NCBI RefSeq assembly: GCF_900110115.1
Contig: NZ_FOCM01000001.1
Location: 682,001-746,000 of the forward strand
Origin: Palleronia pelagia
GTDB taxonomy: Bacteria > Pseudomonadota > Alphaproteobacteria > Rhodobacterales > Rhodobacteraceae
Direction of reading: 5' to 3'
DNA: 64,000 bases
In this document: positions 1 to 64,000 of the stretch, piece by piece
Layout of the letters: the number at the start of each line of letters is the position of its first letter
How positions within the stretch are numbered: position 1 is the first letter of the stretch
Notes under the pieces: model-generated
What the model was told of the DNA's origin: nothing
The model's database searches: none
What the model saw: the letters and a program-made list of their open reading frames with translations, nothing else
Position numbers and translations under genes: made by a program

Positions 1-51
1 TCGGCGCGGCGGACGCTGAAGCGCCACGAAGCGAGACTTCTATCGAAGTGA
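1..51 (+). CDS. Hint-domain protein, C-terminal end only (cut by window start)
   Basis: In frame 1 the window opens inside a coding region that ends SARRTLKRHEARLLSK followed by TGA at 49-51. This tail closely matches the last residues of the two complete Hint-domain proteins that follow (ARRVLSRKEARLLGA and ARRVLKRFEAQLVAGA). I infer it is the C-terminus of a third, upstream paralogue in the same direction. Only 16 residues are visible, so the assignment rests on this tail similarity and on position. Confidence 0.6.
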   Translation, partial: SARRTLKRHEARLLSK

Positions 52-343
52 GTCGCGCACGTCTTTTCCCGGAAAGGCGGAGAAGTCATCGCGACCCGCA
101 CATCCTGAACCTGTCTCTGATTAATCCTTCCGCGATTTGCACAGGCCATCGTTTCGCCCGGAAGCCCAATTCGGTACGCAACTTGGGATTGTAGACCTAT
201 CGAGCGGCTCGCTCAAAAATGCCTTGATCGGCCACAAAATCTCCCACAGGTTGTATAAATGAAGGCGTCTTTAGGCTTGGGCCACTGACCGAGTTCCCGG
301 GATCGAGGCGCCGCTTTCGTTGCAGAACTGCAGGAGCCCCGAG

Positions 344-1141
344 ATGATGAAGTTCGACGAAAATGCGATGTCGCCGGTTGGTGCCGATGCCGAAGCGCGT
401 GACTCTCGGGCGCGCCGCAATTCTTCAGGAACAGGCGAGCTGGCCGAATTGCGGACCCGGCAGACACCGCAGGTGGTCCGGCGGAAGGCGATCGATGCGT
501 CCCGCGAGAGCGACACCGCCGTCAAGCTGAGCCTGTCGGATATCGAGGGCGTCCTGCCATGCTTCACGCCCGGCACCCTGATCGCAACAGGCAAGGGTGA
601 GCGGCGGGTCGAGACATTGCAGGCAGGCGACCGGGTCATCACCCGCGACCGGGGTATGCAGGTGGTTCACTGGGTCGGTAAGACGACCCTGACAGAAAAA
701 GACCTGCGCGCCCAACCCGCCATGCGCCCCGTTCGTTTGCGGGCAGGGTGCCTGGGGCCGGACCGCCCGGCGCGCGACATGCTGCTCAGCCCCAACCATC
801 GCGTGCTGTTCAACGAGAGTCAGTACACCGGGAAATTCGCCGGCTCCGAGGTCATGGCCGCGGCCAAGCACCTGACCTGGATGCCCGGGATCACCCAGGC
901 ACGGGCGGAAACCGTCACCTATATCCACTTCATGTTCGCCCAACACGAGCTGGTCCTGTCCGACGGGCTGTGGTCCGAGAGCTTCCAGGCGGGCGATTAC
1001 ACGCTGAACGCGCTCGACCGCCGGCAAAGGGATGCGATCTTCCAGATATTTCCCGACCTGAAGGGTCACGAGGGCATGGATGGCTTCACGCCCGCGCGGC
1101 GGGTGCTCAGCAGGAAAGAGGCACGACTCCTGGGCGCCTGA
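344..1141 (+). CDS. Hint-domain (Hedgehog/intein-type) protein
   Basis: The predicted protein has 265 residues. An N-terminal extension of about 70 polar residues is followed by a Hint fold. The start of the Hint fold is CFTPGTLIAT with the Cys at about residue 73, then the GDRVITRD strand, the SPNHRVLF block with His152, and the C-terminal HELVLSDGLWSESF block. These are the hallmarks of the Hint_2 family common in Rhodobacteraceae. Hint domains perform self-cleavage or thioester chemistry in inteins and Hedgehog proteins; the role of these stand-alone bacterial versions is unknown. I chose ATG 344 because AGGAG lies 7 nt upstream; a TTG at 320 is a weaker alternative. No signal peptide or membrane segment is seen. 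It is the second of three consecutive Hint genes. Confidence 0.85.
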   Translation: MMKFDENAMSPVGADAEARDSRARRNSSGTGELAELRTRQTPQVVRRKAIDASRESDTAVKLSLSDIEGVLPCFTPGTLIATGKGERRVETLQAGDRVITRDRGMQVVHWVGKTTLTEKDLRAQPAMRPVRLRAGCLGPDRPARDMLLSPNHRVLFNESQYTGKFAGSEVMAAAKHLTWMPGITQARAETVTYIHFMFAQHELVLSDGLWSESFQAGDYTLNALDRRQRDAIFQIFPDLKGHEGMDGFTPARRVLSRKEARLLGA

Positions 1142-1144
1142 GGT

Positions 1145-1178
1145 AAATGGGGCAGGTGGACACGCTTCGGCCCCATTT
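1145..1178 (+). terminator. possible terminator hairpin after the first complete Hint gene
   Basis: AAATGGGGC and GCCCCATTT form a perfect 9-bp stem with a 16-nt loop, starting 4 nt after the stop codon. The T tract is short, so termination strength is uncertain. Confidence 0.35.
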
Positions 1179-1401
1179 CCGACCCAAATCCGAATCGAAC
1201 GGCTGAATTCGAGCTGAATGCGCCGCCTTGCGGGCGCTCGATTCGCTTCCAAGCGACAAGTTACGGCAACAATGCCGCCGATCGGGCGGTTTTGTTCGTT
1301 CGTGTGAATGTGGCGAAAATAAGTGATTGTTTGCCACCACTTTCCGGTTCTTGCAGACCCAAATCACTGTTCCGACGCTCGAGGTCAATCGGACCGATTT
1401 G

Positions 1402-1417
1402 TGGCCGGATCCGGCCA
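1402..1417. promoter_or_regulatory. 16-bp perfect palindrome upstream of a Hint gene, possible operator
   Basis: TGGCCGGATCCGGCCA is a perfect palindrome, flanked by ATTTG on the left and AAT on the right so that the dyad nearly extends further. It lies 136 bp before the start of the next Hint gene. No regulator is known to me for this sequence. Confidence 0.3.
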
Positions 1418-1552
1418 AATGTGTCCGAATGCGGCGCAGGGACGACCACAATCGTGACACTTTTCTGGCCCGGTCCGCCCAATTTGGCTAAAACAAGGCA
1501 ACAAGTTTCAGCGGATCGCCTGAACCGGCGGACCAAGTGAAGGAAGACCAGT

Positions 1553-2122
1553 ATGACCGTTTCGACCGCCAAAGCCCGCAAGATCGCCACCGACCGCCAG
1601 ATCGCCGAAGGCCGCGGTCGCATGATCGGTATCTCGGCCGAGACCTTGGTCGCCACCATGGCGGGCGAAAAGCCGGCCGGCAGCCTGGCCGTCGGCGACA
1701 AGGTCTTCACCCGCGACAACGGCGCCCAGCCGATCCGCCGGATCGAGCGCATCGAAGCCGCCACCGCCGAGAAATCGACCGTTCGCATCGCCAAGGGCGC
1801 ACTGGGCCACGGCCTGCCGATGCAGGACATGGTCGTCGCTGCCGATTACCGCCTTCTGATCTGCTCGGAGCGGGCCAACCTGCTGCTGGACGACACCGAG
1901 GTTCTGGTCGCCGCCGCCGACATGGTGGGCCAGCCCGGCTTCGACTGGGCCGAGGCGCCCGCGGCCGGCTTCGTCGCCATCTTCACCGATTTCCACGAAG
2001 TGATCCTGACCGACGGCACCTGGGCCGAAACCGCCGAACCGGGCCGCGTGGTCCATGGCCACGGCGCCCCGGCGCGCCGCGTGCTCAAGCGTTTCGAGGC
2101 GCAGCTGGTCGCGGGCGCCTGA
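1553..2122 (+). CDS. degenerate Hint-domain protein
   Basis: This 189-residue protein aligns over its length with the preceding Hint protein: ETLVATMAGEK matches GTLIATGKGER, GDKVFTRDNG matches GDRVITRDRG, and HEVILTDGTWAET matches HELVLSDGLWSES. The nucleophilic Cys position is Gly26, and the His of the SPNHR block is replaced by Tyr99 in AADYRLL. By comparison with known Hint chemistry it should not be able to self-process. The start at 1553 has AGGA 8 nt upstream. It may be a binding-only or structural paralogue. Confidence 0.8.
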   Translation: MTVSTAKARKIATDRQIAEGRGRMIGISAETLVATMAGEKPAGSLAVGDKVFTRDNGAQPIRRIERIEAATAEKSTVRIAKGALGHGLPMQDMVVAADYRLLICSERANLLLDDTEVLVAAADMVGQPGFDWAEAPAAGFVAIFTDFHEVILTDGTWAETAEPGRVVHGHGAPARRVLKRFEAQLVAGA

Positions 2123-2187
2123 GCGCGGCATCTGGACGTTCGCGGCAGGGCAGGGCAGATTGAGCCCGACCTGACCCGGAGTTTTCC

Positions 2188-2619
2188 ATGTTTCACCCCA
2201 CGCCCTGGCATTTCTGGCCCGTTCTGACCATTGCCCTGATCTGGCATCTTTTCGGGGTGATCGATTACACCGCTACGCAGCTGGATCTTGCGTTCTGGAT
2301 GTCCATGGCGACCGATGCGCAGCGCGCCTTCGTCTCGACCATGCCGGACTGGATCGACGCTGTCTGGGCCATTTCGGTCTGGGCGGGTCTTGCCGGTGTC
2401 ATCCTCATGGCGATGCGGACCGGGTTCGCGCCGCTGATCCTTGCGGCCAGCTTCATCGCGACCCTGATCCTGACGATCTGGCTCGCCATTTCGGCAGATC
2501 CTTCGCTGGTCCAGCTGGTGGGTCCTGTCGGTGTCTGGGTCATGGTCGGCGCCACGGTGCTGTCGCTGATCCTGTGGCTCTGGGCCCGGGCGATGCACCA
2601 GGAAGGCGTCATCGACTAG
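2188..2619 (+). CDS. hypothetical four-helix inner-membrane protein
   Basis: The 143-residue protein has four hydrophobic segments, at about residues 8-27, 57-76, 80-101 and 110-132, and a short polar C-terminus. I recognise no motif that gives a function. It is 65 bp downstream of the degenerate Hint gene, in the same direction, and convergent with the nucleotidyltransferase. The strong hydrophobic pattern and normal composition make it a likely real gene. Confidence 0.75.
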   Translation: MFHPTPWHFWPVLTIALIWHLFGVIDYTATQLDLAFWMSMATDAQRAFVSTMPDWIDAVWAISVWAGLAGVILMAMRTGFAPLILAASFIATLILTIWLAISADPSLVQLVGPVGVWVMVGATVLSLILWLWARAMHQEGVID

Positions 2620-2632
2620 CGCACGGCTGCGC

Positions 2633-3232
2633 CTAGCGCGGCTGACCGGTCCGGGCGCGCCACGCGTCCCAGGCCTCGGGCGTGTCCAGGTCGGTCACGG
2701 CGCGGTCGCCTGCCAACGGCAGCAGCTCGACCTTCTGTCCCGACAACAACGCGCGTCCACCCGCATCGCCCTGCAATTCGGCGAAGCGGGGGACCAGTGA
2801 GGCGGGGAAGATCACCGGCTGGCCGGGCTGGCCGCCGGCGGTGGCGGCACGCAGCGGCGTGTCGGGCGCGCCTTGCCACTGTGCGATCAGGGCGCGCATG
2901 TCGGCGGCGGTGATGTCGGGCATATCCGCCAGGACCACCATGACGGCCCGCCCATCGGCCAAGGGCGCGATCGCGCGAAACGACGCCGCCATGCCCGTAT
3001 CGGCGTCGGGAACGCGCACCAGATCCACCGCCAGCCCCTCCAGCGCGTCGTCACGCGAACGGGCCTCGGGCAAGGTGACGAGCACCGGCGCGCCGGTTTC
3101 CAGCGCGCGCCGCGCCACCAGCCGCAGCAGCGGCATGCCACCTACGGTTTCGCGCAGCTTGTCGCGGCCACGCATCCGGGTCGACCCGCCGGCGGCGAGA
3201 ATGGCGATGACGGGCAGCGCGGATGCGGTCAT
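2633..3232 (-). CDS. MobA/MocA-like nucleotidyltransferase
   Basis: The protein has 199 residues and begins with the nucleotide-binding signature LAAGGSTRMRGRDK (about residues 12-25) of the MobA/MocA/GlmU nucleotidyltransferase fold. The metal-binding Asp is in VVLADMPDI. These enzymes attach CMP or GMP to molybdopterin to make the dinucleotide cofactor; MocA, the CMP form for xanthine-dehydrogenase-type enzymes, fits this length and motif best. No molybdoenzyme gene is adjacent, so substrate specificity is not settled. The start was placed at ATG 3232 because the glycine-rich motif must lie close to the N-terminus. Confidence 0.85.
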   Translation of the reverse strand: MTASALPVIAILAAGGSTRMRGRDKLRETVGGMPLLRLVARRALETGAPVLVTLPEARSRDDALEGLAVDLVRVPDADTGMAASFRAIAPLADGRAVMVVLADMPDITAADMRALIAQWQGAPDTPLRAATAGGQPGQPVIFPASLVPRFAELQGDAGGRALLSGQKVELLPLAGDRAVTDLDTPEAWDAWRARTGQPR

Positions 3233-3435
3233 GGGGCAGGGGGCCTGCGCCGTCCCGAAAGGGGCGTCATTATGCAGCCCGAAGGGGAACTGGCCCGGCC
3301 ATTGCACGTTGCCCGAGTGACAGCGCGAAAGCTGCAAAAGTGGTTTGACTGCCGGTCCCACCGGGGGTCATGTCCCTGCTCCCCTGGGGATCCGGTTCGT
3401 CCCTTACGGATCACTTGGCCTGGCCCTGTCAAAGG

Positions 3436-3466
3436 AAGCCCGGCAAGCGTCATGCTTGCCGGGCTT
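3436..3466 (-). terminator. rho-independent terminator of the binding-protein gene
   Basis: A perfect 13-bp stem (AAGCCCGGCAAGC with its complement, 5-nt loop) lies 32 bp after the stop of the minus-strand binding-protein gene. On the minus strand it is followed by CCTTTG, a short and imperfect T tract. Confidence 0.6.
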
Positions 3467-3497
3467 TCGCGTTTCGTGTCTGCGGTCGGCAGGGGCG

Positions 3498-4694
3498 TCA
3501 GCGGATCTGCTGCTGCTCGAACGCACCGTCGGTGACGGTGTATTCCAGGTAGGTGCCTGCGGCTTCACCCGGGCCGATCAGCTCGACATTGGTCGCGCCG
3601 ACATAGTCGATGTCGCCACCTTCGCTGAGAATCTGGATCGCTTTCTCCATCTCGCCCGGCAGGATCTGCTCGCCCGGGGCGTTGGCCACCTCGAGGATCG
3701 AGTCCTTGTACTCGTTCGGGTCGGTCGAGCCCGCCGCCTGCATGGCCAGCGCGAGCAGCGCGGCCGCGTCATAGCTTTCGCGGGTATACGAGGTCGCGGG
3801 GTCGAACCCGGCGGCTTCGGCATTGGCGGCGAACGCTTCCGTGCCTTCCCCCTCGGACCACGGCACGGCGCCGAACGAGCCGTTCATGGCGTCGCCGATG
3901 GTGTCCAGCAGCGCGGTGGCATACATGCCGTCGCCCATCATGAAGGTGTCGAACGCACCCGAGTCGAGCGCCGAGCGGATCATGCCCAGACCGCCCTGGT
4001 CTGCGTAGCCCAGCACGACCAGCACGTCGCCACCGGCCGAGGCCAGCGCGCCGACTTCGGCCGAGTAGTCGCCCTTGCCGTCCTCGTGCGCCGAGTTCAG
4101 CGTCACGCTGCCGCCGGCCTCCTCGAACGAGGCGATGAAGCTGTCGCTCAGGCCCTTGCCGTAGTCGTTGTTGGTGTAGGTCACGGCCACCGACTCGACC
4201 CCGCGGTCGGACAGGATGTTGGCCAGCACTTCGCCCTGGCGCGCATCCGACGGAGCGGTGCGGAAGAACTGGCCGTTATCCTCGGCGGTGGACAGGCCCG
4301 GCGACGTGGCCGAGGGCGAGATCATGACCATGCCGTTCGGCACGGCGACGTTGGCGAGGATCGCGCCGGTCACGCCCGAGCAGTCGGCCCCCATGATGCC
4401 GGCCACGCCGTCCGAGGTCACCAGACGCTCGGCCGCGGCGGTGGCGGCGGCGGCGTCGACGCAGGTGCTGTCGGCGGTCACGGCTTCCAGCATGCGGCCG
4501 TCCAGGATGCCGCCGGCCTCGTTCACTTCGGAGATCGCCAGCTGCGCGGCGTCGGACATGCCGGGCGTGATCGATTCAATGGGGCCGGTGAAGCCCAGGA
4601 TGATGCCGATCTTGACCGGGCCTTCGTGTTCGGCGGCAATGGCGCCGGTGGCGGCCATCGTACCCATGGCCGTAGCCATCAGAAACTTCTTCAT
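3498..4694 (-). CDS. ABC transporter substrate-binding protein, branched-chain amino-acid type
   Basis: This 398-residue periplasmic protein starts MKKFLMATAMGTMAATGAIA, a clear Sec signal peptide. It continues with VKIGIILGFTGPI and the periplasmic-binding type I (LivJ-like) fold, including GADCSGVTGAI, SPSATSPGL and YTNNDYGKG. It should bind a small solute in the periplasm for an ABC importer; amino acids or amides are usual for the family. No permease or ATPase gene is next to it, so it is an orphan binding protein. Its leader has the ribosome site ACAGGGAG. The GlxA-type regulator is immediately upstream on the same strand and may control it. Confidence 0.9.
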   Translation of the reverse strand: MKKFLMATAMGTMAATGAIAAEHEGPVKIGIILGFTGPIESITPGMSDAAQLAISEVNEAGGILDGRMLEAVTADSTCVDAAAATAAAERLVTSDGVAGIMGADCSGVTGAILANVAVPNGMVMISPSATSPGLSTAEDNGQFFRTAPSDARQGEVLANILSDRGVESVAVTYTNNDYGKGLSDSFIASFEEAGGSVTLNSAHEDGKGDYSAEVGALASAGGDVLVVLGYADQGGLGMIRSALDSGAFDTFMMGDGMYATALLDTIGDAMNGSFGAVPWSEGEGTEAFAANAEAAGFDPATSYTRESYDAAALLALAMQAAGSTDPNEYKDSILEVANAPGEQILPGEMEKAIQILSEGGDIDYVGATNVELIGPGEAAGTYLEYTVTDGAFEQQQIR

Positions 4695-4801
4695 GGTGAA
4701 AGACTCCCTGTCTTTTTCGTGTTTGTGCCGCGATGATTGCCAGCAAGGTCGGCGCTTGGCAATGACCCTGCCGGTTGCCGCAGGGGCAGGGTGCACTTTC
4801 G

Positions 4802-5794
4802 CTAGACGCGCGACGGCTGGCTGCCGCGCTCGCGGTAGGGCGTGGTGTCGTAATGCGCGCGGTAGCATTTCGAGAAATGCGACGGGCTGGAAAACCCGCA
4901 GGCCAGGGCGACGTTGATGACGCTCATCTCGGTCTGCATCAGCAGGTTGCGCGCCTTCTGCAGCCGCAGTTCCATGTAATACCGCTTGGGGCTGCGGCCG
5001 AGGTAGCGGCGGAACAACCGCTCGAGCTGGCGCGTGCTCATGCCCACGTCGCGGGCCAGCGTCGCGGGACTTATAGGGTCCTCGATATGGGCCTCCATCA
5101 CGCCGATGACCTGGGCGAGCTTCGGATGCCGCACGCCGATGCGCGTGGGTACGCTCAGCCGCTGGGTGTCCTGGTCGGTGCGGATGGTGTTGTAGATCAG
5201 CTGGTCGGCCACCGCGTTGGCCAGGTCGGGGCCGTGATGTTCGGCCAGGAGCTTCAGGAAAAGGTCGATGGACGCCGTGCCGCCGGCCGCGGTCATGCGG
5301 CCGCCATCGATGGTGAAGATCTCCTTGCCCAGAGTGACATCCGGGAAGTCCTCGGCGAAGCCGTCGTGGTTTTCCCAGTGGATCGTGGCGCGCTTGCCGT
5401 CCAGCAGGCCTGCGCGGGCCAGCGTGTAGGACGCGGTGCAAAGCCCCGCGACCGCGGCCCCGCGCCGGGCCTCGCGTCTCAGCCAGTTCAGCACCGGCTT
5501 GCTGCTGGCGGCCGCAACGCCCAGCCCCCCGCACACGACGATCAGGGTGTCGCGCGGCAATTCGGGCAGATCGCCGTCGACGGCGAAGCGGGTGCCGGCC
5601 GAACAGGCCATGGGCCTGCCCCCGTCCGATACGATCTGCCAATTGTAAAGACGTCGCCCCGACAGCCGGTTGGCGATGCGCAGGCAGTCCACCGCGCTGG
5701 CGAAGGCCAACAGCGAGAACTCCGGAAGCAGCAGGAAGGCGACGTTGCGCGCGGGTGCCTCTGGCGCCGTGCTGGAAACCGGGTGTTCAACCAT
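4802..5794 (-). CDS. GlxA-family AraC-type transcriptional regulator
   Basis: The 330-residue protein joins a DJ-1/PfpI-like domain (about residues 17-190, with GLCTASYTLA around Cys119) to a C-terminal AraC double helix-turn-helix (about 225-325, including ALACGFSSPSHFSKCYRAHY). Members such as GbdR control uptake and breakdown of glycine betaine, carnitine or other amines. A binding-protein gene follows 107 bp downstream on the same strand, and a DAHP synthase gene is divergent. The effector cannot be read from sequence; quaternary amines or amino acids are reasonable guesses. Confidence 0.9.
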   Translation of the reverse strand: MVEHPVSSTAPEAPARNVAFLLLPEFSLLAFASAVDCLRIANRLSGRRLYNWQIVSDGGRPMACSAGTRFAVDGDLPELPRDTLIVVCGGLGVAAASSKPVLNWLRREARRGAAVAGLCTASYTLARAGLLDGKRATIHWENHDGFAEDFPDVTLGKEIFTIDGGRMTAAGGTASIDLFLKLLAEHHGPDLANAVADQLIYNTIRTDQDTQRLSVPTRIGVRHPKLAQVIGVMEAHIEDPISPATLARDVGMSTRQLERLFRRYLGRSPKRYYMELRLQKARNLLMQTEMSVINVALACGFSSPSHFSKCYRAHYDTTPYRERGSQPSRV

Positions 5795-5957
5795 TCAAAG
5801 CCGCTTTCGACCGTGGACCGAAGGTGAGCCAAGCACCGTTGCGGAGCAGGCGCAAGAGACGACGATCCCGCCATGGCACGTCACGGGCTTTTTGCCGGTT
5901 TGCAATGCCTTTTGATCGCCCTATACACGCCCGGCAATTCGACGAAAGGAACGCCCC

Positions 5958-7328
5958 ATGGCAGACTGGCAGAAATCCTCCTGGCGCAGCCGTCCGCGGA
6001 TCCAGATGCCCGAGTATACCGACCCCTCCGCGCTGCAGGCGGTCGAGTCGCGCCTGTCGAAGTTCCCGCCGTTGGTCTTTGCCGGCGAAGCGCGGACCCT
6101 GCGCGAGGAGCTGGCGGCCGTATCGCGGGGCGAGGCGTTCCTTCTGCAAGGCGGCGACTGCGCCGAAAGCTTTGCCGAGTTCTCGGCCGACAGCATCCGC
6201 GACACGTTCAAGGTCATGCTGCAGATGGCCATGGTGCTGACCTATGGCGCCAAGGTGCCCACGGTGAAGGTCGGGCGCATGGCCGGCCAGTTCGCCAAAC
6301 CGCGCAGCGCCCCCACCGAGACCCAAGGGAGCACCGAGCTGCCCAGCTATCGCGGTGACATCATCAACGGGTTCGACTTCACGCCCGAGGCGCGCATCCC
6401 CGACCCCAACCGGATGCTCGAGGCCTATACCCAGGCGGCCGCGACGCTGAACCTGCTGCGCGCCTTCTCGAAGGGTGGCTTCGCCGACGTGCACCGCGTC
6501 CATGCGTGGACTCTGGGCTTCACCGATGACGACGAGGCGGGCAAGTACCGCGATATCGCCAACCGCATCCAGGACACGCTGGACTTCATCACCGCCGCCG
6601 GCATCACCGCCGACCGCAACGCCGAGCTGTCGACGGTGGATTTCTACACCTCGCACGAGGCGCTGCTGCTGGAATACGAAGAAGCGCTGACCCGAGTCGA
6701 CTCGACCTCGGGCGCGACAATTGCCGGATCGGGTCACCTGATCTGGATCGGCGACCGCACCCGGCAGCCCGACGGCGCGCACGTGGAATACTGCCGTGGC
6801 GTGTCGAACCCGATCGGCCTGAAATGCGGTCCGTCCATGACCGAGGACGACCTGAAGCGGCTGATCTGGACGCTGAACCCCCGCAACGACGCGGGCCGCC
6901 TGACGCTGATCTCGCGCTTCGGTGCCGGGACGGTGGGCGATCACCTGCCGCGCCTGATCGAGACCGTCCGCAGCGAGGGCGCCAACGTGGTGTGGACCTG
7001 CGATCCGATGCACGGCAACACGATCAAGTCGGCCAGCGGGTACAAGACGCGTCCCTTCGACAGCGTTCTGCGCGAGGTCGAGGAGTTCTTCGAGGTCCAC
7101 AACGCCGAGGGCACCATCCCCGGCGGCGTGCATTTCGAGATGACGGGCAAGGACGTGACCGAATGCACCGGCGGCGTGCGCGCCGTGACGGACGAGGATC
7201 TGTCGGACCGCTACCACACCGCCTGCGATCCGCGCCTGAACGCGAGCCAGGCGCTGGAGCTGGCGTTCCTCGTGGCGGAACTCCTGCGCAGCCGGGGCGA
7301 CGCCGCCCGCGCCCGCGCGGCGGGGTGA
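5958..7328 (+). CDS. aroG: class II 3-deoxy-7-phosphoheptulonate (DAHP) synthase
   Basis: The 456-residue enzyme condenses phosphoenolpyruvate and erythrose 4-phosphate, the first step of the shikimate pathway. Diagnostic class II (plant/Mycobacterium-type) blocks are visible: [11 protein letters not shown] with the metal-binding Cys68, [38 protein letters not shown] and [15 protein letters not shown]. Its length is normal for the family. It has its own promoter region, being divergent from the GlxA regulator. The next shikimate gene, aroQ, is 12 kb away. Confidence 0.95.
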
Positions 7329-7335
7329 TCCCGGG

Positions 7336-7356
7336 CCGGGGCCGCGACGGCCCCGG
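7336..7356 (+). terminator. hairpin after the DAHP synthase gene
   Basis: CCGGGGCC and GGCCCCGG form an 8-bp GC stem with a 5-nt loop, 7 bp after the stop codon. No T tract follows, so it may act only as a 3' end stabiliser. Confidence 0.3.
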
Positions 7357-7358
7357 GC

Positions 7359-8033
7359 TTAACTGTTGTCGACGACCAGTCGAAGGTAAGGACGCGCCGG
7401 CCTCACGGGGTTCGGCGCGTTTTTCGTTGCCTGCACCGCGGGGTCTGGCAGGGTGCCATAGCCCAGCAGCGTCTGGCGCGCTTCCGCGACGATATCGAAC
7501 CGCTGCGGTGCCTTTATCGTGGCGCCACCCGCCGACAGGCAACCGATGGCCCGGGTCACCGCGCCGTCACGGTCGCGCAGCGGCAGGATCAGCAAACGGG
7601 CCGCCACGCGCCCCCTGCGGCCTTCACGCGGGCCGTCCAGCGTCATGTCGATCCGCGCCGGGTCGTCGAACAGGGCGCGCACCGAAGAATTCACGCCATC
7701 GCGCGCGGCCGGGAAGAACAGGCTGGTCAGCGGCAGGCCCCGCATGTCCATGTCCAGCAGGCCGTTCAGTCGCTCGCCCGCCAGCCGGAACCGCGCGACC
7801 CCGGGCGCCATCCGCTCCAGCAGGAAGACGCGGTCGAGGATACCGCTCAGCGCGCGGGGGTCGATCTCGTCCCGGTGGGGCATGATGCGGCCCGCCGCGA
7901 CGCGCAGCCAATACCGCTCGAGCGTCTCGAACGGGTCGGGGCGCTGTGCCGCGTCGGGCGATCCGGGTGCGGCCGGATCCGCCTGTCGCGGTCGCCCGAT
8001 GGGAATGACGGAGTCATCGCTGCTGGTCGTCAT
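7359..8033 (-). CDS. PAS-domain protein (PAS_5 type)
   Basis: The 224-residue protein contains one PAS-like domain, at about residues 38-170. LERYWLRVAAGRIMPHRDEIDP opens the domain, followed by ILDRVFLLERM and FRLAGERLNGLLDMDMRG. This pattern is typical of single-domain PAS_5 proteins of alphaproteobacteria. There is no kinase, cyclase or DNA-binding domain, so it probably acts as a sensor partner for another protein; the ligand is unknown. ATG 8033 is chosen over an upstream TTG at 8051. The gene is convergent with the DAHP synthase gene. Confidence 0.8.
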   Translation of the reverse strand: MTTSSDDSVIPIGRPRQADPAAPGSPDAAQRPDPFETLERYWLRVAAGRIMPHRDEIDPRALSGILDRVFLLERMAPGVARFRLAGERLNGLLDMDMRGLPLTSLFFPAARDGVNSSVRALFDDPARIDMTLDGPREGRRGRVAARLLILPLRDRDGAVTRAIGCLSAGGATIKAPQRFDIVAEARQTLLGYGTLPDPAVQATKNAPNPVRPARPYLRLVVDNS

Positions 8034-8191
8034 GGCGCTGGCCTTTTTCAACGTTTGCCATGTCCCGGCGCCGTCATTGTGACGGCCGGTTGGCTCTGGT
8101 ATCGCTCGGGCGCGGGGGCCGTCCGATACCTGTCAGACTACACCGAAGCCCGCGCAATTTGGTGCAAAAAGAGAGCAAAAGGTTAACCGGT

Positions 8192-9085
8192 ATGCCCCAG
8201 TCGATGACGGCCTATGCCTCGGGCACCGGCGCGCACGGACCGTTTTCCTGGACGTGGGAACTGCGCAGCGTGAATGCCCGCGGGCTGGACCTGCGGCCGC
8301 GCACCCCCGACTGGATCGACGGGCTGGATCCCGCGCTGCGGGGCGCGCTGCAACAGGCGCTGGCGCGTGGATCGGTCAGCCTGTCGCTGCGCCTGACGCG
8401 CGAGGCCGCCGGGGGCGACGGACCGGACACGGCCGCCCTGGACGCGGCGCTGGCGCAGATCGGCGCGGTCGAGGCGCGCGCGGCGCAGCAGGGCATGTCG
8501 CTGGCCCCGGCCCGCGCCGCCGATGTCATGGCGCTGGCGCAGTCGAAAGGCCCCGTCCAGTCCACGCCCGAGGAAATCGCGGCGCTGCGCGAGGCGCTGG
8601 TGGCGGATTTCACCGGCAACTTGCTGCCGCCCTTTCTTGCCATGCGCGCGTCCGAAGGGGCGGCCATCTCGGATGTCCTGGCCGCGCAACTGGACGAGAT
8701 CGCCGGCCTGGTCGAGACCGCCGCCGCCCAGGCCACGGACCGCGCGGGCGCCGCGCGCGAGGCACTGAACGCCGCGCTGGCGCGGGTGATGGACGGCGCG
8801 CCGGACGCCGACCCTGACCGCGTCGCGCAAGAGCTCGCCCTGCTGGCCGTGAAAGGGGACGTGACCGAGGAAATCGACCGCCTGCGCGCCCATGTCTCGG
8901 CGGCGCGCGAGATGCTGGCCAAGGACGCGCCGGTGGGCCGGAAACTCGATTTCCTGTCGCAGGAGTTCAACCGCGAGGCCAACACCCTGTGCTCCAAGTC
9001 GCAGGACACTGCGCTGACCGCCACGGGACTTGCGCTCAAGACCGTCATCGATCAGATGCGCGAACAAGTCCAAAACCTGGAGTGA
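8192..9085 (+). CDS. YicC/YloC-family endoribonuclease
   Basis: The 297-residue protein starts [11 protein letters not shown] and has [16 protein letters not shown] near the N-terminus. The conserved C-terminal block is [24 protein letters not shown], the signature of the YicC family. E. coli YicC is an endoribonuclease that acts on small RNAs such as RyhB. The start is fixed by the conserved N-terminal motif. It is directly followed by gmk (8 nt gap), the usual arrangement in many proteobacteria. Confidence 0.93.
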
Positions 9086-9093
9086 TCCGAGCC

Positions 9094-9744
9094 ATGGCCG
9101 ACGCCGCCCCGCGCCGGGGACTTCTCATCATCCTTTCCAGCCCCTCGGGCGCCGGCAAATCCACGCTGGCGCGCGCGCTCCGGGCCTGGGATCCGACGAT
9201 CCGCTTTTCCGTTTCGGCCACCACGCGCCCGCCGCGGGCCGGTGAGGTTGACGGTCGCGACTACCATTTCGTCACCGAGCAGCGGTTCAAGCAGATGGTG
9301 GCCGAGGGCGAGATGCTCGAACACGCCCATGTCTTCGGCAACTTCTACGGCTCGCCCAAGGGACCGGTCGAGGCCGCGATCGCGCAGGGGCAGGACGTTC
9401 TCTTCGACATCGACTGGCAGGGCGCCCAGCAGATTCGTAATTCGTCGCTAAACACCAACACGCTGTCGATCTTCCTGCTGCCGCCCTCGATCCCCGAGCT
9501 GAAGCGCCGGCTGGAATCGCGCGGGCAGGACGACGCCGAGACCATCGCGCGGCGGATGCAGAAAAGCTGGGACGAGATCAGCCACTGGGACGGCTACGAT
9601 TTCGTGCTGGTGAACGCCGACCTGGCCCAGACCGAGACGCACCTGAAATCCATCATCAGCGCCGCACGCCTGCGCCGCACCCAGCAGCCGCGCCTGACGG
9701 ACCACGTGCGCAAGCTTCAATCCGAGTTCGAGGACAGCCAATGA
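9094..9744 (+). CDS. gmk: guanylate kinase
   Basis: The 216-residue enzyme phosphorylates GMP to GDP with ATP. It carries the P-loop [10 protein letters not shown] (about residues 15-24), the GMP-binding blocks [20 protein letters not shown] and [10 protein letters not shown], and [11 protein letters not shown]. The start at 9094 places the P-loop at the normal distance from the N-terminus. It lies between yicC and a gamma carbonic anhydrase gene, overlapping the latter by ATGA, so the two are probably translationally coupled. Confidence 0.97.
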
Positions 9745-10277
9745 TCTATGACCTGGACGGCCACACGCCGATGATCGACCCCGACGGCACCGTCTGGGTC
9801 GCCCCCGACTCCAACGTGATCGGCAAGGTCGTGCTGGAAAGCAGATCCTCGGTCTGGTTCTGCGCCACCCTGCGCGGCGACAACGAAGAAATCCGCGTGG
9901 GCGCGGGCTCGAATATCCAGGAAAACTGCGTGGTGCACACCGACATGGGCTTTCCGCTGAGCATCGGGCGCAACTGCACCATTGGTCACAAGGCAATGCT
10001 GCATGGCTGCACCATCGGCGACAACTCTCTCATCGGCATGGGCGCGACTGTGCTCAACGGCGCAAAGATCGGACGCAACTGTCTGATCGGCGCCGGCGCT
10101 CTCATCACCGAGGGCAAGGAGATCCCCGACAATTCGCTTGTCATGGGCGCACCCGGAAAGGTCGTGCGGCAGGTGGACGGCGAGGGCGAGAAGATGCTCG
10201 AGGCCTCGGCCCTGCATTACCAGGAAAACGCCGCGCGGTATGCCAAGGGCCTGACCCTGCTGGAGGACGGGAAATGA
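9741..10277 (+). CDS. gamma-class carbonic anhydrase family protein
   Basis: The 178-residue protein is a left-handed beta-helix of hexapeptide repeats. It has the three zinc-ligand histidines of the gamma carbonic anhydrase family, His66 (VVHTDMG), His83 and His88 (GHKAMLHGC), and the [13 protein letters not shown] and GAPGKVVR blocks. Related proteins hydrate CO2 or bind acyl/CoA ligands; real carbonic anhydrase activity is not shown by sequence alone. The gene overlaps gmk and the following PLP-enzyme gene by ATGA at both ends. Confidence 0.92.
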
Positions 10278-11449
10278 GCGACGACACGCTGGTGCGCCGC
10301 ACCCCCTGGCCCGAAAGCTCCAGCCGCGCGGTCGGAACGCCGTTGCAGCCTTCGGTCGTCTATGCCGCCGAAAGCCCCGATCGGCTGGACGACCTCTATG
10401 AAGGGCGCGCCCCGGGCTATTCCTACGCCCGCGAGCGGCACCCGAACGCCGATGTGCTGGCCACCAAGATCGACGGCATGGAAGGCTGCACGGGCGGCAT
10501 CACCGTGGGCTCGGGCATGGCTGCGGTGACGGCGGGACTGCTGGCGCATCTGAAGGCGGGCGACCACCTGCTGGGCGGCAACCAGCTTTATGGCCGGTCC
10601 CTGCGCATGATGTCGACCGAGTTGCCGCGCATGGGCATCGAGACGTCGCTGGCCGACCCGACCGACGTCGCGGCGATCGAGGCCGCGCTGCGCCCGAACA
10701 CCCGGATGGTCCTGATCGAGGTCGTATCGAACCCCACGCTGCGGGTGGCGGACCTGGACGGGATCGCGCAGCTTTGCAAGTCGCGCGGTATCCTTCTGGC
10801 GGTGGACAACACCTTCACCACGCCGCGTGCGGTGAAACCGTTCGACCATGGCGCCGACATCGTCATTCACTCGGTCACCAAGCTGCTGGCGGGTCATTCC
10901 GACGCCACGCTGGGTTGGGTTGGCGCGCGTGATGCCGCCCTGAACGAGGCGATGCTGGGCTTTGCGCAAACGCTGGGGCTGACGGCCAGTCCCTTCGACT
11001 GCTGGCTGGCCGAACGCGGGCTCTATTCGTTCGAGCTGCGCTATGACCGGGCCGAGGAGAACGCCCGCGCCCTGGCCGACCACCTGCACGGCCTGCCGGG
11101 CATGGAGCGGGTGATATATCCCGGCCGCCCCGACCACCCGGACCACAACCGCGTCGCCAGCCTGCTGGGCGAACGCACGGGCAACATGGTGACCTTCGAG
11201 ATCGCGGGCGGCCGGGACGCGGCCAACAGGCTTGTCCGCGCGGCCAGCAACATCGCCTTCGCGCCTACCTTGGGCGATATTGGCACCACGCTCAGCCATC
11301 CGGCCACGTCGTCGCACCGGGCCCTGACGCCCGAGGGACGGGCGGCCCTTGGCCTGTCCGAAGGCTCTTTCCGCGTGTCGGTGGGGGTCGAGCCGGCCGA
11401 GCTGCTGTGCCGCGAGTTCGAGGCTGCGGTGCGGGCCGCCGCGGCCTGA
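10274..11449 (+). CDS. trans-sulfuration-family PLP enzyme (cystathionine synthase/lyase-like)
   Basis: The 391-residue enzyme belongs to the Cys/Met metabolism PLP family. The cofactor lysine is in [12 protein letters not shown] (about Lys203), the PLP-binding Asp in [10 protein letters not shown], and the phosphate-binding block is [14 protein letters not shown]. Relatives include cystathionine gamma-synthase, beta/gamma-lyase and O-acyl-homoserine sulfhydrylase; I cannot separate these by sequence. A MetA of the acetyl type at 60.3 kb would supply O-acetylhomoserine. It overlaps the carbonic anhydrase gene by ATGA and is only 3 nt before phoR. Confidence 0.88.
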
Positions 11450-11452
11450 GCC

Positions 11453-12490
11453 ATGACGTCCGAGGATCTTGCCGACCTGCTGTCCGCCCTGCCGTTGCCC
11501 GCGCTGGTGATCGGGCAGGGGGCCCGCATCCTCGCCATGAACACGCTGGGCGTCCACCTGCTGGGCGCGGGGCTGGAGGGGCGCCATTATATCACCGCGT
11601 TGCGCCAGCCCGCGCTGCTGGACGCGATCGAGACAGTGATGCGGGACGGCGTTGCGCGCAGCGTCGAGTATTTCAGCCACGATGGCGACCACGACACGAC
11701 ATTCGCCGCCCACGTGGCGGTGGCGGGCACCGGTCTGCTGGTCAGTTTCGAGGACCGGACGGCGGCGCAGGATGCCGACCAGATGCGGCGCGATTTCGTG
11801 GCCAATGTCAGCCACGAGCTACGCACCCCGCTGACGGCGCTGCTGGGCTACATCGAGACGCTGCAAGGCCCGGCCCGCGACGATGCCGCGGCGCGCGAGC
11901 GATTCCTGTCGACCATGGCCGCCGAGGCGCAGCGCATGAACCGCCTGGTCAGCGACCTGCTGTCGCTGAGCCGGGTCGAGGCCGATGCGCGGCTCAGGCC
12001 CACCGGCGAGGTCGACCTGACCGCCGTGGTTTCGCAATCCATCGCGCTGCTGTCGAGCCAGGCGCAGGAGCGTGATGTCGAGATCTCCTTCGAACGGCCC
12101 GAGACGCCTGTGATGATGCAGGGCGACGAGGACCAGTTGCGGCAGGTCTTCAGCAACCTGGTCGAGAACGCCATCAAGTACGGCGGCAACCGGGTGCGCA
12201 TCGAGATGGTCGTGGACCCGCGCATGGCCGCGCTGCGCGGACCGGGCGTGCGCGTCGACGTGACCGACAACGGCGCGGGCATCGACAGCATCCACCTTCC
12301 GCGCCTCACCCAGCGATTCTACCGCGTGGATACCCACCGTTCGCGCGAGGTCGGCGGGACCGGGCTGGGGCTGGCCATCGTCAAGCATATCGTGTCGCGC
12401 CATCGCGGCCGGTTGCGGATGTCGTCGCAGCAGGGGCAGGGAAGCCGGTTCTCGGTCCTGCTGCCGGCGAAATCCGCCCCGGATCCGTGA
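11453..12490 (+). CDS. phoR: phosphate regulon sensor histidine kinase PhoR
   Basis: The 345-residue kinase has a PAS-like N-terminus (about residues 10-105), the phospho-acceptor block FVANVSHELRTPL with His121, the N box NLVENAIKYGG and the G boxes DNGAGI and GGTGLGLAIVKHI. It has no transmembrane segment, unlike E. coli PhoR, so it must sense phosphate status through PhoU/Pst from the cytosol; soluble PhoR-like kinases fit this group. The identification as PhoR rests on the pstSCAB-phoU-phoB genes that follow. It is packed 3 nt behind the PLP-enzyme gene, so it is probably also transcribed from that operon. Confidence 0.9.
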   Translation: MTSEDLADLLSALPLPALVIGQGARILAMNTLGVHLLGAGLEGRHYITALRQPALLDAIETVMRDGVARSVEYFSHDGDHDTTFAAHVAVAGTGLLVSFEDRTAAQDADQMRRDFVANVSHELRTPLTALLGYIETLQGPARDDAAARERFLSTMAAEAQRMNRLVSDLLSLSRVEADARLRPTGEVDLTAVVSQSIALLSSQAQERDVEISFERPETPVMMQGDEDQLRQVFSNLVENAIKYGGNRVRIEMVVDPRMAALRGPGVRVDVTDNGAGIDSIHLPRLTQRFYRVDTHRSREVGGTGLGLAIVKHIVSRHRGRLRMSSQQGQGSRFSVLLPAKSAPDP

Positions 12491-12530
12491 TTGTCATGGA
12501 ACTGTTACATCTGCGTTACAAATGTGACGC
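12491..12530 (+). promoter_or_regulatory. tandem Pho box upstream of pstS
   Basis: Three clear 7-bp direct repeats lie at an 11-bp spacing: TTGTCAT at 12491, CTGTTAC at 12502 and GCGTTAC at 12513, with a possible fourth (GTGACGC) at 12524. The 4-bp spacers are A/T-rich. This matches the PhoB-binding architecture (7-bp CTGTCAT-like repeats with 4-bp spacers), and PhoB itself is encoded at the end of the operon. It predicts strong induction of pstS under phosphate limitation. Confidence 0.85.
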
Positions 12531-12597
12531 GCGGCGCGCCTAAATCCGGCCCCAACGCCGCAGCGAAGCGGCGTCCATCGGAGAAACAGGAGCTTCC

Positions 12598-13644
12598 ATG
12601 TCTGCCACCAAACTGACCATCGCGAGCACCGCGATCCTGGCCGCCGCTGCCACCGGCGCCATCGCGCAGAGCCGTGACAACGTTCAAATCGCAGGCTCGT
12701 CCACCGTTCTGCCTTACGCGTCCATCGTCGCCGAAGCCTTCGGCGAGAACTTCGACTACCCGACCCCGGTCGTGGAATCGGGCGGCTCGTCGGCGGGTCT
12801 CAAGCGCTTCTGCGAGGGCGTGGGCGAAAACACCATCGACATCGCCAATGCCAGCCGCGCGATCCGCGCCGGCGAGGTCGAGACCTGCGCCGCCAACGGC
12901 GTGGAAGAGATCATCGAAGTCCGCATCGGCTATGACGGCATCGTCTTCGCCAGCCAGATCGACGGCCCGGCCTTCAACGCATTCGAGCCCGCCGACTGGT
13001 TCCAGGCGCTGGCCGCCGAGCTGCCGCAGGACGGCGCCATGGTCGCCAACCCCAACACCCAGTGGTCGGACGTGAACGGCGATCTGCCCGCCGTCGACAT
13101 CGCCGCCTTCATCCCCGGTACCAAACACGGCACCCGCGAAGTCTTCGAAGAGAAGGTCCTGCTTCAGGGCTGCGAAGACACCGGCGCGATGCAGGCCATG
13201 ATGGATATGGGCATGGACGAGGACGCCACCGAAGCGGCCTGCATGGCGGTCCGCACCGACGGCGCGTCGGTCGACATCGACGGCGACTACACCGAGACTT
13301 TGGCCCGCATCAGCTCGAACCCCGAGGGCGTGGGCGTGTTCGGCCTGGCGTTCTACGAGAACAACACCGACACCCTGAAGGTCGCCACCATGTCGGGCGT
13401 CGAGCCCACCGTGGACACTATCTCGACCGGTGAATACCCCGTTTCGCGTCCGCTGTTCTTCTACATCAAGAAGGCCCATATCGGCGTGATCCCCGGCCTG
13501 AAGGAATACGCCTCGTTCTTCGTGTCCAACGAAGTTGCCGGCAACGGCGGCCCGCTGGCCGACTATGGCCTTGTGCCCGATCCCGAACTGGCCGAGACCC
13601 AGGCCAAGATCGAGAACGAGACCACCATGGGCACCGGTTCCTAA
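12598..13644 (+). CDS. pstS: phosphate ABC transporter substrate-binding protein PstS
   Basis: The 348-residue periplasmic phosphate-binding protein has a signal peptide (MSATKLTIASTAILAAAATGAIAQ). The phosphate-binding GSSTVLPYASIVAEAF block follows directly, then ESGGSSAGLKRFCEG and NASRAIR. It belongs to the longer PstS type found in alphaproteobacteria. The AGGAG ribosome site is 6 nt before the start. A Pho box lies upstream and a terminator just downstream, which should make PstS more abundant than the membrane subunits. Confidence 0.95.
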   Translation: MSATKLTIASTAILAAAATGAIAQSRDNVQIAGSSTVLPYASIVAEAFGENFDYPTPVVESGGSSAGLKRFCEGVGENTIDIANASRAIRAGEVETCAANGVEEIIEVRIGYDGIVFASQIDGPAFNAFEPADWFQALAAELPQDGAMVANPNTQWSDVNGDLPAVDIAAFIPGTKHGTREVFEEKVLLQGCEDTGAMQAMMDMGMDEDATEAACMAVRTDGASVDIDGDYTETLARISSNPEGVGVFGLAFYENNTDTLKVATMSGVEPTVDTISTGEYPVSRPLFFYIKKAHIGVIPGLKEYASFFVSNEVAGNGGPLADYGLVPDPELAETQAKIENETTMGTGS

Positions 13645-13670
13645 GACCATGCCCTGACCCGGGCAAACGC

Positions 13671-13703
13671 GGGGCGGCCTGATGGTCGCCCCGTCACTTT
13701 TTT
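13671..13703 (+). terminator. intercistronic terminator/attenuator between pstS and pstC
   Basis: GGGGCGGCC and GGTCGCCCC form a 9-bp stem with one G-U pair and a TGAT loop; a run of six T at 13698-13703 follows. It lies 27 bp after the pstS stop and 31 bp before pstC. Partial read-through would set the pstS:pstCAB ratio. Confidence 0.7.
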
Positions 13704-13733
13704 AGGAAGACCGAAGCCGGAGAGATCGCGCCA

Positions 13734-15197
13734 ATGCCGTTTTACTGGACGCTCGCCATCATCGCGCTGCTCTGTGCCGCGGGTTACGTGCTGGGCCGCA
13801 GGAAGGCCGTCGCCAGCGTGGGCGGCGACAAGCGCAGGCTGCATTCGCTGCCCAATTTCTACGGGATGAACGTCGCGCTGAAAGGCGCGGTGCCGGCCTT
13901 CGGGCTGCTGGTCTTCTGGCTGATCGCGCAGCCGCTGTTCGTCGAGTGGCGCGTGTCCTCGATCGTGTCGGACCTAGCCGTCTCCGAGGCGCGGGATCTC
14001 GGGCTGGTCATGGTCGACGTGCGCCGCGTCGCGGACGGGCTGGATACCGCCGTGGCCACCGGCACGATGACGGCCAGCGAGGCGACTGATATCGCGGCGG
14101 GCGACGGAAATGTGCGCGAACGTCTGGGCGCGGCGGGCGTGGCGCTCGGCTCGGAGGTGTCCGAGCCGGTGCTGCGGGCCGCGCAGCGCTATCGCGCCCT
14201 GTCGTCCACCGGTGACACGCTGCGCAGCGTCGCCGTGCTGGCCGTGCTTCTGCTGGGGCTGGGCTGGGCCTATCGCGAGACCGATGGCGAGTTCCGCGCC
14301 CGAAACGTCGTCGAGCAGGGCGTGTTGGCGCTGCTGCTTGGCGCGGCCTGCATCGCGATCCTGACGACGCTGGGCATCGTGCTGTCGCTGATCTTCAACA
14401 CGATCGAGTTCTTCAGCATCTATCCCGCATCCGAGTTCTTCTTCTCGACCACGTGGTCTCCGTCCTTCGGCGGCGGATCGAGCCTTGGCATCCTGCCTCT
14501 GCTGTGGGGCACGCTCTATATCTCGCTGATCGCGCTCGCGGTCGCGGTGCCCATCGGCCTCATGGCCGCGATCTACCTGTCGGAATACGCAAGCCCGCGC
14601 GTGCGCGGCGTCGCCAAGCCCGCGCTGGAGATCCTCGCCGGTATTCCGACGATCGTCTACGGCCTGTTCGCGCTGCTGACGGTCGGCCCGGCGCTGATGG
14701 TGGTCTTCGGCGATGGCGGCCTTGGCTGGATGCAGGCAGGCACGGCGGTGATGACCGCGGGGCTGGTCATGGGGATCATGCTGATCCCCTTCGTCTCGTC
14801 ACTGAGCGATGACATCATCAACGCAGTGCCGCAGTCCATGCGCGACGGCTCCTACGGGCTGGGCGCCACGCAGTCCGAGACGGTGCGCCAGGTGGTGCTG
14901 CCCGCCGCCCTGCCGGGCATCGTGGGCGCCATCCTGCTGGCCGCCAGCCGCGCCATCGGCGAGACGATGATCGTCGTGCTGGGGGCAGGGGCCGCGGCCC
15001 GCATCTCGCCCAACCCGTTCGAGGCGATGACCACCGTCACCGCCAAGATCGTGAGCCAGCTGACCGGCGACGCCGATTTCTCGTCGCCCGAGGCGCTGGT
15101 GGCCTTCGCGCTTGGCATGACGCTGTTCGTGCTGACGCTGGGGCTGAACGTCTTCGCCCTTTATATCGTGCGGAAATACCGGGAGCAGTACGAATGA
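13734..15197 (+). CDS. pstC: phosphate ABC transporter permease PstC
   Basis: The 487-residue inner-membrane permease carries the binding-protein-dependent transport domain in its C-terminal half (about 255-480). Visible blocks include GTLYISLIALAVAVPIGLMAAIYLSEYASPRVRG, with the EAA-type loop in SMRDGSYGLGATQSETVRQVVLPAALPGIVGA. The N-terminus has an extra membrane anchor and periplasmic stretch (about 1-200), longer than E. coli PstC but usual for alphaproteobacteria. It pairs with PstA and overlaps its gene by ATGA. Confidence 0.95.
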   Translation: MPFYWTLAIIALLCAAGYVLGRRKAVASVGGDKRRLHSLPNFYGMNVALKGAVPAFGLLVFWLIAQPLFVEWRVSSIVSDLAVSEARDLGLVMVDVRRVADGLDTAVATGTMTASEATDIAAGDGNVRERLGAAGVALGSEVSEPVLRAAQRYRALSSTGDTLRSVAVLAVLLLGLGWAYRETDGEFRARNVVEQGVLALLLGAACIAILTTLGIVLSLIFNTIEFFSIYPASEFFFSTTWSPSFGGGSSLGILPLLWGTLYISLIALAVAVPIGLMAAIYLSEYASPRVRGVAKPALEILAGIPTIVYGLFALLTVGPALMVVFGDGGLGWMQAGTAVMTAGLVMGIMLIPFVSSLSDDIINAVPQSMRDGSYGLGATQSETVRQVVLPAALPGIVGAILLAASRAIGETMIVVLGAGAAARISPNPFEAMTTVTAKIVSQLTGDADFSSPEALVAFALGMTLFVLTLGLNVFALYIVRKYREQYE

Positions 15198-16552
15198 CCG
15201 ACGCGACCCAGATCCCGTCCAGCGGTGCCGCGCGCCCCGCGGGCAAGTCGATCATCACCACCGACGACCGCACCAAGAAGCGCAACGCGGCCGAGAAACG
15301 GTTCCGCATGTACGGCATCGCCGCCATCCTGGCCGGCATTGCCTGCCTCGTGGTCCTGCTGGGCTCGATCCTGATGAACGGCGCGTCCGCGTTCCAGCAG
15401 ACCTTCATCCAGGTGCCCGTCTACCTGAACCCGGAAGCGGTGGACCCGAACGGCAACCGCGACCCCGAGGAAATGGGCTCGGCCACAACCTTCACCTACA
15501 AGCCGATCGTCGTCGACGCCATGGCGGCGCTGGTCGAGGAGCGCGGGATCGAGACCGAGATCGACCCCGGCGACATGGACGCGCTGTTCTCGGCCGCGGC
15601 GGTGGCGCAGGTGCGCGACCGCGTTCTGGCGAACCCCGAGCTGGTCGGCGAGACGGTCACCTTCAACATCCTCGCCTCCAGCCGGGTGGACGGGTATCTG
15701 AAGGAGCGCGTCAGCCGCGACAGCGTCGCGCGCGACAGCAACATCGACGCGGGACATCTTGATATCGTTGACGAACTTCGCGCCGAGGGCGACGTGGTCA
15801 AGCGCTTCAACTGGGACTTCATCTTCGGCGCCGACGCGTCCGAGTCGCGGCCCGAACAGGCCGGCATGGGCGTGGCGATGCTGGGCTCGTTCTTCATGAT
15901 GCTGGTGGTGCTGGGCCTGTCGCTGCCCATCGGCGTGGCCGCGTCGATCTACCTGGAAGAATTCGCGCCGCAGAACCGCCTGACCGACATCATCGAGGTG
16001 AACATCTCGAACCTCGCCGCCGTGCCCTCCATCGTGTTCGGCATCCTCGGGCTTGCCGTCTTCATCCAGTTCATGGAGTTCCCGCAATCGGCCCCGTTGG
16101 TGGGCGGGCTTGTCCTGACGCTGATGACGCTGCCCACGATCATCATCTCGACCCGGGCGGCGCTGAAATCGGTGCCGCCCAGCATCCGCGACGCGGCGCT
16201 GGGGGTAGGGGCCTCGAAGATGCAGTCGGTGTTCCATCACGTGCTGCCGTTGGCCATGCCCGGCATCCTGACCGGCACCATCATCGGCCTTGCGCAGGCC
16301 CTTGGGGAAACGGCGCCGCTGCTGCTGATCGGCATGGTGGGCTACATCGCAACCAACTATCCCGACGGCGTGGCCTCGGGCTTCCTGGATCCGAACTCGG
16401 CCATGCCGGCGCAGATCTACGAATGGGCCAAGCGCGCCGACCCTGCCTATTACGAACGGGCCTGGGGCGGCATCATCATCCTTCTGGTGTTCCTCTTCGC
16501 CATGAACGCCATCGCCATCCTCCTCCGCCGCAAGTTTGAGCGGCGCTGGTAA
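15194..16552 (+). CDS. pstA: phosphate ABC transporter permease PstA
   Basis: The 452-residue permease partner of PstC has an N-terminal membrane segment (about 40-60) and a large periplasmic insert (about 65-215). The transport domain follows (about 225-445), with LPIGVAASIYLEEFAP and the ATPase-contact loop SIRDAALGVGASKMQSVFHHVLPLAMPGILTG. The insert is typical of alphaproteobacterial PstA. Translation is coupled to pstC through the ATGA overlap. Confidence 0.95.
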   Translation: MTDATQIPSSGAARPAGKSIITTDDRTKKRNAAEKRFRMYGIAAILAGIACLVVLLGSILMNGASAFQQTFIQVPVYLNPEAVDPNGNRDPEEMGSATTFTYKPIVVDAMAALVEERGIETEIDPGDMDALFSAAAVAQVRDRVLANPELVGETVTFNILASSRVDGYLKERVSRDSVARDSNIDAGHLDIVDELRAEGDVVKRFNWDFIFGADASESRPEQAGMGVAMLGSFFMMLVVLGLSLPIGVAASIYLEEFAPQNRLTDIIEVNISNLAAVPSIVFGILGLAVFIQFMEFPQSAPLVGGLVLTLMTLPTIIISTRAALKSVPPSIRDAALGVGASKMQSVFHHVLPLAMPGILTGTIIGLAQALGETAPLLLIGMVGYIATNYPDGVASGFLDPNSAMPAQIYEWAKRADPAYYERAWGGIIILLVFLFAMNAIAILLRRKFERRW

Positions 16553-16564
16553 AAGGAGTAAGCC

Positions 16565-17362
16565 ATGTATGACAATCGTGCATCGGAGAGCGCCGTGACC
16601 GCCGACGACATCAAGATCGAAGCCAAGGGCGTCAACGTGCATTACGGGACCACCCACGCCATCAAGGACGTGGACGTGAGCATCCTGGACAAGACGGTGA
16701 CCGCCTTCATCGGCCCGTCGGGCTGCGGCAAGTCGACTTTCCTGCGGTGTATCAACAGGATGAACGACACGATTGACGTGGCGCGGGTCACCGGCGACAT
16801 CCGGATCGACGGCGAGGACATCAACGATGCCCGCGTCGACCCGGTGCAGCTGCGCGCCAAGGTCGGCATGGTGTTCCAGAAGCCGAACCCCTTCCCCAAG
16901 TCGATCTACGACAACGTGGCCTATGGTCCGAAAATTCACGGCTTGGCGAAGAACAAGGGTGATCTCGACGATATCGTCGAGCGCGCGCTGCGCCGTGGCG
17001 CCATCTGGGACGAGGTGAAGGATCGCCTGCACGCGCCCGGCACAGGCCTGTCGGGCGGCCAGCAGCAGCGCCTGTGCATCGCGCGGGCCGTGGCGACCGA
17101 GCCCGAGGTCCTGCTGATGGACGAGCCGTGCTCGGCGCTCGATCCCATCGCGACGGGGCAGGTGGAGGAGCTTATCGACGAGCTGCGCCGCGACTACTCG
17201 GTGGTGATCGTGACCCACTCGATGCAGCAGGCCGCCCGCGTCAGCCAGAAGACCGCGTTCTTCCACCTGGGCAACCTGATCGAGTACGGCGACACGGACG
17301 AGATCTTCACCAACCCGAAAGACCCGAAAACCGAAAGCTACATCACCGGACGGATCGGCTAG
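16565..17362 (+). CDS. pstB: phosphate ABC transporter ATPase PstB
   Basis: The 265-residue ATPase powers phosphate import. The Walker A motif is GPSGCGKST (about residues 50-58), the Q-loop is in [10 protein letters not shown], the ABC signature is LSGGQQQR, Walker B is [13 protein letters not shown], and the switch His is in [16 protein letters not shown] at 16553-16558, 6 nt upstream, supports the start. It sits 12 nt after pstA and 3 nt before phoU. Confidence 0.97.
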
Positions 17363-17365
17363 GCC

Positions 17366-18076
17366 ATGAACAACACACATATTTCTTCCGCCTTCGACCG
17401 CGATCTCGAGGCCCTTCAGGCGCTGCTGATGAAGATGGGCGGGCTGGCCGAGGAGGCGATCCTCGACGCCGCCAAGTCGCTGGAAGGCCGCGACGAGGAC
17501 CTGGCCCAGAAGGTGCGCGAGGGCGACAAGGCCATCGATGCGCTTGAAGACCAGATCAACGAGGAAGCCGCAAAACTGGTGGCTTTGCGCGCGCCCATCG
17601 CGTCGGACATGCGCCTGGTCCTGAGCGTCATCAAGATCAGCGCCAACCTGGAACGCATTGGCGACTATGCGAAAAACATGGCCAAGCGCACGGTCGTGCT
17701 GAACCAGCTGCCGACCCAAGACGGCGCGCCGCAATCCATCCGCCGCATGGCGCGCGAGGTGCAGCACATGCTGCACGACGTGCTGGATGCATATATCCAG
17801 CGCGACCCCGCGGCCGCTCTTGAGGTGCGCGACCGCGACGCGGACGTGGACCAGATGTACAACGCGCTGTTCCGCGAATTCCTGACCTTCATGATGGAAG
17901 ACCCGCGCAACATCACGGCCTGCATGCACCTGCATTTCATCGCGAAGAACATCGAACGCATGGGCGACCACGTCACGTCCATCGCCGATCAGATCTACTA
18001 TACGGTGACCGGCCAGACGCCCGACGACGCGCGCCGCAAGGGTGATATCACCTCGGTCTCGCCGCTGGATGTCTGA
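17366..18076 (+). CDS. phoU: phosphate signalling complex protein PhoU
   Basis: The 236-residue all-helical protein has two PhoU repeats with the metal-binding patterns SVIKISANLERIGDYAKNMAKR (about 87-108) and HFIAKNIERMGDHVTSIADQIYY (about 191-213). PhoU links the Pst transporter to PhoR and keeps the Pho regulon off when phosphate is plentiful. Its place between pstB and phoB is the usual one in this group. Confidence 0.95.
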   Translation: MNNTHISSAFDRDLEALQALLMKMGGLAEEAILDAAKSLEGRDEDLAQKVREGDKAIDALEDQINEEAAKLVALRAPIASDMRLVLSVIKISANLERIGDYAKNMAKRTVVLNQLPTQDGAPQSIRRMAREVQHMLHDVLDAYIQRDPAAALEVRDRDADVDQMYNALFREFLTFMMEDPRNITACMHLHFIAKNIERMGDHVTSIADQIYYTVTGQTPDDARRKGDITSVSPLDV

Positions 18077-18078
18077 CC

Positions 18079-18771
18079 ATGGCCGTACAGCACGCCCCAC
18101 ACGTAATGATCGTCGAAGACGAGTCCTCGCAGCGCGAGATCCTGGCCTACAACCTTGAAGCCGAGGGATATTCGGTGTCCCGCGCGGCCAGCGGTGACGA
18201 GGCGCTCGAGGTGTTCCGCGCCAGCACGCCGGACCTGGTGGTGCTGGACTGGATGCTGCCGGGCGTCTCGGGGATCGAGGTCTGCCGCCAGCTGAAACGC
18301 GGTGCCGAGAGCCGCGAGGTGCCGATCATCATGCTGTCGGCACGCACCGAGGAAAGCGACCGTGTACGCGGGTTCGAGACCGGGGCCGACGATTACGTGA
18401 CCAAGCCGTACTCGGTGGCCGAGCTCATGGCGCGGGTGCGCGCGCATCTGCGCCGCACGCGTCCGGCGGCGGTCGGTCAGATCCTTCAATTTGACGACAT
18501 CACGCTGGATCCCGAAACGCACCGGGTGCACCGCGGCGATATGGAGCTGAAGCTGGGACCGACCGAGTTCCGGTTGCTGTCGACCTTCATGGAGCGTCCG
18601 GGTCGCGTCTTCAGCCGGGAACAGCTGCTGGACCGGGTCTGGGGGCGCGACATCTACGTCGACAGCCGCACCGTGGACGTACACGTGGGGCGCTTGCGCA
18701 AGTCGCTGGGCGCCGACGCGATGCCGGATCCCATCCGCACGGTGCGCGGCGCGGGATACGCGCTGGGGTGA
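18079..18771 (+). CDS. phoB: phosphate regulon response regulator PhoB
   Basis: The 230-residue regulator has a receiver domain (acidic pair IVEDE, phospho-acceptor Asp57 in VVLDWMLPG, Lys in DYVTKPYS) and a winged-helix DNA-binding domain (about 130-228, with RTVDVHVGRLRKSLG). It binds Pho boxes such as the one before pstS. It starts 2 nt after the phoU stop, so it is part of the same transcript and probably autoregulated. Confidence 0.95.
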   Translation: MAVQHAPHVMIVEDESSQREILAYNLEAEGYSVSRAASGDEALEVFRASTPDLVVLDWMLPGVSGIEVCRQLKRGAESREVPIIMLSARTEESDRVRGFETGADDYVTKPYSVAELMARVRAHLRRTRPAAVGQILQFDDITLDPETHRVHRGDMELKLGPTEFRLLSTFMERPGRVFSREQLLDRVWGRDIYVDSRTVDVHVGRLRKSLGADAMPDPIRTVRGAGYALG

Positions 18772-19096
18772 CATGCGCAGGGCTGCGCAGGTGACTGATA
18801 TTATTGAGGGAATCCGGCCAAGGGGCACCGTTCGCACCGGTCGGATAATTTACATAATCATGATTATACGACTCATACATGTCTACGCGGCCGAACGCCC
18901 TTGCGCCCTTACCAGCGGTGATTTCGCCGTCTGGTGATCCTGTGCGAAGCACAGCGAGCCTTTACACCGATCCCGACCCCACGCTGTTGTGCCTTCAACG
19001 CGGCGCGACCAGCCGAGCGGTCGCCCTGTCGTCCGCCCTTGCATCGCACCATCGCACTTCCGATAAGTCCGGGAACGCAAACGCAAGGCGCCCCCA
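18772..19096. other. 325-bp intergenic region between phoB and aroQ
   Basis: No credible coding frame is seen. The first half is A+T-rich for this genome (18800-18880) and contains the palindrome at 18854-18867. The second half is GC-rich without clear structure. I see no terminator after phoB. The aroQ promoter must lie here, or aroQ is read from phoB. Confidence 0.5.
18854..18867. promoter_or_regulatory. A+T-rich 14-bp palindrome, possible operator
   Basis: ATAATCATGATTAT is a perfect 14-bp palindrome inside an unusually A+T-rich stretch between phoB and aroQ. Its base composition and symmetry suggest a binding site for a dimeric regulator. I do not recognise the regulator. Confidence 0.4.
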
Positions 19097-19531
19097 ATGT
19101 CCAAAACCGTGCTGGTCCTGAACGGACCGAACCTGAATACTCTCGGGACCCGCCAGCCCGAGATCTACGGAAGCCAGACCCTGGCCGATGTCGAAGACGC
19201 CTGTCGCAAGCTTGGCGACGAGCTGTCGCTGAGCGTGAACTGCGCGCAGTCGAATTCCGAGGGCGACCTGGTGACGATGATCCAGAACGCGCGCGGCACT
19301 GTCGATGCCATCGTCATCAACGCGGGCGCCTACAGCCATACCTCGATCGCGATCCTGGATGCGCTGAACCTGTTCGACGGATTGGTGATCGAGGTCCACA
19401 TCTCGAACATCCACAAGCGCGAAGCCTTCCGCCACCATTCCCACATTTCGGACCGCGCGGACGGGGTGATCGTGGGCTGTGGCACGGACGGATACCTGCT
19501 GGCGCTACGGCACATCGCGGCGCGTGGATGA
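19097..19531 (+). CDS. aroQ: type II 3-dehydroquinate dehydratase
   Basis: The 144-residue enzyme dehydrates 3-dehydroquinate to 3-dehydroshikimate, the third shikimate step. Type II signatures are visible: [18 protein letters not shown] with catalytic Tyr24, [20 protein letters not shown], and [17 protein letters not shown] with catalytic His101. Type II enzymes form dodecamers and the length is normal. The gene stands alone and is convergent with tsf. Confidence 0.97.
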
Positions 19532-19565
19532 TGGCGCAAAAAGCGCTGTAAATCTCTGATTACTA

Positions 19566-19598
19566 AATAAAAAGGGCGCCCCGATTGGAGCGCCCTTT
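19566..19598 (-). terminator. rho-independent terminator of rpsB-tsf
   Basis: AAAGGGCGC and GCGCCCTTT form a 9-bp stem with a 10-nt loop. Read on the minus strand it is followed by TTATTTAG directly after the TTT of the stem. It lies 22 bp after the tsf stop. Confidence 0.8.
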
Positions 19599-19619
19599 GC
19601 CGTTGGCATGTCGTGCGGA

Positions 19620-20495
19620 TCAGCCCTTTGCGGCCTTGGCGACCTCGGCGGCGAAGTCTTCCTTCTCGACCTCGATCCCCTCGCCCACTTCGACGCGGGC
19701 GAAACCGGTGATCTCGATGCCGGCTTCCTTGGCGGCGGCGCCGACGGTCAGGTCGGGGTTCACCACGAAGGCCTGGTTGACCAGGGTCACCTCGCTCAGG
19801 AACTTCTTCATGCGGCCTTCGATCATCTTCTCGATGACCTGCTCGGGCTTGCCGGATTCGCGGGCGATTTCCATCTGCACCTGCTTTTCCTTCTCGACCA
19901 CGGACGGGTCCAGATCGGCCTCGGACAGCGACGCGGGCTTCACCGCGGCGATGTGCATGGCAACCTGGCGGGCCACATCGGCGTTGTCGCCGGTGAAGGC
20001 CACCAGCACGCCGATCTTGCCCATGCCGTCGGTGGCGGCGTTGTGGACGTAGGCGGCCACGTTTTCGCCGGTCAGCACTTCCATGCGGCGCAGGGTCATG
20101 TTCTCGCCGATCTTGGCGATGGCGTCGGTGATCCGCTCTTTCACGGGCTTGCCGCCCATGTCGGCCTCGGACAGCGCGGCCACGTCATCGACGGTCAGCG
20201 CGACACCGGCGATATCACCGATGAGCTGCTGGAATTCGGCGTTCTTGGCGACGAAGTCGGTTTCCGAGTTCAGCTCGACCGCGACGCCCTTGCCGCCATC
20301 GACCTTCACGGCCACCAGGCCCTCGGCCGCGGTGCGGTCGGCCTTCTTCGCGGCCTTGGCCAGGCCCTTGGTGCGCAGCCAGTCCACTGCGGCGTCCATG
20401 TCGCCGTCGGTTTCGGTCAGCGCCTTCTTGGCATCCATCATGCCCGCGCCGGTGGCTTCGCGGAGTTTCTTCACGTCTGCTGCGGTGATCGCCAT
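19620..20495 (-). CDS. tsf: translation elongation factor Ts
   Basis: The 291-residue EF-Ts regenerates EF-Tu-GTP by displacing GDP. It has the N-terminal UBA-like segment [21 protein letters not shown], the EF-Tu-contacting [15 protein letters not shown] motif and two dimerisation-type subdomains. It follows rpsB after 78 bp in the usual rpsB-tsf operon and ends at a clear terminator. Confidence 0.97.
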
Positions 20496-20573
20496 CTCGG
20501 GCTCTCCTCAAGTCTTGAAATGAACGGGGCGGACCCCTGCCCGCCCCTGAAGATTTGCAAGGAACGCGGGGAC

Positions 20574-21434
20574 TTACGCCTCGCCCTTTTCCTTGTTGTC
20601 CAGATCCAGCGGCGCGCCTTCGGCGACCGCGTCGTTGGCGACGGCCTCGTCGCTGATCTCGACGGTGTCCTCGGCGTTGGCGGGCGTCTCGACCACTTCT
20701 TCACCCGCGTCTTCCATGGCGCCCACATCGACACCGGCGGCGCCCAGCTGCGCGGACATGCCATCCAGCGCGGCACGGCTCACCAGGTCGCAATACAGGG
20801 CGATGGCGCGCGCGGCGTCATCGTTGCCCGGGATGATGTAGTCCACGCCATCGGGCGAGCAGTTGGTGTCGACCACGGCGACGACCGGGATGCCCAGCTT
20901 CTTGGCTTCGGCGATGGCCAAGTCTTCCTTGTTGACGTCGATGACGAACAGCAGGTCCGGCACGCCGCCCATTTCGCGGATACCGCCCAGCGAGGCGTTT
21001 AGCTTGGCCTGGTCACGCTCCATCGACAGGCGCTCGCGCTTGGTCAGGCCCTCGGCGCCCTCGGCCATGCGCTCGTCGATTTCCTTCAGGCGGGCGATGG
21101 ATTTGGACACGGTCTGCCAGTTGGTCAGCGTGCCGCCCAGCCAACGGTGGTTCATGTAATACTGCGCGCAGCGCTCGGCGGCGTCGGCGATGGGCTTCTG
21201 GGCCTGGCGCTTGGTGCCGACGAACAGGATGCTGCCGTTCTTGGCCACGGTGTCGCGGATGACCTGCAGCGCCTTGTCCAGCATCGGGACGGTCTGCGTC
21301 AGGTCCATGATGTGGATGCCGTTGCGGTCGCCGTAGATGAATTCGCCCATGCGGGGATTCCACCGCTGGGTCTGGTGACCGAAGTGCACGCCAGCTTCCA
21401 GCAGCTGACGCAAAGAGAACTCGGGAAGAGCCAT
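20574..21434 (-). CDS. rpsB: 30S ribosomal protein S2
   Basis: The 286-residue protein starts [22 protein letters not shown] and has the S2 signatures [34 protein letters not shown] and [20 protein letters not shown]2 binds the 30S head-body junction. A C-terminal acidic tail of about 50 residues ([18 protein letters not shown]) extends beyond the E. coli protein and is usual in alphaproteobacteria. The start at 21434 matches the conserved N-terminus. Confidence 0.97.
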
Positions 21435-21553
21435 TTGCTTATCCTTTTCCGGTTTCATGCCTCGGCGGTGCTGTTCAGCCCGGATGGGCCAACCGGTGGA
21501 TCTCCGGGGATGTCTCCCCCGATAGACCCGAGCTCCGCCTGCGAAGTGCGGCT

Positions 21554-21582
21554 GCGTTACGGCGGATTCGCCCGGAATGCAA
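21554..21582 (-). promoter_or_regulatory. probable sigma-70 promoter of rpsB-tsf
   Basis: On the minus strand TTGCAT (21582-21577) and TAACGC (21559-21554) are separated by 17 bp. Transcription would start near 21547, giving a leader of about 113 nt. That leader holds small GC hairpins around 21481-21521, where S2 feedback control could act, although I cannot match it to a known S2 leader. Confidence 0.45.
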
Positions 21583-21669
21583 GCCCGCGCGCGCACCGTC
21601 GCACCTGCAATCGCGCGGCTTGGCCAGTTTCCCTTGCGCCCGCCCGCCGACTGGATCAACAGGTGGGTC

Positions 21670-22557
21670 ATGGAGACTTCGGTTCTGTGCATCGGATCGG
21701 TCCTGTGGGACACGATCGGACGAACGGCGCGGCCGCTGGCCATCGGCAACGACGTGCCGGGCCGGATCACGCGCGATCCGGGCGGCGTGGCGTTGAACGT
21801 GGCGATGGGGCTGGTGCGGTTGGGTCTGTCCCCTGCCCTGCTCAGCGCCGTGGGCCGCGACATGGATGGGGACGCGATCCTCGCCGCCGCGCGATCCCGC
21901 GGGATCAACTGCGACATGGTCTACGTCTCGGACGACCTGCCAACCGACCGCTACATGGCGATCGAGGGCGCGGGCGGGCTGGTCGCGGCCATCGCCGATG
22001 CCCATTCGCTCGAGGCGGCGGGCGACAAGATCCTGGCGCCACTGCTGGACGGGCGGCTGGGCGGTGAGGACGCGCCTTATACCGGCTGCGCCGCGCTGGA
22101 CGGCAACCTGTCCGAGGACCTGCTGACCGCCATCGCCAAGGGCCCGTGGCTGGCCGCGGCCGACCTGCGCGTGGCGCCCGCCTCGCCCGGCAAGGCGCTG
22201 CGCCTGCTGCCGCTGCTGCGCCACCCGAAGGCGACGTTCTACGTCAATCTCGAAGAAGCCGGCCTGCTGCTGGGCGAAGCCCCGGCCGACAGCGCGGCGG
22301 CGGCGCAGGCGCTGGTTGTCAGGGGCGCGGCACGGGCGCTGGTGACCGACGGGCCCCGGCCCGCCGCCATGGCCGACACCGAAATCTGCGTCACCGCCAC
22401 GCCGCCCGAGGTGACCGTGGCGCGCGTGACCGGCGCGGGCGACAGCTTCATGGCCGCCCATATCGCGGCCGAATTGCGTGGCCTGACCGGTCGCGCGACG
22501 CTGGATGCCGCGCTGGTGGCGGCGGCCGCCTTCGTTGCAGGGGATGATCCGGAATGA
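21670..22557 (+). CDS. psuK: PfkB-family carbohydrate kinase, probable pseudouridine kinase
   Basis: The 295-residue kinase has the ribokinase-family N-terminal [14 protein letters not shown] and [15 protein letters not shown] blocks and the C-terminal catalytic [14 protein letters not shown] motif with the base Asp. The gene overlaps psuG by ATGA. PfkB kinases paired with PsuG phosphorylate pseudouridine from RNA turnover to pseudouridine 5'-phosphate. The function is taken mainly from this pairing. The first ATG (21670) that keeps the family N-terminus was used. Confidence 0.88.
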
Positions 22558-23489
22558 GCTTGCCCATGATCCAGTCGGACGAGGTCGCCGACGCGCTGCG
22601 CAACGGCGCGCCGATCGTCGCGCTCGAATCCACCATCATCACCCACGGGATGCCCTGGCCGCAGAATCTCGAAGTCGCGCGCCGGGTCGAGGACACGGTA
22701 CGCGAAGGCGGCGCGGTGCCCGCCACCATCGCGGTGATCGACGGGACCCTGCACGTGGGCCTGACCGACGCGCAGCTCGAGGATCTTGCGCAGCGCGACG
22801 GCGTAGCCAAGCTCAGCCGGGCCGACATCGCCGCCTGCATGGCCACCGGCGGCACCGGCGCCACCACCGTGGCCGCCACCATGATCGGCGCCCGGCTGGC
22901 GGGCATCGACGTCTTCGCCACCGGCGGTATCGGCGGTGTGCATCGCGGGGCCGAAGACAGCTTCGACATCTCCGCCGACCTGCGCGAGTTGTCCGAAACG
23001 CCCGTCACCGTGGTCGCGGCGGGGGCAAAGGCGATCCTCGACCTGCCGAAAACCTGGGAGGTGCTTGAGACGTTGGGCGTGCCCGTCATCGCCGTGGGAC
23101 AGGACAGTATCCCGGCCTTCTGGTCGGCCATGTCTCCCCACCCCGCGCCCCTGCGGATGGACCGCGCGTCCGAGATCGCTGCGGCCCACGTGATGCGGGG
23201 CGCCATGGGGCTGCCCGGCGGACAGTTGGTGGCCAACCCGATTCCCGCGCCCGATGAGATCCCGGCCGAGGTGCTCGCCCCCGTGATCGACCAAGCGCTG
23301 GAGGAAGCGGCGGCGCAAGGCATCGCGGCCAAGGCGGTGACGCCCTTCCTGCTCGCGCGGATCTTCGAGCTGACCGAGGGCCGGTCGCTCGAGGCCAATA
23401 TTGCGCTGGTGCTGAACAACGCGCGTCTGGCCGCTGAAATTGCACAGGAAATCGGCGTAGCCCGAAGCGCCGGCGCCCCGGGCGCTTGA
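22554..23489 (+). CDS. psuG: pseudouridine-5'-phosphate glycosidase
   Basis: The 311-residue enzyme splits pseudouridine 5'-phosphate into uracil and ribose 5-phosphate by breaking the C-C glycosidic bond. Family blocks are ALESTIITHGMPWPQNLEVARRVE, GGTGATTVAATM, VFATGGIGGVHRGAEDSFDISADL and VVAAGAKAILDLPKTWEVLETLGVPV, the last holding the catalytic Lys region. The C-terminal ALVLNNARLAAEIA is also typical. It forms a two-gene catabolic unit with psuK. Confidence 0.95.
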   Translation: MSLPMIQSDEVADALRNGAPIVALESTIITHGMPWPQNLEVARRVEDTVREGGAVPATIAVIDGTLHVGLTDAQLEDLAQRDGVAKLSRADIAACMATGGTGATTVAATMIGARLAGIDVFATGGIGGVHRGAEDSFDISADLRELSETPVTVVAAGAKAILDLPKTWEVLETLGVPVIAVGQDSIPAFWSAMSPHPAPLRMDRASEIAAAHVMRGAMGLPGGQLVANPIPAPDEIPAEVLAPVIDQALEEAAAQGIAAKAVTPFLLARIFELTEGRSLEANIALVLNNARLAAEIAQEIGVARSAGAPGA

Positions 23490-23550
23490 TCCTTGTTGTG
23501 CCCTCGCGCGCCCACACCTAAGTAATGCCGAGACCGATCAGGGCCCCTTC

Positions 23551-24252
23551 ATGAGCAACTTTTCCGCCGATCCCGAGCCGCCCAAGCGCAAGTCGCTGTT
23601 CGCGGGACTGCGCGCCAATTTCCTGACCGGCCTCGTCGTGATCGCGCCCATCGGTCTGACCATCTGGCTGATCTGGGCCGTCATCGGATGGGTCGATGGC
23701 TTCGTGCTGCCCTTCGTTCCGAACCGCTTCAAGCCCGAGCAGTATATCGGCATCAACCTGCGCGGCGTGGGCGTGGTGTTCTTCCTGGTCTTCACGGTGC
23801 TGATCGGCTGGCTGGCCAAGGGGCTGATCGGGCGGTCGCTGCTGCGCTGGGGCGAAAGCCTGGTGGCGCGCACGCCGGTGGTCCGGTCGGTCTATAACGG
23901 GTTGAAGCAGATCGCCGAGACGGTCTTCGCCCAGTCGGACACCAGCTTCGACCGGGCCGTTCTGCTGGAATACCCGCGCAAGGGATTGTGGGCCGTCGCC
24001 TTCATCTCGACCGATGCGCGGGGCGAGATCGACGAGAGCATCCCATCGACCGAGCAGAAGGTGGCGGTCTTCCTGCCGACCACACCGAACCCGACCTCGG
24101 GCTTTTTGCTGTTTGCCCGCCGCTCCGACCTGATCGAGCTGGAGATGACCGTCGAGGACGCCGCCAAGCTCGTGATCTCGGCCGGGCTCGTCTACCCCAA
24201 CGCCAAGGATCCAACGCGGCCCGCCGAACAACCCGCCCAGGCGGCCGAGTGA
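23551..24252 (+). CDS. DUF502-family inner-membrane protein
   Basis: The 233-residue protein has two membrane helices (about residues 24-50 and 70-92) and the family blocks LRANFLTGLVVIAPIGLTIWLIW, ARTPVVRSVYNGLKQIAETVF and VAVFLPTTPNPTSGFLLF. DUF502 proteins occur widely in bacteria and plants; no biochemical role is established. It follows psuG by 61 bp and converges on the patatin gene with no gap. Confidence 0.9.
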   Translation: MSNFSADPEPPKRKSLFAGLRANFLTGLVVIAPIGLTIWLIWAVIGWVDGFVLPFVPNRFKPEQYIGINLRGVGVVFFLVFTVLIGWLAKGLIGRSLLRWGESLVARTPVVRSVYNGLKQIAETVFAQSDTSFDRAVLLEYPRKGLWAVAFISTDARGEIDESIPSTEQKVAVFLPTTPNPTSGFLLFARRSDLIELEMTVEDAAKLVISAGLVYPNAKDPTRPAEQPAQAAE

Positions 24253-25287
24253 TCAACCGTACATCGCGGCAAGATCGACCGACGATTCCTGTCCGATCTG
24301 CTCCAGATGCGCTGACAGGAACCTGTCGGCCGCCGCCCGCCCCGCGGCCTTCAGGCGCGCCAGGATGATCGGCTGTGGCACGGTCTTGGTGGCCACCGAC
24401 AGGCCAGTCATCGTGTCGTCATCGGCGATCATGTGCACCAGCACCCGTTTCATCTGCCCCTCGGGGATGCGGCCCTCGGCGATCATGCGCTGCACGAAGG
24501 CGATGGCGCGCAGCTCGGACAGAAGCGCGCTGTTGAAGCTGATCTCGTTGACGCGGTTCAGGATCTCCTGCGCTGTATAGGGCAACTCGGCCCGCTCCAG
24601 CGGATTGATGTTCACGATCACCACGTCGTCTGGCAGATGCGGCTCGTAAAGCGGAAACAGGGCGGGATTGCCGGAATAGCCACCGTCCCAGTAGGATGCG
24701 ACCGTCCCGTCGGGCTCGGCGATCTCGACGGCACGGAACAAGGTGGGCAGGCAGGCCGAGGCCAGCAGCGCGTCGACCCCGATCTCGCCGTGCCGGAAGA
24801 CGCGCACCTTTCCGGTGCGCACGTTGGTGGCGCATACCGACAGGTCGGGGCCCGCGGCACTGCACACCTCGTCGAAGCGCAGGTCCTCGAGGATCGAACG
24901 CAGCGGGTTCACGTAGAACGGGCCCAGGCCATAGGGGCTGGTCGCCCGCGCCAGCCAGTCGCCGATGGCATAGCCCGGCGAGTATTCGATCGCACGGCCC
25001 AGGAACGGCGTCGACGGCAGCAGGGCGTTGACCCAGGGCGTGCCGTCCAGGCTGCCCAAGGCGCCGATCCGGCCCCAGAGCCACGCCAAGTTCTCGCGCG
25101 CCGCCTCGGCCCCGCCCGACAGCAACCCCGCCTTCAGCGCCGCACCGTTCAGCGCCCCGGCCGAGGTGCCCGAAATGCCGGCGATCTCGACCTCGCCCCC
25201 TTCCAGGATGCGGTCGAGCACGCCCCAGGTGAAGGCGCCATGCGCGCCGCCGCCCTGCAGCGCCAGGTTGATCCGCGGCTTCGTCAT
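24253..25287 (-). CDS. patatin-like phospholipase
   Basis: The 344-residue protein has the patatin oxyanion loop QGGGAHGAF (about residues 11-19), the nucleophile elbow GISGTSAGA (Ser42) and the catalytic Asp in YWDGGYSGNP. This Ser-Asp dyad hydrolyses acyl esters such as phospholipids. Alphaproteobacterial relatives next to bdhA-type genes are sometimes linked to polyhydroxybutyrate turnover, and here 3-hydroxybutyrate dehydrogenase is just upstream on the same strand (92 bp). That link is only contextual. ATG 25287 was chosen from the N-terminal motif. Confidence 0.9.
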   Translation of the reverse strand: MTKPRINLALQGGGAHGAFTWGVLDRILEGGEVEIAGISGTSAGALNGAALKAGLLSGGAEAARENLAWLWGRIGALGSLDGTPWVNALLPSTPFLGRAIEYSPGYAIGDWLARATSPYGLGPFYVNPLRSILEDLRFDEVCSAAGPDLSVCATNVRTGKVRVFRHGEIGVDALLASACLPTLFRAVEIAEPDGTVASYWDGGYSGNPALFPLYEPHLPDDVVIVNINPLERAELPYTAQEILNRVNEISFNSALLSELRAIAFVQRMIAEGRIPEGQMKRVLVHMIADDDTMTGLSVATKTVPQPIILARLKAAGRAAADRFLSAHLEQIGQESSVDLAAMYG

Positions 25288-25323
25288 GTCGCCCCCGGTC
25301 TGGGGCGGTGCGCCCCGCCCCTG

Positions 25324-25344
25324 CTTCATCTTTCAACAAATACC
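25324..25344 (-). repeat. dispersed intergenic motif, copy 1
   Basis: Read on the minus strand, GGTATTT, three variable bases (GTT) and GAAAGATGAAG lie between the hydroxybutyrate dehydrogenase and patatin genes. The copy at 29727-29747 is identical at 18 of 21 positions. Related intergenic motifs are, to my recollection, frequent in Rhodobacteraceae genomes. Confidence 0.55.
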
Positions 25345-25379
25345 TATGGCGCGCCCGACGCCCCGGGCGCGCCCTTCGA

Positions 25380-26153
25380 TCACAGCGCGGTCCAGCCGCC
25401 ATCCACGCTGATCGTGGTGCCGGTGATCTGCGCGGCCGCGTCCGAGCACAGGAAGACGGCCGTGCCGCCCACCTGTTCGACGGTGGCGAACTCCTTGCTG
25501 GGCTGGCGCTCCAGAATGACCTTCTGCTTCACCTCGTCCTCGGACATATCGTATTTCTTCGCCGTGTCCGGGATCTGCGCCTCGACCAGGGGCGTCAGGA
25601 CGTAACCGGGACAGATCGCGTTGCATGTGATCGGTTCGCGCGCCGTTTCCAGCCCGACGGTCTTGCTCAGCCCGACGATGCCGTGCTTGGCGGCGATGTA
25701 GGCGGATTTGTAGGGCGACGCGGTCAGGCCATGGGCCGAGGCGATGTTGACGATCCGGCCCCAGCCCGCCTTTCGCATCATCGGCAGCGCCACGGCGGTG
25801 GTGTGGAAGGCCGAGCTGAGATTGATGGCGATGATCGCGTCCCATTTCTCGGTCGGGAACTCGTCCACCGGGGCCACGTGCTGGATGCCGGCGTTGTTAA
25901 CCAGGATGTCGCAGGCGCCTGCCTGTTCGACCAGGGCGCGGGCCTCGTCGGCCTTGCTGAGATCGGCCTTGATGTAACGTGCCGTCACGCCGAACGCATC
26001 GGCGATTTCCCGCGCAAGCGCGTGATCCTCGTCCCGGTCCGTGAACGAATTCAGCACCACGTCGGCGCCCGCGCGCGCCAGTTCGCGCGCCACGCCCAGC
26101 CCGATTCCCGAGTTCGAGCCGGTGATGACGGCGGTCTTGCCCTTCAGCTGCAT
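25380..26153 (-). CDS. bdhA: 3-hydroxybutyrate dehydrogenase (short-chain dehydrogenase)
   Basis: The 257-residue SDR enzyme has the NAD site TGSNSGIGLG (residues 11-20), NNAGIQHV, and the catalytic Ser139, Tyr152 (YIAAK) and Lys156. The blocks GLTASPYKSAYIAAKHGIVGLSKTVGLE and ICPGYVLTPLVEAQI are typical of D-3-hydroxybutyrate dehydrogenase. It interconverts 3-hydroxybutyrate and acetoacetate in storage-polymer and ketone-body use. A 330-bp upstream region contains a possible dyad operator and a promoter-terminator unit, described separately. Confidence 0.92.
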   Translation of the reverse strand: MQLKGKTAVITGSNSGIGLGVARELARAGADVVLNSFTDRDEDHALAREIADAFGVTARYIKADLSKADEARALVEQAGACDILVNNAGIQHVAPVDEFPTEKWDAIIAINLSSAFHTTAVALPMMRKAGWGRIVNIASAHGLTASPYKSAYIAAKHGIVGLSKTVGLETAREPITCNAICPGYVLTPLVEAQIPDTAKKYDMSEDEVKQKVILERQPSKEFATVEQVGGTAVFLCSDAAAQITGTTISVDGGWTAL

Positions 26154-26187
26154 GTCGGATTCCTGTCTGCAAAACTTCGCTGGCGCG

Positions 26188-26208
26188 TTTCTGCACCTGC
26201 AAACAAAG
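26188..26208 (-). promoter_or_regulatory. possible operator upstream of bdhA
   Basis: TTTCTGCA, CC and TGCAAACA form an imperfect dyad of TGCA half-sites, and a second TGCAAAA element occurs at 26168-26174. TGC/TTTGCAAA-type sites are used by short-chain fatty-acid regulators and PhaR-type regulators in related bacteria. The match is partial. Confidence 0.3.
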
Positions 26209-26296
26209 CGAATCCAGCCCGATTTGGTTCACGAAACGGGCGATTCGTCCAAAAATCGTGGTGGACCAAGGACCTAGGAGTCAGCTTGAAGCCAAT

Positions 26297-26324
26297 AAAA
26301 AAACGCCCGCGCAAGGCGGGCGTT
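26297..26324 (-). terminator. strong rho-independent terminator with no gene before it
   Basis: AACGCCCGC and GCGGGCGTT form a 9-bp stem with a 5-nt loop. On the minus strand a run of seven T (positions 26303-26297, the first two inside the stem) ends it. No minus-strand coding gene lies upstream for more than 2 kb. Confidence 0.85.
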
Positions 26325-26371
26325 AAGTTATTGAGGCAGGTTTCATACAGGCAAGAAACCTATCGAGCAGT
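26297..26371 (-). ncRNA. candidate small RNA or attenuated leader upstream of bdhA
   Basis: A promoter-like pair (26378-26405) is followed on the minus strand by about 75 nt with no start codon and ribosome site. The RNA would fold into a first hairpin (AGGTTTC/GAAACCT, 26338-26361) and then a strong terminator (26297-26324). It is on the same strand as bdhA, 144 bp upstream. It may therefore be a free small RNA or a leader whose terminator controls read-through into bdhA. No known RNA family is recognised. Confidence 0.55.
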
Positions 26372-26377
26372 GCCCCT

Positions 26378-26405
26378 GTTATACGCCATTCTCCGCGCAG
26401 ATCAA
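26378..26405 (-). promoter_or_regulatory. probable sigma-70 promoter of the candidate small RNA
   Basis: On the minus strand TTGATC (26405-26400) and TATAAC (26383-26378) are separated by 16 bp. The predicted transcript would begin near 26371 and end at the terminator at 26297. Confidence 0.55.
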
Positions 26406-26483
26406 ATCCAAAAAGTTTGCTGTTCGCCGCAAGCCCCCGTAATCTGGGCCAAACAAGAAACGGCGCAGCAGACAGGTTCCCCA

Positions 26484-28313
26484 ATGGAAACAATACTCTT
26501 CCGCACCTTCGCCGGCGCGGCAACCGCGATCTGCCTGGGGCTGGCCAGCCCCGCGGCGGCCGAGCCCAGCCACGGGATCGCGATGTATGGCGAACCGGCC
26601 CTGCCCGAGGGCTTCACCGCCCTGCCCTATGCCAATCCCGACGCGCCGCTGGGCGGGCGGCTGGTGCAGGGCGAGGTCGGTACGTTCGACAGCCTGAACC
26701 CCCATATCCTGAAGGGCGAAACGCCCTGGCAGCTGCGGTTCCTGGCGCACGAATCGCTCATGGGCCGGTCCTACGACGAGCCGTTCACGCTGTACGGTGT
26801 GCTGGCCGAGTCCATCGAGACCGCGCCCGACCGCTCCTGGGTCGAGTTCACGCTGCGCCCCGAGGCGCGGTTCTCGGATGGAAGCCCCGTCACGGTCGAG
26901 GACGTTCTGTGGTCCTATGAGACGCTGGGCACCGAGGGGCACCCCCGCTATCGCGGCACCTGGGCGCAGGTCGCCTCGGCCGAGCAGACGGGCGAGCGGT
27001 CCGTGCGCTTCACCTTCTCCGAGCGCAACGACGAGCTGGCGCTCATCATGGGGATGCGGCCGATCCTCAAGAAGGTTCAGTGGGAGGGCAAGGATTTCAC
27101 CGACTCGGGCGTGGACGAGATCCCGATCTCGTCGGCCGAGTACGTGGTCACCGATTTCGAGCCGGGCCGCTATGTCACCCTGCGCCGCGACCCCGACTAC
27201 TGGGGCAACGGCGTCGTGCCTTTCATGAACGGCCAGGGCAACCTGGACGAGATCCGGATGGAGTTCTACGGCGACAGCACCGCCATGTTCGAGGCGTTCA
27301 AGGGCGGCGCCCTGAACATCATGCGCGAGGCCGACGCGCAGAAATGGGAAACGCAGTACGATTTCCCGCGCGTGCAGAACGGCGAGGTCGAGAAATCGGT
27401 CATCCCGCACGAACGGCCCTCGGGCATCTACGGCTTCGTGATGAACACCCGCCGCGCGCCCTTCGACGACTGGCGCGTGCGCGAGGCGCTGATCACCGCC
27501 TTCAACTACGAGTTCATCAACCAGGTGCTGAATGACGGCCGCCTGCCCCGGGTCACGTCCTACTTCTCGAACTCGGTGCTCGGAATGGAGGACGGCCCGG
27601 CCTCGGGCCGCGTTCTGGAGTATCTCGAGCCCTATTCCGACGACCTGCTGCCCGGCGCGATCGAGGGCTACAGTCAGCCCGAGGGCGACGGGTCCGAGCG
27701 CAACCGCGCCAACCTGGCCCGCGCCATGGACCTGCTGGCCGAGGCGGGCTGGACCATCGACCGGGGCACCGGCGCGCTGGTCAACGATGCGGGCGAGACG
27801 ATGTCCTTCGAGATCCTTCTGGCCAATGGCGATCTGGTCGCGGGCACGAGGCAGGCGATCAACATCTACACCGCCGCGCTCGAGCGGCTGGGAATCGAGG
27901 CCAGCGTCAGCCTGGTGGACGATGCGCAGTTCAAGTCCCGCACCGATGCCTTCGATTTCGACATGACCGAGTACAGCCGCGCGCTGAGTCTCAGCCCCGG
28001 CAACGAGCAGCGGTATTACTGGGGGTCGGATGCGGCCGACCAGGAAGGCTCGCGCAACTGGATGGGCGTCCGCAGCCCGGCCATCGACGGGCTGATCGAC
28101 GCCATGCTGTCGGCGCCCAGCCAGGAAGATTACGTGGCCGCCGTGCGCGCGCTGGACCGTGTGCTGACCTCGGGGCGCTACGTGATCCCGCTGTGGTTCC
28201 GGCCCGACAGCCTGATCGCCCATGATGCCGATCTGCACTATCCCGAGAGCCTTCCCGCCTACGGGGATTACCTCGGATTCCTTCCCGACGTATGGTGGTA
28301 CGATGAAGACTAA
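26484..28313 (+). CDS. YejA-like peptide/oligopeptide ABC transporter substrate-binding protein
   Basis: The 609-residue periplasmic protein has a signal peptide (METILFRTFAGAATAICLGLASPAAA) and the family-5 solute-binding fold. The N-terminal HGIAMYGEPALPEGFTALPYANPDAPLGGRLV is characteristic of YejA, the binding protein for peptides such as microcin C. Other blocks are TFDSLNPHILKG, YVTLRRDPDYWG and SPGNEQRYYWGS. The yejBEF transporter genes usually follow, but here a tiny lipoprotein gene follows and no permease is present. ATG 26484 precedes the signal peptide directly. Confidence 0.92.
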   Translation: METILFRTFAGAATAICLGLASPAAAEPSHGIAMYGEPALPEGFTALPYANPDAPLGGRLVQGEVGTFDSLNPHILKGETPWQLRFLAHESLMGRSYDEPFTLYGVLAESIETAPDRSWVEFTLRPEARFSDGSPVTVEDVLWSYETLGTEGHPRYRGTWAQVASAEQTGERSVRFTFSERNDELALIMGMRPILKKVQWEGKDFTDSGVDEIPISSAEYVVTDFEPGRYVTLRRDPDYWGNGVVPFMNGQGNLDEIRMEFYGDSTAMFEAFKGGALNIMREADAQKWETQYDFPRVQNGEVEKSVIPHERPSGIYGFVMNTRRAPFDDWRVREALITAFNYEFINQVLNDGRLPRVTSYFSNSVLGMEDGPASGRVLEYLEPYSDDLLPGAIEGYSQPEGDGSERNRANLARAMDLLAEAGWTIDRGTGALVNDAGETMSFEILLANGDLVAGTRQAINIYTAALERLGIEASVSLVDDAQFKSRTDAFDFDMTEYSRALSLSPGNEQRYYWGSDAADQEGSRNWMGVRSPAIDGLIDAMLSAPSQEDYVAAVRALDRVLTSGRYVIPLWFRPDSLIAHDADLHYPESLPAYGDYLGFLPDVWWYDED

Positions 28314-28431
28314 GCTGATCCTCGCCGTGATGGTCGTCGCCCTGTCGGGCTGCGCGCTGGTCCGCACCCCGGTGCGCGTGGCCGCCGACATGGCGCACAT
28401 GACCGTCGACCTGGCCACCGCCCCCTTCTGA
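28303..28431 (+). CDS. small predicted lipoprotein
   Basis: This 42-residue frame overlaps the end of the binding-protein gene by 11 nt. It reads MKTKLILAVMVVALSGCALV and so on: a short lysine-rich start, a hydrophobic stretch and a lipobox LSGC with Cys18. The mature part is about 25 residues and ends AADMAHMTVDLATAPF. Tiny lipoproteins of this type (DUF6726-like) occur in alphaproteobacteria; the function is unknown. The overlap suggests translational coupling. Confidence 0.7.
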   Translation: MKTKLILAVMVVALSGCALVRTPVRVAADMAHMTVDLATAPF

Positions 28432-28499
28432 TCGCGCGGAACCACCGGCCCGGCGCCGCATTTCCTCCGTGACACATCACGCAAAGGGGACGACCTGCC

Positions 28500-28847
28500 A
28501 TGCAATGGGACACCATCAAACGCGACTGGCCCGCCTTCATCGCGCCGATCATGCAGCGCTGGGACCGGGCCGAGGAAAACGACCTGCTGGCGCTGGACGG
28601 GAACCGCGAGCGGCTGGTGGATTACCTGGCCGAGCGGCACGAACTGACCCGCGCCGAGGCCAATGAGCAGTTGACCGCCTGGGAGCAGGGCGCGGCGCCC
28701 GCCGACGCGGTGATGGACGAGACCCGCGATGGCGACAACATCCGCGCCTCGGCCGCCCATATCGGCGTGGGCGAAGACGTCTATGCCGACGACAAGGATT
28801 TCGGCGACGACAACAAGACGGCGCGCCCCATCGGCCGCGATACCTGA
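28500..28847 (+). CDS. CsbD-like small stress protein
   Basis: The 115-residue protein starts MQWDTIKRDWPAFIAPIMQRW and has DLLALDGNRERLVDYLAERHELTRAEANEQL. This resembles the CsbD-like family pattern (N-terminal WD-IK-W, then a GKR-QLVG-L-YG helical pair). CsbD-like proteins are general-stress proteins of unknown mechanism. The C-terminal half, rich in Asp and Glu, is not part of the family core. It lies 68 bp after the small lipoprotein gene. Confidence 0.7.
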   Translation: MQWDTIKRDWPAFIAPIMQRWDRAEENDLLALDGNRERLVDYLAERHELTRAEANEQLTAWEQGAAPADAVMDETRDGDNIRASAAHIGVGEDVYADDKDFGDDNKTARPIGRDT

Positions 28848-28885
28848 TCGGGCGTCGTCCGCGGGCGCCCCGCGTCCCGCCATGC

Positions 28886-28905
28886 GTATTTCCGGACCAG
28901 TGATG
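28886..28905 (+). repeat. dispersed intergenic motif, degenerate copy
   Basis: GTATTTCCGGACCAGTGATG resembles the GTATTT-GGA-AGATG core of the motif at 25324 and 29727. A further partial copy, CCGGAAATACGC, is at 37268-37279 in the opposite orientation and shares the 12-nt core GCGTATTTCCGG with this one. Confidence 0.4.
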
Positions 28906-29022
28906 CGGCCGCAGAGTGGTAAGCGTCCTGTTGCGGTGCGCGCTTCAAGGGTTACATAGCCGGTCAACGAAGGCCCGCCGCGCCTCGCGCGCGCGGGGCC
29001 GGACAGACACGGAGCGCGCCCC

Positions 29023-29679
29023 ATGATCAAGCTCGACATCCTGTCGGACCCCATCTGCCCCTGGTGCCTGATCGGCAAGACCCGGCTGGACCAGGTCCTG
29101 CAGGACCGGCCCGACCACCCCTTCACCATCGAATGGCATCCGTTCCAGTTGAACCCCGACATGCCGCCCGAAGGCATGGACCGGCGTGACTATCTCGAGA
29201 CCAAGTTCGGCGGCCGCGAGGGCGCGGTGAAAGCCTATGCCCCCGTGGTCGAGGCCGCCGAGGCCACCGGGCTGGATATCGCCTTCGACAGGATCGAGCG
29301 GACGCCCAACACGTTGGACGCGCACCGCATGATCCATTGGGCGGGCCTCGAGGGCCGGCAGGCGGCCATGGTGGCCGCGCTGTTCAACGCTTATTTCATG
29401 CAGGGCCGCGACATCGGCGACCGTGACACGCTGCTGGCGCTGGCGGGCGACGTGGGCATGGACGGCGAGATGACCGCGCGGCTTCTCGACAGCGATGCCG
29501 ACCGCGCCGACATCGCGGCGCGCGACGCCCACGCCCGCGCGCGCGGAGTAACCGGCGTGCCGACCTTCATCATCGCCGAGCGCCACGCGGTTCCCGGCGC
29601 GCAGCCGCCCGAGCTGTGGCACAACGTGCTGGACGATCTCGAGCGCCAGGCCGCCGAGGCCGAGGCCGAGGCCGAATGA
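29023..29679 (+). CDS. DsbA-family oxidoreductase (FrnE-like)
   Basis: The 218-residue cytosolic protein has a thioredoxin fold with an inserted helical domain. The redox motif is CPWC (Cys12 and Cys15) directly after the first strand, and cis-Pro is in RGVTGVPTFII. Family blocks are DPICPWCLIGKTRLDQVL and NTLDAHRMIHWA. FrnE/polyketide-type DsbA proteins act as disulfide isomerases or glutathione-linked oxidoreductases. There is no signal peptide, so it should act in the cytosol. Confidence 0.92.
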   Translation: MIKLDILSDPICPWCLIGKTRLDQVLQDRPDHPFTIEWHPFQLNPDMPPEGMDRRDYLETKFGGREGAVKAYAPVVEAAEATGLDIAFDRIERTPNTLDAHRMIHWAGLEGRQAAMVAALFNAYFMQGRDIGDRDTLLALAGDVGMDGEMTARLLDSDADRADIAARDAHARARGVTGVPTFIIAERHAVPGAQPPELWHNVLDDLERQAAEAEAEAE

Positions 29680-29726
29680 GACCTGGGCCCTGGGGGCTCC
29701 GCCCCCGTCCTTCGGACTCCCCCGGA

Positions 29727-29747
29727 GGTATTTACGGAAAGATGAAG
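29727..29747 (+). repeat. dispersed intergenic motif, copy 2
   Basis: GGTATTT, three variable bases (ACG) and GAAAGATGAAG. It is preceded by two hairpins, GGGGGC/GCCCCC (29693-29706) and GTC(CTTCG)GAC (29707-29717). The whole element lies between the FrnE-like and methyltransferase genes and may end transcripts. Confidence 0.55.
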
Positions 29748-29764
29748 CCGGGGCGGGCCGCGTG

Positions 29765-30304
29765 ATGGTCACCTGGCTTCTGGTGTCGCTGGGGGCTTCC
29801 GCGCTGTGGGGCGTGGTGCTGTTCGTGTCGGACAGGGGCATTGCCCAGATCTGGCCGCCGGCGCGGGGCAACTGGATCACCGGGATCGCCGCCTGGCTTC
29901 TGACCATCGCCATCTACATGGGGCTCATCCGCACCGCGACGGCGGACTGGAACACGCTGGACCTGCCCGCCTGGCTGCGCTGGGGCGTGGGCGGCGTGGC
30001 GCTGTCGGTCGCGGCGACGTGGGTGCAGGGGCGCGGGATCACCGACCTGGGGCTGAAGGGCACCAGCGGCTGGGACGTGGGCGTCGTGACCACGGGCGCT
30101 TACGCCCGGCGACGCCATCCGCAATACGCGGGCCAGGTCCTGTCGCTTTTGGGGCTGGCCCTTCTGGGCGGATCGGCCTGGGCCGGGCTGGCGGCGGTTG
30201 CGGGCAGTGCCGCCTTGATCTATGCGAGCCACGTGGAGGATCGGTTCATGGCGCGCAGGCATCCCGGATACGGGGACTACGCGTCGCAAGTCAGGTTCTT
30301 TTGA
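29765..30304 (+). CDS. isoprenylcysteine/phospholipid methyltransferase-like membrane protein
   Basis: The 179-residue protein has four to five membrane helices. Its C-terminal GAYARRRHPQYAGQVLSLLG plus EDRFMARRHPGYGDYASQVRFF is the SAM-binding pattern of the ICMT/PEMT family (RHPxY, then the EE/ED and Y-x-x-Y blocks). The methyl acceptor in bacteria is generally unknown; membrane lipids or isoprenoids are candidates. ATG 29765 is preferred to GTG 29762. The stop overlaps the start of the MFS gene by one base. Confidence 0.8.
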   Translation: MVTWLLVSLGASALWGVVLFVSDRGIAQIWPPARGNWITGIAAWLLTIAIYMGLIRTATADWNTLDLPAWLRWGVGGVALSVAATWVQGRGITDLGLKGTSGWDVGVVTTGAYARRRHPQYAGQVLSLLGLALLGGSAWAGLAAVAGSAALIYASHVEDRFMARRHPGYGDYASQVRFF

Positions 30305-31509
30305 TGTCCCAGAATTCGTTGACGCAACCGGGCCGCGTCGAGTTCGTGGCCATGGTTGCCGTCCTGTTCGCAACGTTGGCGTTTTCCATCGACGCGATGC
30401 TGCCCGCCCTGCCCGAGATCGCCGGCACGCTGACCCCCGACGATCCGAACCGCGCGCAGCTGGTGGTGACCTCGTTCATCTTCGGCATGGGGGTCGGCAC
30501 GCTGTTCGCCGGGCCGATCTCGGACACCGTGGGGCGCAAGGCGGGCATCCTCGGGGGGCTGGGGCTGTATATCCTGGGCGCGGCACTGGCGAGCCGGGCG
30601 CAGACGCTCGAGACGCTCATGGCCGCGCGGGTGGTGCAGGGCCTGGGCGCGGCGGGGCCGCGCATCGTCAGCCAGGCCATGATCCGCGACCGGTTCGAGG
30701 GGCGCGAGATGGCGCAGATCATGTCCTTCGTGATGATGATCTTCATCCTCGTGCCGGCGATGAGCCCGGCGGCCGGCAGCCTTGTCATCGACGGGTTCGG
30801 CTGGCGCGCGATCTTCTGGGCCTTCGTGATCTTCGCGCTGTTCGGCGGCACCTGGCTGGCGTTGCGCCAGCCCGAGACCCTGCCGCGCGAGGGGCGCCAT
30901 CCCCTGCGCATCGGGATCGTGTGGCTCGCGCTGAAGGAGACGCTGCGGCGGCCCGAGGTGCGGCTCTATATCGCCGTGCTGACGCTGGGCACCGGGCAGA
31001 TGTTCGCGCTGATCAGTTCGGTCCAGCCGATCTATGACCAGTCGCTGGGCATGGCGGACAGCTTCGCCTTCTGGTTCATGGCCACCGCCCTGCTGGCCGG
31101 CACGGGCACGATCGTGAACGCGGCGCTGGTCATGCGGCTGGGCATGCGGCGCTTGGCGATCACGGCCTACGCGGCGCAGGGCGTGATCTCGCTGGTGCTG
31201 GTCGCGGCCGAGGTGGCTGGGCTGGTGCCCGCCGAGGCGGCGTTTCCGGTGTTCTTCGCCTGGTCGGTGTCGGTCTTCTTCATGGTCGGCCTGACCTTCG
31301 GCAATCTCAACTCGCTGGCGCTGCAGCCACTGGGCCATATCGCGGGGACGGCTGCGTCGGTGATCGGCGCGATCTCGACCATTCTTGGCGTGGTCATCGC
31401 CGTGCCGATCGGGCTGGCCTTCAACGGCTCGCCCATGCCGCTTTATGTCGGCACGGGCGTCTGTTCGGCGCTGGCCTACCTGCTGATGCGGCGCACGGTG
31501 GAGAGCTAG
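30304..31509 (+). CDS. MFS transporter, Bcr/CflA-type drug exporter
   Basis: The 401-residue protein has about 12 membrane helices. The first helix carries FSIDAMLPALPEI, the DHA1 Bcr/CflA signature, followed by FIFGMGVGTLFAGPISDTVGRKAGILGG (motif A) and ARVVQGLGAAGPRIVSQAMIRD. It should export small toxic molecules by proton antiport. The start overlaps the methyltransferase stop (TGATG). The 3' end overlaps the mfd stop by 4 nt on the opposite strand. Confidence 0.92.
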   Translation: MSQNSLTQPGRVEFVAMVAVLFATLAFSIDAMLPALPEIAGTLTPDDPNRAQLVVTSFIFGMGVGTLFAGPISDTVGRKAGILGGLGLYILGAALASRAQTLETLMAARVVQGLGAAGPRIVSQAMIRDRFEGREMAQIMSFVMMIFILVPAMSPAAGSLVIDGFGWRAIFWAFVIFALFGGTWLALRQPETLPREGRHPLRIGIVWLALKETLRRPEVRLYIAVLTLGTGQMFALISSVQPIYDQSLGMADSFAFWFMATALLAGTGTIVNAALVMRLGMRRLAITAYAAQGVISLVLVAAEVAGLVPAEAAFPVFFAWSVSVFFMVGLTFGNLNSLALQPLGHIAGTAASVIGAISTILGVVIAVPIGLAFNGSPMPLYVGTGVCSALAYLLMRRTVES

Positions 31510-34500
31510 GATTTCTCGGGCGTCTTCTGGCCCACGTCCAGCGCGCGGCGCAGGTCCTGGGCGATCGAGAAGGCGCCCTTGATCTTGTCGCTGTCCTTTT
31601 TCCAGTCCCGGCGCACGACGATCTTGTTGTCCTTGACCTTGGCCTGGCCCTTCTGGTCGTTGATGAACTTCACCAGGCCCTGCGGGTTCGCGAACTTGTC
31701 GTTGTGGAACTGGATCGTCGCGCCCTTGGGCCCGGCATCGAGCTTGGCGATGCCGGCGCGCTTGCACTCGGCCTTGATGCGCACCACCAGCAGCAGCGTG
31801 TTGACCTCTTTCGGGAGCTTGCCGAAACGGTCGATCAGCTCGGCGGCGAAGCCTTCCAGCTCGACCTTCGAGGTCAGGTCCGACAGGCGGCGATAGAGCC
31901 CCAGTCGCACGTCGAGATCGGGCACGTAGTCTTCGGGGATCAGGACGGCGACGCCCAGGTTGATCTGGGGCGACCATTCGCCCATCTCGCCCAGGCCGTC
32001 GATGCCCTCGAGCTCGCCCGCCTTCAGCTTGGAAATCGTCTCTTCCAGCATGGACTGGTAAAGCTCGTAGCCGACCTCGCGGATCTGTCCCGATTGCTCT
32101 TCTCCCACAAGGTTGCCCGCGCCGCGGATATCGAGATCCTGGCTGGCCAGCGTGAAGCCCGCCCCGAGGCTGTCGAGCGATCCCAGAACGCGCAGGCGTT
32201 TCTCGGCCGTGGGCGTCAGCTTGGCGCGTGGCTTGGTGGTCAGGTAGGCATAGGCGCGGGTCTTGGCGCGCCCCACCCGGCCCCGGATCTGGTAGAGCTG
32301 CGCCAGCCCGAACATGTCGGCGCGGTGCACGATCATCGTGTTGGCCGTGGGGATATCGAGGCCCGATTCGACGATGGTGGTGGCCAGCAGCACGTCGTAG
32401 GCGCCGTCGTAGAAGGCGTTCATCCGGTCGTCGAGCTCGCCCGCCGCCATTTGGCCGTTGGCCACGATATAGGTGATCTCGGGCACCTCGTTCTTCAGGA
32501 ACTCCTCCATCTCGGCCAGGTCCTTGATGCGCGGGACCACGATGAAGCTTTGCCCCCCGCGGTAATGCTCGCGCAAAAGCGCCTCGCGGATGGTCAGCAC
32601 GTCGAATTCCGACACGTAGGTGCGGATCGCCAGGCGGTCGACGGGAGGCGTGCCGATGATCGACAGGTCGCGCACGCCGGTCAGGCTCAGCTGCAGGGTG
32701 CGCGGGATGGGCGTCGCGGTCAGGGTCAGGACGTGGACGTCGGTGCGTAGCTGTTTCAGGCGTTCCTTGTGGCTGACGCCGAAATGCTGCTCTTCGTCGA
32801 TGACCAGCAGGCCGAGGTTCTTGAACTTCACCGATTTCGCCAGCAGCGCGTGGGTGCCGATGATGATGTCGCAGCCGCCATCGGCCATCCGTTGCCGCGC
32901 CAGGTCGCTGTCCTTCTTCGACACGAAGCGGGAGAGCTGGCGCACCTCGATCGGGAAGCCCTTGAAGCGTTCGCTGAACGACTTGTAGTGCTGGCGCGCC
33001 AGAAGGGTCGTCGGCGCGATCACGGCCACCTGCACGCCCGACATGGCGGCGATGAAGGCGGCGCGCATGGCGACCTCGGTCTTGCCGAAGCCCACGTCGC
33101 CGACGATCAGCCGGTCCATGGGCGTGCCCGAGGACAGATCGCCCATCACGTCCTCGATGGCCGACATCTGGTCGTCGGTCTCGTCATAGGGGAAGCGGGC
33201 GCTGAAATCCTCCCAGGCGTGGTCGGGCGGATCGAGCACAGGGGCCTTGCGCAACAGCCGCTCGGCCGCGACGCGGATCAGGCGGTCGGCGATCTCGCGG
33301 ATGCGTTCCTTCAGCCGCGCCTTCTTGGCCTGCCAGGCCCCGCCGCCCAGCTTGTCGAGCATCCCTTCCTCGTGGCCGAACCGGCTGAGGAGTTCGATAT
33401 TCTCGACGGGAAGATACAGCCGGTCGCCGCCCGCGTATTCCAGCAGCAGGCATTCATGCGCGGCGCCCAGGGCCGAGACGACCTCCATCCCCTGATAGCG
33501 CCCGACGCCATGGTCCACGTGGACGATCAGGTCGCCGATGCTGAGCGATTGCGCCTCGGTCAGGAAGTTCTCGGCCCGGCGCTTCTTGGGCGTCTTGCGC
33601 ACCAGCCGGTCGCCCAGCACGTCCTGCTCCGAGATCACCGTCAGGCGGCCGTCCTCATACGGCCCCTCGAACCCATGGTCGAGGCCCCAGACCGCTAGAA
33701 ACAGCCCGCCCTTGCCCTCGGGCACGTCGCGGAAGTCGCGGATCTCGGTCGCGCCGTCCACGTCTTCGTCTTCCAGCAGCCCGGCCAGCCGCTCCCGCGC
33801 ACCGCTGGAATAGGAGGCGACGATGACCTGCCCGTCCCTGCGCTTCGCCTTAATGTGGTCCGCCAAGGCGCCGAAAAGGCTGACACTTTCCTGCTGTCGT
33901 TCTGGCGAGAAATTACGCCCGATGCGGCCGCCCGCGTCGACCACGTTCGGGCCCGACGCCTGCGCCAGCGGATGGAAACGGATGGTGCGATGACCTTCGG
34001 TCGCCTGCTCCCACGCGTCGTCGTCCAGGTAAAGCTGCTCGGGCGGCGCGGGCTTGTAGACGGTATCGACCCGGCCCTTCTTTGTCATCGCGTCGCGGCG
34101 ATTGTCGTAGGCGTCGGTGACCATCTCCCACCGCGCGACGCGGGCGGGCGTGACCTGGTCGTCGAGCGTGATCGCCGCGTCCGGCAGGTAGTCGAACAGC
34201 GTCTCCAGCCGGTCGTGGAAGAAGCCCAGCCAGTGCTCGATCCCCGCGTGTTTCTTGCCCGCGCTCACGGCCTCGTAGAGCGGATCGTCGGTGCCCGCCG
34301 CCCCGAACTCGATCCGGTAGGCCTGGCGGAACCGGGTGATCGCGGCATCGTCGAGGATCACCTCGCTGACCGGGGCCAGTTCGACCTGGTCCAGCTTCTC
34401 GGTGGTGCGCTGCGTCCCCGCGTCGAAGCGGCGCGCGCCGTCCAGCACGTCGCCGAACAGGTCCAGCCGCACCGGACCGCCCTCGCCCGGTGGCCAGACG

Positions 34501-34988
34501 TCGATGATGCCGCCGCGAATGGCGTAATCGCCGGGCTCCATCACCGTGGGGGCCTGGGTGAACCCCATGCGCACGAAGAAATCGCGCAGCCTGGCCTCGT
34601 CGATCCGGTCGCCTACTCGCGCGGTGAAGGCCGACCCACTCAGCACGTCGCGGGGCGGAATGCGCTGGGTCGCGGCGTTCACGGTGGTCAACAGCACGAA
34701 GCGCTTCGGCATCCCGTGCACCAGCGCCGCCAGCGTCGCCATGCGCGCGGCCGAAATGTCGGCATTGGGCGACACGCGATCGTAGGGCAGGCAATCCCAG
34801 GCCGGGAAAGTGAAGACGGGCAGCGACGGGTCGTAGAAAGCCAGCGCGGCCTGCATCGCCGCCAACCGCTTGTCGTCGCGCGCCACGTGGACCAGCGCGC
34901 CATCGGCCTTCGCCAGTTCGGACAGGACCAGGCGCGCGTCGAACCCTTCGGGCGCGCCGCCCATGGTGATGAAGCCGGATTTTGACAT
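31506..34988 (-). CDS. mfd: transcription-repair coupling factor
   Basis: The 1160-residue translocase removes RNA polymerase stalled at DNA damage and recruits UvrA. Visible parts are the UvrB-homology N-terminus (PVFTFPAWDCLPYDRVSPN), the RNA-polymerase-interacting domain (IGDLIVHVDHGVGRYQGM near 483) and the RecG-like motor. The motor has Walker A GDVGFGKTE near 629, DEEQHFGVSHKERLK near 729, and VESGLDIPTANTMIVHRAD. The C-terminal TRCF domain ends the protein. Its length is normal. ATG 34988 fits the conserved N-terminus. Confidence 0.97.
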   Translation of the reverse strand: MSKSGFITMGGAPEGFDARLVLSELAKADGALVHVARDDKRLAAMQAALAFYDPSLPVFTFPAWDCLPYDRVSPNADISAARMATLAALVHGMPKRFVLLTTVNAATQRIPPRDVLSGSAFTARVGDRIDEARLRDFFVRMGFTQAPTVMEPGDYAIRGGIIDVWPPGEGGPVRLDLFGDVLDGARRFDAGTQRTTEKLDQVELAPVSEVILDDAAITRFRQAYRIEFGAAGTDDPLYEAVSAGKKHAGIEHWLGFFHDRLETLFDYLPDAAITLDDQVTPARVARWEMVTDAYDNRRDAMTKKGRVDTVYKPAPPEQLYLDDDAWEQATEGHRTIRFHPLAQASGPNVVDAGGRIGRNFSPERQQESVSLFGALADHIKAKRRDGQVIVASYSSGARERLAGLLEDEDVDGATEIRDFRDVPEGKGGLFLAVWGLDHGFEGPYEDGRLTVISEQDVLGDRLVRKTPKKRRAENFLTEAQSLSIGDLIVHVDHGVGRYQGMEVVSALGAAHECLLLEYAGGDRLYLPVENIELLSRFGHEEGMLDKLGGGAWQAKKARLKERIREIADRLIRVAAERLLRKAPVLDPPDHAWEDFSARFPYDETDDQMSAIEDVMGDLSSGTPMDRLIVGDVGFGKTEVAMRAAFIAAMSGVQVAVIAPTTLLARQHYKSFSERFKGFPIEVRQLSRFVSKKDSDLARQRMADGGCDIIIGTHALLAKSVKFKNLGLLVIDEEQHFGVSHKERLKQLRTDVHVLTLTATPIPRTLQLSLTGVRDLSIIGTPPVDRLAIRTYVSEFDVLTIREALLREHYRGGQSFIVVPRIKDLAEMEEFLKNEVPEITYIVANGQMAAGELDDRMNAFYDGAYDVLLATTIVESGLDIPTANTMIVHRADMFGLAQLYQIRGRVGRAKTRAYAYLTTKPRAKLTPTAEKRLRVLGSLDSLGAGFTLASQDLDIRGAGNLVGEEQSGQIREVGYELYQSMLEETISKLKAGELEGIDGLGEMGEWSPQINLGVAVLIPEDYVPDLDVRLGLYRRLSDLTSKVELEGFAAELIDRFGKLPKEVNTLLLVVRIKAECKRAGIAKLDAGPKGATIQFHNDKFANPQGLVKFINDQKGQAKVKDNKIVVRRDWKKDSDKIKGAFSIAQDLRRALDVGQKTPEKS

Positions 34989-35100
34989 GGACGCCTCAGG
35001 TAACGGCCCCGCGCCCGGTGTCAATCGCCAGTGCGCCGTGACCTGTCTGCATCGCCGGTCGGGCATGCGGAAGTTTCGGGCAATCGAACAATATTTCCCC

Positions 35101-35129
35101 TTGATCCAACGTCGGTTGGGCCTCATATG
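35101..35129 (+). promoter_or_regulatory. probable promoter of the ornithine/lysine decarboxylase gene
   Basis: TTGATC (35101-35106) and CATATG (35124-35129) are separated by 17 bp. Transcription would start near 35136 and give a leader of about 117 nt before the chosen start. Confidence 0.5.
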
Positions 35130-35135
35130 CGCGAC

Positions 35136-35252
35136 CAAGACGCCAACGCACGCGCCTCTGTTCGGGCCATTGCCCTCACGCAGCGACGGTAACGTCTCCG
35201 CTGTCACTTTCGGGGGGCTGAAGCAGTCCCTCCGGGTCCACTGGAGATGCCC
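35136..35252 (+). promoter_or_regulatory. structured 5' leader, candidate speF-type RNA element
   Basis: The leader of about 117 nt before the decarboxylase gene contains the hairpin GACG-GTAA-CGTC (35192-35203) with a GNRA-type loop, and a GC-rich fold around 35211-35240. Alphaproteobacterial ornithine decarboxylase genes often carry the speF RNA motif in this position. I cannot align the full consensus by eye, so this is a positional and structural suggestion. Confidence 0.4.
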
Positions 35253-36425
35253 ATGACCGCCCTTGCCTCAGACCGCGCGCTGCGCGGTGCCGATTCCATC
35301 ACCGACCGTCTGGACGCGGCCATCGCCGCGACCACGTTCGAACGGCCTACGCTGGTCCTGGACCTGGACATCGTGTCCCGGAACTTCCAGGCCCTTCAGC
35401 GCGGCCTGGGCGATGCGTCCATCCACTATGCCGTGAAAGCCAACCCCGCGCCGCAGGTGATCGAGCGTCTGGCGATGCTGGGCTGCCACTTCGATGCCGC
35501 CTCGCGCGGCGAAATCGAGCTGTGCCTGAGCATGGGCGCCCGCCCCGAGCATGTGAGCTTCGGCAACACCATCAAGCGCGCGACCGACATCGCCTTCGCC
35601 CATCGCGCGGGCATCACCATGTTCGCCGCCGATGCCGAGGAAGAGCTTGAGAAGATCGCCGAGCACGCGCCCGGTGCGCAGGTCTACCTGCGCCTGATCG
35701 TCGAGCCGACGGGCGCCGACTGGCCGCTCACCCGCAAGTTCGGCTGCGCGCCCGCCCGCGCCGAGGGCCTGCTGGCTTATGCCCGCGACCTGGGCCTCGA
35801 TGCCATCGGGCTGTCGTTCCACGTGGGCTCGCAGACCCGTCACGCGCGTATGTGGTCGGACACCCTGAACCAGGTCGCCGCCACCTGGCATGCCGTCCTC
35901 GCCGCCGGCTTCGACCTGCGTCTGCTGAACATCGGGGGCGGCTTCCCCGCCTTCCACGGCGATGACGTTGACCCGCTCGAAGCCTACTCGCGCGACGTGA
36001 TGGACCTGGTGCGCGCCCGTTTCGGCGACGCCGTGCAGATCATGGCTGAGCCGGGTCGCGGCATGGTGGCCGATGCCGGCGCCATCGCCGCCGAGGTTCT
36101 GCTTGTCAGCCGCAAGAGCGACGACGACCTGCACCGCTGGGTGTATCTGGACGTGGGCCGCTTCTCGGGCCTGGCCGAGACCGAGGGCGAGGCGATCCGC
36201 TACCAGTTCGAGACTGCACGCGACGGCGACGAGTCCGGCCCCTGCATCCTTGCGGGTCCCAGCTGCGACAGCGTGGACGTGCTATACGAAAAGCGTCCCG
36301 TATCGCTGCCCGTGAGCCTGCGCGCCGGCGACCGCGTCGTGATCCGCAATTGCGGCGCCTACACCTCGAGCTACAGCTCGGTCGGCTTCAACGGCTTCCC
36401 GCCGCTGGACGTGATGGTGATCTGA
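35253..36425 (+). CDS. ornithine/lysine decarboxylase (PLP fold type III)
   Basis: The 390-residue enzyme decarboxylates ornithine to putrescine, and possibly lysine to cadaverine. It has the eukaryotic-type alanine-racemase fold: PLP lysine in YAVKANPAPQVI (Lys62), FDAASRGEIEL, SFHVGSQ, NIGGGFPAFH, EPGRGMVADAG and the active-site Cys in GPSCDSVDVL. ATG 35253 is preferred to 35247 because GGAG lies 6 nt before it but directly abuts the first ATG. Polyamine feedback through the leader is plausible. Confidence 0.93.
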   Translation: MTALASDRALRGADSITDRLDAAIAATTFERPTLVLDLDIVSRNFQALQRGLGDASIHYAVKANPAPQVIERLAMLGCHFDAASRGEIELCLSMGARPEHVSFGNTIKRATDIAFAHRAGITMFAADAEEELEKIAEHAPGAQVYLRLIVEPTGADWPLTRKFGCAPARAEGLLAYARDLGLDAIGLSFHVGSQTRHARMWSDTLNQVAATWHAVLAAGFDLRLLNIGGGFPAFHGDDVDPLEAYSRDVMDLVRARFGDAVQIMAEPGRGMVADAGAIAAEVLLVSRKSDDDLHRWVYLDVGRFSGLAETEGEAIRYQFETARDGDESGPCILAGPSCDSVDVLYEKRPVSLPVSLRAGDRVVIRNCGAYTSSYSSVGFNGFPPLDVMVI

Positions 36426-36431
36426 TCGCCC

Positions 36432-36454
36432 TGCCCCGGCCTTGCGCCGGGGCA
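36432..36454 (+). terminator. hairpin after the decarboxylase gene
   Basis: TGCCCCGG and CCGGGGCA form an 8-bp stem with a 7-nt loop, 6 bp after the stop codon and between convergent genes. No T tract follows, so the terminator call is weak. Confidence 0.4.
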
Positions 36455-36470
36455 TCCACGTCCGAAGGTT

Positions 36471-37133
36471 TCATACACCCGACAGGAACACGGTCAGTGG
36501 CACCGGCGACACGCCGATCGCCATGCAAAGCAAGGTGGGCACCGGCGCGAACAGGCGGCTGAGCCCGGCGAGCATGAGGATGCCGCCACCGCCCCCGATG
36601 ATCACGTTGCCCGGCACGTTCACCAGCAGGGCCAGCGCGACATAGCGGTGCCGCAGGCCCAATGCGATCAGGCCGGGTGGCGCGCCTTCCAGCAGGACAT
36701 CCACCCGCCGCGCACGCGGCAGTTCGGCGGCCCGCGCAACCAGGGCCGCCGCGCGTTTCAGCCTGAAAAACCAAAGAAGCCGGATCAGCACACCCGTCGG
36801 CAGGAGCCGCCCCAGGGCGAAGGCCAAACCAAGGGCCAGCACCGTGGCGCCGTAGATCACCGGTGCCATGGCAGCGCCGTAGGCCGTCAGAAGGGCGATG
36901 CCGATCTCGGCCCCCGGCACGAAGGGCACCGCCATCAAGGCGACATAGGCGACCAGCGCCACGACCGTCATGTTCCGCATCTGCTCGGGCGTGACGGGCA
37001 TCTGGCTGACCGTCAGGGTCTCGCGCAGTACGTGTCCGGCCCATAGCGCGGCAAGGATAGCGCCAAGAACAACCAGGCCGCGGACCGCCCGACCGATCTG
37101 CCGCCTGTGCGGCCAGCGCAGGGAGAAAACCAT
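36471..37133 (-). CDS. TVP38/DedA-like membrane protein
   Basis: The 220-residue protein has five or six hydrophobic segments. A central PFVPGAEIGIALLTAYGA block resembles the re-entrant loop of DedA/TVP38 (VTT-domain) proteins, with GNVIIGGGGGILMLAG later. These proteins act in membrane-lipid handling (scrambling, undecaprenyl-phosphate recycling), but the match here is partial. The start at 37133 follows GGGAG. A strong 10-bp hairpin lies in its leader. Confidence 0.6.
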   Translation of the reverse strand: MVFSLRWPHRRQIGRAVRGLVVLGAILAALWAGHVLRETLTVSQMPVTPEQMRNMTVVALVAYVALMAVPFVPGAEIGIALLTAYGAAMAPVIYGATVLALGLAFALGRLLPTGVLIRLLWFFRLKRAAALVARAAELPRARRVDVLLEGAPPGLIALGLRHRYVALALLVNVPGNVIIGGGGGILMLAGLSRLFAPVPTLLCMAIGVSPVPLTVFLSGV

Positions 37134-37163
37134 GATGACAGCTCCGTGGTGCCAAGCGGCACA

Positions 37164-37191
37164 CCGCCCCCGGGATGGACACCGGGGGCGG
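37164..37191 (-). other. strong hairpin in the leader of the TVP38-like gene
   Basis: CCGCCCCCGG and CCGGGGGCGG form a perfect 10-bp GC stem with an 8-nt loop, 30 bp upstream of the start codon. It lacks a T tract on both strands. Confidence 0.4.
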
Positions 37192-37400
37192 CGGCGCGTC
37201 AATGTCGGTTCAAAATGCCCGTCGCACGCCACGGTGGCGGGAAACAGGGTCGGGCCGCGACGTCCGCCCGGAAATACGCTTGGCCGGAGGGACTCGACCA
37301 AAGTCTTATACAGCAATTCGTCGCAGAAAGCGACTGAAACGCGCCCGATGATACGATCGACCCGGTTTTGCGCCGGAAATGGTCCCGAAGCCTAGCTGCG

Positions 37401-38270
37401 TCAGTCCTTCGACAACGCGGCCAGCCGCTTGATCAGCGCCGAGGTATCCCAGCGCCCGCCGCCCATGTTCTGCACGTCCTTGTAGAACTGGTCGACCAGC
37501 GCCGTCACCGGCAGGGCCGCGCCGATCTCGTCGCCCGTGGCCAGGCAGATGCCCAGGTCCTTGCGCATCCAATCGATGGCGAACCCGTGGTCGAACTTGT
37601 CGTCCAGCATTGTCTCGTAACGGTTCGACATCTGCCAGCTGCCCGCCGCGCCCTGGCTGATCACCTCGACCACCGCGCGGCCGTCAAGCCCGGCGGTCTG
37701 CGCGAAATGCAGCGCCTCGCTCAGGCCCTGCACAAGGCCCGCGATGGCGATCTGGTTGCACATCTTGGTCATCTGGCCTGCGCCCACGTCGCCCAGCCGG
37801 CGGCAGATCTTGGAATAGACCTCCATCACCGGCTCGGCCTTGGCGAACGCCGCCTCGTCGCCGCCGCACATGATGGACAGCTGGCCGTTCTCGGCCCCCG
37901 CCTGCCCGCCCGAGATCGGCGCGTCGACATAGCGGCCCGGGATCTCGGCGGCGAGTTCACGCGTGACCATGGCGGACACTGTGGTGTGGTCGACGAAGAT
38001 GGCGTTGCCCGTCATTCCGGCGAAGGCGCCGTCATCACCGAGGCAGACCGACCGCAGGTCGTCGTCGTTGCCGACGCAGGCCATCACGAAATCGCAGCCC
38101 GCCGCGGCCTCGCCCGGTGTGGATGCGTGGGTGCCCGAATGCTCCTCGGCCCACTTCTCGGCCTTCGCTTCGGTCCGGTTGTAGACGCAAACCTCGTGGC
38201 CCGCGGCGGCCAGATGCCCCGCCATCGGGTATCCCATCACGCCCAGCCCCAGAAACGCTACTTTCGCCAT
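37401..38270 (-). CDS. NAD(P)-dependent 3-hydroxyisobutyrate dehydrogenase-family oxidoreductase
   Basis: The 289-residue protein has the Rossmann start VAFLGLGVMGYPMAGHLAAAGH, the substrate-binding DAPISGGQAGAENGQLSIMCGG and the catalytic lysine region GAGQMTKMCNQIAIAGL. The family covers 3-hydroxyisobutyrate, tartronate semialdehyde and succinic semialdehyde reductases. The substrate cannot be fixed here, because no valine-degradation genes are adjacent. Confidence 0.9.
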   Translation of the reverse strand: MAKVAFLGLGVMGYPMAGHLAAAGHEVCVYNRTEAKAEKWAEEHSGTHASTPGEAAAGCDFVMACVGNDDDLRSVCLGDDGAFAGMTGNAIFVDHTTVSAMVTRELAAEIPGRYVDAPISGGQAGAENGQLSIMCGGDEAAFAKAEPVMEVYSKICRRLGDVGAGQMTKMCNQIAIAGLVQGLSEALHFAQTAGLDGRAVVEVISQGAAGSWQMSNRYETMLDDKFDHGFAIDWMRKDLGICLATGDEIGAALPVTALVDQFYKDVQNMGGGRWDTSALIKRLAALSKD

Positions 38271-38368
38271 GCCTTCACCTCCGCTTTCAAATATCTTATG
38301 CGGCTAGCTAACGCTTGGGGCGGTGCGATCCAATACCCACCGCACGCGCACGGGGGACCAAGGGCACA

Positions 38369-40840
38369 ATGGCATCGATCTTTCGCTGGTCGCTGAGGCT
38401 GTTTCTGGCATTGGCCGTCCTCGCCATCCTGGCCTTGGTGATCGCCCTTTGGTTCGCGTCGCGGTCCCTGCCCGACTACGACGCCAGCTACCGGCTCGAC
38501 GGCGTATCCGGCCCGGTCGAGATCGTGCGCGACAACGCCAACGTGCCCCATGTTTTCGGCGAAAGCGATCCGGACGTCTTCTTCGGGCTGGGGTTCGCCC
38601 ACGCGCAGGACCGGCTGTGGCAGATGATGCTGCTGCGGCGCACGGCGCAGGGGCGGCTGTCCGAGATCTTCGGCCAGCGGACCGTGCGCACGGACGAGCT
38701 GCTGCGCCGGCTCGACCTCTACAACCTTGCGACCCGTTCGGTGGATGTGCAGACGCCTTACGCCACCGAGGCGCTGCGAGCTTACGCCGACGGGGTGAAC
38801 GCGTGGCTGGCGCAGGTCAATGACGGCGCCATGGGGCGCGGCGCGCCCGAGTTCTTCCTGTTCTCGCCGCAGATCGCGCCGTGGCAGCCCGCCGACAGCA
38901 TCGCGCTGGCCAAGCTCATGGCATTGCAGCTGAATTCGCACCTTCCGAACGAAGTCCTGCGCGCCCGCGTATCGCTTCAGATGGACGATCCGCGCGTCGA
39001 GGACATCATGCCCAGCCCGGCGGGCAACGGGATCGCCACGCTTCCCGAATACGCGTCGCTGGTGCCCGCGGCCGAGGACGCGCCGGGCACGCGGCTGGCT
39101 TCCTTGCCGCCTGAGGATCCGCTCTATCCGGTGAAGCCGCTGGGCCTTGGCGGCGCGTCCAATGCCTGGGCCGCCGACACCAGTCGCTCGGCCTCGGGCG
39201 GCACGCTTCTGGCCAATGACCCGCACCTGGGCCTGACCGCGCCGTCGGTCTGGTATCTCGCGCGGCTCGAGCTGGAATCGGGCGGCGTCATCGGCGGCAG
39301 CCTGCCCGGTGTGCCGTCGATCCTGCTGGGCCGGTCGTCGGAACTGGGCTGGGGGCTGACCTCGTCCTATCTCGACGATGTCGATGTGCATATCGAGCGG
39401 CTGAACCCCGACAACCCCGAGGAGGTCCTGACGCCCGAGGGCTGGAAGCCGCTGCGCGAACGCACCTCCATCGTGCTCATCAAGGATGCCGAGCCGATCA
39501 CCCTGACCTTGCGTTGGTCCGATAACGGTCCGGTCCTGCCCGGCCGCCATTTCGATTTGGAGACCATCACGCCGCCAGGTCATGTCGCGTCGGTCAGCTG
39601 GACGGTGCTGTCGCCCGCCGACACGTCCGTTTCGGCCGGGCTGGAGCTGCTGAAGGCGAAGACGGTGCCCGATGCCATCGACGCCATGGAGGGCTTCATT
39701 GCCCCCAGTCAGAACCTGACGTTGGTCGACCGCGAAACCGTGGGCATGAAGATGATCGGCGCCGCCCCGCGCCGCGCCGACGGCCACCAGTCCAAGGGCC
39801 GCCTGCCCACGCCGGGCTGGATCGCCGACAACCGCTGGGACGGCCGCCTGCCCTATACAACGAATCCCGAATTCGTCGGGCCCGCCGGTGGCATCGTGGG
39901 CAACACCAACAACAAGACCGTGGACCGGCCCTTCCCGCTGCATGTCTCGTATTCCTGGGGCGACACTCAGCGGGTCCAGCGCTGGCGGCGCCTGATGCAA
40001 AGCCGCGAAGTCCACACCCGCGAGTCCTTCATGGAGGCGCAGCTCGACACAGTCAGCTTCACCGCCCGGTCGCTTCTGCCGCTGATCGGCGCAGACCTGT
40101 GGTTCACGGGCGAGGCGGCGCCCGAGGGCACGCCCGAACGGCTGCGCCAGCGCGCGCTGGACCTGGTGGCCAGCTGGAACGGCGAGATGAACGAACACCT
40201 GCCCGAGCCGCTGATCTACGCCGCCTGGATGCGCGCGCTGCAATCGCGCCTGATAACAGACGAGCTGGGACCGCTCGCCGATGAATTCGCGCGGCTCGAG
40301 CCCCTGTTCATCGAGCGGGTCTACCGCGACGTGAACGGCGCGTCTGTCTGGTGCGACGTGGTGCAGTCGGCCCGGGTCGAGACCTGTTCCGACATGGCGC
40401 GATTGGCGCTGGACGACGCACTGATCTGGATTTCCGAACGCTATGGCACCGCGCTGGAATCCCTGCGCTGGGGCGATGCGCACGAGGCGGTGCACGAGCA
40501 TCCCGTTCTGGGCGAAGTTTCGGGCCTCTCGTGGCTGTTCAACATCCGCCAGTCCACCTCGGGCGGGGACAACACGCTGCAACGGGGCCGCACGGCGGGC
40601 GATGGGCCGAACCCGTTCCGCAACGTGAGCGCGGCGGGCTATCGCGGGATCTACGATTTCGCTGATCCCGACTCGTCGCTTTTCGTGATCTCGACCGGGC
40701 AATCGGGCCACCCGCTGTCGCGGCATTACGACGACCTGGGCGAATTGTGGCGCCGCGGCGAATACATCCCCATGACGCTCGATCCCGAACTGGCGCGCGC
40801 CGCCGCCGTGGGCGTCACGCGGATCGAGCCCGCGCGCTAG
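38369..40840 (+). CDS. penicillin/acyl-homoserine-lactone acylase family protein
   Basis: The 823-residue Ntn-hydrolase precursor has an N-terminal membrane/signal segment (residues 8-30). The alpha-subunit region includes GFAHAQDRLWQMMLLRR, and the autocleavage site is at GGASNAW with Ser264 as the future beta-subunit N-terminal nucleophile. TLLANDPHLGLTAPSVWY follows. Family members cleave amide-linked acyl groups (penicillin G, cephalosporins, N-acyl-homoserine lactones), so quorum-signal turnover in the periplasm is possible. Its 3' end overlaps the VIT1 gene by 4 nt. Confidence 0.93.
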   Translation: MASIFRWSLRLFLALAVLAILALVIALWFASRSLPDYDASYRLDGVSGPVEIVRDNANVPHVFGESDPDVFFGLGFAHAQDRLWQMMLLRRTAQGRLSEIFGQRTVRTDELLRRLDLYNLATRSVDVQTPYATEALRAYADGVNAWLAQVNDGAMGRGAPEFFLFSPQIAPWQPADSIALAKLMALQLNSHLPNEVLRARVSLQMDDPRVEDIMPSPAGNGIATLPEYASLVPAAEDAPGTRLASLPPEDPLYPVKPLGLGGASNAWAADTSRSASGGTLLANDPHLGLTAPSVWYLARLELESGGVIGGSLPGVPSILLGRSSELGWGLTSSYLDDVDVHIERLNPDNPEEVLTPEGWKPLRERTSIVLIKDAEPITLTLRWSDNGPVLPGRHFDLETITPPGHVASVSWTVLSPADTSVSAGLELLKAKTVPDAIDAMEGFIAPSQNLTLVDRETVGMKMIGAAPRRADGHQSKGRLPTPGWIADNRWDGRLPYTTNPEFVGPAGGIVGNTNNKTVDRPFPLHVSYSWGDTQRVQRWRRLMQSREVHTRESFMEAQLDTVSFTARSLLPLIGADLWFTGEAAPEGTPERLRQRALDLVASWNGEMNEHLPEPLIYAAWMRALQSRLITDELGPLADEFARLEPLFIERVYRDVNGASVWCDVVQSARVETCSDMARLALDDALIWISERYGTALESLRWGDAHEAVHEHPVLGEVSGLSWLFNIRQSTSGGDNTLQRGRTAGDGPNPFRNVSAAGYRGIYDFADPDSSLFVISTGQSGHPLSRHYDDLGELWRRGEYIPMTLDPELARAAAVGVTRIEPAR

Positions 40841-41541
40841 AACAGCGATCCGATCCCGTAGGCGACCGCCGCCGCAGCCCCCCCGATCAACAGGGTCTCG
40901 AGGCCCGACCGCCACCAGGGCGCCAGCGACCAGAGGCTTTTCAGCCCGTCGATGGCGAAGAAGACCGTCAGGGTCGCGACGCTGGACGCGCGGAAGGCGT
41001 TCTCCATCCCGAAAAGGAACGGTAGCAGCGGCACCATGCCCGTGACGAGGAAGGCCGCGAAGGTCGCCAGCGCCGCGCGCATGGGATGCGGCGCGACCGA
41101 TCCCAGCCCGTATTCGCCTTCCAGCATCATTTGCAGCCAGGGCTCGCGGCGGGATGTGATCTGCGCGGTCGCCTCCTCGAGCACGTCGCCCGACAGGCCC
41201 TTCTGGCGCAGGATCTCGCGGACCTCGCGGCGCTCGCCCTCGGGGTCGGTGGCGATATGGCGCATTTCGACCGCGCGCAGCCGCCTGATGTCGTCGACCT
41301 CGGACTTGGTGGCGGAATAGTTGCCCGCCGCCATCGAGAACCCGTCGGCGAACACGTTCGCCAGCCCCAGTGCGACGATCACCAGCGGCGACAGCCCGGC
41401 CCCGGCCACGCCCGCCACGATGGCGAAGGTCGTCACGCCGCCGTCGATGGCACCGTACACCACGTCGCGCAGATAGCCGCGGCCGCGTGGCGCGCCGATG
41501 CGGGTGCGGATCTCCTCGGGGCTGTGGCCGTGTTCTTCCAT
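40837..41541 (-). CDS. VIT1/CCC1-family divalent metal transporter
   Basis: The 234-residue protein has the VIT1/CCC1 first-helix pattern DVVYGAIDGGVTTFAIVAGVAGAGLS and helix two ALGLANVFADGFSMAAGNYSATKSE, followed by a charged cytosolic helix hairpin and three further helices. Relatives move Fe2+ or Mn2+ out of the cytosol by proton exchange. It lies 9 bp after the HerA-like gene on the same strand. Confidence 0.92.
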   Translation of the reverse strand: MEEHGHSPEEIRTRIGAPRGRGYLRDVVYGAIDGGVTTFAIVAGVAGAGLSPLVIVALGLANVFADGFSMAAGNYSATKSEVDDIRRLRAVEMRHIATDPEGERREVREILRQKGLSGDVLEEATAQITSRREPWLQMMLEGEYGLGSVAPHPMRAALATFAAFLVTGMVPLLPFLFGMENAFRASSVATLTVFFAIDGLKSLWSLAPWWRSGLETLLIGGAAAAVAYGIGSLF

Positions 41542-41550
41542 GCCGCAGGC

Positions 41551-43089
41551 CTAGCGCCCGCGGAACAGGCCGCCGAGGATGCCACGGACAATGCGGCGCC
41601 CGGTGGTTCCGCCCAGCTCCTTGATGACCGCCTTGGTCATCGCCTCGCCCAGGCTGTCGGGACTGCTTGACCGGCGCGAGGTGGATCGCTTCACCTGCTG
41701 CCCGGTATAGCGTCGGGCCGCGCGGTATTCGCGCTCCGCCTCGGCGGCGGCCTCTTCCTCGGCTTCGGCTTCCGCCGCCTCGGCGGCGGCCTTGTCGGCG
41801 CGCGCGCTCAGGATCTCGAAGGCGCTTTCGCGGTCGCGCACGGCTTCGTATTTCCCGGCGATGGGCGAGGTGTCCATGACCTCGCGCCGCACGGCCTGCG
41901 AGATCGGGCCCAGCTGCGACGACGGCGGCCGGATCAGCGTGCGCTCGACCACGCCCGGCACGCCCTTGGCCGCCAGAAGCGACGTGACCGCCTCGCCCAC
42001 GCCGACCTCGCGGATCGCGTCCTCGGTGTCGAAGCGCGGGTTCGAGCGGTAGGTCTGCGCGGCGCGGGCAAGCGCCTTCTGGTCCCGCGCGGTGAAGGCT
42101 CGCAGCGCGTGCTGGATGCGGTTGCCCAGCTGGCCCAGGATATCCTCGGGCACGTCGTCGGGATCCTGGGTGATGAAATAGACGCCGACGCCCTTGGAGC
42201 GGATCAGCCGCGCGACCTGTTCGACCTTGTCGACCAAGGCCTTGGGCGCGTCCTCGAACAGCAGGTGCGCCTCGTCGAAGAAGAAGACCAGCTTGGGCTT
42301 GTCCGGATCGCCGACCTCGGGCAGCTCCTCGAACAGTTCGGACAGGAGCCACAGCAGGAAGGTCGCGTAGAGCTTGGGCGAGGACATGAGCGTGCCCGCG
42401 TCCAGGATGTTTATCCGTCCGCGCCCGTCGGGATCGGTGCGCATGATGTCCGAAAGCTCCAGCGCGGGTTCCCCGAAGAGCTGCGCGCCGCCCTGGTTCT
42501 CGAGTACCAGCAGCCGGCGCTGGATCGCGCCGATGGACGCCCGGCTGACATTGCCATAGCGCAGCGACAGCGCGTCGCCGTTCTCGCCCACCCAGACCAG
42601 GAGCGCCTGAAGGTCCTTCAGGTCCAGAAGCGGCAAGCCCTGTTCGTCGGCCAGGCGGAAGGCGATGTTGATGATCCCCTCCTGCGCCTCGGTCGCGTCC
42701 AGCAGCCGGCTGACCAGCAGCGGCCCCATCTCGGCCAGGGTGGTGCGCACGGGATGGCCGTTCTGACCGAACAGATCCCAGAAGGTCACCGGGAAGGCGT
42801 CATAGGCATAATCGGTGAACCCGATGGTCGCCGCGCGCTTGGTGAACGCCTCGTGCAGCTTGAAATCCGCGCGCCCGGCGGAGGCCAGGCCCGACAGGTC
42901 GCCCTTCACGTCGGCCAGGAACACCGGGACTCCGCGCGCCGAAAAGCTCTCGGCCAGGATCTGCAGGGTGACCGTCTTGCCGGTGCCCGTCGCGCCCGCG
43001 ATCAGGCCGTGGCGGTTGGCGTATTTCAGCAGAAGGGGTTGGGGCGTGCCGTATCCCTCGCCGCCGCCCCCGACAAAGATATCGCCCAT
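41551..43089 (-). CDS. HerA-like helicase/ATPase (DUF853)
   Basis: The 512-residue P-loop protein has Walker [11 protein letters not shown] (about residues 32-41), [14 protein letters not shown], Walker [15 protein letters not shown] and the C-terminal [30 protein letters not shown]. This is the YjgR/DUF853 branch of HerA/FtsK-type ATPases. A glutamate/alanine-rich coiled region (about 430-465) and an arginine-rich tail follow. The cellular role is not established; DNA translocation is inferred from family. ATG 43089 with upstream GGGGG is preferred to GTG 43095. Confidence 0.9.
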
Positions 43090-43139
43090 GATCACGCCCC
43101 CGTGTTCGTCGTATTTGCGTTAGCAATACATGCTTAACC

Positions 43140-43243
43140 CGATCGTGCCAGTCTGACGGCACCGATGACTGGCCCGCCACGGGTCACCGCATCGGTTTCT
43201 CCCTGTTGGACTGGCCGCGCCGCACTCGGCGCGGCCCTTTTCT
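43140..43243 (+). ncRNA. candidate small RNA A (terminator-ended, with exposed CU-rich segment)
   Basis: No plus-strand gene precedes the strong terminator at 43213-43243. Before it lie two hairpins: GTGCC/GGCAC (43145-43161) and ACCGATG/CATCGGT (43161-43196, with inner CCCG/CGGG). A single-stranded TTTCTCCCTGTTGGAC follows. This layout, stems, then a pyrimidine-rich seed, then a terminator, is that of a base-pairing small RNA. The seed can pair with AGGGAG-type ribosome sites. The 5' end near 43140 is a guess, since the promoter is weak. Confidence 0.5.
43213..43243 (+). terminator. rho-independent terminator of candidate RNA A
   Basis: GGCCGCGCCG and CGGCGCGGCC form a perfect 10-bp stem with a CACT loop, followed by CTTTTCTTG. 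There is no T tract in the minus direction, so it acts on plus-strand transcripts. Confidence 0.85.
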
Positions 43244-43307
43244 TGTTGAGGCTGCGGATCGCAGGAAAATTGCCCAAAATCCGGTCATGGCTGCGCGAAA
43301 ATGTCAG

Positions 43308-43336
43308 TTGACGGACTATGCAATTGCTTCTAGCGT
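43308..43336 (+). promoter_or_regulatory. probable promoter of candidate small RNA B
   Basis: TTGACG (43308-43313) and TAGCGT (43331-43336) are separated by 17 bp, with A-rich tracts upstream (AAAATT, CAAAAT). Transcription would begin near 43343. Confidence 0.5.
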
Positions 43337-43342
43337 CCTCGG

Positions 43343-43412
43343 CAATAACAGGCTGGCCAGTCCAGCAGGGAGATAACACCAGCGTCAAAGGCCCCGTTTC
43401 CGGGGCCTTTTT
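43343..43412 (+). ncRNA. candidate small RNA B, complementary to RNA A
   Basis: The RNA of about 70 nt would start after the promoter at 43308-43336 and end at the terminator at 43387-43412. Its segment 43355-43373 (GGCCAGTCCAGCAGGGAGA) is complementary to RNA A at 43198-43216 over 19 nt with a single G-U pair. It contains an AGGGAG ribosome-site mimic but no following start codon, which suits a decoy or sponge RNA. No known family is recognised. Confidence 0.5.
43387..43412 (+). terminator. rho-independent terminator of candidate RNA B
   Basis: AAAGGCCCCG and CGGGGCCTTT form a perfect 10-bp stem with a TTTC loop and two more T after the stem. It stands 93 bp before the ialB start, with no gene upstream on this strand. 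Confidence 0.85.
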
Positions 43413-43504
43413 CGTGTCCGGCCCCTTGGAAAACGGGCCTGACACCCCGGGCCGGATTTGCTATGGCCTGCGCCAGCACACCAGACACGAAAGATGGAAG
43501 TCCC

Positions 43505-44140
43505 ATGCCGAAACTGATGTATTCCCTGTCGCTTGCGGCCCTGCTGGCCCTGCCCTTCGGCGCCCACGCCCAGGACGACGCGGCCGCCACCGACGGCGCC
43601 GAGACCGAAAGCGCCCCCCAGGTGGTCGAACCCTCGGGCACCGACGGCCTGTCGATGGGCGCCCCGGTCGAGGACGAGAACGCCCCCGGCCGATCCTACA
43701 CCGCCGGAGAGTTCGGCGACTGGCAGCAGCGTTGCATCCGCACCGAGGATGGCAGCGATCCGTGCCAGCTCTACCAGCTGCTGCGCGATAGTGACGGCAA
43801 CGCGGTGGCCGAAATGAGCGTCTTCCCCCTGCCCCCGGGCCGCGAGGCGCAGGCCGGTGCCACGATCATCACGCCGCTGGAAACCCTGCTGACCCGTGCG
43901 CTGACACTGCAGATCGACAGCGGCCAGGCCAAGCGCTACCCGTTCGAGTTCTGCGCCGCTGCCGGCTGCTTTTCCCGCATCGGTCTGACCGGCGCCGAGG
44001 TCGAGTCGTTCAAGCGCGGCGCGCAGGGCATCCTGACCATCGCGCCCGCCGCGGCCCCCGACCAGACCATCGAATTGACGGTGTCCCTGTCGGGCTTCAC
44101 CGCGGGCTATGAAGCGGTGGCAGAAGCCAACACGAACTGA
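43505..44140 (+). CDS. invasion-associated locus B (IalB) family protein
   Basis: The 211-residue protein has a signal peptide (MPKLMYSLSLAALLALPFGAHAQ), an acidic low-complexity stretch (about 24-62) and the IalB domain: FGDWQQRCIRTEDGSDPCQLYQLL, ATIITPLETLLTRALTLQIDSG and FEFCAAAGCFSRIGLTGAEVESFKRG. The two Cys pairs fit periplasmic disulfides. IalB proteins are widespread in alphaproteobacteria; the Bartonella name reflects host invasion, but the general role is unknown. Confidence 0.9.
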   Translation: MPKLMYSLSLAALLALPFGAHAQDDAAATDGAETESAPQVVEPSGTDGLSMGAPVEDENAPGRSYTAGEFGDWQQRCIRTEDGSDPCQLYQLLRDSDGNAVAEMSVFPLPPGREAQAGATIITPLETLLTRALTLQIDSGQAKRYPFEFCAAAGCFSRIGLTGAEVESFKRGAQGILTIAPAAAPDQTIELTVSLSGFTAGYEAVAEANTN

Positions 44141-44151
44141 TCCCGCTGATC

Positions 44152-44265
44152 GGGCCGCCCTACACGGGGGCGGCCCGGCGCCGAATTTACCGGCGGCGCG
44201 ATCACCTGGATCGCGCCGGACCAACCTCCTGAGACCGATTTTCGACGCCGCGAACCCGCGGCGTC
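44152..44265. other. cluster of three hairpins between convergent genes
   Basis: Three perfect stems follow each other: GGGCCGCCC/GGGCGGCCC (44152-44176), CGGCGCGATC/GATCGCGCCG (44194-44218) and GACGCCGCG/CGCGGCGTC (44244-44265). The last overlaps the stop codon of the ketoacyl synthase gene. None has a good T tract. They probably serve as bidirectional 3' end structures. Confidence 0.45.
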
Positions 44266-45472
44266 AGGCCCGCTTGAGCGCCAGGACCGCGTTCAGCCCA
44301 CCGAAGGCAAAGGCATTGGACAGCGCCACGTCCACCCGCGCCTCGCGCGCCTCGTTCGGAACCACGTCCAGCGCGCATTCCGGGTCCGGCTCTTCGTAGC
44401 CGATCGTGGGCGCCACCACCCCGTCGCGCAGCGCCATGAGACACGCCAGCAGCTCGACCGCGCCGGTGCCACCGATCAGGTGCCCGTGCATCGACTTGGT
44501 GGACGATATCATCAGGTCGTTGGCGTGGTGCCCGAACACATCGGCCACCGCGGCGCATTCGGTCTTGTCGTTGGCCGCCGTCCCGGTGCCGTGGGCGTTG
44601 ATGTAGCCCACGCTTTCCAGCGGAATGCCCGCATCCGAGACGGCGCCCGCGATGGCCCGCGCGGCGCCCTGTTTCGACGGCATGACGATATCAGACGCGT
44701 CCGAGGACATGGCGAAGCCCGCGACCTCGGCCAGGATCTCGGCGCCCCGGGCGCGCGCGTGCTCGTATTCCTCGAAGACGAACATGCCGGCGCCTTCGCC
44801 CTGAACCATGCCGTTGCGCGTGGCCGAGAACGGGCGGCAGGCGTCCTTGGACATGACGCGCAGGCCTTCCCACGCCTTCACGCCGCCGAAGCACAGCATC
44901 GCCTCGGTCCCGCCGGTGACCATCACGTCGGTCATGCCCGCCCGGATCATCTGGAAGGCCTGGCCCATCGCGTGATTGCTGGACGCGCAGGCGGTGGCGA
45001 CGGTGAAGCTCGGGCCCTTCAGGTTGTGCTGCATGGACACGTGGCTGGTGGCCGCGTTGTTCATGAGCTTGGGCACCACGAAAGGATGCACCCGGTTCTT
45101 CCCGTCCTCGTAGACGGCGCGGTAGTTTTCATCCTGGGTGTTCAGCCCGCCGCCCGAGGTGCCCATGACCACGCCCGCGCGGGCCGCGAGCGGTCCTTCG
45201 AAGGTCAGGCCCGATTGCGCGATGGCCTCGTCCGCCGCGAGCAGCGCGAACTGCGTGAAACGATCGTAAAGGGCGATCTGCTGGCGGTTGAAATGCGCCG
45301 CTTCGTCGTAGTCGCGCACCTGCGCGCCGATCTGCACGGTCAGGCGGTCCACGTCGCGGATATCCAGCCGGCCAATCCCGCAGCGCCCTTCGCGCATGGC
45401 CTCGAGGGTCTCGGCCACCGACGCACCAAGCGCGTTGATGGTTCCGGCACCCGTTATGACGACCCGCCTCAC
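44264..45472 (-). CDS. beta-ketoacyl-ACP synthase (FabF/KAS II-like)
   Basis: The 402-residue condensing enzyme has the active-site triad of KAS II: Cys162 in TACASSNHA, His294 in NAHGTGT and His331 in KSMHGHLIGGTGAVE. It elongates acyl chains on an acyl carrier protein. The start is a GTG that overlaps the stop of the ACP gene, so the two are coupled. Its place after lpxD and a special ACP, not in the main fab operon, suggests a dedicated lipid A or secondary-lipid role instead of bulk fatty-acid synthesis. Confidence 0.9.
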   Translation of the reverse strand: MRRVVITGAGTINALGASVAETLEAMREGRCGIGRLDIRDVDRLTVQIGAQVRDYDEAAHFNRQQIALYDRFTQFALLAADEAIAQSGLTFEGPLAARAGVVMGTSGGGLNTQDENYRAVYEDGKNRVHPFVVPKLMNNAATSHVSMQHNLKGPSFTVATACASSNHAMGQAFQMIRAGMTDVMVTGGTEAMLCFGGVKAWEGLRVMSKDACRPFSATRNGMVQGEGAGMFVFEEYEHARARGAEILAEVAGFAMSSDASDIVMPSKQGAARAIAGAVSDAGIPLESVGYINAHGTGTAANDKTECAAVADVFGHHANDLMISSTKSMHGHLIGGTGAVELLACLMALRDGVVAPTIGYEEPDPECALDVVPNEAREARVDVALSNAFAFGGLNAVLALKRA

Positions 45473-45735
45473 CCCTTTTGCGCCGCCACGAGACCTTCGA
45501 CCGCGCCGACGATCGCGGCCACAGACGAGATGTCGAAATCGCCCGCCTGGGGGTCGTTGGCGTTGAAGGGCACGGAGATGTCGAAGGCCTCCTCGATGGC
45601 GAAGATCGACTCCACCAGGCCCAGGCTGTCGATACCCAGGTCTTCCAGCGTCTGGTCCATGGCGATGTCCCCGGGTTCGAGCACGGCCTGCTCGGCCAGG
45701 ATCTCGATCACCTTGGTTTTCACGTCGTCGGCCAT
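45469..45735 (-). CDS. acyl carrier protein, AcpXL-like
   Basis: The 88-residue protein has the phosphopantetheine site DLGIDSLGLVE (Ser37) followed by SIFAIEEAFDISVPF. After this the loop NANDPQAGDFDISSVAAI is longer than in AcpP. The length and the FAIE-F-I-IP pattern resemble AcpXL, the carrier for very-long-chain lipid A acyl groups in Rhizobiales. It lies 29 bp after lpxD and overlaps the ketoacyl synthase gene. AcpXL identity is a suggestion, not proven. Confidence 0.8.
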   Translation of the reverse strand: MADDVKTKVIEILAEQAVLEPGDIAMDQTLEDLGIDSLGLVESIFAIEEAFDISVPFNANDPQAGDFDISSVAAIVGAVEGLVAAQKG

Positions 45736-45764
45736 GCCATCGCCCCTTTGGTTACGGGGCTGAT

Positions 45765-46856
45765 TTAGTCACTGTCGGGGGGATTTGAAACCGGTTTCTG
45801 ACCGGGCTTCAGCCGGTCCAGCAGGCGCGGCAGGCGGCGCAGCGCCTTGTACATCTCCACGTGGGCGTCCATCTTTACCGCCGGCGTTCCGGCCATGACA
45901 CGGCCCGCGGGCACGTTCGACAGCACGCCCGTGCCGCCGGTGATGATGCAGTCGTCGCCGACCTTCAGGTTGTCACCGACGCCCGACTGCCCGCCGAAGA
46001 CGCAGCGATCCCCGATCACGGTGGATCCGGCGATGCCGGTCTGCGCCGCACAGAGGCAGTCGCGCCCCATGACCACGTTGTGGGCGATATGCACGAGGTT
46101 ATCCAGCTTGCAGCCGTCCCCCAGCCGCGTGTCCCGGATGGTGCCACGGTCGATGGTTGTGTTGGCCCCCAGTTCCACGTCGTCGCCGATGGTCACGCCG
46201 CCGAGCGAGTGGATGCGCGTCCAGCTTTGCCCCTTGATCTCGCCCTGATCGCCGAGCGACTGGCGCGCACGTTCGACGCCCGACTGCTCGGGGGTCACGA
46301 AAGACAGACCGTCCGCCCCGACCACCGCACCCGGCTGGGCGATGAAACGGTCGCCGATGCTGACGCCGTGCTGGATGCGGACACCGGGATGAAGGATCGC
46401 GTCGGCGCCGAGCCGGCTGTCCACCCCGATGCTGACGTGGGATGCGATCCGCGCGCGCGCGCCGATCCGCGCGCCGCGCCCGATGACCACGAAGGGCCCG
46501 ATGGCGGGGTCGCTGCCGATCTCGGCCTCGGGATCGATGATCGCGGTGGGATGGATGCCCGGCGCGATCTCGGGGCCAGGATCCACCAGCGCGCTCAGGT
46601 GTGCCATGGCGACGCGCGGGCGCTGAACGTAGAGCGCGCCGTCAAGCCCCAGTGCCCGCCAGTCGGCCCCTTCCCACAGGATCGCCGCCCGGGCGCGGCC
46701 CTTGGACAGACCTTCGGCGTATTTGGGCGCCATGGCCAGCGCCAGGTCTTCCGGGCCCGCGTCGGCGGGTTCGGCCGCGCCGGTGATCGGGACATCGCCA
46801 TCGCCTTCGAGACGCGCGTCGAGCCCGCTCGCGATGGCGGCCAATGTCAGCTGCAT
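45765..46856 (-). CDS. lpxD: UDP-3-O-(3-hydroxyacyl)glucosamine N-acyltransferase LpxD
   Basis: The 363-residue enzyme adds the second 3-hydroxyacyl chain to UDP-3-O-acyl-glucosamine in lipid A synthesis. It has the LpxD N-terminal uridine-binding domain (residues 1-100) and a left-handed beta-helix of hexapeptide repeats (about 100-310). The catalytic His region is LDNLVHIAHNVVMG, and GANTTIDRGTI is also present. The C-terminal helix (about 325-350) binds the ACP. It lies 28 bp after the L,D-transpeptidase gene and outside the usual lpxD-fabZ-lpxA context. Confidence 0.93.
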   Translation of the reverse strand: MQLTLAAIASGLDARLEGDGDVPITGAAEPADAGPEDLALAMAPKYAEGLSKGRARAAILWEGADWRALGLDGALYVQRPRVAMAHLSALVDPGPEIAPGIHPTAIIDPEAEIGSDPAIGPFVVIGRGARIGARARIASHVSIGVDSRLGADAILHPGVRIQHGVSIGDRFIAQPGAVVGADGLSFVTPEQSGVERARQSLGDQGEIKGQSWTRIHSLGGVTIGDDVELGANTTIDRGTIRDTRLGDGCKLDNLVHIAHNVVMGRDCLCAAQTGIAGSTVIGDRCVFGGQSGVGDNLKVGDDCIITGGTGVLSNVPAGRVMAGTPAVKMDAHVEMYKALRRLPRLLDRLKPGQKPVSNPPDSD

Positions 46857-46884
46857 GGGATCCTCCGGTGTGTCGGGCCGGAGC

Positions 46885-48486
46885 CTAGCTTTGCGCCCCC
46901 GGAAGGACCACCCCGGCGCGCATCAAGGCGGCCAGCACGCGACCGTTGCGACCGTAGACGTCGCGGCGGTATTCCATGCCGCCCTCGGGCTTGGCGATGG
47001 CCGTGCGGTAGATGATGTGCACCGGCAACGGGTTCTCGAGGTTCACGCGGCTTTCGCGGCCCGAGCGTAGGTGACGTTGGAATTCGCCCTCGGGATCGTC
47101 GGTCTGCATCGACAGCAGGGCATAGCCGAATTCGAACGGGTCGTTCAGCCGGATACAGCCGTGCGAGAAGGCCCGCACGTCGCGCGAAAACAGGTTTTTC
47201 GCAGGCGTATCATGCAGGTAGATGTTGTACTTGTTGGGGAACATGAACTTCACCAGGCCCAGGGCGTTCCGGTCGCTCGGCGGCTGGCGCATGGAGAACG
47301 GGAAGCTGCGCGCGGTGTACTGGCTGAAGCCCCGCCCGCGGTTGACCTTGCGGCCGCGGCTGTCGGTGATTTCCATGTAGCTGAGCGCATAGGGGTTGCG
47401 CCGCAGCTGGGGCAGATACTCGTTCACGACGATCGAGCGGGGAACATACCAGCTGGGATTGATGACCATGTGGTCCATCTCGTCCGAGAACTCGGGCGTG
47501 CGGCGACCGTCCTGGTCCTTGCCGATGACCGACTTGGTCTGGAAGAAGATCTCGCCATCGACCATGATCTTGGCGCGGAAATCGGTGAGGTTCACCGACA
47601 CGTGCCGGTCGCCAAGGTCCCGGTTCATCCACCGCTCGCGTTCCATCGACACGAGAATGTGGCCCAGCCGGTCCACGGGGCTGCGGTTCATCTCGGTCAG
47701 CGTGTCGCCGCCCACGATGCCATCCTGGACCAGGCCGTGATCGGCCTGGAACTGCTCGACCGCGCGGGTCATCGAGGCGTCGAACAGGCGCGTATCGCTG
47801 CGGTCGAGATAGCCGAAGGCGATCAGCCGGTCGCGCAGCGCGATGACTGCATCGCCGGTGTCACCCGGCGACAGCTTGCCCACGGTCAGCGGGCCGCCCC
47901 AGCCGCCATCGGCGATCAGGCGTTCCAGGTTGACCTTCTCGCGCACCAGCCGCGTGTATTCGGCCGAGGCCGGCGCCAGGTTGTTGAGGAAGGTGTTGGG
48001 CCGCGCGGTTTCGAATTCGCGCAGAAGCGCCAGCCGGTCGCGGGTCGGGACCTCGCGCTTGATGTTGTTGTCGACCTGCGCGGGCGTCAGGATGCCGGTT
48101 TCAAGGTCGGTGGCAAAGCGCAGGAACAGGCGGCTGAGCTCGACCTCGACCCGGCCGCGGTCACGCTCGCTGCGGGCGCTGGTCATGAGGTCGCGCAGGG
48201 TATCGGCGTCGTAGCGTCCGCGCGGCAGGCCGTGCAGGTCGGCCTTGCCCACGATGGACAGCAGTGCCTCGCGCCGGGCCCGGTCATCGGCATCGTCGCC
48301 GACCCAGATGGGCTGGTAGCCGCCGTCGCGGTAGAAGGCGGCGAGATCGTCATCCTCGGCGGCGGCCACGGCCACGGCTTGTTTGAAGGCGGTCACCTGC
48401 GCCACGGCGGCAGGCGCAAGGGCGGCCACACCGGCGAAGATTGCGAAGCCGGCCACCAGGCCGCGGGTCATCAAGGCAGCACGCAT
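46885..48486 (-). CDS. L,D-transpeptidase (YcbB/LdtD-like)
   Basis: The 533-residue periplasmic enzyme makes 3-3 cross-links in peptidoglycan. It has a signal peptide (about 1-30), a peptidoglycan-binding fold (about 205-265) and a YkuD catalytic domain (about 295-480). The active-site SHGCIRLNDP block (Cys444) and HDTPAKNLFSRDVRAF precede the end of that domain. ATG 48486 directly precedes the signal peptide. It is first in a run ldt-lpxD-acp-fabF and divergent from a MepK-like gene, the same partnership as ycbB-ycbK in E. coli. Confidence 0.92.
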   Translation of the reverse strand: MRAALMTRGLVAGFAIFAGVAALAPAAVAQVTAFKQAVAVAAAEDDDLAAFYRDGGYQPIWVGDDADDRARREALLSIVGKADLHGLPRGRYDADTLRDLMTSARSERDRGRVEVELSRLFLRFATDLETGILTPAQVDNNIKREVPTRDRLALLREFETARPNTFLNNLAPASAEYTRLVREKVNLERLIADGGWGGPLTVGKLSPGDTGDAVIALRDRLIAFGYLDRSDTRLFDASMTRAVEQFQADHGLVQDGIVGGDTLTEMNRSPVDRLGHILVSMERERWMNRDLGDRHVSVNLTDFRAKIMVDGEIFFQTKSVIGKDQDGRRTPEFSDEMDHMVINPSWYVPRSIVVNEYLPQLRRNPYALSYMEITDSRGRKVNRGRGFSQYTARSFPFSMRQPPSDRNALGLVKFMFPNKYNIYLHDTPAKNLFSRDVRAFSHGCIRLNDPFEFGYALLSMQTDDPEGEFQRHLRSGRESRVNLENPLPVHIIYRTAIAKPEGGMEYRRDVYGRNGRVLAALMRAGVVLPGAQS

Positions 48487-48540
48487 AGGCGATATCCCAT
48501 CGTAAAAATTTCTGTCTCCATTCAAACACCTGATCGACGG

Positions 48541-48552
48541 CGTTTGGTTCCA
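48541..48552. promoter_or_regulatory. inverted repeat arm 1 in the ldt/mepK divergent region
   Basis: CGTTTGGTTCCA here is the exact reverse complement of TGGAACCAAACG at 48675-48686. The two arms flank the promoter region between the divergent L,D-transpeptidase and MepK-like genes, 122 bp apart. Confidence 0.4.
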
Positions 48553-48674
48553 CAAGATCTTGGTTTGGCGGCCATGTCATTTCACATCTGCGAAAGTGAT
48601 GTCCGCGCAACATTTTGATACGTTTTTTCACCTTACGGTAACGCCGCGGAGTTAAGCAAGAATCTGCCGAGTTA

Positions 48675-48694
48675 TGGAACCAAACGGCGTTTGG
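48675..48694. promoter_or_regulatory. inverted repeat arm 2 with overlapping dyad, possible operator
   Basis: TGGAACCAAACG (48675-48686) mirrors arm 1. It also overlaps a local dyad CCAAACG-G-CGTTTGG (48680-48694). Shared CGTTTGG half-sites suggest one regulator binds both places. Confidence 0.4.
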
Positions 48695-48812
48695 CTTTTC
48701 GGGGCCTTTCTGAACGGTCCGCTTTGTGCCATGACTCGTCTTGCAGAGGCAAAGACCAAGCTCCGACCAACGGGGCTGGCAGGGCAACTTAAAAAAACGG
48801 GACGTTACCTTC

Positions 48813-49382
48813 ATGGACACTTCACGGACGACTGGCATGACCAGGCGCGGCTTGCTGGGTGCATTCGCAGCAACGGCTCTGGCAGCAGCACCCACCTATT
48901 CGAACGCTTTCGGATTGTTGCGTGGTGCGGGCGACATTCGCAGGCTGAAGATCTACAACGGCCGGACCGGTGAGAGCCTCGACACGATCTACTGGATCGA
49001 AGGAAGCTACATCAAGGACGCGTTGGCCGAGGTGAATCACGTCATGCGCGACTGGCGGAACAACCAGGTCAAGTCGATCGACACCCGCACGCTCGACATC
49101 ATGGCCGCCGCGCACAACCTGATGGATACGACCGAATCGTACCTGCTGATCTCGGGCTATCGTTCGCCGCAGACCAACGCGATGCTGCGCAGCCGCTCGT
49201 CGGGCGTGGCGAAGAACTCGCGCCACCTGAAGGGCGAAGCCGCCGACCTGCGGATGAATTCGCGCTCGGTCGCGCAGATGTACCGCGCCGCGTCGGCCTG
49301 CGCCGCCGGGGGCGTCGGGCGCTATACCTCGTCGAATTTCGTGCACATGGATTGCGGTCCGGTGCGCAGCTGGGGCAGCTGA
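48813..49382 (+). CDS. DUF882/MepK-like peptidoglycan endopeptidase
   Basis: The 189-residue protein has a twin-arginine-type signal (TRRGLLGAFAATALAAAPTYSNA) and the M15-like DUF882 domain. The zinc-site blocks are SGYRSPQTN, SRHLKGEAADLRM (His and Asp) and FVHMDCG (His). E. coli YcbK/MepK cuts 3-3 and 4-3 peptide cross-links to allow wall growth. The gene is divergent from an L,D-transpeptidase that makes 3-3 links, which supports the role. The Tat route fits export of a folded, metal-loaded enzyme. Confidence 0.9.
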   Translation: MDTSRTTGMTRRGLLGAFAATALAAAPTYSNAFGLLRGAGDIRRLKIYNGRTGESLDTIYWIEGSYIKDALAEVNHVMRDWRNNQVKSIDTRTLDIMAAAHNLMDTTESYLLISGYRSPQTNAMLRSRSSGVAKNSRHLKGEAADLRMNSRSVAQMYRAASACAAGGVGRYTSSNFVHMDCGPVRSWGS

Positions 49383-49407
49383 ACCGACCTGTCCCGCCAA
49401 AAGATTG

Positions 49408-49435
49408 GGGCCCGGCATTGCGCCGGGCCCTTTTT
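49408..49435 (+). terminator. rho-independent terminator of the MepK-like gene
   Basis: GGGCCCGGC and GCCGGGCCC form a perfect 9-bp stem with a 5-nt loop, followed by TTTTT, 25 bp after the stop codon. Confidence 0.87.
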
Positions 49436-49672
49436 CGTTGGCGTCCTTGGTTTGACAGGCCGAGGAAGAGGTGTCTCTGACCGGGCGCGTTTGACCGGCC
49501 CGCAGTGTCACATCCGGCCAAGGAGGCGTGACACCGGCAACCCGGCGGCCTTCCCCCTTCACGACATGACCGTAAAGACGCGAAAGCGGCGAAGGCCTTG
49601 CCTGTCGCCGCTCTCGATCTGTCATGAAGCCGGGAAATCTCGGACGCAGCCCGGCAAAGCCGGCCCGCGTTC

Positions 49673-50626
49673 TCAGCCGTTGCCCAGTTTCGCTTGGCGC
49701 GCCGCGGACAGCCGGGCGAAATCGTCGCCCGCGTGATAGCTCGACCGCGTGAGCGGCGTGGCCGACACCATCAGGAACCCCTTGCCCCAGGCCGCCTTCT
49801 CGTAGCCGGCGAATTCCTCGGGCGTGACGTAGCGGGCGACCGCGTGGTGCCTGGACGTGGGCTGGAGGTACTGGCCGATGGTGATGAAATCGACATCCGC
49901 CGCGCGCATGTCGTCCATGACCTGCATCACGGCCTGCCGATCTTCGCCAAGACCCACCATGATCCCCGACTTGGTGAACATGGTCGGGTCCATCTCCTTC
50001 ACCCGTTGCAGCAGGCGCAGCGAGTGGAAATACCGCGCACCGGGCCGCACTTCGGGGTAGAGCCCCGGCACGGTTTCGAGGTTGTGGTTGAACACGTCCG
50101 GTCGCGCCTTGACCACGGTTTCCAGGGCCTCGGGACCGCAGCGCAGGAAGTCGGGCGTCAGCACCTCGATCGTGGTGCCCGGAGACTGCCGACGGGTCGC
50201 GCGGATGGTCTGGGCGATGTGCTCGGCCCCCCCGTCATCCACGTCGTCCCGGTCCACGCTGGTGATGACCACGTGGTTCAGGCCCAGCTTCTTCACCGCG
50301 TCCGCCACCCGGCCCGGCTCGAACACGTCCAGCGCGTCGGGGCGACCGGTGGCCACGTTGCAGAAGGTGCAGCCGCGGGTGCAGATCTCGCCCATGATCA
50401 TCATGGTGGCGTGGCCCTGCGACCAGCATTCGCCCACGTTGGGACAACCCGCCTCTTCGCAGACCGTCACGAGGTTATGCTCGCGCATGATGGCCTTGGT
50501 GTCGGAATAGCCCTTGCCGGACGGTGCCTTGACCCGGATCCAGTCCGGCTTCTTCAGGCGCGGGGTCTCGGGCTTGCGAGCCTTCTCGGGGTGGCGCTGA
50601 TCGGGAATCTTGAGGTCGCGTGGCAT
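49673..50626 (-). CDS. lipA: lipoyl synthase
   Basis: The 317-residue radical-SAM enzyme inserts two sulfurs into octanoyl groups on the lipoyl domains of 2-oxoacid dehydrogenases. It has the auxiliary cluster cysteines in [13 protein letters not shown] and the radical-SAM motif CTRGCTFCN, followed by [17 protein letters not shown] and the C-terminal RSSYHA with the conserved Ser. ATG 50626 fits the family N-terminus. No lipB gene is adjacent. Confidence 0.97.
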
Positions 50627-50747
50627 GGATAAGTCCTTCCTTGCCAAGGTAACTAGGGTATTCGCGCGCGCATGTCCAAGGCGTCGACGGTGCGACATGA
50701 CCGCCTTGCCATGCCTGCATGGCCCGCGCGGACGCGGGCGTGCCGGA

Positions 50748-51842
50748 TCAGGGCCGCAGGATGACCCGGATGCCGTGGCCGGGGCCTTCCATGTCGGTCT
50801 TCACCGCGTTCAGCTGGTCGATGGCCGAGTCGATGATCGCGAGCCCAAGCCGGTCCGACGGCAGCACCTCGCCCAGGCCCGGGCCGTCGTCGCGGCAGAT
50901 CAGCTCGATCTCGTTGCCCGGCCGGTTCTTCAGGCTGACGGTAACGGTGCCCGCCTCCTCGTTGAACGCGTGCTTGACCGAGTTTGTGACGAACTCGTTC
51001 ACGATGACGGCCACCGCCCCCGCCTTGCGCGAGTCGAGCGTGATCTCGTCCACGTCGACGCTCAGGGTGATGCGGTCCGGCAGCCCGTCGCGCATGAGGT
51101 CGAAGATCGAGCTCATGAACGGCTGCATCAGCGCCTCGCGGTCGCTGCCCGAGCGGTACATCTGCTGGTTCAGCGCGGCGACCGTGTTGATCCGGCGGCT
51201 GACATTCTCCAACGCCTCGCGCGCCTCGTCCGATGTGACGGCGCGGGCCTGGATCCGGGTCATGGCCGCCACCGATTGAAGCGAGTTCTTGACCCGGTGA
51301 TCGACCTCGCGGCGCATCATTTCGGACCGGCGCAACGCACGGCGCAGGTTCAGCTGGGCCATCACCTGCCGCGCCAGCATCTCGAGCAACTCGGTCTGGA
51401 AGCCGGTCAGCGACGACGGCGCAAGCCCCAGGACGGCGAGCGCGCCCAGGCGCTGGCCGGTATCGGTGACCAGCGGCGCGCCCGCGTAGAACTGGATGCC
51501 CTGATCCCCGAGGCACAGCGGGTTTTCGCGGGTGCGGGGGTCGGTGCGCGTGTCCTCGATCACGGACACGCTGTCCAGGTGGATGATGTGGCGGCAGATC
51601 GATTGCTCGATCGGGGTCTCGGCAAGCTCGAGCCCGTGGCGCGCCAGGAACCACTGACGCTCGGATTCGACCACCGAGACGATGGCGATGGGCTGGCCGG
51701 TCAGGGTCGCGGCCATGCGGGCGATGTCATCGAACGGCTTGCGGTCATCGACACCGTCGATCGCGAAACTGCGCAGAGCGGCCAGGCGATGGCGGTTCGC
51801 GACCGTTTCAGAATCGACGGCGATGTCGTTCATGTCCAGCAT
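50748..51842 (-). CDS. GAF-domain sensor histidine kinase (HisKA_2 type)
   Basis: The 364-residue protein has an N-terminal GAF domain (about residues 25-165, with [22 protein letters not shown]). A HisKA_2 acceptor block, [18 protein letters not shown] with His182, and an ATPase domain ([19 protein letters not shown]) follow. There is no membrane segment. HisKA_2/HWE kinases often serve light or general-stress signalling in alphaproteobacteria. No response regulator gene is adjacent. Confidence 0.9.
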
Positions 51843-51962
51843 TCACCCTTTAAACCTAACCGCTTGGCACCAAGCCGCTTCCCAACCCGAATATGCCATT
51901 GCGCTTAGCCCCTTGCGCAAGGGGTGACAAGATGATGGGCGGAATGCTGCGCGAAGTGGCTG

Positions 51963-53051
51963 TCAGCCGATCATCGGGGCCAGTCTTCCCTGGGTTTCGA
52001 CGTAATGACGCTTGAGCCGTTCCAACCCGATGCGCAGCACGATCTTGCCGGACCGCGCGGCCCAGCCCATGCGCCGCTCGATAGGCTCCATGCCCTCCAG
52101 CAGGCAGCAGGCGCGCAGGACGACATCGCCAAGACCCGGGCCAAGGTCCTGCATCACGGCGTGCAGGCGGGCGCGTGCGGCTTTTGGTCCCGGCCCCCGC
52201 AGGTCGTCCGCTGACAGGGTCGGCGCCGACGGCTCGGCCATGAAGGCATCGAACGTGTCGCCATCCGTGTCGGCCTCCAGGCCCGCCAGTTCGAAATCCT
52301 CGCGCAGACGCTCGCCCACGCGCACCAGGTCGGGCGTCAGGAAGACCCGGCCGTTCTTGTCGCGGCGGCGGGACAGCATCATCAGCGGGCTTTCCGGCGC
52401 GCCGTAGCGGGCGCCGGTGCCGCGCGTGTCCTCGCCATCCCGTTCCGCGTCGTCGGCGCGCAGGCCCGCCTCGACCTGGTCCAGCATGTCCTTCAGCGCC
52501 ACGCGGCCCGCCGGACGGATGCGATACCGCGTGATCCGGCCGGTCTCCTCGGCCGCGATCCAGCCCGCGAGCGCCAGCGCCTCGGCCACGGGGGTGTCGA
52601 CCACCGCGGTGCGGATGGTCTGCCCGTCGTCGGTCTCGCGCACGACCACCGCCTTCTCCATGCCTTCGGCAACGGCCAGGCAGGCGCCGGGTTCGGCCAT
52701 TCGGCGCAGCACCCGCCGGGCGGCGTTGTAGATCTCGGGCGGCTGGACCGGGGCGGTCGGCTTGGGCGAGGTCGTGATCGTCTTGTCGTGCTTCATGGTA
52801 ACGTCTCTTGCCGGCTTGCCGGGGTGGCTGCCCCGGGAACGCTGGACGGACAGTCGCCGCAGCGCGTGGTCGATAAGGGGATCGTCACGCAATTCCTCGC
52901 ACCGCCGGACCTGCCGCAGGACCGTCGACGCATGGCAGTCGGCGTCGCGCGCCAAGGCCCTGATCGATTTGCCGTCCACAACGTGCTGCAAGTAAACGCG
53001 CGCCGCAGTCGGAACCCAGCCCCCGAAGGAACCGTGCGCCTCTTTCGTCAT
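51963..53051 (-). CDS. DUF6456 helix-turn-helix protein
   Basis: The 362-residue protein has an N-terminal helix-turn-helix (KSIRALARDADCHASTVLRQVRRCEE, about 27-52), a middle winged-helix-like segment (about 108-200) and the C-terminal DUF6456 domain (about 220-360). DUF6456 here includes ESPLMMLSRRRDKNGRVFLTPDLVRVGERLREDF. It is probably a DNA-binding regulator restricted to Rhodobacterales and relatives; targets are unknown. ATG 53051 is chosen because GGGGA precedes it at a suitable distance. Two CtrA-like sites lie upstream, between it and the divergent DUF6477 gene. Confidence 0.8.
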   Translation of the reverse strand: MTKEAHGSFGGWVPTAARVYLQHVVDGKSIRALARDADCHASTVLRQVRRCEELRDDPLIDHALRRLSVQRSRGSHPGKPARDVTMKHDKTITTSPKPTAPVQPPEIYNAARRVLRRMAEPGACLAVAEGMEKAVVVRETDDGQTIRTAVVDTPVAEALALAGWIAAEETGRITRYRIRPAGRVALKDMLDQVEAGLRADDAERDGEDTRGTGARYGAPESPLMMLSRRRDKNGRVFLTPDLVRVGERLREDFELAGLEADTDGDTFDAFMAEPSAPTLSADDLRGPGPKAARARLHAVMQDLGPGLGDVVLRACCLLEGMEPIERRMGWAARSGKIVLRIGLERLKRHYVETQGRLAPMIG

Positions 53052-53148
53052 GTCTTTCCCCTGGTTCAGCACAACCATCCCGCCCGGCATCGACCCGTGA
53101 TTTTCAAAGGTTATGTCGGCGCCACTCCGCAACCGTTAGTTGAAACGA

Positions 53149-53163
53149 TTAGCAGAGTGTTAA
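53149..53163. promoter_or_regulatory. CtrA-like site 1
   Basis: TTAGCAGAGTGTTAA equals TTAG-N7-TTAA, one mismatch from the CtrA consensus TTAA-N7-TTAA. Confidence 0.45.
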
Positions 53164-53199
53164 CGGGCTGGTCGATTGCCTCAATTTCACCTTGGTTTG

Positions 53200-53214
53200 T
53201 TAACCTTGGGTTAG
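53200..53214. promoter_or_regulatory. CtrA-like site 2
   Basis: TTAACCTTGGGTTAG equals TTAA-N7-TTAG, again one mismatch from the CtrA consensus, 36 bp after site 1 in the same divergent promoter region. Confidence 0.45.
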
Positions 53215-53300
53215 GCTTCCGCGCGGGTGTTGTGGTGCGGGCGCAACAGCCCCGGGGGCTGGCGATACTAGTCGGTATCCAGAAATCCCGGAGATCCGCC

Positions 53301-53594
53301 ATGACCGACCAGACTCACCTGCCCCAGATTCGCCGCCCCCGCTTGTTGCTGAGCGCCGCGCGGTTCGGGCTGCAAGGATACGACCGCGCCGCCGCCCTGC
53401 CCCGAATTCTTGGGCAGGCCGCGCCGCTGGACGAAACGAACTACTTGCCGGAGCTGTTGCAGCTTGAGGCGGAGATGGAGGTCGCACGGAAGGATCGCGC
53501 GGCCGATTACAGCGCCGGTCGGCACGTCGAGGTTCTGATCGCGTTGCTGGCCGAGCCCGCGGCGACCGTCCCGGCCGCCGCATCGCTCAGCTGA
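53301..53594 (+). CDS. DUF6477 family protein
   Basis: The 97-residue helical protein contains RRPRLLLSAARFGLQGYDRAAALPRIL, LPELLQLEAEMEVARKDRAADYSAGRHVEVLIALLAE, the pattern of DUF6477, a small Rhodobacterales family of unknown role. It is divergent from the DUF6456 regulator and shares its upstream region with two CtrA-like sites. Its 3' end overlaps the MttB-family gene by 8 nt on the opposite strand. Confidence 0.8.
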   Translation: MTDQTHLPQIRRPRLLLSAARFGLQGYDRAAALPRILGQAAPLDETNYLPELLQLEAEMEVARKDRAADYSAGRHVEVLIALLAEPAATVPAAASLS

Positions 53595-55134
53595 AGGCGT
53601 CGGCCATCTCGGACTTGCGGCGCGCGACGAAGGCTTCCAGCCGCGCTGCGATCTCGGGATCCAGCGCCGGCTGCTGGTAGTCGGCCAGCCGCTTGGCCAC
53701 CAGCGCCGTCGCGAAGGACCGCGTGTCGCGCTCGCCCTCGTCGGCCCAGGTCTCGTAGGGCTTGTGGTCGAAGATCTCGGTCCGCCAGAACGCGGTCTTG
53801 AAGTTCGCCTGGGTGTGCGCGCAGCCAAGGAAGTGCCCGCCCGGGCCCACCTCGCGCAGGGCGTCCATGGCCTGCCCGTTCTCACTGATATCGACACCCT
53901 GGGCGATGCCATGCAGCACGCCCAGCTGGTCGGCATCGATGACGAATTTCTCGAAGCTGGTGACCAACCCGCCCTCGAGCCAGCCACAGGCATGCAGCAT
54001 GAAGTTCACGCCAGCCATCAGTCCGGCGTTCAGCGAGTTTGCGGATTCGTAGCCCGCCTGCGCGTCCGGCAGCTTGCTGTCGTTGAAAGATCCGGCGCTG
54101 CGATAGGGCAGGCCTAGTCGCCGCATGAGCTGACCCGCGCCATAGGTAATGAGCGCGGCCTCGGGTGTGCCAAAGGTGGGGGCACCCGAATTCATGTCGA
54201 TCGAGGTGACGAAGCAGCCCCCGATCATGGGCGCGCCGGGCCGGATCAGCTGCGAATAGGCGACGCCCACCATGACCTCGGCCAGCACCTGCGTCAGCGT
54301 GCCCGCGACGGTCACGGGCGCCATGGCCCCGCCGACGATGAAGGGCGACAGGATGCAGGCCTGCCCCGCGGCGGCATAGACCTCGAGCGCGCCCATCATG
54401 GTGGCATCGAAGGTCAGGGGCGAGTTCACGTTGATCAGCGATGTCAGCACGCAGTTGTCGCGCACGAAGTCCTCGCCGAACAGGATGCGGCACATTTCGA
54501 CCGAATCCTCGGCGCGGCCCGGCTCGGTCACCGACCCCATGAACGGTTTGTCCGACAGGGTCATGTGCGCGAGCAGCATGTCCAGGTGGCGCTTGTTCAC
54601 CGGCACGTCCGTGGGTTCGCACACCGTGCCGCCGGAATGGTGCAGCCACTTGGACATGTAGCCCAGCTTCACCAGCTTGCGGAAATCGTCGATGGTGGCA
54701 TAGCGGCGGCCGCTGTCCCCGTCGCGCACGAAGGGCGGGCCGTAGACCGGCGCCAGCACCAGGTTGCGCCCGCCGATCTCGACGTTGCGCTCGGGGTTGC
54801 GGGCGTGCTGGATGAAGGTCTCGGGCGCGGTTTCGCACAGCTTGCGCACCATGCCTTTCGGAAAGCGCACACGCTCGCCCTCGACCATCGCGCCGGCCGC
54901 GCGCCAGCGATCCAGCGCGGCGGGATTCTCGACGAAATTGACGCCGATCTCTTCCAGCAGCGTCTCGGCGTTGGCCTCGATGATGTCCAGCGCCTCGGGC
55001 GTCAGAACCTCGTAATTGGGCACGTTGCGGGTGATGAACTTCGCGGTCTCGAAGCTGATCGCGCTGCGCTCGGCCCGGCGGGCGGCGCCGCCCCCTGCCC
55101 CGCGGCTGCGTCTGCGGGTGGCTGTATCGCTCAT
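53587..55134 (-). CDS. trimethylamine methyltransferase (MttB) family protein, non-pyrrolysine
   Basis: The 515-residue protein matches the MttB family: FVENPAALDRWRAAGAMVEGERVRFP, DKPFMGSVTEPGRAEDSVEM, VNVNSPLTF-like INVNSPLTFDATMMGALEVYA and GATTFGTPE-like GAPTFGTPEAALITYGAGQLMRRLGLPYRSAG. The frame is open throughout, without the in-frame TAG that encodes pyrrolysine in methanogen MttB. Characterised non-pyrrolysine relatives demethylate glycine betaine, proline betaine or carnitine onto a corrinoid protein. No corrinoid-protein gene is adjacent. Confidence 0.92.
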   Translation of the reverse strand: MSDTATRRRSRGAGGGAARRAERSAISFETAKFITRNVPNYEVLTPEALDIIEANAETLLEEIGVNFVENPAALDRWRAAGAMVEGERVRFPKGMVRKLCETAPETFIQHARNPERNVEIGGRNLVLAPVYGPPFVRDGDSGRRYATIDDFRKLVKLGYMSKWLHHSGGTVCEPTDVPVNKRHLDMLLAHMTLSDKPFMGSVTEPGRAEDSVEMCRILFGEDFVRDNCVLTSLINVNSPLTFDATMMGALEVYAAAGQACILSPFIVGGAMAPVTVAGTLTQVLAEVMVGVAYSQLIRPGAPMIGGCFVTSIDMNSGAPTFGTPEAALITYGAGQLMRRLGLPYRSAGSFNDSKLPDAQAGYESANSLNAGLMAGVNFMLHACGWLEGGLVTSFEKFVIDADQLGVLHGIAQGVDISENGQAMDALREVGPGGHFLGCAHTQANFKTAFWRTEIFDHKPYETWADEGERDTRSFATALVAKRLADYQQPALDPEIAARLEAFVARRKSEMADAFS

Positions 55135-55282
55135 GGGGCTGACTCCTTTTCGGCGTTCTGCGCCCTGATTAGTGCACGCCGTGCCTCCGTCATCGCCGGT
55201 TTGCGTCCTTTCGCGTTTGGAAACGACATCGCGCGGGGCGGCGCGCTTGCGCGGGGTGCCGGGCTGGATTACGAGCCGTCAC

Positions 55283-56869
55283 ATGAGTGACACGCCCATC
55301 GCCCCCGCCCACCAGGCCGACCACCAGAAACTGCTGATCGTCGATTTCGGCAGCCAGGTGACGCAGCTGATCGCCCGCCGCCTGCGCGAGCTGAACGTCT
55401 ATTGCGAGATCCACCCGTTCCAGGCGGTCACCGACGCGTTCCTGGACGAATTCGCACCCCTGGCCGTGATCCTGTCGGGCGGCCCGGCATCGGTCCGCGA
55501 CGAAGGGGCGCCGCGCCCCCCTGCCAAGGTGTTCGAGCTGGGCGTGCCGGTCCTGGGCATCTGTTACGGCCAGCAGGTCATGATGCAAATGCTGGGCGGC
55601 CACGTGGAGCGCGGCCACGGCACCGCCGAGTTCGGCCGCGCCTACGTCACCAAGGCGGACGAGCAGACCAAGCTGCTGGACGGCTGGTTCGCCGAGGGAC
55701 GCGAGCAGGTCTGGATGAGCCACGGCGACCACGTGGCCCGGCTCGCCCCCGGGTTCGAGGTCTGCGGCACCTCGCCCGGCGCACCCTTCGCCGTGACCGC
55801 CGATACCGATCGCAACTTCTACGCGGTGCAGTTTCACCCCGAGGTGCATCACACCCCGAACGGCAAGAGGCTCTACCAGAACTTCGTGCGGATCGCGGGC
55901 TTCACCGGCGACTGGACCATGGAAGCCTATCGCGACCAGGCCATCGCCGCGATTCGCGAACAGGTGGGCGACGCCCACGTGATTTGCGGGCTTTCGGGCG
56001 GCGTGGATTCTTCCGTGGCCGCCGTGCTGATCCACGAGGCCATCGGCGACCAGCTGACCTGCGTCTTCGTGGACCACGGACTGCTGCGCAAGGGCGAGGC
56101 CGAGGAAGTGGTCACCATGTTCCGCGACCATTACAACATGGCGCTGATCCATGCCGACGAGCGTGACCTGTTCCTGGGCCAGCTCGATGGCGTCTCGGAC
56201 CCCGAACAGAAGCGCAAGACCATCGGCAAGCTGTTCATCGACGTGTTCCAGAAGCACGCCGACACGATCCCCAACGCCAAGTTCCTGGCCCAGGGCACGC
56301 TGTATCCGGACGTGATCGAAAGCGTCAGCTTCGCCGGCGGGCCGTCGGTCACGATCAAGAGCCACCACAACGTGGGCGGCCTGCCCGAGAAGATGGGGCT
56401 CAAGCTGGTCGAACCGCTGCGCGAGCTGTTCAAGGACGAGGTGCGCGCGCTGGGCGCCGAGCTGGGCCTTCCCAAGCACTTCATCGGCCGCCACCCGTTC
56501 CCCGGCCCCGGCCTTGCAATCCGCTGCCCCGGCGAGATCACGCGCGAGAAACTCGAGATCCTGCGCGAGGCCGACGCCGTCTATATCGACCAGATCCGCA
56601 AGCACGGCCTCTACGACGAGATCTGGCAGGCCTTCGTGGCGATCCTGCCGGTGCGGACCGTGGGCGTGATGGGCGACGGGCGCACCTACGATTTCGCCTG
56701 CGCCCTGCGTGCCGTGACCTCGGTCGACGGGATGACGGCGGACTACTACCCGTTCAGCCACGATTTCCTGGGCGAGACCGCGACGCGCATCATCAACGAG
56801 GTGCCGGGCATCAACCGGGTGACCTACGACATCACCTCGAAACCGCCGGGCACCATCGAGTGGGAATAG
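55283..56869 (+). CDS. guaA: GMP synthase (glutamine-hydrolysing)
   Basis: The 528-residue enzyme converts XMP to GMP. It has the class I glutaminase domain with nucleophile Cys94 in GICYGQQ and the His/Glu pair in [11 protein letters not shown]. The ATP pyrophosphatase domain carries [12 protein letters not shown], and the C-terminal dimer domain includes [15 protein letters not shown] 55283 is chosen from the conserved start of the glutaminase domain. The gene stands alone. Confidence 0.97.
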
Positions 56870-57019
56870 TCGCCGCGCGGACCGGGGCCGCCTGAGCCAA
56901 GACAGCGTGCGGGTCTCTCGTCCACAGCCTTGGTCTGCGTGGCTGTCGTCAGTCTGCCTTGTATTTGTGCGCGCGATAGGTGCATCTGCCGCCATGAGCG
57001 TCCCATTCCAGGTGCAGCC

Positions 57020-57925
57020 ATGACCCTGTCCGCGACCGACACGCCGGCGCCGCAAACGATGCGGGCGGCCTTGTGGATGACGGGCGCCATCGTGTCCTTC
57101 ACCTCGATGGCGGTTGCGGGACGCGCGGTGTCCATCGAGCTCGATACCTTCGAGCTGATGATGTACCGCTCGTTCATCGGCATCGTGCTGGTGGTGGCGG
57201 TGGCACGCCTGGCCGGGACGCTGAACCAGGTGCGCGCCCGCCGGATGGGCCTGCACGTGGTGCGCAACGTCTTTCACTTCTCGGGCCAGAACCTGTGGTT
57301 CTACGCGATCACCGTGATCCCGCTGGCGCAGGTCTTCGCGCTGGAGTTCACGTCGCCCATATGGGTGGCGCTGGCCGCGCCGCTGCTGCTGGGCGAGCGG
57401 CTCACGCGGATGCGGATGCTGGCGGCGCTGATCGGGTTCGTCGGCGTGCTGGTGGTGGCACGGCCCAATGTCGACGGGATCGGGGTGGGCCAGATCGCGG
57501 CGGCGGGCGCGGCGATCGGGTTCGCGGGCTCGGCGGTCTTCACCAAGGTGCTGACCCGGACCGAGACGATCACATGCATCCTGTTCTGGCTGACGGTGAT
57601 CCAGGCCGTCTTCGGCCTGGTCTGCGCGGGCTGGGACGGAGACCTGGCCCTGCCCTCGCCTGCCACCGCGCCCTGGCTGGTGCTGATCGGCTGCGCCGGC
57701 CTTGCGGCGCATTTCTGCCTGACCAGCGCGCTGTCCATCGCGCCGGCGACCCTGGTGATTCCCTTCGACTTCCTGCGGCTGCCGGTGATCGCCACCATCG
57801 GGATGATGTTCTACGGCGAGCCGTTCGACGGCTACGTCCTGCTGGGCGCCGCGCTGATCTTCGGCGCCAACTACGTGAATATCTGGGTCGAGAACCGCGC
57901 GCGCCGCACCGCACCTGTTGCATAG
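57020..57925 (+). CDS. DMT-superfamily (EamA) transporter
   Basis: The 301-residue inner-membrane protein has ten predicted helices in two EamA repeats, with GIVLVVAVARL, YAITVIPLAQVFALEFTSPIWVALAAPLLLGERL and the second-repeat TLVIPFDFLRLPVIATIGMMFYGEPFDGYVLLGAALIFGANYVNI. EamA proteins export metabolites or amino acids; the substrate is unknown. The 150-bp gap after guaA shows no clear terminator. Confidence 0.9.
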   Translation: MTLSATDTPAPQTMRAALWMTGAIVSFTSMAVAGRAVSIELDTFELMMYRSFIGIVLVVAVARLAGTLNQVRARRMGLHVVRNVFHFSGQNLWFYAITVIPLAQVFALEFTSPIWVALAAPLLLGERLTRMRMLAALIGFVGVLVVARPNVDGIGVGQIAAAGAAIGFAGSAVFTKVLTRTETITCILFWLTVIQAVFGLVCAGWDGDLALPSPATAPWLVLIGCAGLAAHFCLTSALSIAPATLVIPFDFLRLPVIATIGMMFYGEPFDGYVLLGAALIFGANYVNIWVENRARRTAPVA

Positions 57926-58040
57926 TTGCAAATCTTCAAGGGTCCGCGATTTCTGACGTGGGGTCACAGTATCGCCGCGCAGGCCGAGGCGACATAAAAC
58001 CGGACAACCGCACGTATATCGCGTCTGGGAGGAGACCCTT

Positions 58041-59234
58041 ATGAAGAAGCTGTTCGGCACTGTCGCCGTGCTCGCACTCGCGCCCGCCATGGCCGGCGCG
58101 CTGGGACTGGACCGGTCGGGCCAGCCCGTGACCCTTTTGTTCGAAGATGGCAACTACGCCGAGCTGAGCTTCGGTCGGGTGTTCCCGTCGGTGGACGGCA
58201 ACGGCAACCCGCTTCTCGGCGGTGGCACCTTCGATGATGTCGGCGACGATTACAGCCAGCTGGGCGCCGGGGTGAAACTCCAGCTCTCCGAGCAGCTGTC
58301 CTTCGCCCTGACGGCTGGACAGCCCTACGGCGTGGATATCGCCTATCCCGGATCCAACCTGACGGCACTGGGCGGCACCGCGGCGACGTTGGATAGTTCA
58401 GAGCTGATGGCGCTGGCCCGCTACGAATTCTCCGAGAACATCTCGGTCCATGGCGGCCTGCGCTACGTGCGCCTCGGTGACGGTAACGTGACCCTGTCTG
58501 GTAACGCCTACGGTGCTCCGGCCGCCGCGAACCCGCTGGCTGTTGCACCGGCCCCCGCCCTAAATGGCTACAACGTCCAGTTCGGCCAGGACAGCGATAT
58601 CGGTCTTGCCATCGGTGCGGCCTACGAGCGCCCCGAGATCGCTCTGCGCATTGCGATGACCTATTTCACCAAGACCGACCACGATCTGCCGACCGTCGAG
58701 AACGTAACCGCGCTTGGACTCAATCCGACCGGCGCGCCCAGCGCGCCGACGCAAGTCCAGACGCCCGAGGCCATCAATCTCGATTTCCAGACCGGCCTGA
58801 ACCAACAGACGCTCTTGTTTGGTCAGATCCGCTATGCCTGGTACGACGACGTAAAGGTTACGCCAGCCGCCTTCGGTGTGCGGTCCAACAACAGTTCGCT
58901 CACGTCGATTGACGACGCCTACTCGGTGTCGGTCGGGATCGGTCGTCAGCTGACCGACCGTCTGTCCGGCTCGGTGACGCTCGGCTACGAACGCCAGAGC
59001 GGTGATTTCGGCTCGCCCCTTGCACCGACGGACGGCCAGAAGTCGATCGGTCTGGGGCTGAGCTATGACGTGAACGAGCAGTTCACCATCGCCGGCGGCG
59101 TCCGCTACGTCGATATCGGGGACGCGACGCCGTCGACCGGTGTCTGCGACGTTGCGGGTGGCGGGTCCGGTTGCGCAAGCTTCTCGGACAACTCGGCCGT
59201 CGCCTTCGGCTTCCGGGTCGGCTACAGCTTCTGA
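58041..59234 (+). CDS. FadL/OmpP1-type outer-membrane transport protein
   Basis: The 397-residue protein has a signal peptide (MKKLFGTVAVLALAPAMAGA), alternating amphipathic beta-strand segments over its length and a C-terminal Phe (FGFRVGYSF) as in outer-membrane beta-barrels. FadL proteins pass long-chain fatty acids or other hydrophobic compounds. GGAGGAG 9 nt upstream supports the start. A strong terminator follows. Confidence 0.85.
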   Translation: MKKLFGTVAVLALAPAMAGALGLDRSGQPVTLLFEDGNYAELSFGRVFPSVDGNGNPLLGGGTFDDVGDDYSQLGAGVKLQLSEQLSFALTAGQPYGVDIAYPGSNLTALGGTAATLDSSELMALARYEFSENISVHGGLRYVRLGDGNVTLSGNAYGAPAAANPLAVAPAPALNGYNVQFGQDSDIGLAIGAAYERPEIALRIAMTYFTKTDHDLPTVENVTALGLNPTGAPSAPTQVQTPEAINLDFQTGLNQQTLLFGQIRYAWYDDVKVTPAAFGVRSNNSSLTSIDDAYSVSVGIGRQLTDRLSGSVTLGYERQSGDFGSPLAPTDGQKSIGLGLSYDVNEQFTIAGGVRYVDIGDATPSTGVCDVAGGGSGCASFSDNSAVAFGFRVGYSF

Positions 59235-59257
59235 TCCGATCCCTGTCGGACCAACGG

Positions 59258-59290
59258 AAAGGCCCCGCGGCGCGCGCCCGGGGCCTTTTT
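59258..59290 (+). terminator. rho-independent terminator of the FadL-type gene
   Basis: AAAGGCCCCG and CGGGGCCTTT form a 10-bp stem with an 11-nt GC loop and a TTTTT tract, 24 bp after the stop codon. Confidence 0.85.
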
Positions 59291-59340
59291 CGTGCGCGGC
59301 GGGCCTAGGCAGCACGGCCCCCACCGGATATGAGGCCGCC

Positions 59341-60207
59341 ATGATCTACGAGACCGGACAGGAATGGCGCGACGCGCCGCAAAAACGGGTGCTGTTCTTC
59401 GGCATGTCGGGGCTGGGCAAGACCTACCTGTCGACCATGCTGCGCGACGCGGGCGGGTGGTTCCACTACTCGGTCGATTACCGCATCGGCACCCGATACA
59501 TGGGCGAATACATCGCCGACAATTTCAAGCGCGAGGCGATGAAGGTCCCGCTGCTGCGCGAGCTGCTGCTCAGCGACTCGATCTACGTGGCGTCGAACAT
59601 CACCTTCGACAACCTCGCGCCCCTGTCGACCTATCTCGGCAAGCCGGGCAACCCGGACCTGGGCGGCCTGCCCTTCACCGAATACTCGGCCCGGCAGGCC
59701 CAGCACCGCGAAGCCGAGATCCTGGCCATGGCCGACACCGTGCGCTTCATCCAGCGCGCGCAGGATATCTATGGCTACGGCAATTTCGTCTGCGACACCT
59801 CGGGGTCGATCTGCGAGGTGGTGGATCCCGACGATCCCGAGGATCCGACGCTGAAACTGCTCGAGGACAATCTTCTGCTGGTCTGGCTGAAGGGGAGCGA
59901 GGATCACACGGCCGAACTGGTCCGCCGCTTCGACCGGGCGCCCAAGCCCATGTACTACCAGCCCGAATTCCTGGCGCAGGCCTGGAGCGATTACCGCGCG
60001 CTCAGCGGCGATCCGCCCGACCGCGTGAACCCGGACGATTTCGTGCGCTGGACCTATGCCCGCGCGCTCGCCCATCGCCAGCCGCGCTACGCCGCCATGG
60101 CCGAGCGTGGAATCACCATCGACGCGGACGACGTGGCCCAAATGCGCGACCCGGCCGCCTTCGATGACCTGGTCGCCTGTCACATCGACGCACGCGCCAC
60201 GGCTTGA
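59341..60207 (+). CDS. P-loop ATPase/kinase-like protein of unknown function
   Basis: The 288-residue protein has a clear P-loop GMSGLGKTYL (residues 21-30) followed by GGWFHYSVDYRIGTRYMGEYIADNFKREAMK and a Walker-B-like LLLVWLKGSE later. It looks like a small-molecule or protein kinase-type P-loop protein. I recognise no family with a known reaction. It lies 60 bp before metA in the same direction, so a link to methionine metabolism is possible but unsupported. Confidence 0.8.
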   Translation: MIYETGQEWRDAPQKRVLFFGMSGLGKTYLSTMLRDAGGWFHYSVDYRIGTRYMGEYIADNFKREAMKVPLLRELLLSDSIYVASNITFDNLAPLSTYLGKPGNPDLGGLPFTEYSARQAQHREAEILAMADTVRFIQRAQDIYGYGNFVCDTSGSICEVVDPDDPEDPTLKLLEDNLLLVWLKGSEDHTAELVRRFDRAPKPMYYQPEFLAQAWSDYRALSGDPPDRVNPDDFVRWTYARALAHRQPRYAAMAERGITIDADDVAQMRDPAAFDDLVACHIDARATA

Positions 60208-60266
60208 GGATGGCGCACCGCCACCCTAGCTAATGCGTCCCGACCTACGCCGCGCGAAAGACCGCC

Positions 60267-61184
60267 ATGCCGATCCGACTGCCCTCTGACCTGCCCGCCT
60301 ACAACGTCCTTCGATCCGAGGGCGTCGCGGTCATGGGCGAGGCCGAGGCGGCGCGCCAGGACATCCGGCCCCTGAAGATCGGGCTGCTGAACCTGATGCC
60401 CAAGAAGATCCAGACGGAGAACCAGTTCGCCCGCCTGATCGGCGCAGGACCCATCCAGATCGACCTCCGACTGATCCGGATGACCGAGCACCAGACCCGC
60501 AACACCGCCGCGGACCACATGGAGACCTTCTACCGCCCCTTCCAGGAGGTGCGCGACGAGAAGTTCGACGGCGTCATCATCACGGGCGCCCCGATCGAGC
60601 ACCTGGAGTTCGGCGATGTCACCTACTGGGACGAGCTGCGCCAGGTCTTCGACTGGACCCAGACCCACGTGCACGCCACCTTCGGCGTCTGCTGGGGCGG
60701 CATGGCGATGATCAACCATTTCCACGGCGTGCCGAAGCATCTGCTGGGCGCCAAGCTGTTCGGCTGTTTCCGGCACCGCAACCTCGACACGACCACGCCT
60801 CTGCTACGCGGGTTCTCGGACGACTGCGTGATCCCGGTCAGCCGCTGGACCGAGATGCGGCAGGAGGATATCGACCGCGCGCCCGGGCTGCGGACGTTGC
60901 TGACCAGTGACGTGGCCGGCCCCGCCCTGGTCGAGGATCCCGGCCACCGCGCGACCTATATCTTCAATCATTTCGAATACGACGACGACACGCTGAAGCA
61001 GGAATACGATCGCGACGTGGCCGCCGGCACGCCGATCAACATACCCGACAACTACTATCCCGACGACGATCCGACGAAGACGCCGCTGAACCGCTGGCGG
61101 TCCCATGCCCATCTTCTATATGGCAACTGGATCAACGAAATTTACCAAAGCGTTCCCTATGACCCTTCCGAAATTGGTCGGTAA
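60267..61184 (+). CDS. metAA: homoserine O-acetyltransferase (MetA family)
   Basis: The 305-residue enzyme activates homoserine in methionine synthesis. It has the MetA fold with nucleophile Cys142 (FGVCWGG), His235 and Glu237 (NHFEYD). The specificity residue is Glu111 in [10 protein letters not shown]. In characterised MetA proteins Glu111 gives acetyl-CoA use and Gly111 gives succinyl-CoA use, so acetyl transfer is predicted. Its end overlaps the next gene by 26 nt. Only 59 nt separate it from the upstream ATPase gene, and I see no SAM riboswitch there. Confidence 0.95.
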
Positions 61185-62139
61185 GCTCGCCGTCGCGGGC
61201 CTGCTGCTGGCAGGCTGCACCGCGCTGGTGGACCGACGCATCGACAGCCGCGTCGACCGGGCCGAGGCGGCATTCCCGCCGCTGGGCGATTTCGTCGAGG
61301 TCGATGGCCGCCGCGTCCACTACCTTCAGATGGGACAGGGCCCGGACCTGGTGTTGATCCACGGCGCGTCCGGCAACCTGCGCGATTTCACCTTCGCCTT
61401 CGCGGACCGCATGGCCGACCGGTTCCGCGTCACCGTCTTCGACCGCCCGGGCCTGGGCTACACACAGGTCGACCCCGCGCTCGTCGGTCCCTGGGGCGAC
61501 CGGGGCGAGACGCCGCAAAGCCAGGCCGCGCTTCTGGCCGGTGCGGCGCGGGCGATCGGCGTCGAAAGGCCGGTGGTGGCGGGCCACTCCTACGGCGGCG
61601 CGGTGACCATGGCCTGGGCGCTGAACCATGCACCGGCCGCGGCGGTGGTGATTTCGGGCGCGACGCAGCCCTGGCCCGGCGGGCTGGGGCCGCTTTACAC
61701 CGTGAACGGATCGAAACTGGGCGGGAGCACGGTGGTCCCGCTGATCTCGGCCTTCGCAACGGACGGGCTCGTGCGCGATGCGGTGGCGTCGATCTTCGCC
61801 CCCCAGGACCCGCCCGAGGGCTATCTTGACTACGTGGGCGCGCCGCTCACCCTGCGGCCCGCGTCGTTTCGCGCCAATGCGCGACAGGTGAACACCCTCC
61901 GGCCTCAGGTGGTCGAGATGCAGCCGCGCTATGGCCAGCTGGACCTGCCGCTGGAGATCGTGCACGGCACCGCCGATGACGTGGTGCCCATCGACATCCA
62001 CTCCGAACGGCTGGTCGCGCAGGTGCCCGGCGCGCGGCTCACCCGGCTCGAGGGCGTGGGCCACATGCCCCACCACGTGGCGGCCGAGGCGGTGGCCGAT
62101 GCCATCGACCGCGCCGCCCGCCGCGCCGGGGTGCTGTGA
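61159..62139 (+). CDS. alpha/beta-hydrolase lipoprotein
   Basis: The 326-residue protein starts with a lipoprotein signal ([20 protein letters not shown], Cys20). The alpha/beta-hydrolase triad follows: Ser144 in AGHSYGGA, Asp in [10 protein letters not shown] and His in GVGHMPHH, with the oxyanion LIHGASGN. It should be a membrane-anchored esterase or lactonase-like enzyme facing the periplasm; the substrate is unknown. ATG 61159 is chosen for the lipobox. It overlaps metA by 26 nt. Confidence 0.88.
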
Positions 62140-62300
62140 AAGTCCCGGCCCCGAAGGTAAGACACCTTTAGAAACATGGCATGGCCGCGGCGCAACGATC
62201 TTGCGGATGGCGGTACATGGGCGCGACCCGCCGTTTGCCAATCCCGCCCGCCGCGCCTAGGGTCGGTCGGCTGACCCAGATGACACGCCGAGTGCCGCCC

Positions 62301-63182
62301 ATGACCCTGCCCTTCGACGGTGCGATCAGCCGTTTTCACGAGACCGAGGCGCCCGAGCCCCTGCGCGGAGCCCTGCACGACCTGCGCAAGGGTGACGTGA
62401 TCGACCCCGGCTATCCCTACGACCGCCGCATGGACAAGGACGACTACGAGGATCAGCTCGAGGCGCTCCAGCATCAGCTCGCCCGGCTCCAGGCCGACGT
62501 GAAGGAAGCCGGCAAACGCGTGGTCGTGGTGTTCGAAGGCCGGGACGCCGCCGGCAAGGGCGGGTCCATCAAGCGGTTCCGCGAGAACCTGAACCCCCGC
62601 GTGGCCCGGGTCGTCGCCCTGCCGAAACCCACCGAAACCGAGGCCGGCGAGTGGTATTTTCAGCGCTACGTCCGGCACCTGCCCACGGCGGGCGAGATCG
62701 TGCTCTTCGACCGGTCGTGGTACAACCGCGCCGTGGTCGAGAAGGTCTTCGGTTTCTGCACCGACGAACAGCGCGCGCGGTTCTTCGACCAGGTGGGCCC
62801 GTTCGAACGGATGCTGGTCGGCGACGGCATCACGCTGGTGAAGATCTGGCTGAACGTGGGCCGGGCCGAGCAGTTGCGCCGCTTCCTGGCCCGCGAAGGC
62901 GATCCGCTGAAGCAATGGAAGCTCAGCTGGATCGACGTCGAGGGGCTGAAGCGCTGGGATGCCTACACGTCCGCCATCGGCGAGACCTTCGCCCGCACCC
63001 ACAGCGACCACGCCCCCTGGACCGTGATCCGCGCCGACGACAAGCGCCGCGCCCGGCTTGCCGCGATCCGGTCGGTCCTGTCGCGGGTGGACTTCGCGGG
63101 CAAGGACCCGTCGGTCTCGTCGTCGCCGGACCCGTCGATCTGTGGCGGCCCCGGGATCTGGCCCCATGGCGACAATGGCTAA
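62301..63182 (+). CDS. ppk2: polyphosphate kinase 2
   Basis: The 293-residue enzyme transfers phosphate between polyphosphate and nucleoside diphosphates. It has the PPK2 P-loop [16 protein letters not shown] (about 78-93), the lid-type [28 protein letters not shown] and the Walker B/catalytic [12 protein letters not shown]. The length fits class I (NDP-phosphorylating) PPK2. Its end overlaps the TetR-family gene by 17 nt. Confidence 0.95.
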
Positions 63183-63792
63183 GCGCGGATACCACCACGG
63201 CAATCTCGCCCAGGCCCTGGTGGACGCGGCGCTCGACCTGATCCGCGACAAGGGACCGACCGGCTTCACCCTGTCCGAGGCGGCGAAGAACGCCGGCGTC
63301 ACCCCCGCCGCCGTCTATCGCCATTTCGAAGGCCGCGACGAGCTGATCGCCGAATGCGCGCGACAGGGCTACGAGATCTTCGGCGACCTGATGGAACACG
63401 CCTACGAATCCGGCCAACCCTCGGCGCTGTCGTCGTTCGAGGCCACGGGCCGCGCTTACCTGGCCTTCGCCCGGAAGTATCCCGGGCATTACGTCGCCAT
63501 GTTCGAATCCGGCGTGGCGGTGGCGCGCAACCCGGATCTGCACCGCGCAGCCGCGCGCGCGCGCGGCGTGCTGGAACGCGCGGCCGAGGCCCTGTCGAAG
63601 CGTATCCCCGAGGGCAAGCGCCCGCCGCCGCAGATGTTCAGCGCCCATGTCTGGGCCATGTCCCACGGGGTGGTCGAGCTCTTCGCGCGCAATTCGCCCG
63701 GGACGCAGGTGCCCTTCCCGCCCGAGGATCTGCTGGAGTCGGGAATCGGCATCTACCTGCGCGGGCTCGGCCTGCTGGCCCCGGACGAGTGA
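63166..63792 (+). CDS. TetR/AcrR-family transcriptional regulator
   Basis: The 208-residue protein has an N-terminal TetR helix-turn-helix ([35 protein letters not shown], about 29-63) and a C-terminal ligand domain of the WHG type ([13 protein letters not shown]). The start overlaps ppk2, so it is likely cotranscribed and may control that operon. ATG 63166 or 63175 are both possible starts. Confidence 0.88.
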
Positions 63793-63838
63793 GGGTACGG
63801 GACTGATTTCTCAGGGCAGAGCATGAGACAGGATCGGA

Positions 63839-63925
63839 TGGTGCGGGCGGTGGGACTCGAACCCACACGGGGCTACGCCCCAACAGATTTTAAGTCTGGT
63901 ATGTCTACCATTCCATCACGCCCGC
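63839..63925 (-). tRNA. tRNA-Leu (anticodon TAA)
   Basis: The minus strand folds as a type II tRNA: acceptor GCGGGCG/CGCCCGC, D-loop AATGGTAGA, anticodon loop CTTAAAA (TAA), a long variable arm (GGGGCGTAGCCCC) and T-loop GGTTCGAGTCC. A73 and an encoded CCA end (63841-63839) complete it. The long variable arm with A73 supports leucine. The outermost anticodon-stem pair is C-U. Confidence 0.93.
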
Positions 63926-63954
63926 GCCGCGGGCGACATGCGCCGCGGCGGCGG

Positions 63955-64000
63955 TGGTACCCGTGGCCGGACTCGAACCGGCACGCTGTCACCAGCGGGG
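63955..64000 (-). tRNA. type II tRNA, 3' part only (probably Leu)
   Basis: The minus strand shows acceptor CACGGGT, discriminator A, encoded CCA (63957-63955), T-arm GCCGG-TTCGAGT-CCGGC and part of a long variable arm (CGCTGGTGACAGCG). The anticodon is outside the window. A73 with this variable arm fits leucine; tyrosine is an alternative. Confidence 0.75.

Follow-up and report, generated by a model that had tools for sequence, protein, structure and literature searches.

SorX and SorY, two stress sRNAs of the photosynthetic alphaproteobacterium Rhodobacter sphaeroides, have been studied by experiment; SorX targets potA and protects against oxidative stress. Its 3' domain, CUCCCUG..GGA..CUGGCC with a GC-rich terminator, is similar to that of the RNA A described below. 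In the published accounts, which are drawn on here in excerpt, SorX is released by cleavage at the 3' end of the RSP_0847 mRNA (PMC6238624, PMC9438474). Sponges of sRNAs are a known kind of regulator: the enterobacterial sponge SroC pairs with the regulatory sRNA GcvB and speeds its decay (PMC9438474), and in R. sphaeroides StsR, which binds another sRNA, UpsM, promotes the cleavage of a single sRNA derived from a 5' UTR and has effects on mRNAs as well (PMC8307010). For SorX and SorY themselves, we found no sponge in excerpts of the openly licensed literature, including PMC8625941, PMC9438474, PMC6238624, PMC6686037, PMC5107571, PMC8307010 and PMC3413700. The RNA B described here differs from both SroC and StsR: SroC is processed from an operon mRNA, whereas B seems to be equipped with a promoter and a terminator of its own and is kept throughout a bacterial family; and unlike StsR, B is matched to a whole multi-copy sRNA family, one member of which is encoded in tandem with it. 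This tandem, family-matching arrangement is new.

The gap between the HerA-like and IalB genes

The window (the whole 64,000-nt stretch of DNA analysed here) contains a gap at 43096-43504, with a HerA-like gene on the minus strand on one side, ialB on the plus strand on the other and two predicted plus-strand RNA genes inside. The features are as follows; counts over 93 loci refer to the set of B loci defined in the next section.

41551-43095, minus strand: HerA-like ATPase gene (PF05872, 741.9 bits), upstream of B and on the opposite strand in 77/93 B loci
43167-43244, plus strand: RNA A, a SorX/SorY-like small RNA according to Rfam matches and model R2; a longer form from ~43138 is possible
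43198-43216, plus strand: core of A, UCUCCCUGUUGGACUGGCC, complement of B, from a genome-wide exact count and column conservation over 74 loci
43213-43244, plus strand: strong Rho-independent terminator of A (hairpin 43213-43236 and T-run), from the terminator scanner and the predicted fold
43308-43336, plus strand: putative promoter of B, TTGACG-N17-TAGCGT, from conservation (equal architecture in 73/93 loci)
43343-43414, plus strand: RNA B, ~70 nt, proposed sponge of the SorX family, its start placed from the -10 box; model R1
43352-43366, plus strand: 5' hairpin of B, GCUGG-CCAGU-CCAGC, with 98.5% of the helix cells paired across the 93 loci
43355-43373, plus strand: anti-SorX core of B, GGCCAGUCCAGCAGGGAGA, with GG[CT]C.GTCC..C[AG]GGGA[AG] in 92/93 loci
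43387-43414, plus strand: Rho-independent terminator of B, from the predicted fold, 10/10 pairs being changed on both sides over 93 loci
43439-43467, plus strand: putative separate promoter of ialB, CTGACA-N17-TATGGC, with YTGACA-N16..18-TA kept in 66/93 loci
43505-44140, plus strand: IalB-family protein gene (PF06776, 120.1 bits; start taken as 43505), 3' of B in 91/93 loci
~8198-8668, plus strand: YicC-like N-terminal domain (PF03755, 86.4 bits), ~35 kb from the sRNA locus

The initial annotation had described a gap without plus-strand genes that carries two plus-strand terminators. Both points stand: no convincing plus-strand gene lies there, small mechanical ORFs being present, and the terminator of A is called by the scanner while that of B emerges from its predicted fold and from covariation over the 93 loci (the scanner listed neither that terminator nor any promoter). 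The same annotation pointed to YicC as an RNase acting on small RNAs; a YicC-like gene is indeed encoded in the window, but no link to the sRNA locus was found and a role there is not borne out.

When compared with known Rhodobacter small RNAs, as initially suggested, RNA A proves to be SorX/SorY-like: it scores 35.4 bits against SorX (RF02784, at 43167-43242; gathering score 46.6) and 24.0 bits against SorY (RF02651; gathering score 111), both below gathering. Model R2, built on the 3' domain of A, scores 61.4 bits at 43196-43249 of the window. RNA A has the core CUCCCUG..GGA..CUGGCC and then a terminator, as SorX does; unlike SorX, it does not sit where it could be released from the 3' UTR of a co-directional gene, being downstream of no plus-strand gene in the window, with the HerA-like gene on the opposite strand as its nearest upstream neighbour. 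The R. sphaeroides sequences are CCUCCCUGUUGGAUCUGGCC for SorX and CCUCCCUGUUGGACUUGGGCC for SorY, found at positions that fit the published sites (PMC6238624), and SorY has CCUCCCUGUUGGACU in common with SorX-type cores. SorX, SorY and A have a 3' domain in common and probably make up one superfamily; by the Rfam criterion, however, A is not a SorX. We also reject A as the SorY orthologue: in the R. sphaeroides genome SorY lies at 1,632,645 and A at 1,426,669.

In the window's own genome the A model finds three A-type sRNA genes and one terminator-only match. Against the SorX family, the third A-type sRNA (locus L114, G000:C14:18546-18596, minus strand) scores 47.0 bits, above gathering, and the copy on C5 (L113, G000:C5:137833-137884, plus strand) 46.0 bits. 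The L113 copy is of the SorX type with a GGCCGGGC stem. Its neighbours, named by eye, are a LysR-type regulator frame ~115 nt upstream and a purL-like frame on the downstream side; the OmpR gene described for R. sphaeroides is not next to it.

No promoter for A was identified at the window locus, where the promoter scanner found no site. In long forms of A an internal stem is predicted to conceal the core, and in the window the 5' GCCAGUC of A is predicted to lock the molecule on itself; compensating changes for this lock were not seen by eye in a few loci. An element ATAC..TTAA..TGTGCCAGTCT (window 43123-43151) precedes the start of the A model by ~61 nt (50-73) and is present in 55/74 loci with A as against 3/19 without A. 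It includes TTAACC, which we take to resemble a CtrA half-site, and, read on the minus strand, it would make a plausible HerA promoter (CTGGCA-N17/18-TATnnT). When GTCCAACAGGGAGG was used to look for mRNA sites, with up to 2 mismatches allowed, genomes G000, G012 and G088 returned 33, 28 and 26 matches, and the backwards control 17, 24 and 18; several of the matches are B and the sRNA genes themselves and the rest were not placed on genes, so we propose no mRNA target.

Conservation and nature of RNA B

Model R1, built from 10 B sequences, scores 78.4 bits at 43352-43420 of the window; in the 394 genomes of the family it has a match in 357 at E<=0.01 and in ~299 at E<=1e-6 (hand count). In six genomes searched deeply there is one strong B match per genome (E 7e-18 to 1.7e-10) and all further matches are at 1.7e-5 or weaker, so that family matches weaker than ~1e-5 (up to 0.01) may be chance. 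The A model (3' domain) matches 382/394 family genomes at E<=0.01. Of 289 genomes sampled across the class, six match B at 1e-5, four belonging to the same family and two coming from elsewhere (G450, G634). Searching the named species genomes for the tandem A-B pattern returned 14 stretches, 13 of them titled Rhodobacter, Rhodobacteraceae or genera taken as that family's, and the remaining one only 'alpha proteobacterium'. A near-identical A-B locus (100% identity, rounded) is found in genome G013.

The 93 B loci analysed here are among the best-scoring B matches, together with seven loci from the window's genus and R. sphaeroides; the set is non-random, 9 of the 93 being from the window's genus and the 10 training sequences being included. 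A lies upstream of B on the same strand in 74/93 loci, at a distance of 49-184 nt (median 78); two A-search rows were dropped as off-orientation from the adjacency, pairing and core-conservation counts. In the other 19 loci no A was found within 400 nt of B at E<=1e-4, one of these (L045) having a weak A-like match.

Several lines of conservation bear on the nature of B: (i), the promoter architecture recurs in 73 of the 93 loci and in 0/744 control windows further upstream (those being largely coding), and it is on this conservation that the promoter first proposed for B now rests; (ii), covariation of the hairpin and terminator of B is matched in 0/500 shuffles, the 5' hairpin being changed on both sides in 2/5 pairs and the terminator ending in TTTT in 88/93 loci; (iii), YTGACA-N16..18-TA occurs at most 140 nt past B in 66/93 loci, versus 0/279 downstream and 1/372 upstream control windows. 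B also carries an unpaired AGGGAG and an A-rich spacer. On the plus strand, no Rfam 15 family matches B at its gathering score, the best being Phe_leader with 15.9 bits against 55. The covarying terminator, the conserved promoter and the element before ialB together suggest that B is more than a leader: it looks like a separate ~70-nt RNA gene.

Alternatively, B could chiefly be the 5' leader of ialB and itself the target, with SorX-family sRNAs and A binding it in trans and altering termination or RNase E processing, and hence ialB expression. We regard this as unlikely, although the tight link between B and ialB, which follows B in all but two of the 93 loci, is unexplained and keeps a leader model alive. 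Against it stand the covarying terminator of B itself and the promoter-like element that separates B from ialB; in addition, no antiterminator structure was noticed, in an inspection that was not systematic.

A published RNA of R. sphaeroides lends this leader model some further support. In that genome (G088), the A-B pair is flanked by an ialB-like gene and by a gene that resembles catalase by eye, and katE carries the tag RSP_2779 (PMC3413700). Judged by this tag and by position, the A-B gap probably holds the UdsE/RSs2778 RNA. According to the excerpted source (PMC8625941), RSs2778, renamed UdsE, derives from a 5' UTR, starts at a TSS and stems from a co-transcript of sRNA and mRNA, RNase E and PNPase taking part; it was probed on northern blots, and the source lists its 3' end as unknown. 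Name and position make B the expected UdsE and A a less likely one, although a 3' end so listed fits neither the clear terminator of A nor that of B. In the excerpts of PMC8625941 we found no function, partner or sponge role for UdsE. In P. denitrificans, the 'Intergenic 134' RNA (PMC5107571, in excerpt) may be A or B.

On the far side of ialB, a ketoacyl synthase (Pfam) lies at window 44264-46856 on the minus strand, accompanied by small frames that look ACP-like and LpxD-like by eye. R. sphaeroides likewise has a similar ketoacyl synthase frame next to ialB, indicating that synteny reaches past ialB.

Predicted pairing of RNA B with SorX/SorY-type RNAs

In the window, TCTCCCTGTTGGACTGGCC of A (43198-43216) and GGCCAGTCCAGCAGGGAGA of B (43355-43373) match as complements at 19 positions, 18 of the pairs being Watson-Crick and one G-U, exactly as first annotated. 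The pattern CTCCCTGNNGGACTGGCC has four exact sites in the 3.85-Mb genome, namely A, the A-like genes on two other contigs (C5 and C14) and, antisense, B; the other 8 of the 12 listed matches have 2 mismatches, and the backwards control gives 11 matches with 2 mismatches or fewer. When A (43166-43244) is cofolded with B (43340-43415), the predicted gain is -25.2 kcal/mol, versus a mean of -7.8 (sd 3.1, minimum -19.0) for 200 shuffled B sequences; with the long form of A the gain is -21.7 kcal/mol. When the window's B is paired with the three A-type copies of its genome, the predicted energies are -50.5 with A and -50.3 and -48.0 with the other two.

Across the family, duplex energies calculated from 26- and 28-nt pieces average -37.3 kcal/mol over the 74 adjacent A:B pairs and -16.7 with shuffled B, while two weak model matches that are probably non-members (L203, L200) give -32.4 and -33.6 with B, so that energies near -38 are not far above this baseline. 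In the 51 pairs that align without gaps, 17 of the 18 positions are each paired in 86% of loci or more, but the tenth is mismatched in 36/51. The other 23 of the 74, with indels or atypical cores, were set aside from the position-by-position analysis; most of them have a one-base deletion at or near that tenth position, near the duplex centre. The complementary segments are thus conserved together in relatives, a point on which the initial annotation had staked its proposal, and the complementarity of B to a conserved sRNA region is extended and beyond chance, as expected of a sponge. One-to-one co-evolution of A and B, however, is rejected: B taken from another genome pairs with A as well as the native B does (-37.1 vs -37.3 kcal/mol), and the 51 ungapped pairs contain only three compensatory cells. 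With pair-specific co-variation nearly absent, joint conservation could partly reflect separate constraints on the two RNAs. We also discarded the idea that the variable centre of B tracks A, since the two letters there change along with the 5' hairpin arm of B itself.

B was further paired with A-type copies that do not lie beside it, using 16 such copies from 11 genomes (a seventeenth, L201, was excluded for want of a recognisable core; the weak matches L200 and L203 and terminator-only matches of the A model were not part of the set). With the B of their own genome these 16 trans copies average -41.2 kcal/mol, and their longest unbroken helix has a median length of 13.5 bp (at least 14 bp in 8/16, at least 18 bp in 5/16), versus 9 bp in the 74 adjacent pairs (at least 14 bp in 7/74, at least 18 bp in 5/74). 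SorX and SorY of R. sphaeroides reach -39.0 and -39.3 kcal/mol with B, their longest unbroken helices being 12 and 14 bp. G204 and G009, which lack an adjacent A yet have a trans partner, show 20 and 12 unbroken bp. Such pairing favours B as a partner that the SorX/SorY/A family shares, neither private to A nor a perfect match to every copy.

Our preferred reading, to which the sequence comparisons lend moderate probability, is that B is an independent RNA gene and a family-wide sponge (target mimic) for the paralogous SorX/SorY/A-type sRNAs. As the sequence of B is that of a pairing partner for the whole sRNA family, B would probably act as a sponge that restrains its members. The common 3' domain of these sRNAs starts with CUCCCUG..GGA and ends in the terminator; we infer that first contact would be made between the unpaired AGGGAG of B, which resembles a ribosome-binding site, and the CUCCCU end of the sRNA, and that the duplex would then extend into the hairpin of B. 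This duplex could conceal the target-binding region of the sRNA or open both RNAs to ribonucleases. By inactivating the sRNAs, B would set a threshold below which those of the SorX family cannot act, and A would be a tandem-encoded member of the family and not the sole partner of B. Less in keeping with a family-wide, trans-acting sponge are the near absence of co-adaptation between neighbours, the broken duplexes of many pairs, the position of B beside ialB, needless for a purely trans-acting RNA, and the lack of a 14-bp unbroken helix in half of the trans copies. If the family-wide sponge is real, it would represent a missing control layer for SorX and SorY, kept over many genera of a large environmental family; UdsE/RSs2778, detected but unexplained, would gain a definite, testable role, and one could ask how a single sponge serves several paralogous sRNAs.

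B might instead be an ordinary regulatory sRNA with mRNA targets of its own, SorX-type pairing being secondary or mutual. Other RNAs could be bound through its conserved hairpin loop and its unpaired AGGGAG, and the absence of A/B co-adaptation is in keeping with this. Simple mRNA targeting does not, however, predict a near-invariant B core that is complementary over its full length to the core of an sRNA family, which makes an ordinary sRNA quite unlikely.

It is also conceivable, at odds long enough for us to call it speculative, that the locus belongs to a three-layer circuit fixed throughout the Rhodobacteraceae, in which B sponges the trans SorX/SorY-type sRNAs and the tandem A acts as a decoy of the sponge. 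The break usual near the duplex centre (mismatch or indel) may let A occupy B without the duplex being cut; A would then act as a buffer for B, and the threshold of the stress sRNAs would be set by it. An exception would be the A of the window itself, whose duplex with B has no break.

The initial annotation had seen in B a sponge dedicated to its neighbour A. The tandem RNA genes and their conserved complementarity are upheld, but the exclusivity is not, since swapped partners pair equally well and 19 of the 93 B loci have no A beside them. The prevalence of the tandem (74 loci) would suit a dedicated sponge, as would the window's own pair, slightly the strongest of the three copies and with its 19-nt core unbroken; yet unbroken helices of at least 14 bp are found in 7 of the 74 adjacent pairs as opposed to 8 of the 16 trans copies, and we consider a sponge that serves only A very improbable. 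Finally, that the complementarity belongs to the DNA, as an inverted repeat from mobile-element ends or a recombination site, has next to no chance: the two segments are indeed inverted and ~140 bp apart, but we reject this on the stable synteny, the conserved promoters, the covarying terminators and the single strong B match in each of the six genomes searched deeply, unlike a mobile element.

As a side observation, locus L008, from a genome of the same genus, contains a DUF3800-VII RNA motif (RF02967) on the minus strand (L008:902-983), with 41.4 bits, above gathering.
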